This document shows, in pieces, positions 1 to 64,000 of a stretch of DNA of 64,000 bases. The DNA lies in the NCBI GenBank assembly GCA_963678705.1, contig OY783204.1, positions 26,236,759 through 26,300,758 of the forward strand, written 5' to 3'. Source of the DNA: Panorpa germanica. Taxonomy: Eukaryota; Arthropoda; Insecta; Mecoptera; Panorpidae. The position numbers were made by a program, and so were the translations under genes. The notes under the pieces are model-generated. The model saw nothing but the letters and a program-made list of their open reading frames with translations. It was not told the origin of the DNA and searched no databases. Each line of letters starts with the position of its first letter. Position 1 is the stretch's first letter.

Positions 1-106
1 GTTCAATACAAATATCTATATAAAAAACTATCAATTGAAAATAAAGTAAAATGTTAAATGAAATGGAGAATTTCTGTATGATTCATATATTTTAAAAATT
101 ACTTAC

Positions 107-156
107 AAACGTGGTAATTGGAACGGAATTGAGTCAGTCGAAGTTGGTGCATTCAT
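107..156 (-). CDS. First coding exon of an unidentified gene, running off the left edge
   Basis: Read on the minus strand, an ATG at 156 in a good context (AAAACAATG) opens a frame beginning MNAPTSTDSIPFQLPR. The frame ends at a textbook donor (GTAAGT) at 106-101 after 50 nt, leaving two bases of a split codon. The rest of the gene would lie left of the window. The roughly 300 bases upstream (157-450) are less AT-rich than the surroundings and are a likely 5' leader. I do not recognise the peptide, so no function is offered. The call rests only on start context, open frame and donor, and could be a chance combination. Confidence 0.4.
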
Positions 157-1515
157 TGTTTTAGATTTCTTAAAACGTTGAACTTCTGCACAAATTTTCC
201 TTAAATGCTACAGCATTTACTGGCAGGATTGCAAACTAACTCACACATTAAAACAGAGTAAAAGACTTGAGTTTCCCCGAAACTTTGATACGTCTGTTGT
301 CAATAACAAAATAATACTATTTTTGCGATAAATGATACCGGCGAACAGCGATAATTCTGTCGGACGATTCACGAATCCGCGATATGCCAGACTCCCCACT
401 ACTTAAAACCGAAGTAACCCGAAGATTTAAAAAACTTCGTTCGTAAAATAATCATATAAAAGAACACATTTTAATTAAGTTCTGTATTACGGGCACGTAA
501 TGCACACTGATTATCAACGCCTTATATTATGCAACCTAACAAACACTACAGTAAAATATTAGGATGCAATGGGGCTGTGAACCATATCTTAATTTCTATA
601 AAACTAATATATAACTATAAACTTGGCCATCAGGAGAAGGATATTAAATAAAAGAAGATATTAAATTAGTCGTTTTTGACATGTCACATCCGATTCCTAC
701 CCTCTTCTCTTCTATTAATTACCATCTCTTTTATAAAATAGACTGCAAACAATAGAATCTGTGAGAAATTTGCATTATATAGATAGGAGTTAGAAAAGTA
801 GAAACTAAATCTCGCTAAACACAAAACATGAATAAAATACTTAAATAAAATCTATTAGTGTTTAATCTTATTTTATAGCTATGTTAAAAGTCTTTAATGG
901 TTGAAAAGGAATTCTTTTTAAGAATTTATAATCCTGTTGAGTCTTCTTAAAAAGTTTTAAAATGAGTATGCTAATGGGCAAAAAGATATACTTATTTTTC
1001 AAAAAGTAGAAAAGTAGGTAACAAAACGTGGTATATTAGGTAATATTGTTTATGTAACAGGTAAGTTTTGTTATATTACATAAACCTAAAGTACACATAA
1101 CTGTGTCTAGTGGGTAAATGCAACAAAAAAATACCTTTTAATAAAATTTATTTTATATTTTTAAATAACGCAAACAACAGATTCAAAAAAAAAACTTATT
1201 AAATAAAAACAAATTATTTTTTAAAAAATAGAATATTATATATTTGATACTTTACAAATACTTCAAATTTGAATCAATCACTTCGTTTTATAAAACTACC
1301 TACTGATAAAATATATTTATGGACATTGATGGTGATGTCTAAAATTTTGTTTTAAAAAATACAGTCGAATTTGAGGAACAATAATTTTTTTTATGGTTTG
1401 ATTTTTATTTTAAAAGATGAGATGTTTTTGTGTATTAATTGTGGCAAAATGACTTATTATAAAAGTTTTTATTTATAGAAAATATTCACTTATTAATGCC
1501 ACAACTGTAATTTAT
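157..1515. other. Intergenic stretch between the left-edge gene and TRAM
   Basis: The first part is probably the leader and promoter of the left-edge gene. From about 900 to 1130 lies a copy of a dispersed repeat (listed separately). The remainder is AT-rich, holds no open frame I can support, and includes the TRAM 3' untranslated region next to 1515. Confidence 0.6.
900..1130 (+). repeat. Dispersed repeat family C, copy 1
   Basis: The stretch contains GTCTTCTTAAAAAGTTTTA, then GAGTATGCTAATGGGCAAAA, then GTAACAAAACG and a GTAACTTTTG-like block ending near AGTGGGTAAA. The same ordered blocks recur at about 10360-10560, 28310-28480, 39110-39415 (reverse) and 57530-57730. I found no coding capacity and no clear terminal repeats, so it is a short non-autonomous repeat of unknown class. 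Confidence 0.55.
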
Positions 1516-9930
<8,415 letters not shown>

Positions 9931-12394
9931 TTTACTAGTTTCAGAATTAAGAAAAAAATTACTAAATTAAATTGTAGCTCTTTTAAAGTATGTAGATAAT
10001 AATTAGATAAAAATAATTACCTTTAAACAAAAATTGTTATCACTAATTTAAATTAAAACTAATTATAAATATTAAAGCGGCAACCCAACTCACACATGCC
10101 ACACAATATATTGATAACTGTCAAATTAGATGAGAAGGTGACTTTCAAGGTGACCTTTAGTGCGATATGATTCTTTATTTCAAGCGTACTTGAAATAATG
10201 GAGACAGCGGCTCACAACATTTTGCACATGCGTACTCATTTCGCAATTCTTCATTGAATATATTTAATTGAATGAATAAATAAATTTGTAATTTACGTAT
10301 CATCAATACCAAATTAAAACTACAATTAATTCTGCCTGATTGGTCACCTATGCAGTATTCCCAAAAGTTTTGCTATATTGAATATGCTAATTCCAAGGAG
10401 CCACAATAAATCAGTCACAAAACGATGTATATTATGTAAAATTGTTTACGTAACAAGTAACTTTTGTTTCTGTTAAACCTTAAATACAAGTAATTGTGTT
10501 TAGCGGGTAGAGAGAACGATAGGGGTACAACATTTATCTCCAGCAAAAAAAATTACCCGTATCAAATTATGACTAATGATAATTTCACTAATTAAACTTT
10601 AGATTACTCTGTGCGCCACCTGTAATTTGAGGACCTACATCCTTCATGGTATGATTGCGCATTGATCATCAGGCTAGCATTGTAACTCTTTGTTGTACAC
10701 CTTGCTCTAATTAAATTGAATAATGAAACAAAATAATAGAATACATACCCATATTAAATTAGTAGTCATTGTAATCCATAATTTTCCAGATCACGTAACT
10801 AATGTAAAATTAATCATATATTGTCATCTACTCATAAATGATTCAAACTATCAAAGATATTTCCAAATATTTTATTTAAAAAAATGAACAGATATTATTT
10901 CAAAACGACGAACGCATTATGGATTCGTCCATTAAAAATATCTAAAAAAAAATTTCTCTAAAAAAAAAAAATACATATATTTAATTTTAAATAAATTTCT
11001 TTAAAATTAACTGGAATTAAAATATACATTTACTAGCCAAATATAAAAATAAAATACTCAAAACTAAAAGTAATAGGGATTTGGAGGAGAAAAACTGCAC
11101 TTCACAGTTACACAACATTTTTTTTACTTTTACATACAAATGTGATAGAGCTTTCATACTAGCAATATAATTAAATAATTAATAACAATTTTATTAATAT
11201 CAGATTCGGTTATAGCAAAAATGTCTTTGAAATTTGTAGATGATGCGCATTAATCAGTCTCTATGGCAGCAAAGCAGTTATCTGGTATCAACCTCTTTAA
11301 TATACTCTTATCAAATATTCACAGGCTGAAATCAATAAAGCTCTAATATAAAAAATAGTTCTTGTTCACTAGAAATTTGTGTATTTATCGACTCACAAAC
11401 ACTTAAATTTAAAAACAATTAATAACAAAACGTATTTGATTTTTTTAATTATTAATAATTAAATCTAAGTAATATAATTGCCTCATGGAGGAACGAAATT
11501 CAGCTGCTGCGCTACCAGTGGACTCGACTTATCGCCATTTTAAGTCCATAATAAAATTGCGTTTCAGTAATCAATTTCTCAATGCTTTTTTGTAATATTT
11601 AATAGACTTTAATTTAATGTAAATACTTTTAATAATCAAGGATTATCGGGATTGGATATTGCTGTTATGCGAATCATAACAGCTGAAGGCATGTCTGGTT
11701 TACACGAACAAAAAGAATAAATACACGATTATTTAACTTAAGAATTTATAATTTTAATAACTTAAGTTTCCCATATAGATATTTATGTCAAGTCAGCTTA
11801 AATGTAATTTAGTTTAGGTACAGGTTGAGTGTAGGAGCACAGTCACAGGGGTCATAGGTCGTCATGACACAGAGAACATGTAGACAATAAAAGCCTGCCG
11901 TTTAAAGAGCAAGAGCCTTCTTAAGGTAATGGCCCATGAATGGTTACACAATATTTTTACACATTTAACACAGTTTGTTTACAACCAAATTACTTATGAG
12001 AAAAGATGACAAGACCTATATTAAAATTAGAAAATTATATTACATGTATTATTCAGTGGTAATTTTACTGTAAACCAGACTGAGACAATGACAGGAACAT
12101 AAGGACTGGACAAGGTTAAGGACGAGACAGGGCACCACAAAAGACAAGGCACATGTCCTCGCCCCCGAGTCAGTCGACAAATCCTGTACCAATATCAAAA
12201 TAAACAATGCAGGAATTATGACAGACCCGGATCCAAGTGAACATGAACTATGACACATAGGATATCGCAGGACTGGATGATTGGGAAAACAGTTACCGAA
12301 TAATAGGGATGGGTGACAATGAAGTGGTTGCTGATGGGGGGAACTGGTGGGGAAGTGATGTGACACAGGAGTGAGGACAAAGGGAAGAAGGCGA
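9931..12394. other. Pfk upstream region and 14-3-3 zeta 3' region
   Basis: Both flanking genes are on the minus strand. 9931 to about 10250 is the Pfk leader and promoter. A dispersed repeat lies at 10360-10560. The rest is AT-rich; the more GC-rich 11800-12394 next to the stop codon is likely 14-3-3 3' untranslated region. No further gene is visible. Confidence 0.55.
10360..10560 (+). repeat. Dispersed repeat family C, copy 2
   Basis: It shares with copy 1 the ordered blocks AATATGCTAATTCC, TCACAAAACG, GTAAAATTGTTTACGTAACA, AGTAACTTTTGT and GTGTTTAGCGGGTAG. It is diverged and starts part-way through the longer copies. Confidence 0.5.
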
Positions 12395-14741
12395 CTAGTT
12401 GTCTCCGCCTTCCTGTGGTTCATCTCCATCTCCTTGTGTGTCGGAGGTCCACAGTGTGAGGTTATCTCGCAGCAGCTGCATAATGAGGGTGGAGTCTTTG
12501 TACGAATCCTCATTCAATGTGTCGAGTTCTGCTATCGCATCATCGAATGCCTAAATTAAAATACAAATTATGTTAAAACTTATTTTGTTATTAAAAGATT
12601 ATATTATGTTAGGACAGGCGGGCAGACATACTGGTGGTTGGGATGTTAGAATGTCAATAATAAATAATACATAGCACGTTGTTATATCACACAAAGAAAA
12701 CATGTCGAAAATGGCTGTTAGTATGTACTCACGAAATATCTTTGATGTTAGTATATAATATATTGGATAAATACTAATCTACAAAATAATTAATGCAATA
12801 CAGTGCATTCCCAGAATAATTGTAGACCTGTTTAGCTAGATGGCAGGCTCTTGCCGGAGAGTTGATGATTTCGTAGTAGAAGACGGAGAAATTCAATGCC
12901 AACCCTAATCTGATTGGGTGTGTCGGTTGCATCTTGGCCTTCGCAATATCGAATGCTTCTTGGTATGCTTTTTGGGAGTCTTCCACCACAGCTATCATTA
13001 AAATTATCAAAATTTACCAAAACGATCATACAAATATAATTAACAATTTATACATTCCAACCATCAATATCAAAAACAAATAACTGCATCAGCTCTGCCC
13101 GCCTGCTGTAAAAAATATTGATTATTAACCTGTTTAGCGAGTTGACATGCTTTGTCTGGTGAGTTTAATATCTCATAATAGAATACGGAGAAGTTCAGGG
13201 CGAGTCCCAATCTGATGGGATGTGTAGGTTGCATTTTGGCCTTACTGATTTCAAACGCATCTTGGTATGCCTTTTGGGAGTCATCTACGACAGCTAAAAG
13301 TTAGTAAACCATTCATAAAATATAACAAAATAATGTATTTCATTAAAGGAAACTCCTGGAGACCAAAACATAATCAATACAAAACAGACATAAGTTTTAT
13401 AAATACTTTAAATTGAACTTACTATTGCGTGTTTCGCCCGTTGCAACCTCTGCAAGATACCTGTAGTAATCTCCTTTCATCTTTAGGTAGAATACCTTAC
13501 TTTCAGCATTACTTGCCTTAGGGATGAGGTATTTATCAAGGAGACCCTAAAATGGAAATAATCTTAATTCATTTGCTGTTTAAAAAAAGATTCTTATTTC
13601 TAACAAGTTAAGTAGTTGGGCAACAATTTTTGAAGTACGCAATTAACTTAACCACACCCAAATTAAAATATTTTACAATTAAAATAATAATATAATTAAT
13701 ATATTATTTAATTCACGTTAAAAATGACGCATGTTTTATGTTGTATTCATAAAAACACTTACATCACTGCTAGATTTGGCAAACCAAGAAGGTACAACTC
13801 ATGACGTCACACTATAGACAGTGGGTGGGGGTACACTCCATTCAAAATTTATAGTGATTGTAAGTAACAAATTAATATTATTTCATTCAATATAAAAATC
13901 ATTTACGTTGTTGAATTAAAAGGTGTGTATTGTTTCCTGGGTGTGTATGCGTAATAACAAAAAAATGTTTAAGTAATAAAAATAACGTAGAAATAAACAG
14001 TAATCATATTACGAGTGAAATATGCGTATGCAGACGATCGGATCGGATTGAATCGTTAAGTAAAATTGATATCCATTTTTAGATGGAAAAATACTTTATA
14101 CAATAAAGCGTATATCAGAAAACAAACAAAGCTATAGTTATCAAGCAAGGTAAACTTTAAAAGTAATGCAGTAGTGCTGCAGTAAATAAGTATTGATCTT
14201 TGTATCCGCAATTGCAACGCATAAAGGACAAGGCCATCGACCGCATTTAATATTAAACAGTGAATTTTATTTCAGTCGACATTTTTATGCAATTAAAAAT
14301 AGCCATCAGTATAAATAGAGTTTGATGCTCACTTAAAGCTCAGTGCAAAATCACCGGTTAGCACAATTTCCTCACAGGCCATTTACTAATTTGCTATATT
14401 TACGAAATCAAATGACAAGACTGATGGAGAAGACTTACCAATACATCATAGCATATTTCTCTTAGTTCTTTCTCTACTTTTTCTCTGTACTCCTTTGCCA
14501 TTTGTTGTTTTCTTTCAGAGCCCTCTGTTTTTTGTTCAATTGATGAGATAACTCTCCATGATGATCGGCGTGCTCCAACAACATTCTTGTAGGCTACAGA
14601 CAGAAGATTTCTCTCTTCGTTTGATAATTCGACGCCAGTCTCAGTGACGGATTTCATCGCCGCAGCCATATCATCATACCTCTCTGCCTGCTCTGCAAGC
14701 TTAGCGCGTTGCACCAACTCTTCTTTATCGACAGTGGACAT
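12395..14741 (-). CDS. 14-3-3zeta: 14-3-3 zeta adaptor protein, 248 aa, with two interchangeable exons
   Basis: This is a phosphoserine/phosphothreonine-binding dimeric adaptor of signalling proteins (Raf, Cdc25 and others) in the cytosol. Minus-strand exons are 14439-14741, 13423-13546, one of 13130-13293 or 12828-12991, and 12395-12550. The frame closes at 249 codons. All nine-helix landmarks are present: the groove residues Lys52 and Arg59 (in [15 protein letters not shown]) and Arg130-Tyr131 (in [11 protein letters not shown]), the [21 protein letters not shown] block, and [16 protein letters not shown] near the C-terminus. An AG acceptor just upstream (14783-14784) shows that the leader is spliced. 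Alternative versions of the same exon also exist in Drosophila 14-3-3zeta (family knowledge). Confidence 0.97.
12828..12991 (-). other. 14-3-3 zeta alternative exon 3b (164 bp)
   Basis: It encodes [19 protein letters not shown] through [11 protein letters not shown], the same length and phase as 3a. The 164-bp length (3n+2) makes double inclusion frame-breaking. The donor GTCTAC is weak, fitting regulated use. Confidence 0.88.
13130..13293 (-). other. 14-3-3 zeta alternative exon 3a (164 bp)
   Basis: It encodes [19 protein letters not shown] through [11 protein letters not shown]. It is bounded by TTTTAG and GTTAAT. It matches the commonest animal version of this segment (helices 6-7). Confidence 0.9.
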
Positions 14742-17627
14742 TGTGTATTTTGGATGAGGGACTTAAAGAGAAAATGTGGCCCCTAAAAAATAAGAAATAT
14801 ATCGATTAAAAATCACCTTCCATTGAACAGAACGCACAAAACTTTCCTAGTACAAGACTACCTAGTAATGAGTCAATTTTGAGTTAAAGGTAAACTTATT
14901 TGTTGCGTGTTTGAAATAGAAAGTAGAAATTTTGATAAAAGCACTACTAAAACACGAAGTTCCCTAGGACTACACTACAGGGGGGCATCTCAAAGGCAAC
15001 TGTCGTAGATCGGCGTACACTACTGAACCAGACAGCCTCCTCGGACGGTTCGATTTTCACGATTTAATACGACAAACGCTTTAGTACACTCTTATACGTA
15101 TTCATTTGCGCAAGAGAGCGAGATGCACTATTATACGTATGTCGTACTTTTGATACGGACAACCACTCGCACGCTACTGCTCGTGAGTCGAGATATTGAT
15201 CGCTAAACTATGTGATAAACAGCCTAGACTAGACGGATCCCGTTACTCTGTTTTCGAACAAATATGTTGCGTATCAATTTGACATTATGCTTAAAAATCT
15301 TACCTTTCGATAATGATTAGTTTTTATGTTACTTTAAGCATAATCAGAAAATAAATAATTGAAATCAATTTTTTTTATTGCCGATCAAATGTCTTTAAAA
15401 ATAAGACATCAGTTTTGGAAAATTGCTTGTTTTGTAATTTAATCAAATCTATTTTTAGGGATTATTAGTTATTAACTAAACAGAGCTAATATTTTGGCAA
15501 AGATAAATAACTAAATACAATTACAAAAAAAGGAATTAATTTTGAATCATAAGACCTTTTAATGTATCGCTTACTGAACCAAGAGAAGCATTTGAATCAT
15601 CAGAAGGCAGAAAATATATTGCTAATATTTTATATTGATCGCAAAATAAATAGTACAACCCTGCCTGTATGTTTACCAATTAAAAAAGGTTGTCAAAGTG
15701 GCCTTGTCTCGCCGGCACTCTTATACAGGGCCTGAAATGGTTTTGGTTTGGGTGAAGATAAAGATAAAAGACCTGCGTCGGTTCTGCTAAAGCACGATAC
15801 GAATGAACACGTACAAAACTCGTGGATCCGTAAACAAGTGTTAAATCTACAACCCTATCAAAATACGCATTGACCTGATAACCATGTGGCATACATAACT
15901 GAGGCCGTGAATTCAATAAAACAACCCTTATTCTTTAATACGTGTATAAACCAAAAGGTCTTCTGGGTTTCGGATATCAGTGACAGACAGACGACACACG
16001 GAGTACACTGGCTGTATATCACTAATGAGCAAGGGGCGTGGTCGTTCATTTAAAAGAATTTCTATATTATAAATGTTCAATTTTAACACTTTTCCATGGA
16101 AAATAAAGATTCATTTTGAAAAAAATCAATAGGATTCGAAACACAAGTTATTTCAAGATCATGCAAAATTAGACTTAAACATTAAATATTTAAATAACAT
16201 CTATGTTAAAAATGTTAATATTTACTTTGACTTATCGAAAATATATTTCTATATTGTAAGATCAAGGATGGAACGTTTAATTTGTAAGATATATTTAGTA
16301 GAATTTACTTGATAAGATACTGTAACAAAGTTCGTGTGTTATCTCATCACGCGGCCAGGAATGATTCAATAAAATAGAATCACCTTCAGAAATTTTTATA
16401 AAATATATTACCACAACGTCAAATGACAGTAGCATATATCTGCAAGTACTCAAATCTAAATCTTGTAAGATTTAGGAATTATACTTATGATTTTCCAAAT
16501 GATTGACAGAACAAGGGCACAAAGAAATACTGCGCACAAAATGTAACACTAAAAACGGTAGAAAATTCTAGGCGCCATGAAATTCCTCAACAGAATACAC
16601 TTCTAAAAAAAACACCAAGTTGTACAAATAACCAAGAGGTCATAAAAAATATTGTTACCAATTAAATGAACCCGTCACTATTGAAACTTTTTTTAAGAAG
16701 ATTGAAATATTAGCATCACCAGAGGTTAAATTTTCGGTAACTCCCGCCGGCAATCGACTAAAATGGCTGCGTAGGACACTCCTTCAATGCGTCACATCGC
16801 AGCACGCAAAACCATATTAAGAACACATTTATATTAAATGCAACATTTTATATAAAAACATCTTTTATTTAAAAAATTATTACTTACTGTTAACAAGGGT
16901 AGATTTTTTTATAACACAGGCGAATGGCACAAGACTACACACTATACGCTATATTTCTGCCGATGATCGCGCTCGCTACTGACGGCAGGCAGCAGGGGAA
17001 AGGAGAGGTACTGCAGAACAAACCTGGCCGGGGTTTACAACTCAATAAAACGTGAAGGATGCGGATGTATTATACCGCGATAGTCAATACCGACTTACTT
17101 TTGATTATAAATTTTATATAAAAATATAATTAATAGTACGTGTTAATCAAAATAATACAACTTTTAATTTTTTTGTTTGGCTTTAGTGAAAGTCTTTTGT
17201 TTTATTATTGACTATTAAAATGATAGTTGCCGCGAAGTTGAAAAGTAGTGAATTTACCAGCAAAACAATTAAAACTATTTGTTATTTAAATCAAATCGGA
17301 GAGAAATAAGAATTAAACAATTTAATATTTTAGCATAAAACTTATCTAAAACGTTAATAGTAATTACATTAAAGTTTCAATTATATCATAATTTGATTTA
17401 TGTAAAGTACCAATATTATAAGTGAAATAAATTTTTAAAAGAGTGAAGTGAGAGTTGTTTCAAAAATTTAAGCAAGTCGATTTATCAAAGATAGATAATA
17501 AGTAACTGACATTTAACCACATGTAAATGCGAGCACACGTGAAATATAACTTAATATATTTTTTTATAATATAGTTGTTTGTAGTTGATTGATACATTTA
17601 TTGTTACAAGTAAAACATAATTTAAAC
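14742..17627. other. Region between 14-3-3 zeta and MRTO4
   Basis: 14742-14782 is a spliced 14-3-3 leader segment. Two GC-richer islands, 14960-15250 and 16930-17060, are plausible upstream leader exons or promoters of the minus-strand gene. 15680-16050 is also GC-richer and has short open frames, but nothing recognisable. The rest is AT-rich. The MRTO4 promoter lies left of 17628. Confidence 0.5.
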
Positions 17628-18519
17628 ATGCCTAAATCAAAACGTGATAAGAAAGGTAAATTGTCTCAAACCTCTTTAATATATTCCTCAACATAATTTT
17701 GTAACCTCAAAATATGTTTTATTTATCTATTATTAATATTAAATTGATTTAATTATTATTTTTTCCAGTTTCATTAACAAAAACTGATAAAAAGGGAATT
17801 GCTTTAAAACAGCGCATCGTAGAAGATATTCGATCATGTGTTGGAAAATATACTCACATATTTCTTTTTTCGGTGCAAAACATGCGAAATGCCAAACTAA
17901 AAGATTTAAGAAATGAATGGAAAGACTCCAGATTCTTTTTTGGAAAGAACAAAATTATGGCATTAGGTCTTGGTAAAAATGAGGAACAAGAAGTTGAAGA
18001 TGATTTACACAAGGTAAGGATTTTATTAAAGTAATATACAATTAGTTGTACATCTTGTAAAATGACAATACACATTATAATTTGTTTCAGCTTTCGTTAA
18101 AATTACAAGGCCAGTGTGGTTTATTATTTACTAATAAAGCTAAAAGTGAAGTAGTAGATTGGTTTAAAAACTTTTCTGCAGAAGACTTTGCTCGTTCAGG
18201 ATTCGTTGCTAAAGAATCTTTTACATTAAGTGAAGGACCCCTGGAACAATTTCCACATTCTATTGAACCACATCTTCGTAGCTTAGGATTACCAACTTCT
18301 TTACAACGAGGTGTTGTAACACTTCTTCAAGATTATGAAGTTTGTCGAACAGGCTCAACTTTAACACCAGACCAAGCTAGAATATTAAAGTTACTTGGTA
18401 AAACAATAGCTGAATTTAAATTAACAATAAAAGGTTGTTGGTCAAAAGAAAATGGATTTGAAAATGTGGTTCAAGAAGCTGATAATGGACACGAAGAAAT
18501 GGAAGAAGATAGCGACTAG
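17628..18519 (+). CDS. MRTO4: mRNA turnover protein 4 homologue, ribosome assembly factor, 233 aa
   Basis: Exons are 17628-17655, 17769-18013 and 18091-18519; phases close at 234 codons. The start MPKSKRDKK is the family's characteristic N-terminus. A uL10/P0-like domain follows (FLFSVQNMRNAKLKDLRNEWKDSRFFFGKNKIM), then GPLEQFPHSIEPHLRSLGLPTSLQRGVVTLL and an acidic C-terminal tail. In yeast and mammals Mrt4 occupies the P0 site on pre-60S particles in the nucleolus and is exchanged for P0 before export. A poly(A) signal AATAAA lies at 18561-18566. Confidence 0.96.
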
Positions 18520-18566
18520 AACATTTGTAAATTAATTATGTAGAATACTTTTTTGTTTTAAATAAA

Positions 18567-19490
18567 AATACAGTTTTTATATAATAACTCTTATCATTAT
18601 AATTTCCTTATTACATATCACTCTTTTTATATATAAATTACTTTTACCTACTGATACCTAACTATCAGTACATACATTTTTAGAATTTATGATATTCTTC
18701 ACAAATCAAATTAAAATGTGTGTTTTATATATAGAGGCAAATAGGCAATTGTATTGAAATCTAAGAAAAATGTTCACTGGATAGAATGGAATCCCTGACG
18801 GATTTATAATGAACCCAAGGGTAAATTTACACTGGATAAGACAGAGTCTAAGATAAATAAAATGTATAAATTTGCGATAAGTCTGTAACAAATTAGCACT
18901 GGATAAAATCAAATCTGGTGATGAGGTACGTTGCTTCTTATTTCAATTTTTAATGGAGTACAAATTTAGATTCACATTTAAATTTGAACTCAAGTTTTGA
19001 ATCGAAGGTAATAAAATCTGCTAAGATAAAAGCAGGTTGTTGGTGATAAAAAATAAGCCAACATTAAAAAAAGAAATAATGTAATTAAGGTGATGAACTG
19101 GATGGAATAAAATTTAAAGTTATTATGATTACAAAATCTGTAACAATATGTAATAAAGATTTTGAATTGGGATGTTTTCTATGAATTCAATGAATTATAC
19201 ATATATTTGCTCTACCGTAATGTATCGAACAAAAAGAAATCACCAGAGAAAATAAACCACCTGATTCTCTTTACTTCAGATTTATTATTTTATTTATTAT
19301 TAATAGCAATTAATAGATGTTCATATGATTTTGGTGGTTTTGTGATTTTGTCAGATTTTGTTATCTGAAAACTGCTAAAAACGTTGCAAGTGCTTAATGT
19401 ATTATTTAATTACAATTATAAGTAATAATGTTATTTAATTGTTTTGTTTATATAGTTTATTAAAATATTTGTTTGTGCCCGTGTTTCAAA
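18567..19490. other. Intergenic stretch between MRTO4 and ATRX
   Basis: It is very AT-rich, with the ATRX leader probably at the right end (19440-19490). No open frame with coding character is visible. Confidence 0.6.
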
Positions 19491-22400
19491 ATGGACTTGT
19501 ATGTATATTTATATTTTAGGTTAATAGTTAAATGTATTTATATTGCTAGAAATACAGTAAATTTAATAATATTTATAAGCATATTCATGTCATATTTTGC
19601 AGTTCTTTATAATATAAAAATGCACATGTTTTTTTTCTTCTTTTATATTAGTTAAATACAATACGTAATATTAATTATGACATTAGGGAGGCCAATAATT
19701 TATAGCCATTGTTTATGTGAATGTCAAATGTATAATAATTTAATAGAATATTCGTAACAGTAACCATTGCGTGCAGTTTTTTTAAAATCTTTGTTGTATA
19801 TAAGATTTGCTTTCTTTATTAATGCAATTTGCAATTGGCGCTTCACTATATTTTATAGGGTTATTATTTGAAATTAAAAGCTACTTTTGTACCCTGTTGT
19901 AACATACTTTATTTGCTATTCTTTAAAGAAATAACTAAATTGATTTTTATCTTCTTTTAAGCTTAAACCTAAATAAAGCTGAGAAAATCATCCATTTCGA
20001 AGAACTGAAGGAAATTAGAAACAACCGTTTAAAAAAGAATGAGAAATTGGAATCAGAAGAAAAGCATATAAATTCTGACACAGATTCTAATCTGAATAAC
20101 TATAATGAAGAAGATATTAATAAAAAGAAAAGAAAACGTCGTCGAAAATTGCCGAAAAATAAATATATAGAGGAATTTGCATCTGAAAGCGATTTATCAG
20201 AATCAGATGAAGAAATTACAGAGGAGTTTAGTGAGGATCTTGTTCAAGAGTCAGAAGTATCTGAACTTATGTCTATGAATTTAGAATTATCCGATTATGA
20301 ATCGGAAACACAAGTTTTTACACAAGATATTGAAATAGTTGAAAATCATGATAGAGTTACAAGATCTATGGTAAACAATATTAATGAAATTTCAATGAAT
20401 TCGGATTCACAGACGACCATCTCGAATGACGAATGGAAAACGTCTGAGATAAGTACAACTATGTTAACAGAGCATTCTTATTCACAAAACAGTTCTGTTG
20501 TCTGCAAAATACGAAAATCTATTACAATTTTGTCTTCCAGTCATTCGAACAGTATAGAATTCGAGCATTGTTATTCACAAACTACTTGTAAGGAATATAA
20601 TAAGGACATTAATACGGACAATATGGAATTGAATACAGAAAATCTACATAACCCATTTACACTTTCAATGGAAAGCAATAACATTTCTGAAATAACAGGT
20701 ATTTATAAATCAAGTAAGGATGTACACAATTTCATAGCAATAACAACATCTGATACCAATTTTTAATTCCAGGAGAATCTCAGTATCGTGTTGATGTCAA
20801 TTCTCCAGAGCTAATTAATTTAAAAGACCATATTCCCAATTTACATAAGGAAGACGATGTTGTAAAGAGTACAACTTTACCTTATGAACTAAGAAATAAA
20901 GATTCACATAATATAGAAGTATTAGAAACACAAGAAGAAGTATGTTCTACTAGCATCGATACAGATGACCAACATTCTGACCCCGAAGAATTTAATGTTT
21001 CAACGAATTCATGTAAGCTAATTCAACTTCAGAATAATGAAGAATTGAAAAAATCGGAAATATTGAATGATATAGAGGGTGTGCCAACAATTGCCACAAA
21101 TGATTTGAGCTCTGAACCATTTGATGAATCGTCTCAAAACTCGAATATACCGGAATTAAACATCCAACAACGAAATGAAGGATTCGACATTATTACAAAA
21201 TATTTTAACTCTTTAGATTGCTTAGCAAGATTTGCACATCACAAGCGGAATGATTTTAAGTATCATAATAGAGAAATAAGAAATGTAAAGCATCTTAACA
21301 AATTATCTTTAAATACATTAGCTTTTATTGATTTTATGAAAGATAAAATGTGTGAAGTTCGTGAAAATCTTGCATCAAATCTGAGTACGTACTTTGAAAA
21401 CAATAATTTAAAAATGTCTGAAGAATTATCTAAAAATATAAATAAAAATAAAGACAAATATCCCAAGACAAATATTGATAAAACTGAACGAAATAATGTT
21501 AATGATAACAATAATAAGGAATCTACTTCTTTTAAAGATAGCGTTAATGTAGATGACTATGCCTGTCTGGTTGATGATAAAGAAAAAAATTCTTCTAAAG
21601 ATGAAGTTGATAAAGAAAACAATGATGATGTTCACAGCAACAGTGATGATTCTCTTTCCAGTAAAAGTGAAATTATTGGAAACGACAATGTAGTAGATAG
21701 CAGTAAAAGTAACGATGTCGATGATAGTGATAGCAAGGAAACCCTTTCTAAAAATGAAGTTACGGAAAATGATAGTATATTTGATAAAACTGAAAAAATT
21801 ACTACTTATGATACCGACAGTAAAAAATCATGTACAAGTGAAGATGCAGTTATTGTAAATGATAATGTGGCCGACGACCAAGAAAGTAGAAATGATGTTG
21901 ACAATATCACTAACAGTTTGCCTATTACTGAATGTGACTTGGAAAATGACTATACGAAATTACATTTAGAAATTCCAATAAAAAATGAAAATGATTCTGA
22001 TATGGAAGTAGAAAAAGATGATAATCAACTAGAAGCAAAAATAAAACCCTGTTCGGTGGAAATTGAATTTAATAATGATATGAATACATTACTAAGATTG
22101 AATGAAGGTAATGATGTTGACAATGAGCTTTTAAGAAAACGTCTTTTAAACAATTCTTCAAGTGATAGTGATAGTGATGAAGAAATTAAGTTTGAAGTTT
22201 GTGATAAGTCAAGTATATCAACTATTAAAAGCAACTCTAATGTTAGTTACAAAGAAGTCAATAAAGAAGATGATCGCATCTCCATACATTCTGATATTTC
22301 AACAGTATCAGTTGCAACAAGTACAAGTATTGATGAAGTTGAGAAAGATATAGCCATAGAAGATTATAAATTAAAAGATAATCCATTTGTAAAGTTAATA

Positions 22401-25400
22401 AAAACTGATTTAGAAAGGATGATGCGGTTTCTAAAGGATTCTCAAAATATATCGCAGGAGTTAGAAATAAAACGGTTAGTAAAACATATTTTATTTGTCT
22501 TTTATTAATACTAGGTATATATATATATTTTATAATTTTTTGTAATAAATAAATATTTTTTTGTAAACATAAATGTTTTAGATTAACCGATTTAAGTAAC
22601 TTAAAAAGAGTATTCCAATCACATAATCACAGCAGTAGTGAATCAGATGAACCAATACCAAAGAAACGTAGAAAGATTTTTAAACCGTTATTATCAGACG
22701 AAGAAACCGAAATGAGTGAATTATCAAGTGCGGAAGAGTTTGAAAACAAATCTAGTACTGAGGATATAGCTCAAGAAGAACTTGCGCCAGAAAATCATAA
22801 TGATTTTATAAAAAATATACTCTGTGATGATGAGGATACTGAATCGATGGGCAGTAGTTCTGTTTCCCATAGTTCTTCAGAAACTCAAATAGTAACAACT
22901 CATCCTAATAATCCAATAAAACCTCACGATAAAGACACTAAAGGAAATGAAAACACTGATAGTGATGCTGATAGTCTTTCAGATTCTGGTGAAAGTAATA
23001 ATTGGAGAAATGATCCGTTGTTAACTCAAAAATTAACTACCGATGATAAAGTTGATCAATCTAAAAAGAATAAAACAACGGAATCTAAAATCGATGACAA
23101 GGAGGAAGATAGTAGTGCTGAAGAAGCTAAATCTGCTAAAACAAAAACTACATCAAGTGCTAGCAGTAACAGTGAAAGTTCATCAGATATGGATAAGTAA
23201 GTCCGAAATATCACACATTTAATACAATATCATTCTTATAATTAATTTACATGTTTTCGAATTCACAGAAAGACAACAATAGAATATTTTTTTAAAAAAC
23301 AAAAAAAATTAAGAAAAAAACGAAAACTTCTTTTGTCCCCTGTTGTAATTGATGATTCTGATTCTGATTCTGATATTTCTAATGATAATGAAGAAAATGA
23401 TGATATTCAAGCGAAGGGTAGAAGGAACATTAGAGAGGTATGAACTATTTTCTTTATAAATAACATGTTATTTAAATATAATATCTAGAAGTATGTTACT
23501 AAATTGAACAAATTGATATGCAATCGTTTGTGTAGGTGATTAGTGATGAACAGCTTGAGGAAAAAACGAAACAAGCTAAGAAAGAGGAAGACGAACGTAT
23601 TAAGAGACTTACACAAAAATATTCGATAATGAGTCAATTATCCAGTCAACAATATTCATTGTCTGATGAAGTAGATGAAAATAGTCTTGTTCTGGACTTA
23701 GATCCAGTAACAAAAAAAAATTTAGTTATTGTTCACCCCTTGTTATCGGCCAAATTGAAGGAACATCAAAGAGAAGGAGTTCGATTCATGTGGGATAATT
23801 GTTATGAAAGTTTGGAAAAAGTGAAAAATGACTCTCACGGAAAGCATAGAGGGTGTATATTAGCCCACTGCATGGGACTGGGAAAAACATTACAGGTTGG
23901 AATAATATACGAGTATATAAAATATATAGCAAATTTCATTTCATTTTTTGATGATTTGTGATGAAAATACTTTTATAAATTATTTTTATAGTATTTAATT
24001 TTCTTTCTTTATATGTTTATTTAAAATAATTAATTCATATGTATTTCTAATGTCTTTTATTTTCTTAAGGTAATTGCATTGGTGCATACTTTAATATCTC
24101 ATAAGGAGTGTAAAACCAAAAAGGTATTAGTTGTATGCCCACTATCAACTGTTCTTAATTGGGAGGAAGAAATACGCAGATGGTTAAAACCCGTTGAAAA
24201 AAAGTATAAAATACCAGTTTTTGTTATACCTAAGTAAGTGATACTTGAAGACACATAATGCATATTTTACAGGAATAAATGTATATATATAAATTATTTT
24301 TATTTCAGGCAAAGAAGCGAACGTCGCATTGTATTGAGTTCCTGGGTAAATGGAGGTGGAATATTGTTAATAAGTTATACTAAGTTCAGAGTTATTATTA
24401 ATACTGCTGAAGAGCAGCAAAATTGTGAAACTTTACAAGCATTACTCGATCCAGGTTAGAATATGTGTGTATTAAGATAAATTAATACGTTTGTACACTA
24501 TTTAAAAAATATCTTTTTTCTTATTTTGAATTAGGACCAGACCTACTTATTTGTGATGAAGGACATAAAATTAAAAATGCTTCAACTGGTGTATCAAAGG
24601 CTTTATCAAAAATTTTAACCAAAAGGAGAATTTTACTCACTGGAACACCCATGCAAAATCATTTACAAGAATGTGAGTCTAATGAATATTTGCAAAGTTG
24701 ATTCTAGTTGCGTATGCATGATGTATAATTTGTTTAATATTTTTATTTTAGATTACTGTATGGTCCACTTTGTTAAACCTCATTTATTAGGTAACCTTAA
24801 AGAGTTTAAAAATAGGTTTGCAAATCCGATTGCAAATGGTCTTTACAAAGATTCATCTAAACAGGATATTATGTGTATGAAACATCGATCACATGTTCTG
24901 CATAAAATACTTAAAGGAACTGTGCAGGTAAATAAATGCTTACAAACATTATTAACTAATAACTTTTATAGCAATTATACAAATATCCTAATTGCAGAGA
25001 AAAGAGCAGTCCATTTTAAAGCCATATTTGCCACCAAAATATGAATATGTCGTATTTCTGGGAATGAGTGCTCTTCAAGAGACAATGTACAAGTATTATT
25101 TAACAAACTATGCTCAAAAATTAGACGAATGTTATGGGGAGAACAATGATAAAAAGAAAAAAATTGGAGTAAATCTATTATCGGATCATGCTAGAATGAA
25201 GATGATTTGGACACATCCGAATGCTGTTGTAAAACAATTAAATTATTATATTAAAGAAAAACAAAAGGTAATCATATTTGTTATCTGTAAATAGTCTTTT
25301 CCAAATACAGAGCACAATGCGGCTTTTGCGATACAATGTGAGATAGATATAATATATAGATTTGCTTGTAATTTAATTGTTAAATAAACTTTTCTTTTTT

Positions 25401-27829
25401 TTTTTAGAAAAATAGAAAGAAGACTAGAAAATTAAAACAAAATAAATTTGATGATGATGATTTTGAAGGGAATCAATCAGAAGCAGGTATTTTAGTATTA
25501 CTTTATCATTAAAAAATGTATATAGTCACTCTTATAATTTTACGATAATCTTTTCAGATGATGAACCATCACTTGCGTGGAATGGAGTAGCAGCTAAACA
25601 TGTTTCACCTGCTGATTGGTGGAAAAGTATCGTTTCAGAATCAGAGCTGAAGAAATTTGATAGTAGTAGCAAAGCTATTATATTATTAGATATTTTAAGT
25701 CAATGTCAAAAAACTGAAGAAAAAGTGTAAGCATTGTTATAGTTTTCTTTCATAATTAACAATTAACACAATTCGATTGAATCTGTTTAAATTTCATATT
25801 TTTAGTCTTGTATTTTCAACTGCAATAAATGTTTTAAATACTTTGGAAGATATGCTAAAAGATATTAGTAACGATTCTGATAATGGCACTTGGATTAAAG
25901 GAAAAGACTATTTCCGTTTGGATGGTTCTGTCGAAAGCCGTCAGCGGTTCGCAGATTGTGCTACTTTCAACGATCCAGATAATTTAAGAGCTAGGTAAAG
26001 GAAAATTGTATAAATGAATATTTACAGATATTTTATTGCAATACTTCATTTTATAAACATTTTTTTAAGATTGTATTTGGTTTCTACAAAAGCTGGTGGA
26101 TTGGGTATTAATATGATAGGAGCCAGTCGTGTAGTTATACTTGATACGTCTTGGAATCCAGCAGATGAACAACAAAGTATATTTAGAGCTTATCGACTTG
26201 GACAGAAAAAGACAGTTTATGTGTACAGATTATTATCACAGGTACTGTTTTAATATTTTTTTAATTTTGGTATTGCATTGCATATTCCATTTTACATAAT
26301 TTGTATCTTTTTAAAGGGAACCATGGAGGAGAAAATATATAACCGTTCTGTTACAAAACAAGCAGTCTCGTGCAGAGTTGTTGATGAACAACAAATAGAC
26401 AGACACTTTAGTATGGAGGAATACAGAAACTTATATATGTAAGAAGATATTTGAAAATATTAATTTGAAGTTACTCATATTGTTCAATGTATTCAGTAGG
26501 GGTATAGAACATATGTTGCGAATAAGTCGAACATAAAAGGAGGCTGTTTTGTATCTTGGTGTATTGAAATTGAAATGTGTTGAACGATATTGTTTTAAAA
26601 GGTTTTATATATTTAAATTGTTGATTAAATTATAAAATATTTCTATTTTAGTTTTGAACCGCCAACAGTCCGGCATGCTATTCAAAAACCACCTCCTGCC
26701 GACCCGATACTTTGTAACTTAATCAATAATCATTCGTTTCTGTATGATTTTCATGAACATGATTCTTTGTTACAAAATATAGAAGCCGAAGAATTAAATG
26801 CAATTGAGTGTGCAAAAGCATGGGATGATTTTCTTCTGTTGAAAACACGTTAGTATTATTATAATTATTGTTTTAGCAACAGTGAATATTATAATCATCT
26901 GTTTCTTTATTCATCTTTTTTTTAGCTCGTCCAACTCCTCTTTTTAGAAATCCTCTTGAAGAGAATGCAGATCACAACGAACATATAAATCATGAAGATT
27001 ATTTAGATACTGTAAGGAAATTTAATGTTATTTAATAGCTTCTAATATTTTTATATATAACAGAAAGATTAATTCCTTAATTTCTTACAGGAGGTGCGAG
27101 AAGCTAACTCAAATATGTAAGTAGCAATATTATCAATGTTATTTGTAATTAGGCAAACATAAACTAAGATTTAACGAGTCAAATTTTATATCGCATTAAA
27201 TCCTTTAATATTTTTTTGTTTTCATTTAGCCTTATTCAGACTTACGTTTCAATAAAGATTCAAAATATCAAATAAACAGGAAATCTTGACTACTTTTCAG
27301 GATGTATCGACCAGCGTTCAGTTTGCCTTCAACAAGTACTGCGGTTACTGGAGTAAACGGCAGTTATACGAAGATCAGCAAAGTCACGTCAGCAAATGAG
27401 TTTCAGAAATCTCTTCAAAATAGATTTAGTTCTTTAAATGGACAACTAAATGATAAAAATATGAAAATTGCACCTGTTGCTGTTATTGCTCCTCTTGCAA
27501 ATATAAAGCAAGCTCCTAGTTTATCAGAAAAATATATCCAACCAAGACCGAGTATTTCAATGACCCAAATTGTAAAGGCAATTAATTCAAAAATGCCTGT
27601 TGAAAGAACATCTAACTTTACAACTCCAGGTGTCATAAAATTAGAAAACTCTAATTTAATGGTTAATAAATCTAAATCGGAAAACTCGGTATATTTTAAT
27701 AAAAGTCGATTGAAACGAGTAATGACGCCACAAGGAATAATAGATTTAACAATTTCTCCTAAAAAGTATAAAGGAAATACCATAAATAATGTCAGTGATG
27801 AGGATGATGATGTTATTAGATTGGAATAG
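19491..27829 (+). CDS. ATRX: ATRX/XNP SNF2-family chromatin remodeller, about 2017 aa, 20 coding exons
   Basis: Exons are 19491-19498, 19962-20698, 20773-22474, 22582-23196, 23269-23437, 23536-23895, 24070-24233, 24309-24454, 24535-24672, 24752-24927, 24998-25267, 25408-25486, 25558-25726, 25806-25994, 26070-26241, 26317-26438, 26652-26848, 26926-27011, 27091-27116 and 27301-27829. Phases close throughout. Residues 1-1080 are a low-complexity Asp/Glu/Ser/Asn region with Lys/Arg patches. The helicase follows: [13 protein letters not shown], Walker A HCMGLGKT (1188-1195), DEGH (1308-1311), LTGTPMQN (1335-1342), FRLDGS, GLGIN and [12 protein letters not shown] (1675-1686). No cysteine-rich ADD finger is visible, as in Drosophila XNP. 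The DNA-dependent ATPase remodels heterochromatin. The 8-nt first coding exon is inferred from Kozak context and phase. Poly(A) signal at 27916-27921. Confidence 0.93.
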
Positions 27830-28646
27830 GTTGTTAATTTTCCAAATGCTTACAAATGATACATCTTTAACCCATAGGAAAAAAATTTATTTATTAGCTG
27901 TATTAGATATAGAACAATAAATTTATATGAAACATGATTCTTCCCATTCGTCCAACATTTTCTTTTCATGTATTACACTACACTCATTTTAACAATTGTT
28001 AGCTGTTTGTTTAATATTTTGGATTTCACTGTATAATTAAAATTATATTACATTGTATAATAATACTTATTATTATTATATAATATATATGTATTTAATG
28101 CACGTACGTACGTACTATGAACATCGTGGAGATATTCATATATATAATAATGAAATTAAATTATATTTATACATATAATAATATGTATCCTTAACCAATT
28201 TAAGATCAGTTATATTTTTCAAATATTTATACTTTTATAAGTCACGTTTAATATAAATATTAATTTCAATAAAACCAAATAATGAAATGAATATTTATGT
28301 ATTTTTTTTCGTAAAAGTTTTTTGAGTATGGTAATGTGCAAAAGGGTAGATTTGTTTTTTAAAAACTACTAATACAGGTCACAAAATGTTGTATATTTGG
28401 TAAAATAGTTTGCGTAATAGGTAACTTTTGTAATGTTGGAAACACTTTAGATACGCCGTTTTTAGCGGGGCAGAACTAAGACGAAAAAAGGAGTTATTCT
28501 CGAATGTAGAACTAATTATAAAACAACATATATATATATATATATAGTGTTAATTAAGTAAATGAACATATCTTTATATTTGAACACAAAAATAGTTTTT
28601 ATTAAATAATTTACATATTTATACAAAGTTCATTCTGGGGAAAATA
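27830..28646. other. Intergenic stretch between ATRX and CP1
   Basis: It holds the ATRX 3' untranslated region, a short ACGT repeat (28101-28115), a copy of dispersed repeat C, a (TA)n tract (about 28527-28546) and the 3' end of the convergent CP1 gene. Confidence 0.6.
28310..28480 (+). repeat. Dispersed repeat family C, copy 3
   Basis: It matches copy 1 in order: GAGTATGGTAATGTGCAAAA, GTCACAAAATG, GTAAAATAGTTTGCGTAATA, GGTAACTTTTG and TTAGCGGGGC. Confidence 0.5.
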
Positions 28647-29432
28647 TTAATGGTAATAGTGGGATTTAGCTTGCGCATGAGCTTGAAAATGTTGAGCTTT
28701 TGCAATGGCAATTGCATGAGTATCTTGTCCTGGAGCCAAATATTCCCCTTGTCCAAATCCGCTATCATATTGATTTCCATATCCATGGGAATGGATATTC
28801 CTTGAAGCTTCCAATGCAAGACGGGATTTAGCTTCAGCGTGGGCTGCAAAGTGTTGAGCTTTAGCTACAGCTACTTCGTGTGTGTCTTGTACTGGAGCCA
28901 AACCATGACCGGCATAACCACCAGAATATCCAAAAGAATTATGTCCTCCGTAGTGTTCGGCACCGGCTACATGAATAGGAATAGCGTGTCCTTCGTGCTT
29001 TTCGATACTTACGTGAGAAGTAGCTCCATGACCTCCAAGGCTTCCAGAAGAACCGTGGTAGCTGTTTCCACCGTAGCTTCCTGCACCGCTGATTGAAATA
29101 GGAATAGATGCTCCATGACCTCCATAAGTACCAGAAGATCCGTGATAATTTTGTCCATATCCTCCACTTGTTAAAGGAATTGCATGTCCTTCATGTTTGT
29201 CTATATGAACATGGGAAACTGCGCCTTCAGAATGTCCACCATATGAAGAAGAATGCTCAGCAGCTGCGTTGCGGATCTTCGCTTCTTCAACAGCTGCAAA
29301 GTGTTGAGCTTTAGCTAGTGCAACTTCATTGGTATCACCAACTTGTTGAGGAAGACCATGACCGTAATTTGAGTATCCTGGATACGCCGCTGCAGAAACA
29401 ATTAATAAAGATGCTACCAAAATTAACTTCAT
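28647..29432 (-). CDS. CP1: secreted cuticle protein with 18-residue motifs, 261 aa
   Basis: The start at 29432 (MKLILVAS) is chosen because it opens a 16-residue signal peptide ending AAA before YPGY; the frame also runs 25 codons further upstream, past the TATA box. The mature protein is Gly/His/Ser/Tyr-rich with three 18-residue-type motifs (DTNEVALAKAQHFAA, DTHEVAVAKAQHFAAHA, DTHAIAIAKAQHFQAHA). Between them are repeats of KHEGHAIP and GSSGxxGGHGA. There is no chitin-binding Rebers-Riddiford consensus. The 18-residue-motif proteins are structural proteins of insect cuticle. The gene is intronless and is the divergent member of the cluster: its leader lacks the element shared by CP2-CP6. 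Confidence 0.88.
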   Translation of the reverse strand: MKLILVASLLIVSAAAYPGYSNYGHGLPQQVGDTNEVALAKAQHFAAVEEAKIRNAAAEHSSSYGGHSEGAVSHVHIDKHEGHAIPLTSGGYGQNYHGSSGTYGGHGASIPISISGAGSYGGNSYHGSSGSLGGHGATSHVSIEKHEGHAIPIHVAGAEHYGGHNSFGYSGGYAGHGLAPVQDTHEVAVAKAQHFAAHAEAKSRLALEASRNIHSHGYGNQYDSGFGQGEYLAPGQDTHAIAIAKAQHFQAHAQAKSHYYH

Positions 29433-29493
29433 CTTGAAACCTTCTTTACTGAGGAATAGTGAATGAATGTGCTTCTCTAATTGACATCCGTAG

Positions 29494-29501
29494 TTTTTAT
29501 A
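29494..29501 (-). promoter_or_regulatory. CP1 TATA box
   Basis: TATAAAAA on the minus strand lies about 60 bp upstream of the start codon, in the GTATAAAAAC context usual for insect cuticle genes. No paired AGGTC half-sites were seen. Confidence 0.6.
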
Positions 29502-29849
29502 CTGCATCCTCTACACATTCTTTTGAAATAATTTAAAAGTATTTTACAATCTTTATTTTGGTGAATAAAGCCTTTGTTTCATTCTTATTTCATGTGATTT
29601 CGTGTTATTAACATATAAAGTGGACAGGGGCGAATTAGGTAACTAAATGTTTCTTTTACAGGGTTCTCATGAAATTATGAACTGTGAAATCATTAACTGC
29701 TGCCCATTTTCTTTTTGAATTCTATTACAATTTCTATAATCTTATTTTATATCCAATCAATAATTTTTTTTGATTTTTTTCTTAGCTCTTATTCCACAAA
29801 TTGTAAGAAAGTACCCCTTCAAACTTTTCAGCATAGAGCTTTATTCACA

Positions 29850-30303
29850 GTTTTGTATGACGTGAAATGCATTTTTACGTCAGCTATTTGTTGAATAGTG
29901 CTGTGGTAATGTTTTGTAGCCGGTGGTAGTCGAAATAATCAAGTCAAGTCAAAGAATAATAAGTTTTTATGTTATTTAACCCTGCTAAGGCAGACATAAT
30001 ATTGAAATTTTATTGTTCCTTGAAATAGCTGTAAATAATATTTGATATTTTGATATATCAAATCATTTAGCAAAGATTTATGAGCTGTAAGGTTGGCAGC
30101 GGTTGTGATGTCACATGTATTTGGAATGTTTACAACGTTGAATCCCTTTAATAATTAAAGAGACAAAATGACTTTTTTAATTGTTAATATATCTTAACGT
30201 ATAAGGAGTTATTAAAAAATAATTGAACATTTGAGGTTCTAGTAACCCACTTTATCAATATATAGTACAGTTTTATAGAAATTAAAATAAAGGACACAAG
30301 CCC
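29850..30303 (+). mobile_element. Element B, copy 1 (left end missing)
   Basis: It ends at GGACACAAGCCC (30292-30303), the complement of the terminal sequence of copy 3. It shares the body TGACGTGAAATGCATT, GTAATGTTTTGTAG, TCAAGTCAAGTCAAAGAAT, GAGCTGTAAGGTTGGCAG and CCTTTAATAATTAAAGAG with copies at 36616-37121 (inverted) and 43432-43950. No coding capacity; a MITE-like element. Confidence 0.7.
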
Positions 30304-31160
30304 ATTTTTGAATCTGAGTTAATGTGGTTGACTGCATTAAGGGGTTAATTTGAATGCTGTGGAAGAAGTTTGCACCCTCGCTTAATTCAAATTAAGTATC
30401 TTTTAAATTTATTATTTGAGCCGTTTAAATACTCCAGTTCGTCACTGCAAATAATTAAATGGATTAATTACTGAAGCATGTCCGATGCTCGAGTTAATGA
30501 ACACTTTCATATTTCTTAAACGATGTTCTTATTGTACAATGTGCAATACACAATGCTGAAGACAACTAGATTACCACTGCGGCTCGCATTATGTAAGCCA
30601 TGTTACGTACGTAATATGGTAATGAAGTGATTTCATTAATACGTATGTTCATACCAGAACTCATGGTGCATGGACTTGTGGAGGTCGACCAAGTTTTTAT
30701 TTAAGTCGTTCGTTCTATTTCTTGTACCAGTAGGTGTACCATAGTTGTCATAAACTTTTGACATAACAACAATTACAAAAAAATATAATTAATTTACATA
30801 ATATTAGATTTTTTAATATTTCCTTGTTTCATTTGTATCTTTGTTCGGATTTGAATTAGAAGAGTTAAGAAATATTGAATATAAAATTGCCTTATATCTG
30901 TTCTGGTTTTCGAATATATTGGAATATATTTTAAATCGTTATAAAAATTCTAAATTTTTCTCATAAACGGAGTACCGCTATGATTCGATAGAGGGCTTAA
31001 TTTCTTACAATTTGTGCATACAACCTGTTTTGTACACCGTTGTAAAGTAGAGCACTTCATTGAAAATAAGTAATGATTCAAAACAGTGAATCCCTATGGT
31101 TTTTGATGACATTTAACAGCGAGTATAAGCGCTTACTATTTTGCCCAGTTTTCGTAAACC
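30304..31160. other. AT-rich spacer
   Basis: I see no gene. It contains short inverted runs such as TACGTACGTAA near 30606 but no structure I can support. Confidence 0.5.
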
Positions 31161-31164
31161 CATT

Positions 31165-31580
31165 AACAGATGCGGCCTTAGGGGGTGGCAAGCAGGGCAA
31201 CCGCCTGGGGACTCGCATTCTCGCGCAACAACCCAAGTAGAAAAATTAATTACTATATATGTATTTGAATCTCGCGCCTCGCTCTTTAGAAATCCCACTT
31301 GAATCACTGCGTCTTCTTTTAAGGCATTCATGTACCTTAGTTTATCATCATTAATATTTGTCATCTTTGTGCTAACTTCTTTGTGTTAACTTCTTTTTAT
31401 TTTGAAATTTTATTTTTCGTCAATTATCATTAAAAATACTTACTCACAATTTACATAAATTAATTTTTTTGGGGCGGAAATATTATTTTTTTGGCTGCGA
31501 AAATATTTTTTTTTTCAGGGGCCGCGCAAAGATCTGCTGCCCGGGGCCTCGCAATGGCTAAAGCCGCCCCTGCCCATTAT
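31165..31580. mobile_element. GC-rich-ended transposon remnant, hAT-like in appearance
   Basis: An AT-rich body is flanked by unusually GC-rich ends: TGCGGCCTTAGGGGGTGG with CAAGCAGGGCAACCGCC at left, and GGGGCCGCGCAAAGATCTGC with GCAATGGCTAAAGCCGCCCC at right. The complement of the right end resembles the left (GGGGCGGCTTTAG). Such ends recall hAT elements with ZMYM1-like transposases (recall, not verified). No transposase remains. Confidence 0.4.
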
Positions 31581-31597
31581 ATAGAATTATATAATAT

Positions 31598-31630
31598 ACT
31601 AGCTCTTCGCCCCATTGCCTAGCAATGGGT
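31598..31630 (-). mobile_element. Helitron-like 3' terminus
   Basis: Read on the minus strand it is CCCATTGC, a 3-nt loop, GCAATGGG (perfect 8-bp hairpin), then 8 nt and CTAG followed by T. A hairpin 8-12 nt before a CTRR terminus inserted before T is the canonical Helitron/Helentron 3' end. The rest of the element would extend to the right, that is, into the satellite. Confidence 0.55.
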
Positions 31631-31859
31631 GTATATTATACGTTTGTTATAGAAATCTTATTTCTTATTTGTCTAATTTTTAATAGAGAAATATCCGCTA
31701 CACGTTAAATTGATAAACTAATGTTCTGGCTTTTTGTAATCTTTCCTATATTTATAGGCTTTTTCCTAAAATAAGAGTTTATTTGTTTTTCATGGTTTGA
31801 TGCAACTGCTTTATTACACTTTAAACATCAATGCTTTTTAGGTTTCTATGCGACCTTTT

Positions 31860-33625
31860 TTAAATTCATAGACATTTCTTTCTAGAGAAAATTTAGGATC
31901 TTTGAAAACTTTTAATACAGTTATATCCACTAAACTTTAAGAAGACGAACTTTGTTAAAAGGATTGAAATATTTCAACATTTGTGGATTTTATAAGGGTT
32001 TCTAAAAATTCATGGACTTTTTTTAAAAAAAAAATAATTATTGATTTCTTAATATCTTTTGATGCAGTTATATGCTTTAGGCTTTAAGAAGACGAACTGT
32101 CTTAATAAATTTGAAATATACCAACATTTGTGGATTTTATAAGGGTTTCTAAAAATTCATGGACTTTTTTTTCAAAAAAAATAATTATTGATTTCTTAAT
32201 ATCTTTTGATGCAGTTATATGCTTTAGGCTTTAAGAAGACGAACTGTGTTAATAAATTTGAAATATACCAACATTTGTGGATTTTATAAGGGTTTCTAAA
32301 AATTCATGGACTTTTTTTTTCAAAAAAAAAAATTATTGATTTCTTAATATCTTTTGATGCAGTTATATGCTTTAGGCTATAAGAAGACGAACTGTGTTAA
32401 TAAATTTGAAATATACCAGCATTTGTGGATTTTATAAGGGTTTCTAAAAATTCATGGACTTTTTTTTTCAAAAAAAAAAAATTATTGATTTCTTAATATC
32501 TTTTGATGCAGTTATATGCTTTAGGCTATAAGAAGACGAACTGTGTTAATATATTTGAAATATACCAGCATTTGTAAATTTTATAAAGGCTTCTAAAAAT
32601 TCATGGACTTTTTTTTTAAAAAAAATAATTATTGATTTATTAATATCTTTTGATGCAGTTATATGCTTTAGGCTTTAAGAAGACGAACTGTGTTAATAAA
32701 TTTGAAATATACCAACATTTGTGGATTTTATAAGGGTTTCTAAAAATTCATGGACTTTTTTTTTCATAAAAAAAATTATTGATTTCTTAATATCTTTTGA
32801 TGCAGTTATATGCTTTAGGCTATAAGAAGACGAACTGTGTTAATAAATTTGAAATATACCAGCATTTGTGAATTTTATAAAGGCTTCTAAAAATTCATGG
32901 ACTTTTTTTTCAAAAAAAATAATTATTGATTTCTTAATATCTTTTGATGCAGTTATATGCTTTAGGCTTTAAGAAGACGAACTGTGTTAATAAATTTGAA
33001 ATATACCAACATTTGTGGATTTTATAAGGGTTTCTAAAAATTCATGGACTTTTTTAAAAAAAAAAGAAAATTATTGATTTCTTAATATCTTTTGATGCAG
33101 TTATATGCTTTAGGTTTTAAGAAGACGAACTGTGTTAATAAATTTGAAATATACCAACATATGTGGATTTTATAAGGGTTTCTAAAAATTCATGGACTTC
33201 TTTTTTCAAAAAAAAATTTATTGATTTCTTAATATCTTTTGATGCAGTTATATGCTTTAGGCTTTAAGAAGACGATCTGTCTTAATAAATTTGAAATATA
33301 CCAACATTTGTAAATTTTATAAGGGTTTCTAAAAATTCATGGACTTTTTTTTCAAAAAAAATAATTATTGATTTCTTAATATCTTTTGATGCAGTTATAT
33401 GCTTTATGCTTTAAGAAGACGAACTGTGTTAATAAATTTAAAATATACCAACATTTGTGGATTTTATAAGGGTTTCTAAAAATTCATGGACTTTTTTTTC
33501 AAAAAAAAAAATGAATGATTTCTTAATTTTTTTTGATACAGTTATATCCTTTTAGCTTTAAGAAAACGAACTGTGTCAATAAATTTAAAATATCTCAATT
33601 TTTGTGGACTTTATAAGATTTTTAA
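31860..33625 (+). repeat. Satellite array, left arm: about 12 tandem 147-bp units
   Basis: The anchor GAAGACGAACTG recurs at 31941, 32088, 32235, 32383 and onward to 33562, a period of 147-148 bp. Each unit holds CTTTTGATGCAGTTATATGC, AAATATACCAACATTTGTGG, TAAGGGTTTCTAAAAATTC and an A/T homopolymer junction. The first and last units are diverged. Confidence 0.95.
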
Positions 33626-33639
33626 AATGTAAAATATTT

Positions 33640-36055
33640 TTTATAAAACCCTTCTAAAATCCACAAAACTGTAGATATTTCAAATCTGTTAAAACAGTTC
33701 GCCTTCTTAAACCTTAACGGATATAACTGCATCAAAAAATATTAGGAAATCAATAATTTTACTTTTTGAAAAAAAAGTCCATGAATTTTTAGAATCCCTT
33801 ATAAAATCCAAAATAGTTAAAATATTTGAAATTTTTTAATGCAGTTCGTCTTCTTAATTATAAATGAATATAACTGCATCAAAAAATATTAAGAAATCAA
33901 TAATTTTTCTTTTTGAAAAAAAAGTCCATGAATTTTTAGAATCCCTTATAAAATCCAAAATAGTTAAGATATTTTAAATTTTTTAATGCAGTTCGTCTTC
34001 TTAATTATAAATGAATATAACTGCATCAAAAAATATTAAGAAATCAATAATTTTTCTTTTTGAAAAAAAAGTCCATGAATTTTTAGAATCCCTTATAAAA
34101 TCCAAAATAGTTAAAATATTTTAAATTTTTTAATGCAGTTCGTCTTCTTAATTATAAATGAATATAACTGCATCAAAAAATATTAAGAAATCAATAATTT
34201 TTCTTTTTGAAAAAAAAGTCCATGAATTTTTAGAATCCCTTATAAAATCCAAAATAGTTAAAATATTTGAAATTTTTTAATGCAGTTCGTCTTCTTAATT
34301 ATAAATGAATATAACTGCATCAAAAATTTAAGAAATCAATAATTTTTCTTTTTGAAAAAAAAGTCCATGAATTTTTAGAATCCCTTATAAAATCCAAAAT
34401 AGTTAAGATATTTTAAATTTTTTAATGCAGTTCGTCTTCTTAAATATAAATGAATATAACTGCATCAAAAAATATTAAGAAATCAATAATTTTTCTTTTT
34501 GAAAAAAAAGTCCATGAATTTTTAGAATCCCTTATAAAATCCAAAATAGTTAAGATATTTTAAATTTTTTAATGCAGTTCGTCTTCTTAATTATAAATGA
34601 ATATAACTGCATCAAAAAATATTAAGAAATCAATAATTTTTCTTTTTGAAAAAAAAGTCCATGAATTTTTAGAATCCCTTATAAAATCCAAAATAGTTAA
34701 GATATTTTAAATTTTTTAATGCAGTTCGTCTTCTTTATTATAAATGAATATAACTGCATCAAAAAATATTAAGAAATCAATAATTTTTCTTTTTGAAAAA
34801 AAAGTCCATGAATTTTTAGAATCCCTTATAAAATCCAAAATAGTTAAGATATTTTAAATTTTTTAATGCAGTTCGTCTTCTTTATTATAAATGAATATAA
34901 CTGCATCAAAAAATATTAAGAAATCAATAATTTTTCTTTTTGAAAAAAAAGTCCATGAATTTTTAGAATCCCTTATAAAATCCAAAATAGTTAAAATATT
35001 TGAAATTTTTTAATGCAGTTCGTCTTCTTAATTATAAATGAATATAACTGCATCAAAAAATATTAAGAAATCAATAATTTTACTTTTTGAAAAAAAAGTC
35101 CATGAATTTTTAGAATCCCTTATAAAATCCAAAATAGTTTAAATATTTGAAATTTTTTAATGCAGTTCGTCTTCTTAATTATAAATGAATATAACTGCAT
35201 CAAAAAATATTAAGAAATCAATAATTTTACTTTTTGAAAAAAAAGTCCATGAATTTTTAGAATCCCTTATAAAATCCAAAATAGTTTAAATATTTTAAAT
35301 TTTTTAATGCAGTTCGTCTTCTTAAATATAAGTGAATATAACTGCATCAAAAAATATTAAGAAATCAATAATTTTTCTTTTTGAAAAAAAAGTCCATGAA
35401 TTTTTAGAATCCCTTATAAAATCCAAAATAGTTAAGATATTTTAAATTTTTTAATGCAGTTCGTCTTCTTAATTATAAATGAATATAACTGCATCAAAAA
35501 ATATTAAGAAATCAATAATTTTTCTTTTTGAAAAAAAAGTCCATGAATTTTTAGAATCCCTTATAAAATCCAAAATAGTTAAAATATTTTAAATTTTTTA
35601 ATGCAGTTCGTCTTCTTAATTATAAATGAATATAACTGCATCAAAAAATATTAAGAAATCAATAATTTTTCTTTTTGAAAAAAAAGTCCATGAATTTTTA
35701 GAATCCCTTATAAAATCCAAAATAGTTAAAATATTTGAAATTTTTTAATGCAGTTCGTCTTCTTAATTATAAATGAATATAACTGCATCAAAAAATATTA
35801 AGAAATCAATAATTTTTCTTTTAGAAAAAAAAGTCCATGAATTTTTAGAATCCCTTATAAAATCCAAAATAGTTTAAATATTTTAAATTTTTTAATGCAG
35901 TTCGTCTTCTTAATTATAAATGAATATAACTGCATCAAAAAATATTAAGAAATCAATAATTTTTCTTTTTGAAAAAAAAGTCCATGAATTTTTAGAATCC
36001 CTTATAAAATCCAAAATAGTTAAGATATTTTAAATTTTTTAATGCAGTTCGCAGT
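33640..36055 (-). repeat. Satellite array, right arm: about 17 tandem 147-bp units in opposite orientation
   Basis: The complement of the left-arm unit: CAGTTCGTCTTCTT recurs every 147 bp from 33694 to 36044 (for example 33841, 33988, 34135). Units within this arm are nearly identical to each other but form a different subfamily from the left arm (ATTATAAATGAATATAACTG against the left arm's GGCTTTAAG region). The array stops abruptly at about 36050. Confidence 0.95.
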
Positions 36056-36615
36056 TATTGTCACCTTACAATCTTTCTTTGTGTTTTTTTGCTGCAATTA
36101 TTTAGACAATTTTTATTTTCAACAGTAACACCTAAACACGCACCACACCAATATTAAACGGAACGGCGACGGCCTTCATTTCGTTACATTTAAACGCTCT
36201 ATTGTTTTTTTTACTTTGCTCTGCATACCTGGTTCACCGTAATACGACCTTGGGATTTGTCTTACTGTTGCCTCAGGCATTTATAGATTAATACACTTTG
36301 TGTTTCCTGTTAAAAAACTGTCAATCTCTCTCTTTGTGGTGGTTTATTATGGTAAGCGTTCACTACTTGGAATGGCAAGCAGTCAAACATATTGGATTTA
36401 TTATTATTAAAAAACTACCCTTGTTGAATGCTGATCGTGCCATAGAACATACTACATCGCTGCGTACGACTTCGCGCTATCCGTCTCTTCCACTTTTATT
36501 ATTCTTTAACTGACCATATTAACTAACTTTTGCAATAACTACGAGTTCAGTAACCAGCACTAAGACTTCTATATTGTTACTCTTTAAAAGCGCCTGCTTT
36601 ATCGTATTAACTTCA
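36056..36615. other. Unique spacer right of the satellite
   Basis: A moderately AT-rich stretch with a short open frame at 36298-36513 that has no homology I recognise. Probably non-coding. Confidence 0.45.
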
Positions 36616-37121
36616 GGGCTTGTCATTTTGTCTCTTTAATTATTAAAGGGATTCAACGTTGTACAACATTCAAAATTCATGTGACATCACAACCGCTGCC
36701 AACCTTACAGCTCATAAATCTCTGCTATATGTATTTATACATCAAAATATCAAATATTATTTACAGCTATTGCAGGGAACAATAAAATTTCAATATTATG
36801 TCTGCCTTAACAGGGTTAAATAATATAAAAACTTATTATTCTTTGACTTGACTTGATTATTTCGACTACCAACGGCTACAAAACATTACCACAGCACTGA
36901 CCTACTCAACAAATAACTGACTAACGTCACTAAATGCATTTCACGTGATACAAATATGGCCGACCATTTCTAGCGCTAAAAATACAATTCAAACTTTTAA
37001 TTGCTATATTTCCGGCAACATTTAGATATTTAATAAAATAGACACGGCAATACACATTTATTAACATCAATTTCAATCAACAATTGAAAAATGGACCACT
37101 AAAAAATGAGGACACAAGCCC
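36616..37121 (-). mobile_element. Element B, copy 2 (inverted), 506 bp
   Basis: It is bounded by GGGCTTGT at 36616 and ACAAGCCC at 37114-37121, perfect 8-bp inverted ends. The body is the complement of copies 1 and 3, including CCAACCTTACAGCTCATAAA and AAATGCATTTCACG. Compared with copy 1 it has lost the segment next to one terminus. No target duplication is evident. Confidence 0.7.
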
Positions 37122-37578
37122 TTTGGGTACTTATATCCGCTTTAAGGTATGAAATTTATTTATTTGACATCGGCTGATAGCTTTCTGTAAATTTAAATTG
37201 CCTCATTCTTTCAAAATCGAAATTGAAAATCGCCTAATCTTAAGGACGCCATTAAAAAGTTACAAAATATGGGATGAGGGTACAGGTTTGATTAATTTGT
37301 ATAAAATTACAGTGAGGAAGATAATTACACTTCAGAAATGAATTGCCTCTTTAGCTTATTATGCTGCGATCATTCATTTCGAACATACATTGTTTCTTTT
37401 ATGGTTTTGTGAAAATATAATCATAAAAAATATTTATTAGTCATTGGTGCAGCAGCTGTTTTTTTCAGAGTCAATAAATAAATTAATAAAACAAGATAGT
37501 AATTGGAAAATTTAAATTTATTATATTATCTAATTTAAAACCTTAAGGGCAATCAAAAATCTAAAGAAAAGTCAATGT
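37122..37578. other. Spacer and CP2 3' end
   Basis: AT-rich; includes the CP2 poly(A) signal (AATAAA on the minus strand, 37517-37522). No other feature. Confidence 0.5.
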
Positions 37579-38496
37579 TTAGTAATGGTGTCCTACAGCC
37601 CCATGGAGAGCAGCGGCGTGGGCAGCGAGGTGTTGTGCTCTGGCTACAGCAACTTCGTGGGTGTCTTGTCCTGGAGCAAGAACGACAACGGGTCCATGAG
37701 CGTAGTGTCCGGCGTAGTGAGCACCTTCTCCACGGTATTGACCATCGTCTTCATGTCCGGAGTATTGTCCAGCATAATGTCCATCGTAATGGGCACCTTC
37801 TCCACGGTATTGACCATCATCTTCATGTCCTGCGACGGCGTAGTGTCCTGCACCGGCAGCAGATTGTGCGGCAGCGACAGCGGCAAAGTGTTGAGCTTTA
37901 GCGGCAGCTACTTCATGGGTATCTTGTCCTGGGGCAAGAACGGCAACGGCTCCATGAGCATAATGTCCAGCGTATTGTCCAGCATAGTGAGCGCCTTCTC
38001 CACGGTATTGACCATCGTCTTCATGTCCGGAGTATTGTCCAGCATAATGTCCACCATAGTGTCCTAGGGCGGATTGTTGGGCTTTGGCTTCGGCGACGGC
38101 GGCAAAGTGTTGTGCTTTAGCGGCGGCTACTTCATGGGTGTCTTGTCCTGGAGCAAGAACGGCAACGGCTCCATGAGCGTATTGTCCGGCGTAGTGGCTG
38201 CCTTCTCCACGGTATTGACCATCATCGTAGTGTCCAGCATAATGTCCATCGTAATGGGCACCTTCACCATGGTATTGGCCATCGTCTTCATGTCCAGCGA
38301 CGGCGTAGTATCCTGCACCGGCACCAGAGTGTGCTTGTGCGGCGGCAACAGCTGCGAAGTGTTGTGCCTTGGCGGCAGCTACTTCATGGGTGTCGGCAAC
38401 TTGTTGGGGAACACCATGTCCGTGTCCGTATCCCAGGTATCCGGGGTACGCGACAGCACCAGCGACGAGGACGGAGAGAACTACGAATAACTTCAT
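37579..38496 (-). CDS. CP2: secreted cuticle protein with 18-residue motifs, 305 aa
   Basis: It begins MKLFVVLSVLVAGAVA, a 16-residue signal peptide, before YPGYLGYGHG. Four DTHEVAAAKAQHFAAVA-type motifs are separated by Gly/His/Tyr/Asp blocks built on EDDGQYRGEGAHYAG. The ending GAVGHHY is typical of the cluster. It is single-exon, although many insect cuticle genes have an intron just inside the signal peptide. It is almost identical to CP6, 14 kb away in opposite orientation, including the leader. Structural cuticle component, secreted by epidermis (family inference). Confidence 0.92.
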   Translation of the reverse strand: MKLFVVLSVLVAGAVAYPGYLGYGHGHGVPQQVADTHEVAAAKAQHFAAVAAAQAHSGAGAGYYAVAGHEDDGQYHGEGAHYDGHYAGHYDDGQYRGEGSHYAGQYAHGAVAVLAPGQDTHEVAAAKAQHFAAVAEAKAQQSALGHYGGHYAGQYSGHEDDGQYRGEGAHYAGQYAGHYAHGAVAVLAPGQDTHEVAAAKAQHFAAVAAAQSAAGAGHYAVAGHEDDGQYRGEGAHYDGHYAGQYSGHEDDGQYRGEGAHYAGHYAHGPVVVLAPGQDTHEVAVARAQHLAAHAAALHGAVGHHY

Positions 38497-38516
38497 GGTG
38501 GAATTTGTTTTGTTTT

Positions 38517-38543
38517 AGCGCTGCTGGAGTTCCAGTACTCGCT
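38517..38543 (-). promoter_or_regulatory. CP2 leader hairpin element
   Basis: A 27-nt element of form AGCG, AGTA, CTGG, AACT, CCAG, CAG, CGCT. The CTGG/CCAG inner stem and AGCG/CGCT outer stem could pair. The same element occurs in the leaders of CP3-CP6 at the same distance from TATA. Confidence 0.55.
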
Positions 38544-38566
38544 TGCTGTGAGCTGTTAGTGAATTG

Positions 38567-38674
38567 TGATTTTTACATTATTAGAATTGGTTTATATAGT
38601 GTTTTTTGGTTTCATGTTTCGAGAGCACTTGTGGATTTTTAGCGACCTCTAAATTCATACGAACGATTGGACCT
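38567..38674 (-). promoter_or_regulatory. CP2 core promoter with two AGGTC half-sites
   Basis: Inr TCACA (A at 38567), TATATAAA (38591-38598), a proximal AGGTCG half-site (38643-38648) and a distal TCAAGGTCC half-site (AGGTCC at 38669-38674) are all on the minus strand. The distal site fits the nuclear receptor FTZ-F1 consensus YCAAGGYC. Confidence 0.5.
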
Positions 38675-38799
38675 TGATCGCAACGTGTCGTACTTTTCTT
38701 TTGCGGTTTTAAACGCTGTGGAATGTCTTGTAACACCACGCCCTGCTTTACTTTACTCTCCAACGCAACGAGGGAGTCGATGATTGTCAAATCTGAGCT

Positions 38800-39780
38800 T
38801 CTAAGTATGCTACAGTCCTGTATAGTTTGCGTATTCCATGGTAATTGGCAATGTGCATAAATTGCATTTGCACATGACGATATTTAATGCACTACTTTAA
38901 TTAATATTCCATAATTAATTGATATATTTTTATCGCACCGTAATTACTCGTACTAATTGTTATCTTATGAATAATTAATCACCTTTTAATAATTAATTAT
39001 GTTATAGGTAATATATAATTTTCTTATTTAGATGTGTTAAGATATTTACAATGTATTTGCTGTTTATTTTATTTAATTAAAGTATTTTACCTTTTTCATT
39101 AAAAATGTTATGTTAATTTAAGATCTGATTACATAAAATTAACTAATGTTTCTATAAATTTGCCTTTTATGACGTAAACTGTTTTATATAAAACTAGGGT
39201 AATTTAATATATTAATTAAACGTTATATTACCTTAAATGCAATACATTTTTTAACCTAACGTTACGTTGTATTTTATAACAAAGTTTTTAAACATTTTTA
39301 CCTATTTACAAGGTTTTGTGAGCACCTGTTTTATTACTTTTCTATCCCTTTGCGCTTTAGCATACTCATAAAATTTTGTAAGAACACCTTTCTAAAGATT
39401 ATGAGCAATTGTGAGCCAGAGCATATATCTTGAGAGGTATGTTTTCTGGATTTATTTGTTATCAAGTTAAATTCATTATGTACATACATAATCATAAACC
39501 TATTAGGCAGTATAGTAGGAGATCGTTGGTGATAGGATTCAGCATCGGAAATAGGACGACGTTAAATAAGTTAAACACAAAAAAAGGGTCACAAAATTTT
39601 AATTTCGGTTTGGAGTTACATTAAACGAAATACTTTTGAAGAAACTTATTGCTGAATGATCGTATCTAATTGTAAGCCAATGGGAGTGGGAGATAAATTA
39701 AGAGCAATTATGTAATGAATATCAATCTGACTTGTTCTAAATGTACGTCGTATGTAAGATCGAATCTCTGTGTTATGTTA
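38800..39780. other. Spacer between the divergent CP2 and CP3 genes
   Basis: AT-rich, with repeat C in reverse orientation in the middle. No gene seen. Confidence 0.5.
39110..39415 (-). repeat. Dispersed repeat family C, copy 4 (reverse)
   Basis: On the minus strand it reads TTTTATGAGTATGCTAAAGC, then GCTCACAAAA and GTAACGTTAGG-like blocks, in the same order as copies 1-3. Confidence 0.5.
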
Positions 39781-39808
39781 CAGTAGTAAAAGGCAACGCC
39801 TACATGTA

Positions 39809-39908
39809 AGGTCACACAAATCTGCAAACGCGGACATAGGCAAAAAAAACATAATAATTTAATGTAGGTATATAAGTGACAGAACAGGTGCAATTAGTAC
39901 AATCAGTT
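39809..39908 (+). promoter_or_regulatory. CP3 core promoter
   Basis: One TAAGGTCAC half-site (AGGTCA 39809-39814), TATATAAG (39869-39876) and a perfect arthropod initiator TCAGTT at 39903. The second half-site seen at CP2, CP4, CP5 and CP6 is absent here. Confidence 0.5.
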
Positions 39909-39923
39909 CTCAGCTCACAGCAA

Positions 39924-39953
39924 AGCGAGTACTGGAAAAATACCAGCAGCGCT
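39924..39953 (+). promoter_or_regulatory. CP3 leader hairpin element, loop variant
   Basis: Same AGCG...CTGG...CCAG...CGCT arrangement as its sisters, but the inner loop is AAAAATA (7 nt) instead of AACT, while both stem strands are kept. Confidence 0.55.
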
Positions 39954-39967
39954 TAAAAACAATCATC

Positions 39968-40888
39968 ATGAAGATTTTCGTGGTACTCTCCATCATTGTA
40001 GCTTGCGTAGCAGCTACTCCAGGATACCTGGGATATTCCCATGTTGTTCCACATCACGCAGCCGTTCACGCCGTGCCCTACGTCCAAGTTGCCGCTGTGC
40101 ACGCTGCCCCAGCTGTGTCATACTCTTACGTTAATCACCATCCACATACCTACGGCCCTGTAGCTTATGGAGTTTACGGAGGTCATGCTCACGGACTTGC
40201 CCCAGGACAAGACACCCACGAAGTAGCTGTTGCTAAAGCTAACCACCTCGCTGCTCACGCACATGAAGCAGCACGCCACGCTTACGGTGGACACTACGCT
40301 CACGGACTTGCTCCAGGACAAGACACTCACGAAGTAGCTGTTGCTAAAGCTAACCACCTCGCTGCTCACGCCCAAGAGAAAGCTCGTCATCTTTATGCAG
40401 CCTCTCACGTTGCTCCTTTAGCTTACGCAGGAGCCTACGCAGGACACTACGCACATGGATTAGCTCCAGGACAAGACACCCATGAAGTAGCTATCGCTAA
40501 AGCAAATCACTTCGCCGCACACGCTGAAGAAAGAGCGCGTCATGCCCATGCTGCCGCTTCTTCAGCTCACTACGCGTACCCTTACGGATACGCCAGCCCT
40601 TACGGTTATGGAGCTCACTACAATCTCCTCGCTCCAGGACAAGACACCCACGAAGTTGCCATCGCTAAAGCTAACCACTTCGCTGCCCATGCCGAGGAGA
40701 AAGCCCGTCACGCCCATGTAGCTGCTTCTAATGCTCACTATGGTTCTTATTACGGATATGCCAGCCCTTACGGGTATGGCCACTACGCTCCAGGTCAAGA
40801 CACCCACGAAGTTGCTGTAGCCAAGGCTCATCACTTTGCAGCACACGCTGAAGCCAACGCTCGTCTGGCTCACGCACACCATTATTAA
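39968..40888 (+). CDS. CP3: secreted cuticle protein with five 18-residue motifs, 306 aa
   Basis: It begins MKIFVVLSIIVACVAA (signal peptide, 16 residues). The mature part is Ala/His/Tyr-rich and has five copies of LAPGQDTHEVAVAKANHLAAHA-like motif, each followed by an E(K/R)ARH stretch, then AHAHHY at the end. AA/HA-rich linkers include the YGYASPYGYG pair. It is single-exon with poly(A) signal AATAAA at 40982-40987. It has the most motif copies in the cluster and lacks the acidic EDDGQYRGEG spacers of CP2/CP6. Confidence 0.92.
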   Translation: MKIFVVLSIIVACVAATPGYLGYSHVVPHHAAVHAVPYVQVAAVHAAPAVSYSYVNHHPHTYGPVAYGVYGGHAHGLAPGQDTHEVAVAKANHLAAHAHEAARHAYGGHYAHGLAPGQDTHEVAVAKANHLAAHAQEKARHLYAASHVAPLAYAGAYAGHYAHGLAPGQDTHEVAIAKANHFAAHAEERARHAHAAASSAHYAYPYGYASPYGYGAHYNLLAPGQDTHEVAIAKANHFAAHAEEKARHAHVAASNAHYGSYYGYASPYGYGHYAPGQDTHEVAVAKAHHFAAHAEANARLAHAHHY

Positions 40889-41175
40889 GTTGTTGGTTGT
40901 CTTTAGATCCAGATCGACCCCCGCCGGAATGTAACCATTACGTAGTTTTAACTCCACTTTGTTATGTAAATGTAAATGTAAAATAAACGTTATTGATTCT
41001 AACCTTACTTTTATTATTTTTTATTTGTATAGGGATTGAGAAAGAACTGTAGAGGCAGCACTACTGCCGAAAGTGGAGCGCTCTGGTGTCATAAATGTAA
41101 AGGATAGTGATGTGATGTGATAGTGATGAACAGCGTAGAAATAGTATTAATTGAAATAAATAATGCAAAAAATAA

Positions 41176-41995
41176 TTAAATTCGGGTTCTTGATAATCTT
41201 GAACCTTGATAATCAGATTTAATAGGATCTGGAGTAATTGGATCACACCCAACATCTTCAACATTCTTTCGTAAAAGCGGCAAATTAACATCACACATTT
41301 TTTCGGCTGTCCTTTTAATTGGAATGTTTACTTGCACTTCTGCAGTAGTTACACCATCACGGGAATTTATGTTACAAAAAAAATACTTATGTTCATCTAA
41401 AACACTTTCATCAACAATTTCATCAGTTTAACATGTTATACTACGAGTTGTTTTTTGTGGAGTAGCATCAGAAGCATAATGATCTTCAACGCTCTGTGTT
41501 TCAATATCTACATAATTATCCTCTTGAATTTCAATTTCATTATTATTATTATTATTATTATTAATGATATTCATTTCACTTCGTACATTCCGTTGCCGTA
41601 ATCGTTCGAAACGTTCAAATGACTGAGTGGATTTTTTGGTATTTACTTTACCAGGAAAAATTGTTGGTGTGTATGAAGGATGCCGAGGATGTTCTGACTT
41701 TTGATTATTCACAAAATGATCACTACAAATGCGTGTATTTTTAGTTAGTTCCCAATCCTTTAGATATTTTCTGAAACACAAATTTTTTAAATTTTACTTT
41801 TACTTATTACTATTTTATTTATTTCATAAAATAATTATTATATAGTTTAATATTCTATTTTATAATACTTAGCTTTTCAAATTTGATTGTGATTAATTAA
41901 ATTTTTTTATTAAAATAATTTACTTACACATAGTTTTTCACTGCATTTATCCATTGTTGACGTTTAAAGGTTATCCATAGTACTCGCAGGGAAAC
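41176..41995 (-). pseudogene. Decayed THAP-domain gene
   Basis: Two minus-strand segments are joined by an apparent intron (donor GTAAGT at 41927, acceptor TTTCAG before 41770). The upstream one reads RQQWINAVKNY, but an upstream frame disruption separates it from SFP-like residues. The downstream one reads KYLKDWELTKNTRICSDHF and then HPSYTPTIFP, the second half of a C2CH THAP finger, followed by a charged stretch. An in-frame TAA at 41428-41430 interrupts a frame that otherwise continues to a stop at 41176-41178. THAP domains bind DNA in P-element-type transposases and in host factors derived from them. I judge this a non-functional remnant. Confidence 0.65.
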
Positions 41996-42473
41996 GATAA
42001 AATTTCACACTTGTATTTTGGTTTTTGTTTTTATATGGCATATTGAAACAGCCACGGATACAGCACGATACTTTTGAAGAAGACATTACTTAAAATTATT
42101 TCGATTAGATTAAAAAAATTATTAATTTAACAAATTCCTTATTGTTTTCTATACCACTTGCCACCACTTTGCTTTACATTTTTCTCGGTAGTTGGCGTCA
42201 AAGTCATGTTTCTCAATCCCTATTACGCACTTTTTTGTTCTATCACAACACGTAAATTTATATTTTGTCATAATTGGAATATAATAAGTGCTCTGCCCAA
42301 AGAGATGTGTGTTTCATATTCATATATATTATTTAATAGCAAAGTGGATTTAATTTGTAAATAAAATTGTAGAAATATGAATAAATATTATTTCAGTCGC
42401 GTATATATGTAGTTGACAATTGATAACCAAACAAATATGTTTCAAGAAATGTTGCTAATAGCTTAGCCAACAA

Positions 42474-42720
42474 CGCAGTAAACATTTTGGAGTCACTTTG
42501 CCATCATATTAAAGATGCGTATGACTTTTTTTGTCATGAAAGAGTTCATTTACAGTATAGTTTCTCACAGTCGTTTATATGAATGTCTATTTTATCGGCT
42601 ACAGATGACGAAACCACTCCCCTGTCGATACAAATGAAGATAAAGTTGATGAGAACTATAATTGAAGTACAATAGTGATAGAATCGTCACAAAACAGGAC
42701 ACTTGGTATTGTTTACTGCG
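42474..42720 (+). mobile_element. MITE family D, copy 1 (247 bp)
   Basis: It starts CGCAGTAAACA and ends with the exact complement TGTTTACTGCG. The body (TTTTGGAGTCACTTTGCC, TTTCTCACAGTCGTT, ATTTTATCGGCTACA, GTCACAAAACAGGACACTTG) is shared with the copy at 48203-48442. No coding capacity. Confidence 0.85.
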
Positions 42721-43431
42721 AAAACGTACATTTTTGAGTTCAACAAAGCAATTTAACCGTTTAATATATGACGGCTGTAATTTCGCACTAGAAACATAAA
42801 AAAAACTCTCTAAAGTTGGATACTTCATGAATAGTTTTAATTAAAAATTCAATACGCCTGAATTAATGGCAACACAAATATCATGCTATATTCCAAAGGA
42901 TAGAGATTACAAAAATTTATATCGAATAGAAATAAGTTTTGGGTTGCTTTTGCGCGCATAATGGTAATCCCAATCCACCCTGATTATCAGCAGGTCTAAA
43001 CTTCTGTTACCCAGTACATAATCCATATTTTCACAATGATTTACAATTTTGTTTTTATCTTTTGCAATATAAATTATTCTAAATGATACAACATTAATTT
43101 ACTTTTATTAAAATTACTTTTTAACTCAAATGGAATGCTATAAGAAAAGCAATCTAAGGTCATACGCTCACTGCAAGTGTGTGTGAAGGTAGAGGGAAAG
43201 AAGAGGAAGACGGGGTACTAACGACTGATTGACGGAAATAGGAAATACTTTATATTCATTAATCGTATGACTATTAATAATTTATTCGTATGACATATGA
43301 CGTATTAACAAGCTAAACACAAAAATAAACCTTACCTCTTACATTACAGTAACCTTTGTTTAATCCGGTAATCTACGTTTCGCTATATTCTGTAGTCTGG
43401 CACTAACCCTACAAACAATTTTGACAGGAAT
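42721..43431. other. Spacer
   Basis: AT-rich between two mobile elements. Nothing recognisable. Confidence 0.5.
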
Positions 43432-43950
43432 GGGCTTGTGTCCAATTTTTCAATTGTTGATTGAAATTGATGTTAATAAATGTGTATTGGCGTGTCTATT
43501 TTATTAAATATCTAAATGTTAACGGAGATATAGCAATTAAAAGTTTGAATTGTAGTTTTAGCGCTAGAAATGGTCGGCCACATTTGTATGACGTGAAATG
43601 CATTTTAACGTCAGTTATTTGTTGAGTAGGTCAGTGCTGTGGTAATGTTTTGTAGTTGTTGGTAGTCGAAATAATCAAGTCAAGTCAAAGAATTATAAGT
43701 TTTTATTTTATTTAACCCTGTTACGGCAGACATAATATTGAAATATTATTGTTCCTTGAAATAGCTGTAAATAATATTTTATATTTTGATACATATAGCA
43801 GAGATTTATGAGCTGTAAGGTTGGCAGTGGTTGTGATGTCACATGCATTTGGAATGTATACAACATTGAATCCCTTTAATAATTAAAGAGTCAAAATGAC
43901 CTTTTTAATTGTTAATATCTCTTAATAAAAAATAATTGGACATTTGAGGT
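43432..43950 (+). mobile_element. Element B, copy 3 (left end intact)
   Basis: It starts GGGCTTGTGTCC (43432), complementary to the right end of copy 1. It carries TGACGTGAAATGCATTTTAA, GAGCTGTAAGGTTGGCAG and CCTTTAATAATTAAAGAG. It fades out after TGGACATTTGAGGTTC. Confidence 0.7.
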
Positions 43951-44760
43951 TCTAATAATTGAGAATACATCATATATAAACTTAAAGCATTCAACATTTT
44001 CAGTTTTACAAAATTTCTTGCTCCATTACTTTAGAACGCAATTCACCCAATTGAAAAATAACCTTGATACCAATATGTAATTATGTGCGTTTAAAAATAT
44101 AATCAAATTTACTTATTTTTGAAATCAAATTAAATAAATAATTCACAATATATGTTTCTATAATTCGATATTACATCTCGAATTACTTCAGAACCGCATA
44201 GTTTAAATTCCGATATGGTTTCTAGTTCCATTATTTCATACAACAAATTAATTCCAATATCACTTATACTTTTATTATATTATTATAATATATTTTTTTA
44301 TTATTAATATTTTTATAAAACAACAACAAAAAAAAAACATTGTCCTGGTTTAAAACCAGAAATAAATTTGCATATATTATGAATGACCATGCAGAATATT
44401 TGAGCATGAGACCTACAAATGGTTCATTTATTTTCCTGGCATAAACAAGAAATTGATTGAAATTTGACATGTCAGTGGTACTGGGTCCTAGGCAGCGTAC
44501 ATTCTATATTACACAGATTTGGTGCTTGAGCTAAACCTGTTTTATGTCACCTAATTCAATATATCTCAGGTTGGTACTTACCTGGCGCTACACCCAGTAG
44601 CGTGGTGTATTTGCTTCGTTTTATTTTCCAATTAATTTGGTTGTGCCCCACCTGGTAATTTGCATAAAACTGTACTCTATACCCTCTAAACACAAAACGT
44701 AAACTCATGCATTATTTAACGTAATATTTTTTACCAAATGTTATATTTTTTTAGACATAA
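43951..44760. other. Spacer left of CP4
   Basis: AT-rich. 44560-44700 is less AT-rich and could be another old repeat, but I cannot define its ends. Confidence 0.4.
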
Positions 44761-45239
44761 GAATTTGAAGTCGATTGGAGTAAAACTGTCGGGGATATAG
44801 AGTTTTAAGCCTTCACCTCTCTGGTCTGCTTTCGTGTTACTTTGAAACTTTTAAATGCGGTTTCTTACACTTAGCTTTTTCAGAGTCGGTGCCCTCTCTA
44901 GCTAAAAATCTACTGGACCGATTCTTTTGAAATTTTGCACACTCTTTCTTTACATAAATACCGAGGTAACGCTGTCAAGTTTTTTTTAATTTTTTAATTT
45001 TAACGTATTTTAAAATAACAAAGTTTCTTATTTTTTTCATGAAAAATCGGAATTTTGACTTTTAACTGCTGTAAAAAATTGAAAAATCAATAAAAAAAGA
45101 AAAACTCGATAGCGTTACTTGCAGAAATTTATCAACTAATGAAATCATTTTGGTTTTTCGGTTTCAGAAAATCCAGTGATGAGTTATGAGTGGCACCGCA
45201 ATGTTACTTTTTTTTGTGACGTCTGCGGAAATTCGCTGT
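44761..45239 (+). repeat. Inverted repeat E, left arm (about 480 bp)
   Basis: It runs from GAATTTGAAGTCGATTGGAG to GACGTCTGCGGAAATTCGCT. The complement of the same sequence lies at 46691-47170, with CP4 between. Internal marks are GATATAGAGTTTTAAG, CAGAGTCGGTGCC, GAACCGATTC-like text, CCGAGGTAACGCTG and ACTCGATAGCGTTACTTGCAG. Confidence 0.85.
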
Positions 45240-45622
45240 CAATGCCTCATTTCTTGATATTTATTTATGAAAATTTCACAATGTATTCTTCAAATGTCAT
45301 TTTATCATGTAGTAATTATAGAAATAATTATATATTAACTGTGTCATCAAAAAACATTATCGAAAATTTGCTTCTCTTTTATCGTTTTGACTTACGTAAA
45401 AAGCTTTATTAGCATCAGAAAATGTAAATTAGAAAACCTTAAATATATGTAAATGTACCATATTTAGATGACATGTTTAGTAAATATAATTCTCAGACTA
45501 GTCGTGTTATATTTTCCTTCTCTTCATGTCCACTCTGCTAACTACGCCACTGTCTACATGCAACAGTAAGTCGTTCCGGCGCTCCACGAAGTCGTTAATT
45601 GAATGTAAACCCGCCAGGACGA
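45240..45622. other. CP4 upstream region
   Basis: AT-rich sequence between the repeat arm and the CP4 promoter, with no gene. Confidence 0.5.
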
Positions 45623-45730
45623 AGGTCTTCCGTCTCCACAATTTAGAGGTCACCAAAAATATCCCAGTAACAATCAAAAATATGTACCTACGAGTATATA
45701 AACCCCCCAGGTGTCGACAAACGTCACACT
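45623..45730 (+). promoter_or_regulatory. CP4 core promoter with two AGGTC half-sites
   Basis: Distal CGAAGGTCT (45623-45628 core), proximal AGAGGTCACC (45647-45652 core), TATATAAA (45695-45702) and initiator TCACA with A at 45726. Confidence 0.5.
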
Positions 45731-45747
45731 CACAGCAGCTATCAGCA

Positions 45748-45774
45748 AGCGAATACTGGAACTCCAGCAGCGCT
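45748..45774 (+). promoter_or_regulatory. CP4 leader hairpin element
   Basis: A 27-nt element as in CP2, CP5 and CP6, with one change (G to A) in the presumed internal loop and both stems intact. Confidence 0.55.
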
Positions 45775-45796
45775 AAAAACCCACCAAAAATTCATA

Positions 45797-46468
45797 ATGA
45801 AAGTGTTTGTAGTTCTCTCAGCAGTCGTTGCCTGCGCTTTGGCCAGCCATGGGTATGGTGGATACGGTCAACTCCAGCAGATTCCAGACACCCATGAAGT
45901 AGCAGCTGCTAAAGCCGCTCACTTCGCCGCTGTGGAAGCTGCCAAGGTTCGTAATGGTGGTGCTGATGGTGGTTATGGACATGGTGGGGCTGCATACGGT
46001 GCTCAAGCTTATCAAGCTGCTCCTGCTTATGGTTACGCCCCTGCAGCTTATGGTGGTCATGAAGGACCAGCTGTAGACACCCCCGAAATCGTCGCTGCTA
46101 AAGCTCAACACTTTGCAGCTCACGCTGAAGCAGCTGCCCGTAACGGTTACGGTGGTGGTCATGTTGCAGCTGCTCCTGCTTCTTACGGTGGACAATACGG
46201 ACATGGTGCAGTTCTTGCCCCAGGACAAGACACTCATGAAGTAGCTGCTGCTAAAGCCGCTCACTTCGCCGCTGTAGAAGCTGCTCGTCAACAATCTGGT
46301 GCCGGTGCTGGACATTATGATGGACAATACGCTGGACATTATTCCCATGCTGCTCCTTTGGCTCCTGGACAAGCTATCCCTGATACCCCTGAGGTAGCTG
46401 CTGCTAGAGCTCAACATCTCGCTGCACACTCTGCAGCTCTCCATGGTGGACATGGACACCACTACTAG
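45797..46468 (+). CDS. CP4: secreted cuticle protein with 18-residue motifs, 223 aa
   Basis: It begins MKVFVVLSAVVACALA (16-residue signal peptide), then SHGYGGYGQL. Four motifs: DTHEVAAAKAAHFAAVEAAK, DTPEIVAAKAQHFAAHAEAA, DTHEVAAAKAAHFAAVEAAR and DTPEVAAARAQHLAAHSAA. The DTPEVAAAKAAHFAA form is the version closest to that described from beetle and moth cuticle proteins (family knowledge). It is the shortest of the six and ends GGHGHHY. Single exon; poly(A) signal AATAAA at 46575-46580. The whole transcription unit fits between the two arms of inverted repeat E. Confidence 0.92.
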   Translation: MKVFVVLSAVVACALASHGYGGYGQLQQIPDTHEVAAAKAAHFAAVEAAKVRNGGADGGYGHGGAAYGAQAYQAAPAYGYAPAAYGGHEGPAVDTPEIVAAKAQHFAAHAEAAARNGYGGGHVAAAPASYGGQYGHGAVLAPGQDTHEVAAAKAAHFAAVEAARQQSGAGAGHYDGQYAGHYSHAAPLAPGQAIPDTPEVAAARAQHLAAHSAALHGGHGHHY

Positions 46469-46690
46469 ACTTAACTTTGTTGACGACAGCGCCACCATAG
46501 AACTGATTACCTCGTAACGCATGTACAGATAGTAGTAGCTTAGACAAGAAAATATTTCATAAAAGAAATCAAATAATAAAAATATGTGAATGTAAAATTA
46601 TTTGTTTTATTAATTACCACACCTCATTACCATCTACACACAGTTATCTGTATTTGTTATTCGTTTAGCACAAAGATATCTCCGCCAAAG

Positions 46691-47170
46691 ACAGCTAATC
46701 TCCGCAGACGTCACAAAAAAAGTAACATTGCGGTGTCTCTCATAACTCTTCACTGGATTTTCAGAAATTGGAAAACCAAAATGATTTCATTAGTTGATAA
46801 GTTTCTGCAAGTAACGCTATCGAGTTTTTCTTTTTTTTATTGATTTTTTAATTTTTTACAGCACTTAAAAGTCAAAATACCTATTTTTTATGAAAAAAAT
46901 CAGAAATTTTGTTATTTTAAAATACGTTAAAATTAAAAAATTAAAAAAAACTCGACAGTGTTACCTCGGCATTTATGTAAAGAAAGACTGTGCAAAATTT
47001 TAAAAGAATCGGTCCAGCAGACTTTGAGCTAGAGATGGCACCGACTCTGAAAACCCTATGTGTGAGAAAACGCGTTTAAAAGTTTAAAAGTAAGACGAAA
47101 CCAGACCAGTAAGGTGAAGACTTAAAACTCTATATCTCCGACAGTTTTTGTCCAATTGAGTTCAAATTTT
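46691..47170 (-). repeat. Inverted repeat E, right arm (about 480 bp)
   Basis: Complement of 44761-45239 with scattered differences. It begins ACAGCTAATCTCCGCAGACG and ends near GACAGTTTTTGTCCAATTGA. Confidence 0.85.
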
Positions 47171-48202
47171 TACAAAATAAACTTAATTTGTTGTACAATA
47201 ATATAAATAAATTAAAAAAATGAAAGAAAAGAAAAGTTGAAACCTGAAAAGTGAAGGGGACACACAAACCAAGAGGAGGAGTCATTGAATTTGTGATGTC
47301 ACATCTAATGTAATATTACACTTAAAAGAATAATAATATCAAGACCAAAAAACAACAGAAAACTAAAAAAATATTTATTTTTATAATACGTGACGTCATA
47401 ACAGAGGGGACGAGATACGCAAAGTATGACAAACCGTAAAAAAATTAAAACTGAAATTTAAAAATTAAAACAATAGGTGGCAAAAATACTTAAGCTACTT
47501 CGTTCCATAATTTATAAAGCCCCGCCCTAATATATAAATTAAGTAAGCAAACGAATGAAAACACTTATTAAAAATATGTAATTAATAATTAAAAAATAAA
47601 CAAATACTTATAAACCTTAATTTCCTGACTGATTGTTACCTTAACCTTGATGAAATAATCCAATGTCATGGATCCTTATTAAGAGCTTGAGGTAATTAAA
47701 CATGGAAACATTATTAGAAGGTTACAAAGAGATAAAATATGTTATTCACATAGTCAGTTAATTCTGAGTAAAGTATTGGAATGCTAGAACGCTTCTAGTG
47801 TTCAATTAACACGTTGTTAATTATTAACAGCTTGTAGTACAGATGCGCATTAGGCCTTCTTGATGCCCTATAAATCAATATTTTGAAAAATATTTGTTTT
47901 ATTTTCCAGTCAAAATATTTGTAGTTTTTACCTATGATTTCGCCAAATTTTATTACCTAAAATACAAATTTTCTCAGTGTTTGGAGAAGATGGAAAGTGG
48001 ATTAAGCCTGGAGAAGATATTATAAGAGAAGAGGGTGGGAAGGAGACAAATGGGATGAAGCTTAATGTTGATGGGAATGTGTACAAAAAGTAGGCAGCAA
48101 AAAGAGTGCTGGCAGGAGAGATAAAGAACAGAAAGAAAAGAGACAAATATATTGGAAGAAGACACGAGAATAAGAAGAAAGGGGTTTTGAAAATAAGAAC
48201 TT
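47171..48202. other. Spacer with a purine-rich stretch
   Basis: Mostly AT-rich. 47975-48190 is strongly purine-rich on the plus strand and holds a short open frame (GEDGKWIKPGEDIIREEGG...) of unknown origin, possibly a fragment of a mobile-element gene. Confidence 0.4.
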
Positions 48203-48442
48203 CCCAGTAAACATTTTGGAGTCACTTTTCCATCATATTGAAGATGCGTATGATTTTTTTGTCATAAAACAGTTCGGTTTCTCACAGTCGTTCATATCAA
48301 ATGTCTATTTTATCGGCTACAAATAGAAACCACTCCATCTGTCGGAATACAAATGAAGATAAAGTTGATGCGAACTATAATTAAAGTGCAATAGTGATAG
48401 AAACGTCACAAAACAGGACACTTGACCAAATTGTTTACTGGG
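48203..48442 (+). mobile_element. MITE family D, copy 2 (240 bp)
   Basis: It starts CCCAGTAAACA and ends TGTTTACTGGG, a perfect 11-bp inverted repeat. The body is shared with copy 1. No target duplication visible. Confidence 0.88.
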
Positions 48443-49414
48443 AGTAAACAGTAATGCAATGTAATTGATAGAAATAATGTTGTAGAATGTAAATTAAAAC
48501 GTTAAATATATATACATACAAATACAATATAAATTTTGAGGTAAATTCTTTTACCCAAATACATCGAAAATTTTATTTTAAAAGGTACTCAGTAAATTGA
48601 GAGTAGAAACAATTAAATTTAACGTATGAAGTTTGCAAAATTAACTGGATATGTAATATACAAATAATATTCAACCCGTTTACTGCTTTTTGAAAAATAT
48701 CTTAAGATATATCTTATTGTACATTAGCATAGTCACAAAACTACCTTAAGGACTATATAAAGTTAAGACATTTTTAGTTTAAATATTACTATGTTTTACT
48801 TAGAGCAAAAATTAGGTAATAAATGTAAGGTAACATCCATGTTTTGTGTTTTGCGTTTAGCATTGTTATGTACTTTTTAACAATGTTTTTATTTTCAACG
48901 ATTTATTTTATAATAATATTCGTTTCAATATTCAAAATGTATGTAACGAATTTGAAAAAGATTATGTAACATAAACTATTTTATGTTAAGTAAACATTAC
49001 ATACATGTAACTGTGATCAACGGAAAGTAATAATATAAGTAAAGTAATATCGTGGGACAAAGTCAACCTCACAAATATGTACAACGGTGTAATTGCAATG
49101 TAAATTATTCCAATAATAATAGTTCGCACTAGTGAGTAATGAGGTTTGAGGTATGAGGAATTTCAGATCAGTTTTATTCGTAATAATCATTAATAGATTT
49201 CTGTTGTAAATGTCAAAAGCAACAGTAGCCATCTGGAGCAAAGCGTGGAGTGTTACCGTCCATGTGGTCGGTACTTGTGCACTATTATCCAGCAGTTTAT
49301 CGATACCTCCAGCCCCAGCCCCAGCCCCAGCTCCAGATGTAGTTCGAGCAGTAGGGCGTACTCCGTACTCGCATTCCAAAGTTCTTACAAATGAATGTTA
49401 ATCGCGCCACTTGA
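48443..49414. other. CP5 upstream spacer
   Basis: AT-rich. A short CAGCCC-type repeat (AGCCCCAGCCCCAGCCCCAG, about 49311-49331) lies within 49190-49380, the only GC-rich part. No gene. Confidence 0.5.
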
Positions 49415-49503
49415 AGGTCCGCAATCTCTCGAAGTTTGGAGGTCACAAAAGTCTGCAGCAGTAACGCAGGTATATAAAGTGAAGCAAATGAATAATTGTC
49501 ACA
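49415..49503 (+). promoter_or_regulatory. CP5 core promoter with two AGGTC half-sites
   Basis: Distal TTGAAGGTCCG (49415-49420 core), proximal GGAGGTCACAAAA (49440-49445 core), TATATAAA (49471-49478) and initiator TCACA with A at 49501. Confidence 0.5.
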
Positions 49504-49524
49504 ATCAACAACTAATTTACAATC

Positions 49525-49551
49525 AGCGAGTACTGGAACTCCAGCAGCGCT
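49525..49551 (+). promoter_or_regulatory. CP5 leader hairpin element
   Basis: A 27-nt element identical in plan to those of CP2, CP4 and CP6, 54 bp downstream of the TATA start. Confidence 0.55.
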
Positions 49552-49567
49552 AAAACAAAAAATCAAT

Positions 49568-50263
49568 ATGAAGTTATTCGTAGTTCTTGCAGTCGTTATC
49601 GCCAGCGCTATCGCACACCCTGGATACCTGGGATACGGACATGGATATGGTCACGGTCTTCCCCAACAAGTTGGAGACACCCATGAAGTAGCTGCTGCCA
49701 AGGCACAACACTTCGCAGCTGTTGAGGAAGCTAAGATTCGTAACGCCGCCGCTGATGGACATTATGGACATGGAGGAGCTGTCCATGGTTATGGATACGC
49801 TCCAGTTGCTGCTTATGGACACCATGGAGCCGTTCTTGCCCCAGGACAAGACACCCACGAAGTAGCCGCCGCTAAAGCCCAACATTTCGCTGCCGTCGCT
49901 GCCGCACAAGCTGCTGCCGGTGCTGGACACTATGGAGGACATGATGATGGTCACTATGCTGGACACTACGACGATGGGCAATACCACGGAGAAGGAGGAG
50001 TCTACGCTGGACACTACGCTGGTGGACACGATGATGGACAATACCATGGAGAAGGTGGACATTACGCTCATGGAGTCGCTGGTGTTCATGAGACCCACGA
50101 AGTCGCTGTAGCTAGAGCACAACATCTCGCTGCTCACGCTGCTGCTCTTCATGGAGCTGCAGGACACTATGGAGGACACGATGATGGTCATTATGCAGGA
50201 CACTACGATGATGGTCAATACCACGGACATCATGATGATGGATATTATCATGGACATTATTAA
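49568..50263 (+). CDS. CP5: secreted cuticle protein with 18-residue motifs, 231 aa
   Basis: The start at 49568 (MKLFVVLAVVIASAIA, signal peptide) is preferred over an in-frame upstream ATG at 49496 that would sit at the transcription start. Three 18-residue motifs occur (DTHEVAAAKAQHFAAVEEAK, DTHEVAAAKAQHFAAVAAAQ, ETHEVAVARAQHLAAHAAAL). The C-terminal third is an unusual GGHDDGHYAGHYDDGQYHG repeat ending in HHDDGYYHGHY, rich in His/Asp/Tyr. It is the only member whose last motif is followed by a long repeat tail. Single exon; poly(A) signal about 50351. Confidence 0.92.
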   Translation: MKLFVVLAVVIASAIAHPGYLGYGHGYGHGLPQQVGDTHEVAAAKAQHFAAVEEAKIRNAAADGHYGHGGAVHGYGYAPVAAYGHHGAVLAPGQDTHEVAAAKAQHFAAVAAAQAAAGAGHYGGHDDGHYAGHYDDGQYHGEGGVYAGHYAGGHDDGQYHGEGGHYAHGVAGVHETHEVAVARAQHLAAHAAALHGAAGHYGGHDDGHYAGHYDDGQYHGHHDDGYYHGHY

Positions 50264-50356
50264 CTTCTTCATTTACAACGAATTCTGATATTTGAACTCT
50301 TGTATATATAGTTTAGGTACAAATGAATTTTATAAAATACAAAAAATAATAATAAA

Positions 50357-52130
50357 TGATTTGATATATAAAAATAATAATTAAATCCTTTTATTTATGT
50401 TATGTAAAAACTATATCATATTATTCAGTATTATTTTCATTCCAGTTTATTTATAATAATTCTTCGAGGTCTTAATTTTGGATACTAAGACTTACCTAGC
50501 ACACACTGCGTAATAAATTCATCTCAGTTTCTATGCAGTACTTTACTCGGCCAAAAAATTGTTGTATTTATATATCTTGTTAATCTTGTCGAAAGAGAAA
50601 CGCCGACAACAGCATGAGAGTGTCTTCATTCAACTATATGTTCTACAAAAAAAAAATAACGAAAACAAATCTCTGTGCCACAGTGAATTTTGTAGAAATC
50701 TATAGATTTGTTTTTGCGTAGAATTAAAACCTTTGGTGTGTTCATGTTCAATTTACTATGTCTCTTTGCAATATGTAGATAAAAGATGAAATATTTCCTT
50801 TGTAGATTTAAACTTGTCATGAACGAATTAATTAAAAAGAATTTCTTACTAGATAGACCCGGGCATGATTCGTTGTAGATTAAATGAATGGGAAAATAAA
50901 TAAAAGACACACATGCAAACACAGACGAAAACGCAGACGACGATTAACTGAAGAAACGAAAGACGCGCGTGTTCGAATGCAACGTTATGTCAAAGTTTCA
51001 AGACAATCGACGAGCTCAAACATATGTATACCGAATTTTTATATATAAAGATAAACATCGGAGATGGCAGTACACAAATAGAGAGCCTCGACTAAGTAAT
51101 GTTCTGACTTTATAAATGCTTAAAAAGTTTTCTTTATAATTACAAGAATCCGCATGTGAAAAAGTCGTTTTATGATTTTAATAGCAATAAAATAGGCCAC
51201 GTGTTAATAAAGTGTGCCTTTTGCACCGATTACCTGAAAAAAAGACCCCGCTGTCAAGCTAGCAAGTAGTTATACGTTCTTAACTACATACCATACTATT
51301 TATTCTCGAAATATCAGATTTGTTAAAACGGCGTAGGTCTGGGGCGCTGGGATCTTACTCTAACAGTAGCGATCAACGGTAACAACCTGATCATTACCAT
51401 GATTACTAATTTACAACCTGACTCTGACATGGGCCGTAAGCCATGAGCCTGTTTCGTTTTCTTCTGACGTATAAACACACCTCCAGAGCGTGCCGCCTAC
51501 GCCGCAGGCTTGAATAAATAAAGTTATATTTAAAAAACTAGAGCTAAACTATTGAATAAATATGTACAAGTAAATGCTTATAGAATGTGAAAAAAGAACT
51601 CGATGACCTTGCAGTAGTGTGCATAAGGACGCAATTACACAATTTCAAATTTATAATCCTGATCACAAGTAACTAAGAATTAATTTGTATTACTTGGTAG
51701 TTATATTGTAAAAAAACAACTAAAATAATTATCCTGATAGCAGATAGATTTTCAATGGGCTTGTGCCTTTTGAAAATCATTTTTTGAATATTTGAGGATG
51801 TGATAGCCAACTTTATCAATATACATATAGTACAGTTTTATATAAATTAAAACAATTAAATGTTTATTGCTTTACTTTTTTACAAAATCAAGATCTTAAT
51901 GAATATTACAATTAGAAATATTTTTATCACACAATAATTAGGTCTGTAATTTCAAATTCCTTAAAAAAATCTGCCAATTCATACTTTCAATTAATTTTAG
52001 AGCAAGTGCATCTCATGGAGTACATTTCATGACAAAGTTTGAAGGGGAAAGTAAAGAAGGGCGCGCCATTACATTACATTCCGTTCCGTTCAATATGAAT
52101 GTGTGCCCGACATCTGATAGCACTAGAATT
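50357..52130. other. Spacer between CP5 and CP6
   Basis: AT-rich. A GC-richer block at about 51330-51520 could be an old repeat. A fragment of element B lies at 51757-51860. No gene. Confidence 0.45.
51757..51860 (+). mobile_element. Element B, fragment (copy 4)
   Basis: It starts GGGCTTGTG and then jumps to the distal part shared with copy 1 (TTTGAGG, CCAACTTTATCAATATA, TAGTACAGTTTTATA). An internally deleted copy. Confidence 0.5.
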
Positions 52131-52137
52131 AGATCGA

Positions 52138-52238
52138 AGGTCAATATTAGCGAATTGAGAATTCAGAGGTCCCCGTCGTAAGAGTCCGAAAGTAACAGTT
52201 TGTGTATATATAGTGAAACCCAATTCTAAATCATCACA
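52138..52238 (+). promoter_or_regulatory. CP6 core promoter with two AGGTC half-sites
   Basis: Distal TCGAAGGTCA (52138-52143 core), proximal AGAGGTCC (52167-52172 core), TATATATA (52205-52212) and initiator TCACA with A at 52236. Confidence 0.5.
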
Positions 52239-52259
52239 ATTCACTAACAGCTCACAGCA

Positions 52260-52286
52260 AGCGAGTACTGGAACTCCAGCAGCGCT
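52260..52286 (+). promoter_or_regulatory. CP6 leader hairpin element
   Basis: A 27-nt element identical to that of CP2; starts at about +25 from the presumed initiator. Confidence 0.55.
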
Positions 52287-52306
52287 AAAACAAAACAAAT
52301 ACCACC

Positions 52307-53230
52307 ATGAAGTTATTCGTAGTTCTCTCCGTCCTCGTCGCTGGTGCTGTCGCGTACCCCGGATACCTGGGATACGGACATGGACACGGACATGGTCTTC
52401 CCCAACAAGTTGCCGACACCCATGAAGTAGCTGCCGCCAAGGCACAACACTTCGCAGCTGTTGCCGCCGCACAAGCACACTCTGGTGCCGGTGCAGGACA
52501 CTACGCCGTCGCTGGACATGAAGACGATGGTCAATACCGTGGTGAAGGTGCCCATTACGATGGACATTATGCTGGACACTACGATGATGGTCAATACCGT
52601 GGAGAAGGCAGCCACTACGCCGGACAATACGCTCATGGAGCCGTTGCCGTTCTTGCTCCAGGACAAGACACCCATGAAGTAGCCGCCGCTAAAGCACAAC
52701 ACTTTGCCGCCGTCGCCGAAGCCAAAGCCCAACAATCCGCCCTAGGACACTATGGTGGACATTATGCTGGACAATACTCCGGACATGAAGACGATGGTCA
52801 ATACCGTGGAGAAGGCGCTCACTATGCTGGACAATACGCTGGACATTATGCTCATGGAGCCGTTGCCGTTCTTGCCCCAGGACAAGATACCCATGAAGTA
52901 GCTGCCGCTAAAGCTCAACACTTTGCCGCTGTCGCTGCCGCTCAATCTGCTGCCGGTGCAGGACACTACGCCGTCGTAGGACATGAAGATGATGGCCAAT
53001 ACCGTGGAGAAGGTGCCCATTACGATGGACATTATGCTGGACAATACTCCGGACATGAAGACGATGGTCAATACCGTGGAGAAGGTGCTCACTACGCTGC
53101 ACACTACGCACATGGACCCGTTGTCGTTCTTGCTCCAGGACAAGACACCCACGAAGTTGCTGTAGCTAGAGCACAACACCTCGCTGCCCACGCCGCTGCT
53201 CTTCATGGAGCAGTAGGACACCATTATTAG
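52307..53230 (+). CDS. CP6: secreted cuticle protein with 18-residue motifs, 307 aa
   Basis: Near-identical to CP2: same signal peptide MKLFVVLSVLVAGAVA, four motifs, the same EDDGQYRGEG spacers and GAVGHHY end. Differences seen: one extra His-Gly pair and Leu for Val before PQQV, Arg for His in one spacer, Val for Ala and Ala for Gly further on. Single exon; poly(A) signal 53279-53284. The identity extends into the leader up to the initiator but fades upstream of TATA. Confidence 0.93.
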   Translation: MKLFVVLSVLVAGAVAYPGYLGYGHGHGHGLPQQVADTHEVAAAKAQHFAAVAAAQAHSGAGAGHYAVAGHEDDGQYRGEGAHYDGHYAGHYDDGQYRGEGSHYAGQYAHGAVAVLAPGQDTHEVAAAKAQHFAAVAEAKAQQSALGHYGGHYAGQYSGHEDDGQYRGEGAHYAGQYAGHYAHGAVAVLAPGQDTHEVAAAKAQHFAAVAAAQSAAGAGHYAVVGHEDDGQYRGEGAHYDGHYAGQYSGHEDDGQYRGEGAHYAAHYAHGPVVVLAPGQDTHEVAVARAQHLAAHAAALHGAVGHHY

Positions 53231-53284
53231 ATTTGAAATTTGCTTTTCCCTGATTTTCTCTAGTGTACATATAGAATTAATAAA

Positions 53285-54436
53285 ATAACATCTTTGAATA
53301 TAAACACCTGTTTTTTTTAAATGTTCTTCGTCCATAAATTTCAACAGAAATAAAAATAAATATGGTATTCATTACAAAAATATTTAAGAATTATCATTGA
53401 CTTATAACTAATTGACTCTTTTTATTTTTACATCCTACGCTAATATTTATAATATTGTTAATAATTATCGTAGAATTATATGAAATTTATTTAATTAGCA
53501 AATAGTTTCTTTTGTAAAATGATATCAAAGTTAGTTAATTATTTTATTTATTTATGAAATATTATTTCCAATATTTCTATGTATAGTGTCATTCATTTAC
53601 GAATTTTCTACTCGTTCGTAAATTGGAAATATGCGAGTATTCTTATCAACCAAAGGTAAATGTCAATTTTATGATATGTAAAATTATAATTTGTTTTATA
53701 TATCTTATAATTAGATGTTAAACTTATCTGGTAATCAATGCTGTTGATTTTTTATTCCTTTTTAATTAAAAAAATTTTACTTACTACATTTAGAACAAAA
53801 ATACTCAGTAATGAACTTTAGTTTCGATTTCTGAAGTACATTGTTAAATAAACACCGTTATAATAAGTAATTACAAAAAGTGTTTGATAATATTATTGTA
53901 ATTTAAAGCATATTTTAGTATAAAAGAAAAGTTTAGCTAAAACTTAAATAAGTTAATGATATTGAGATCCAAAATGACTGTATAATGTTTTTCTAATTAT
54001 TACTTTGTAATATATAAATAAATATCATGAATATTTGAACAAGAATAATGATTAAAATTAAAATTTAATTATGTATATGTTTATTAAGTTCTGTATTAAT
54101 AAAAGTAAATTTACATAAAAAGAATAAATGTTTTATAAGATTCTTATTTTATCGTTTATATATAAATTAAATTTATTAAGTTAAGAAAATTGTTTTTTAT
54201 TATATCTGTAACAATATTTGCTTATATAAAATTTGAAGATTTTGTTGCAACTAAAAATGGAAGTGTTGTACCTGAAACAAACCAAATTTATTTAGACTCT
54301 ATTCATTCATTTTAATAAATATAAAATATTTTCTTATCAGAATTTACTTTGAATAATATTGATATCCACTCTCTGAATTTAGTGTCTCAATTTGAATTCA
54401 GTAAAATATTCTTTATTGTATTATTATTTTTACTTG
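53285..54436. other. AT-rich intergenic stretch
   Basis: No open frame or repeat I can support. Confidence 0.5.
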
Positions 54437-54481
54437 TTATCTTGTTATCTGAAAACTATCTGGCTGATTGTGGCTCCACAG
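54437..54481 (-). CDS. Possible terminal exon of an unidentified minus-strand gene
   Basis: After acceptor TATTTGCAG the frame reads LWSHNQPDSFQITR and stops. In phase 0 it would follow the exon at 56029-56160. The evidence is only the acceptor and phase; it may be chance. Confidence 0.25.
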   Translation of the reverse strand: MWSHNQPDSFQITR

Positions 54482-54769
54482 CTGCAAATAATATAAGAGA
54501 TTGCAATTATTAAACAATGATTTATCAAATATATTATGTATATATCATACCTTTTATGAAACTGGCATAATTCACATGCAAACCAATGTATCTGTTTAAA
54601 ATCTCGCATCAACTAAATTACGTGGTTTAGAAGAAGAATTATGTCTAAAAGTAAGATAAAATACAATCATAAACTTTTTCGAATAAAATAAATACAGTTA
54701 AGACTAAGAGTTTATAATTAATTAAATATAAGAAATTAACCCTTTTTATATTTCAAATATTTTTAAAAT

Positions 54770-55830
54770 GGGCGCCACGTTTCTAACAATGTCATCCATA
54801 TTGAATTTAAAATTTGAACTCGCAGAGTAAGCATTATTGAATTTTGAAATATATTTTGTGTTAAAAAAAGGGATTTCTAAATTGTAAAAAGTGGTTGTGT
54901 TTATAATTAACAGTTTAAAGTTTTATTTAAGATATTAATTAAGTAGTAAAACGTATTTTTTATGATAATAAATGTGTATAAATGACAACGTACAATGACA
55001 GCAACAGGTGAGAAAAAACTATCTTTTCTACATAATAATTCAACCAAAATATTATTGTAAGCTCAAAAATGTAATCCTAGACATAAATAAATACTTAATG
55101 AGCCATTTTGAGCATATACTTAAAATATGCTATTATGAATTATAACCTCAGATCTGGAACTAAAAATTTTAGTGTCCGCCATTTTACTTTTTATATTTCA
55201 AATCGTTTAGCTGCCCCATTTTATAATTACGTCTGCCATTTGAAAGTTGGGCGTCTCTTACTTAAGTTTCTTAGAATTTTAAAATATATTAATGTGTTAG
55301 AAAATGTGCTTTTTAAAACGTAAAATATAGTTGAATTTATAAATAAGAATCTAAAGATTTATTTAAGATATTAATATTTCATAAACCGTGTTTCTTATAA
55401 ACAATAAATGTGTGTGAATGACAATCTACTATCTCATGCAACAGGTATGCAAATGTTTTCCTTTTTACATAATAATTCATCATATATCCCAACAAAACAT
55501 AATCAAAACATTCTTGTAAACCCAACAATGTAATAGTAGATATAAATTAATTAGTAATAATCCATTTTGACCTATTATGAATTATAACCTCACAGCTGAA
55601 AACCGTTGATCTAAATCAATTTAAATTTATAATCAACGCTGTGACATGTACGATAGTTTAGTTTTCTTTTAAAATCGAAAAGCAAATCAATTGTAAAAGT
55701 AATAGGAATCTAAAGTTTTATTTTAAAAATGTACTTATACTCAAAACATTTTTCGGGCTATATATTGTGTATATGACAAATGATGTTCGGCATCTGAATT
55801 TGCGCAATAAAAAAATAACATTGAATAGTA
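54770..55830 (+). repeat. Diverged tandem duplication, about 2.5 units
   Basis: An ordered set of marks recurs: CTAAAG.TTTATTTAAGATATTAA, AATAAATGTGTATAAATGACAA, CAACAGGT, ACATAATAATTCA, and TTATGAATTATAACCTCA. Starts at about 54910, 55348 and 55706 (spacings 438 and 358). It sits in the intron of the possible minus-strand gene. Confidence 0.55.
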
Positions 55831-56028
55831 AAGTTGCAGTTTACAATAGAAAAGCATAACAAATAAATCTTTGTTTTTGGGGATTAACAAAATCATAAAT
55901 CTTGTTAAAAAGAAATGTTTGATGTACCTGTTATAAATTAATAAGATTATCTTTATAATCCGTTTTTAAAGAAAATTTAGACCTATCTAGATTACTTTTA
56001 CTACGTTTTAATTAAGTACATGACTTAC

Positions 56029-56160
56029 TTTTGCTTCTGTCAATGGTTGAAATTCAAATAGTGTAATTTGTGAGCTTCTTAGTAAAATATATTGTCCAGT
56101 TTTTAATTTGCTGTCGATTTCAAAAGATAGTTCCACAACATCTCCTCGTTGTGTAATTGC
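56029..56160 (-). CDS. Orphan coding exon, 44 codons
   Basis: A minus-strand exon with acceptor GTTTTTAG and donor GTAAGT (56028-56023), exactly 132 nt, open only in phase 0. The peptide contains RGDVVELSFEIDSKLK and then TGQYILLRSS and LFEFQPLTEAK, which looks like genuine globular protein. I do not recognise the family. A donor CAG|GTAAGA near 56755 and an ATG-bearing block at about 56505-56575 (MDLAVHLV) may be upstream exons, but their phase does not fit, so the gene model is incomplete. Confidence 0.5.
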
Positions 56161-57529
56161 CTAAAAACATAACTAATATTAAAATAATAAATAAGTATTT
56201 TAATTTCACGCTATTGAATTTATTTATTTACTTGCTTTGGGATTATAGTATCACATTTACATTTCAATGTAGTCTACTGCGCTAATAAATAATACCTGCG
56301 GTGGCTAAATCCAACCCTAAAATATAAATTAAAATATGTCTTATTTAGCAATTAGTTTTGTTTACTTCATATATACCGAAAGGCTACTGTTATATCAGTC
56401 ATTGATCAGAGTTGATTAAACTATCTATAAATATTCATGCATTTACCAAACCTTTTAACTTCACTTTTTTATAACGATATCACAGTATATCTAATCAAAG
56501 AATCCCGACATTACGAACGAGGTGAACCGCCAAATCCATGTCCACTGAGACGAGTCAGAAACCTCTGAAAGATCATAGACATTAAAACATCTCAACTTCC
56601 ATAAACAAAATTATGAATAAAATCACTTGGTTCATCGATTTCATATTTAACTAATTCGCTTCATATGGTGAATAGCTAATTTAGTACATTAACAGTATAA
56701 AAGAAATCTCAATAAAATAGGTCTTTTTAATATCAAAAATAATCTTACCTGTCTTTGATACGTTGCACAATTTAGTTCGTTTTGTTTATAGATATAAACC
56801 TTTGCAAAATTAATCGCAATTGATGAGGTTTTTGATGTCAGTTAATAGGCAATATTTAATTAAATTATTTGAAATAAAAATATATATTCTGCAGTCTGAA
56901 CTCTTAAGTATTACGTTGACTATTTACATTTTTATTATAACCATGTTTTTACCTGTTGCTATATTATTATATTTTTAAAGCGCATGCGCAAAAGTATTTT
57001 GAGTTACGATTTATTTCTTTAGGCCTAACACGCCCTGCGAAGAAATATCACTTAGAAAAAAAGTACGCAATTTTTATCCATGCAAATATAAAATCACAAG
57101 TGCGATATTGTTCATATGATTAAATATGTTACAGGATTTGTGATTTTCTCGCCGTTTTTTATGCAGTGGGGATAGGTCTTAGAATTCACTGCTCTAAAAT
57201 AAATATAAATCCCTACTTTTATTTTTATGTGTTTCTTTTAGCCAATGGTCGGTCTTTGGGCAAGGATACAAATATCTTTCATCCCTTTTGTTAGCTGGGC
57301 TACATTGTACACACACACACAGGACACATACATCGTTCTATTCAACTTACGTGTATGCATTGGCTAAACAATCATGCGATTCATGTTTCGAAACATCGTA
57401 TTATATGTATCTTTTTAAATTAGCATAGTCTGACCTTGATTTTAAATTTTTGAAGTATTTTACTTAAGAAAAATGTAATAATATTAAATTTAAAAAAGTC
57501 TAAGTAAGAGAGGTATTTAGATATTGTTG
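56161..57529. other. AT-rich stretch with possible leader exons
   Basis: It holds the uncertain minus-strand exon candidates near 56505-56575 and 56755-56860, and a short (AC)n tract near 57308-57320. Nothing else supportable. Confidence 0.4.
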
Positions 57530-57730
57530 TACTTAAAAAGGTCTTCTTAAAAAGTTTTATGATTATGTTAATGGTCAAAAGATAATATTTAAAACATATA
57601 TATAATAGCTATAAACCTTAAGTAGACGAAATGCGTTTACCGTGATATTTTATAAAAATAAATAACATATAGGACATAATCGCAGTAATTCTGTGTTTAG
57701 GAAATAACCAATACATTTCGGTATAAAATG
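57530..57730 (+). repeat. Dispersed repeat family C, copy 5
   Basis: It contains GTCTTCTTAAAAAGTTTTAT, GATTATGTTAATGGTCAAAA and TTCTGTGTTTAGGAAA, parallel to copy 1. It lies immediately left of the exon array. Confidence 0.45.
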
Positions 57731-57811
57731 AACACAGTGACCTCTATCTCGGAGGTACTGATATATTTTGGAAAATATGATAATTTTAATGAGCTTTTTT
57801 TGTTATTACAG

Positions 57812-60800
57812 ATGTTTTACCGGTGTTTGCAAAGTTCTTATCATTGAAGAAAACACTTCTATTTAAGAATAGATTATTGTGCAAGTGTCGGGTTTGCATA
57901 GACTTTGTGTAGTGATTAGTGAAAATGCATTGTGAATTATTTAAATCAGGAAGGATTATTGCAGTTCCTGACCTCGCAGAAGACATCGTGCACTAGGACG
58001 TAATTAGGGAGGTAATCATCTAATTAACAAATCCTTTCTTTTCCTTTTACATTTCAATAGACTTGTAAAATATCTTAACGAATTATCTTTTGTTCCAGAC
58101 TTAAAATGAACAATTAATTTGGACATGTGCAAGTGTCGCGATGCATAGACTTTGTGTAGTGCAGTGCTTAGTGAAAGTGCATTGTGAATTATTTAAATCA
58201 GGAAGGATTATTGCAGTTCCTGACTTCGCAGAAGATAACGGAAATGCATGGAGGCGTCCGGCTAGGAAAATTAAAAAAGGTAATATTCCAAAATAATCTC
58301 ATATATCGAGTATAGAAATTTGTTTTATTTTAACGGAAATAAACTAATTGTAATCTTAACTATTTATTTCTCTTGTTTTAGGCTCACATCAGGTTTCTAC
58401 AGCAGTAACAATGAGTCCTAAGTAAGTGGAACTTATTTCTAAGCATGGCCCCGCCCCACTAACTGAAAAATTACTTTGCAGAGTCTTGACAATTTTTATT
58501 ATGGAAATGTTTATTAATCTTAAGAGATATTGGAGTCTGTTTCAGATATGCGTCAGACATCGTGCACTGGGACATAATTAGAGAGGTAACAATCTAATTA
58601 ACAAATTCTTTCTTTTCCATTTCAATAGACTTGTAAAATATCTTAACGAATTATCTTTTGTTCCAGACTTAAAATGAACAATTAAATTGGACATGTGCAA
58701 GTGTCGCGTTGCATAGACTTTGTGTAGTACAGTGTTTAGTAAAAGTGTAGTGTGAATTATTTAAATCAGGAAGGATTATTGCAGTTCCTGACTTCGCAGA
58801 AGACATCGTGCACTAGGACGTAATTAGAGAGGTAATCATCTAATTAACAAATTCTTTCTTTTCCTTTTACATTTCAATAGACTTGTAAAATATCTTAACG
58901 AATTATCTTTTGTTCCAGACTTAAAATGAACAATTAAATTGGACATGTGCAAGTGTCGCGTTGCATAGACTTTGTGTAGTGCAGTGTTTAGTGCAAGTGC
59001 AGTGTGAATTATTTAAATCAGGAAGGATTATTGCAGTTCCTGACCTCGCAGAAGATACCGGAAACGTATGGAGGCATCCGGCTTTAGGAAAATTAAAAAA
59101 AGGTTAATATTCCAAACTAATCTCACATATCGAGTATAGAAATTTATTTTATCTTAACGGAAATAAACTAATTGTAATCTTAACTATTTATTTCTCTTGT
59201 TTTAGGCTCACATCAGGTGCCACAGCTGTAACAATGAGCCCCAAGTAAGTGGAACTTATTTCTAGGCATGGCTCCGCCCAATTAACTGAAAAATTACTTT
59301 GCAGAGTCTTGACAATGTTTATTATAAAAATGATTATTAATCTTAAGAGATATTGGAGTCTGTTTCAGATAAGTGCCGGAGACTCAAGGCTTCTTCAAGA
59401 TGGATTTCTGTTTGATGTTGCCGCCTAAGATTTTAAAAGATAATTGGGAGTACCCTAGGTGACTAAAGAAGGATTGAGATTAAAATAAAGGTAATAATAA
59501 GTTGTAGTTTTTCATCTAATTATTGATTAGTTTTAATTTCATGTTTTCTGTAAATGTAATGCTCTTTCTTTCTTTCTTACAGATTGAAGAAAAATAGCCG
59601 GACTCTTGGATCAGCCTACCTACTTATGAGTAGTTACTTGGATTTCCTTCTTTTAAATAAAAGTAAATATACCATTTAATTTTTTATTATTGTGATTTAT
59701 TATTGAATTTATATTCGTTAATATTTTAATTTTATGAAACTTTTTATTTATAACAGATTTTTCTATCTGGGTTTTGGTCCATTGCTACAGCTGTAAAAGA
59801 ATTTCCGGACTCTTGGATCAGCCTACCTACTTATGAGGAGTTATATTTATTTCCTTTTTTTAAATAAATGTAAATGTAATTTTATTATTGCTATTTATAA
59901 AGGTTAATTTATATTTGATAATGTTTTAATTTCAATATGGTTTTTCTTTATTACAGATTTTTTTTATCAGGGTTCTGCTGCATTGCTGTTGTAACGAATA
60001 TCCGAACTATTCGAGCAGCCTACCTGCCTATGGGGATGCATTCTGATTATTTGTGTAGTGCAGTGTTTAGTGATAGTGCAGTGTGAATTATTTAAATCAG
60101 GAAGGATTAATGCAGTTCCTGACCTCGCAGAAGACATCGTGCACTAGGACGTAATTAGAGAGGTAATCATCTAATTAACAAATTCTTTCTTTTCCAATTC
60201 AATAGACTTGTAAATGATTTTAACGAATTATCTTTTGTTCCAGACTTAAAACCAACAATTAAATTTGGACACGTGCAAGTGTCGCATTTGCACAGACTTT
60301 GTGTAGTGCTCAAGGTTCCTCCAAGATGGATTTCTTTTTGATGTTGTTGCTTAATATTTAAAAAGACTGAGGAAGGAATGAGATTAAAATAAAGGTATGA
60401 ATTTGTTGTACTATTTCATCTGATCACTGACAGTTTTATTTGTTCTTTGATTAAATTGGTTAAAATATAATTTCCACATATTGATATTAGTTTTAATTTC
60501 ATGTTTTCTGTAAATATAATGCTCTTTATTTCTTACAGATATTTTTAGGGGTTACTGGAACAATAGCCGGACTCTTGGATCAGCCTACCTACTTATGAGA
60601 AGTTATTTTCATTTCTTTTTTTTAAATAAATGTAAATACAACATATTTAATTATTGCGATTTATAATTGAATTTATATTTGTAAATATTATAATTTTAAA
60701 ATGGTTTTTCTTTATTACAGATTTTTTTATCAGGGTTCTGCTGTTTTGTAACGAATTTCGGAACTTTTGGAACAGCTTACCTGCCTATGGGGAGTCATTT

Positions 60801-60905
60801 TGATTTTCTTTTTCAAAATAAATGTAAATATTAATTTTCATATTTTGTGATTGAGTTTTTTTTCTTGTTATTATTATAATTTTAAAATGATTTTCCTTCT
60901 TACAG
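57812..60905 (+). repeat. Exon-array duplication unit 1
   Basis: Blocks 1-14. Block order matches unit 2. The offset to the partner is 3312-3330 bp for blocks 2-4 and 3061-3077 bp from block 6 on, because block 5 with its intron (about 252 bp) is present only here. Confidence 0.8.
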
Positions 60906-63900
60906 ATTTATTTCAGGATCCTGCTGCATTGCTGTTGTAACGAATTTCCTAACTTTTGAAGCAACCTACCTGCCTATGGGGAGGCATTCTGATGCTTTCT
61001 GTAGTGCAGTGCAGTGATTAGTGAAAGTGCATTGTGAATTATTTAAATCAGGAAGGATTAATGCAGTTCCTGACCTCGCAGAAGACATCGTGCACTAGGA
61101 CGTAATTGGAGAGGTAACCATCTAATTTTCAATTTCTTTTATTTCCATTTCAATATCAATAGATTTGTAAATGATTTTAATGAATTATCTTTTGTTCCAG
61201 ACTTAAAACGAACAATTAAATTGGACATGTGCAAGTGTCGCGTTGCATAGACTTTGTGTAGTGCAGTGTTAATTATTTAAATCAGGAAGGATTATTGCAG
61301 TTCCTGACCTCGCAGAAGACATCGTGCGCTAGGACGTAATTAGAGAGGTAACCATCTAATTAACAAATTCTTTCTTTTCAATTTCAATAGACTTGTAAAA
61401 TATCTTAACGAATTATCTTTTGTTGCAGACTTAAAATGAACAATTAAATTGGACATGTGCAAGTGTCGCGTTGCATAGACTTTGTGTAGTGCAGTGTTAA
61501 TTATTTAAATCAGGAAGGATTATTGCAGTTCCTGACTTCGCAGAAGATACCGGAAACGCATGGATGCATCCGGCTTTAGGAAAATTAAAAAAAGGTAATA
61601 TTCTAAATTAAAATCATATATCGAATATAGAAATTTAATCTATTTTAATATAAGTAAACTTATTGTAATCTTAACGATTTCTTTCTCTTGTTTTAGGCTC
61701 ACATCAGGTGCTACAGCTGTAACAATGAGTCCTAAGTAAGTGGAACTTATTTCTAAGCATGGCCCTACCGCACTAAATGAAAAATTACTTTGCAGAGTCT
61801 TGACAATGTTTATTATGGAAATGATTATTAATCTTAAGAGATATTGGAGTCTGTTTCAGATATGCGTCAGACATCGTGCACTGGGACATAATTAGAGAGG
61901 TAACCATCTAATTAACAAATTCTTTCTTTTCCTTTTACATTTCAATAGACTTGTAAAATATCTTAACGAATTATCTTTTGTTGCAGACTTAAAATGAACA
62001 ATTAAATTGGACGTGTGCAAGTGTCGCGTTGCATAGACTTTGTGTAGTGCAGTGTTTAGTAAAAGTGCAGTGTGAATTATTTAAATCAGGAAGGATTATT
62101 GCAGTTCCTGACCTCGCAGAAGATACCGGAAACGTATGGAGGCATCCGGCTTTAGGAAAATTAAAAAAAGGTTAATATTCCAAACTAAAATCATATATCG
62201 AGTATAGAAATTTAATTTATTTTAACGGAAATAAACTAATTGTAATCTTAACTATTTATTTCTCTTGTTTTAGGCTCACATCAGGTGCCACAGCTGTAAC
62301 AATGAGCCCCAAGTAAGTGGAACTTATTTCTAGGCATGGCTCCGCCCAATTAACTGAAAAATTACTTTGCAGAGTCTTGACAATGTTTATTATGGAAATG
62401 ATTATTAATCTTAAGAGATATTGGAGTCTGTTTCAGATAAGTGCCGGAGACTCAAGGCTTCTTCAAGATGGATTTCTGTTTGATGTTGCCGCCTAAGATT
62501 TTAAAAGATAATTGGGAGTACCCTAGGTGACTAAAGAAGGATTGAGATTAAAATAAAGGTAATAATAAGTTGTAGTTTTTCATCTAATTATTGATTAGTT
62601 TTAATTTCATGTTTTCTGTAAATGTAATGCTCTTTCTTTCTTTCTTACAGATTGAAGAAAAATAGCCGGACTCTTGGATCAGCCTACCTACTTATGAGTA
62701 GTTACTTGGATTTCTTTTAAATAAAAGTAAATATACCATTTAATTTTTTATTATTGTGAATAATAATTGAATTTATATTCGGTATTATTTTAATTTTATG
62801 AAACTTTTTATTTATAACAGATTTTTCTATCAGGGTTTTGGTCCATTGCTACAGCTGTAAAAGAATTTCCGGACTCTTCGATCAGCCTACCTACTTATGA
62901 GGAGTTATTTTGATTTCCTTTTTTTAAATAAATGTAAATGTAATTTTATTATTGCTATTTATAAAGGTTAATTTATATTTGATAATATTTTAATTTCAAT
63001 TTGGTTTTTCTTTATTACAGATTTTTTTCAGGATCCTGCTGCATTGCTGTTGTAACGAATTTCCGAATATTTGGAGCAGCCTACCTGCCTATGGGGACGC
63101 ATTCTGATTATTTGTGTAGTGCAGTGTTTAGTGAAAGTGCAGTGTGAATTATTTAAATCAGGAAGGATTATTGCAGTTCCTGACCTCGCAGAAGACATCG
63201 TGCACTAGGACGTAATTAGAGAGGTAATCATCTAATTAACAAATTCTTTCTTTTCCAATTCAATGGACTTGTAAATGATTTTAACGAATTATTTTTTGTT
63301 CCAGACTTAAAACCAACAATTAAATTTGGACACGTGCAAGTGTCGCATTTGCACAGACTTTGTGTAGTGCTCAAGGTTCCTCCAAGATGGATTTCTTTTT
63401 GATGTTGCTGGTTAATATTTAAAAAGACTGAGGAAGGAATGAGATTAAAATAAAGGTATGAATTTGTTGTACTATTTCATCTAATCACTGACAATTTTAT
63501 TTGTTCTTTGATTAAATTGGTTAAAATATAATTTCCACATATTGATATTAGTTTTAATTTCATGTTTTCTGTAAATATAATGCACTTTATTTCTTACAGA
63601 TTTTTTTAGGGGTTACTGGAGTGTTTACTCTATTGAAGAACAATAGCCGGACTCTTGGATCAGCCTACCTACTTATGAGGAGTTATTTTCATTTCTTTTT
63701 TTTAAATAAATGTAAATATAACATATTTTATTGCGATTTATAATTGAATTTATATTTGTAAATATTATAATTTTAAAATGGTTTTTCTTTATTACAGTTT
63801 TTTTTATCAGGGTTCAGTTGCATTGCTGTTGTAATGAATTTCGGAACTTTTGGAGCAGCCTACCTGCCTATGGGGAGTCATTTTGATTTTCTTTTTCAAA

Positions 63901-64000
63901 ATAAATGTAAATATTAATTTTCATATTTTGAGATTGAGTTCTTTTTTTGTTATTATTATAATTTTAAAATGATTTTCCTTCTTACAGATTTATTTCAGGA
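60906..64000 (+). repeat. Exon-array duplication unit 2 (and start of a third)
   Basis: Blocks 15-28, homologous in order to unit 1. The block starting at 63988 is homologous to 60906 (offset 3082), so a third unit appears to begin at the window's end. Confidence 0.8.

Follow-up and report, generated by a model that had tools for sequence, protein, structure and literature searches.

The last 6.2 kb of a 64,000-nt stretch of the Panorpa germanica genome (the window; contig OY783204.1, here C1, positions 26,236,759 to 26,300,758) consist of repeated exon-like blocks, which raises the question whether a spliced RNA is made from them or whether they represent a decayed repeat. The initial annotation, made from the sequence alone, described them as one large, repetitive long noncoding RNA (lncRNA) locus. 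The reading somewhat favored here is that the array belongs to a transposon-dispersed, locally amplified family of spliced noncoding RNAs, whose transcription and function are inferred.

Architecture of the Array

A pattern parse of 57812-64000 returned 29 acceptors and 28 donors in strict alternation, in agreement with the roughly 29 blocks of the initial annotation; the patterns by which these sites were picked had been composed after the sequence had been read. The acceptor/donor chain covers the entire interval and leaves no repeat copy unparsed. Exon-like blocks measure 39-208 nt and introns 60-144 nt, with a G+C content of 37.1% in exons versus 22.2% in introns, the latter containing 46% T.

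All blocks are read on the + strand. Block 1 (57812..58011) is of a leading E-to-A type with a head as in the dispersed units described below, and is followed by types A' (block 2, 58099..58279), B (block 3, 40 nt, 58382..58421), C with an A tail (block 4, 58482..58585), A (block 5, 58667..58831), A' (block 6, 58919..59102), B (block 7, 39 nt, 59206..59244) and C with a D tail (block 8, 59305..59490). The E types then appear as E1 (block 9, 59583..59662), E2 (block 10, 59757..59869) and E3 with an A tail (block 11, 59957..60162), and again, after type A with a D tail (block 12, 60244..60394), as E1 (block 13, 60539..60631), E2 (block 14, 60721..60823) and E3 with an A tail (block 15, 60906..61113). 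The array continues with A (block 16, 61201..61347), A' (block 17, 61429..61594), B (block 18, 61697..61735), C with an A tail (block 19, 61796..61899), A' (block 20, 61987..62170), B (block 21, 62274..62312), C with a D tail (block 22, 62373..62558), E1 (block 23, 62651..62726), E2 (block 24, 62821..62933), E3 with an A tail (block 25, 63021..63223), A with a D tail (block 26, 63305..63455), E1 (block 27, 63600..63711), E2 (block 28, 63798..63906) and the start of an E3 (block 29, 63988..64000) that goes on past the window edge. The extension to the right that the initial annotation had expected is present, since the array runs on for ~2.2 kb, to about C1:26302977.

A higher-order unit at 58801..60918 (+) recurs with 95.8% identity at 61869..64000 (+), where the second copy is cut by the window edge. 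The introns in the window fall into five families of 8, 4, 4, 4 and 8 copies. Because of these families and the higher-order duplication, the 29 blocks do not represent 29 independent events.

Splice-Signal Strength

Acceptor-like sites were scored with an approximate insect-type matrix. At scores above 5, the array contains 24 such sites on the + strand and none on the - strand, a sevenfold excess over shuffled sequences (mean 3.4, maximum 10), while 26 overlapping windows of equal length hold at most 8 on either strand. At a cutoff of 4, the counts are 38 on + and 5 on -, compared with a shuffle mean of 6.8 (maximum 15) and at most 16 in the other windows. Donors are mostly weak, especially those of the E type: the 28 comprise 4 GTAAGT, 8 GTAAAT, 12 GTAATC, GTAATA, GTAACC or GTAACA, 2 GTTAAT and 2 GTATGA, and only two pass the donor threshold; on this point the sequence is weaker than the initial annotation, which ascribed strong donors to most blocks. 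A GTTAAT donor also seems to be used by a 14-3-3 gene in the same window, as judged from a junction inferred from the protein. A branch-point-like YTNAY motif occurs in 23 of the 28 introns, but is not claimed as a signal, because 60% of random 33-mers from the region carry it.

A Dispersed Family

The exon/intron module is present in at least 81 copies at no fewer than 40 loci on 16 contigs, matches within 50 kb of each other being merged into one locus. Four large arrays exist, two on C1 and two on the 48-Mb contig C21, and 51 of the 81 units are dispersed outside them. Parsing of the array C21b gave 79 exons across 18.2 kb, and 701 stops were counted. Dispersed units are ~0.7 kb long. Exon A and the 40-nt exon B are separated by an intron of ~100 nt; exon B is followed by a short intron, for which two acceptors at a distance of 65 nt are possible, and then by the final exon, which ends in AAATAAAG directly before GT.

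Both C21 arrays and the window array have a cuticle-protein-like gene and upstream sequence in common, and are therefore segmental duplicates. The shared upstream segment (53808..57671, +) is ~88-91% identical over its longer pieces and also matches C1:29.55M piecewise at 70-90%. It is followed by a possible upstream exon (57672..57754, +), which lies in a conserved block adjoining the C21b array (97% over 134 nt) and ends in CTCGGAG before GTACTG, a donor chosen by eye and checked for position; the intron from this exon to 57811 would measure 57 nt. C21 is out of size order among the contigs seen. This placement is the sole hint that C21 could be a sex chromosome; TPI is on C10. The mitochondrial gene order reads trnI-trnQ-trnM-nad2 (trnQ called by ARAGORN, the other genes by eye), which differs from the ditrysian arrangement and speaks against a lepidopteran host.

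The start of several dispersed units coincides with one end of an abundant interspersed repeat (1205 first-look candidates), and a transposon is thus the probable vehicle of their spread. In the dispersed loci examined, the common left end lies beside 6 of 19 units and is missing from the others, and right ends are ragged. Plain satellite DNA is ruled out by the 51 units outside the four arrays together with the conserved junctions described below. Splice dinucleotides are kept well beyond their surroundings both here and in dispersed relatives. The initial annotation missed that the block belongs to a genome-wide family of at least 40 loci, dispersed in part at least beside an abundant repeat, which makes a repeat origin a component of the explanation. 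Of the alternatively spliced lncRNA that it proposed, the lack of coding capacity, the tandem amplification, the coherent splice architecture and the extension beyond the window edge are supported, but the array is not a single locus.

Conservation of Splice Junctions

In the five intron families of the window, no junction dinucleotide is substituted versus ~10 changes expected, and none of 162 overlapping site comparisons shows a changed splice dinucleotide. Between the two higher-order units, exons and introns have diverged equally. Across 15 searched stretches, with the count limited to introns of which 75% or more was aligned, the junction GT is intact in 243 of 247 cases and the AG in 242 of 247; the 11 dispersed loci among them contribute 50/50 and 47/50, respectively.

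Among 32 aligned dispersed units, 2 of 160 junction GT/AG dinucleotides are broken, versus 151 of 982 control GT/AG dinucleotides; if the second acceptor, recognized only later, is left out, the count is 2 of 128. The eight junction sites of these units show two changes, both on terminal branches, with 14.7 terminal and 2.6 internal changes expected, although terminal branches may hold variants inherited via recombination between unsampled parents. Terminal changes per site amount to 2.08 in exon A, 1.80 in exon C and 2.31 in intron B. As exons A and C change at about the rate of intron B, the RNA sequence itself appears largely unconstrained, and what looks conserved is splicing and not the bulk of the exon sequence. 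The junctions of intron C sit in a generally conserved block, in which control GT/AG dinucleotides are broken only once in 96, and the independent signal therefore comes mainly from intron B.

The exon-B donor GT is intact in all 81 genome matches (up to 3 mismatches allowed); taken alone in 51 units, it shows 0 changes versus 3.3 expected, which is a weak difference. A private-change test on 19 units was not significant (1 versus ~3.7). No clean intron-less spliced copy was found among the 40 of 102 candidates that were scored. At C9:8674370-8674515, a 73% match connects exon B with exon C, yet it retains the start of the intron and was rejected as a spliced retrocopy.

Coding Capacity and Alternative Explanations

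The spliced frames of the window array contain 78, 81 and 74 stops, in line with the stops in every frame noted in the initial annotation. These 233 stops and a longest splice-graph ORF of 174 aa, which lies within the shuffled range of 88-213, rule out a protein with repeated exons. A decayed multi-exon protein gene could account for the one frame that is open for ~70 codons across blocks 2-3, for the 174-aa ORF, and for the single stop-free frame that 7 of the 64 spliced forms of dispersed units show over the aligned 116-192 nt (the others have none). It is nevertheless very improbable: the ORF does not exceed chance, a Pfam search of three virtual products of the array gave no match, and stops interrupt every frame in 31 of 32 dispersed units if the proximal acceptor is assumed and in 26 of 32 if the distal acceptor is. 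In addition, a tally of counts for the conserved C block, in the frame of an internal ATG, shows that third codon positions change no more than the others. The noncoding array, which passes the window edge, might instead provide alternative 5' leader exons for a protein gene further right. This is very unlikely: the array stops near C1:26302977, and the next long ORF, which is cuticle-protein-like (C1:26303556-26304497), runs in the opposite direction.

Suppressor of Stellate arrays give rise to small RNAs against Stellate, and arrays read on one strand could similarly act as piRNA-like precursors of small RNAs against their dispersed relatives. Tandem arrays homologous to dispersed copies, two of them on the out-of-size-order C21, fit this model, but it does not require conserved splicing and no protein-coding target was recognized in the units, which makes it improbable. 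An appreciable, though still unlikely, alternative is a transposon-derived interspersed repeat plus satellite, in which the splice-like signals were left by a once-spliced ancestor and the copies are passive and yield no useful RNA. The 40 or more loci, the left ends of several dispersed units coinciding with an abundant repeat, the ragged right ends and the intron-like evolution of the exons are all consistent with this view. However, decay should strike GT/AG like any other site, whereas 2 rather than ~15 changes are seen on terminal branches and 0 rather than ~10 in the window; moreover, the unit itself shows no coding capacity for a mobile element.

Known classes of small RNA were also considered. 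A snoRNA host gene is ruled out by the lack of spaced C and D boxes in all 28 introns and of any Rfam match at E ≤ 1 in 57600-64000. Folding in 80-nt windows revealed no excess of miRNA-like hairpins (mean z -0.11 on + and -0.19 on -, control -0.05). A 7-bp hairpin is present in exon A. Exon B has a 6-bp stem in which, by eye, only one-sided changes are seen, and which is therefore not claimed. Exact 20-21-mers found no relatives in viral and bacterial collections.

Proposed Origin and Comparison with Known Systems

Because its genome-wide relatives keep their splice signals intact, the array probably makes a repetitive spliced RNA. For the favored spliced noncoding RNA family, a ~0.7-kb unit would have reached 40 loci or more, in part at least beside or within the abundant interspersed repeat. 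Tandem arrays carrying additional E exons would then have grown from it at four loci, probably through repeated rounds of unequal exchange. Transcription of the window array probably proceeds from the + strand, and splicing would yield a long noncoding RNA of repeated exons. Selection appears to hold the splice signals and a short core that takes in exon B plus the 5' portion of the intron after it, whereas the bulk of the exon sequence seems to drift. The likeliest product would be a spliced repetitive RNA that works via repeated modules.

A local RRD repeat supplies 7 of 13 exons of the lncRNA Firre in human and 11 of 23 in mouse, and these repeats lie in the locus and rarely elsewhere (PMC4820808). 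Here, repeat modules coincide with predicted exons of a putative transcript, but the module occurs at 40 or more loci (81 units) and its introns are repeated together with these exons. The SNHG14 host transcript of SNORD116 and SNORD115 is described as containing tandem units with 29 and 48 introns (PMC11608373). It resembles the window array in its tens of tandem exon-intron units within one noncoding transcript, predicted in the present case, and differs from it by the snoRNA features. Stellate and Suppressor of Stellate likewise form tandem arrays that have homologs on other chromosomes (PMC7874207); unlike there, no coding partner was recognized here and junctions are conserved in dispersed copies. 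No prior description of such an insect family was found in a literature collection with few subscription journals, and none of six sequence strings was found in papers.

A further-reaching reading, which is unlikely, sees a multicopy family of spliced noncoding RNA genes, dozens in number, each maintained separately. A transposon would have dispersed them, giant exon arrays would have grown from them, and selection would preserve splicing as such together with a short core of exon B and its donor, leaving the remaining RNA to drift. If no RNA is made, the family is a warning that repeats can retain splice signals. If RNA is made, one genome would contain at least 81 copies of a single spliced noncoding module in 40 or more places, a natural experiment on which part of a long noncoding RNA is seen by selection, and the family would tie transposon dispersal, exon-array growth and splice-site constraint together.

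Predicted splice-site architecture and divergence of the window array

Positions 57812-64000 of the window (+ strand) can be fully parsed into 29 alternating acceptors and 28 donors, in agreement with the approximately 29 splice-bounded blocks proposed in the initial annotation. Its description of strong GT donors in most blocks has to be corrected: the donors are mostly modest, with GTAAGT in 4 of 28. The window occupies C1:26236759-26300758 of the 464-Mb genome and the array, as had been anticipated, continues beyond its edge, ending near C1:26302977. Predicted introns measure 60-144 nt and exon-like blocks 39-208 nt, and the G+C content is 37.1% in exons versus 22.2% in introns, where T reaches 46%. 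The junction patterns were devised after inspection of the sequence, and their count is by itself no test. With an approximate acceptor matrix, 24 sites on the + strand of the array and none on the - strand score above 5, compared with a mean of 3.4 (maximum 10) in shuffles and at most 8 on either strand of 26 overlapping windows of equal size. Above a score of 4, the array contains 38 sites on the + and 5 on the - strand (shuffles: mean 6.8, maximum 15; other windows: at most 16).

The introns form five families with 8, 4, 4, 4 and 8 copies, and the order of block types recurs with variations along the array. Chimeric blocks, which join two types (C-A, C-D, A-D and E3-A), indicate that exchange happened within exons. 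The most similar long pair, 58801-60918 and 61869-64000, is 95.8% identical, with equal divergence of exons (32/1192) and introns (22/875). Across 15 overlapping and therefore non-independent pairwise alignments, exons differ at 412/5327 positions, introns at 373/3503 and junction dinucleotides at 0/162. No junction GT or AG is substituted inside the window, against about 10 changes expected given how long the intron-family trees are; one donor type carries a one-base insertion that retains the GT.

A genome-wide family of putatively spliced units

Similarity searches, each with 40 scored among 102-120 candidates, detected relatives on many contigs. The exon-B/intron-C donor pattern, with at most 3 mismatches, has 81 matches in the genome and none for the reversed control, corresponding to 40 loci on 16 contigs when matches within 50 kb are merged. 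Thirty units belong to four arrays, at 26.3 and 29.55 Mb on C1 and at 7.81 and 41.32 Mb on contig C21, and 51 lie elsewhere; one additional unit on C13 was found by similarity search only. Strict patterns recognise 79 exons across 18.2 kb in the 41.32-Mb array, 43 at 7.81 Mb on C21, and only 11 at 29.55 Mb on C1, an array in which more copies deviate from the patterns. Alignment recovered 84, 72 and 36 introns, respectively.

Ten aligned units from nine loci share an identical order of exon A, intron B, a 40-nt exon B, intron C and exon C/D. A set of 32 units (19 from 11 fetched dispersed loci and 13 from the best-scoring search matches) was used for counting changes. Terminal changes per site are 2.08 in exon A, 2.31 in intron B, 0.90 in exon B, 0.96 in intron C and 1.80 in exon C, the latter region being intronic if the distal acceptor is used. 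The eight junction sites show 2 changes in total, while the intron rate predicts 14.7 terminal and 2.6 internal changes. GT or AG is broken at 2/160 junctions versus 151/982 other GT/AG dinucleotides (Fisher 1e-8, with copies being non-independent), or at 2/128 if the distal acceptor, which was recognised afterwards, is left out. With 19 units, the private-change test gave a weak result (1 versus about 3.7); with 32 it is clear. Among individual signals, the intron-B donor stands out most clearly, as an unchanged run of bases amid a variable neighbourhood. Exon B and the initial ~27 nt of intron C are conserved as one block, a conservation that bait choice may inflate. In 15 searched stretches pooled, GT is kept in 243/247 and AG in 242/247 introns aligned over at least 75%, and some exceptions are, by eye, alignment edges. 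If copies recombine, variants that were inherited could end up on terminal branches, and thus activity of each individual dispersed unit cannot be asserted.

Both junction losses affect the proximal acceptor of intron C. A second acceptor, TCTGTTTCAG, lies 65 nt downstream and has an intact AG in 32/32 units; together, these observations suggest that intron C may have alternative 3' splice sites.

The terminus TAGCGTTTACCCCGTCGCAAAGCGACG was found, whole or in part and with mismatches, at left ends beside six units of the fetched dispersed loci, and at two places without a unit. A 117-base query containing it returned 1205 first-look candidates genome-wide; 4 of the 40 scored adjoin family units by coordinates, including the query's own place. 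The end of this abundant interspersed repeat (L024:3146-3262 in a fetched stretch) immediately adjoins several dispersed units on their left, and the right ends of the units are ragged. These findings point to units that may have been carried by, or captured beside, the repeat.

Array flanks and other features

The window contains a cluster of cuticle-protein-like ORFs with a DTHEVAAAKAQHFAA motif, which points to an insect as the host; the one ORF tested gave no Pfam match. Such a gene follows the window array on the opposite strand, as an inverted 98% copy of the gene at 52289-53230. The array is bracketed by the inverted copies (52034-53357 and L009:3430-4752, in the stretch continuing the array). 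A cuticle-protein-like gene, 95-96% identical, and an upstream stretch of ~4 kb, 88-91% identical, accompany both C21 arrays as well as the window array. The two C21 copies agree with each other to 97-98% in most of what they share to the left of their arrays, and to ~91% in one piece. The two C21 regions (L016 and L029 at 7.8 Mb; L015 and L031 at 41.3 Mb) are segmental duplicates comprising this gene, the upstream region and the array. They face opposite ways on a 48-Mb contig, separated by ~33 Mb, and the upstream segment is itself present two to three times there. Near the 3' end of the window array, L009:2838-3000 is SINE-like by eye; it contains a hairpin and has a tail of TAAC repeats. 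Each of the other three arrays also carries this sequence close to its 3' end, but lacking the tail.

Pfam matches in the window comprise PFK, 14-3-3, SNF2 and ribosomal-L10-type pieces. One 14-3-3 exon stretch is present in two successive versions (12867-12920 and 13169-13222, - strand), an arrangement reminiscent of mutually exclusive exons. Tandem arrays with a 147-bp unit adjoin each other at 31909-33617 (11.6 copies, 93% matches) and 33649-36051 (16.4 copies, 97%); their units look by eye partly like reverse complements, possibly representing a palindromic satellite with a nucleosome-length period. Nuclear COX1 fragments, probably mitochondrial insertions, occur at C5:24090483-24091020 and C5:24194136-24194673, an apparently duplicated pair ~104 kb apart, and on C16, C1, C3, C21 and others. 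The order of the mitochondrial tRNAs speaks against ditrysian Lepidoptera as the host, for which a beetle would be a guess.

Coding capacity and proposed mode of expression

The spliced window array contains 78, 81 and 74 stops in its three frames, which bears out the earlier claim of stops in every frame. No ORF beyond chance was found over all exon-skipping paths, the longest being 174 aa (30 shuffles: 88-213). When the dispersed units are virtually spliced over their aligned part, every frame contains stops in 31/32 units if the proximal acceptor is used and in 26/32 if the distal one is; the remaining ones have one frame open across 116-192 nt.

Most likely, the array would be transcribed from the + strand, its short introns would be spliced out, and the product would be a long noncoding RNA of repeated modules. 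Selection would retain the ability to splice and a ~67-nt core, while most exon sequence would drift. SNHG14 has tens of tandem introns carrying snoRNAs (PMC11608373); a search for snoRNAs in the window array found none. Firre is a repeat-exon lncRNA with repeats nearly restricted to its own locus (PMC4820808), in contrast to the module described here, which is present at at least 40 loci. Thus, the array family is assigned to neither the Firre nor the SNHG14 type and is regarded as a variant distinct from both.
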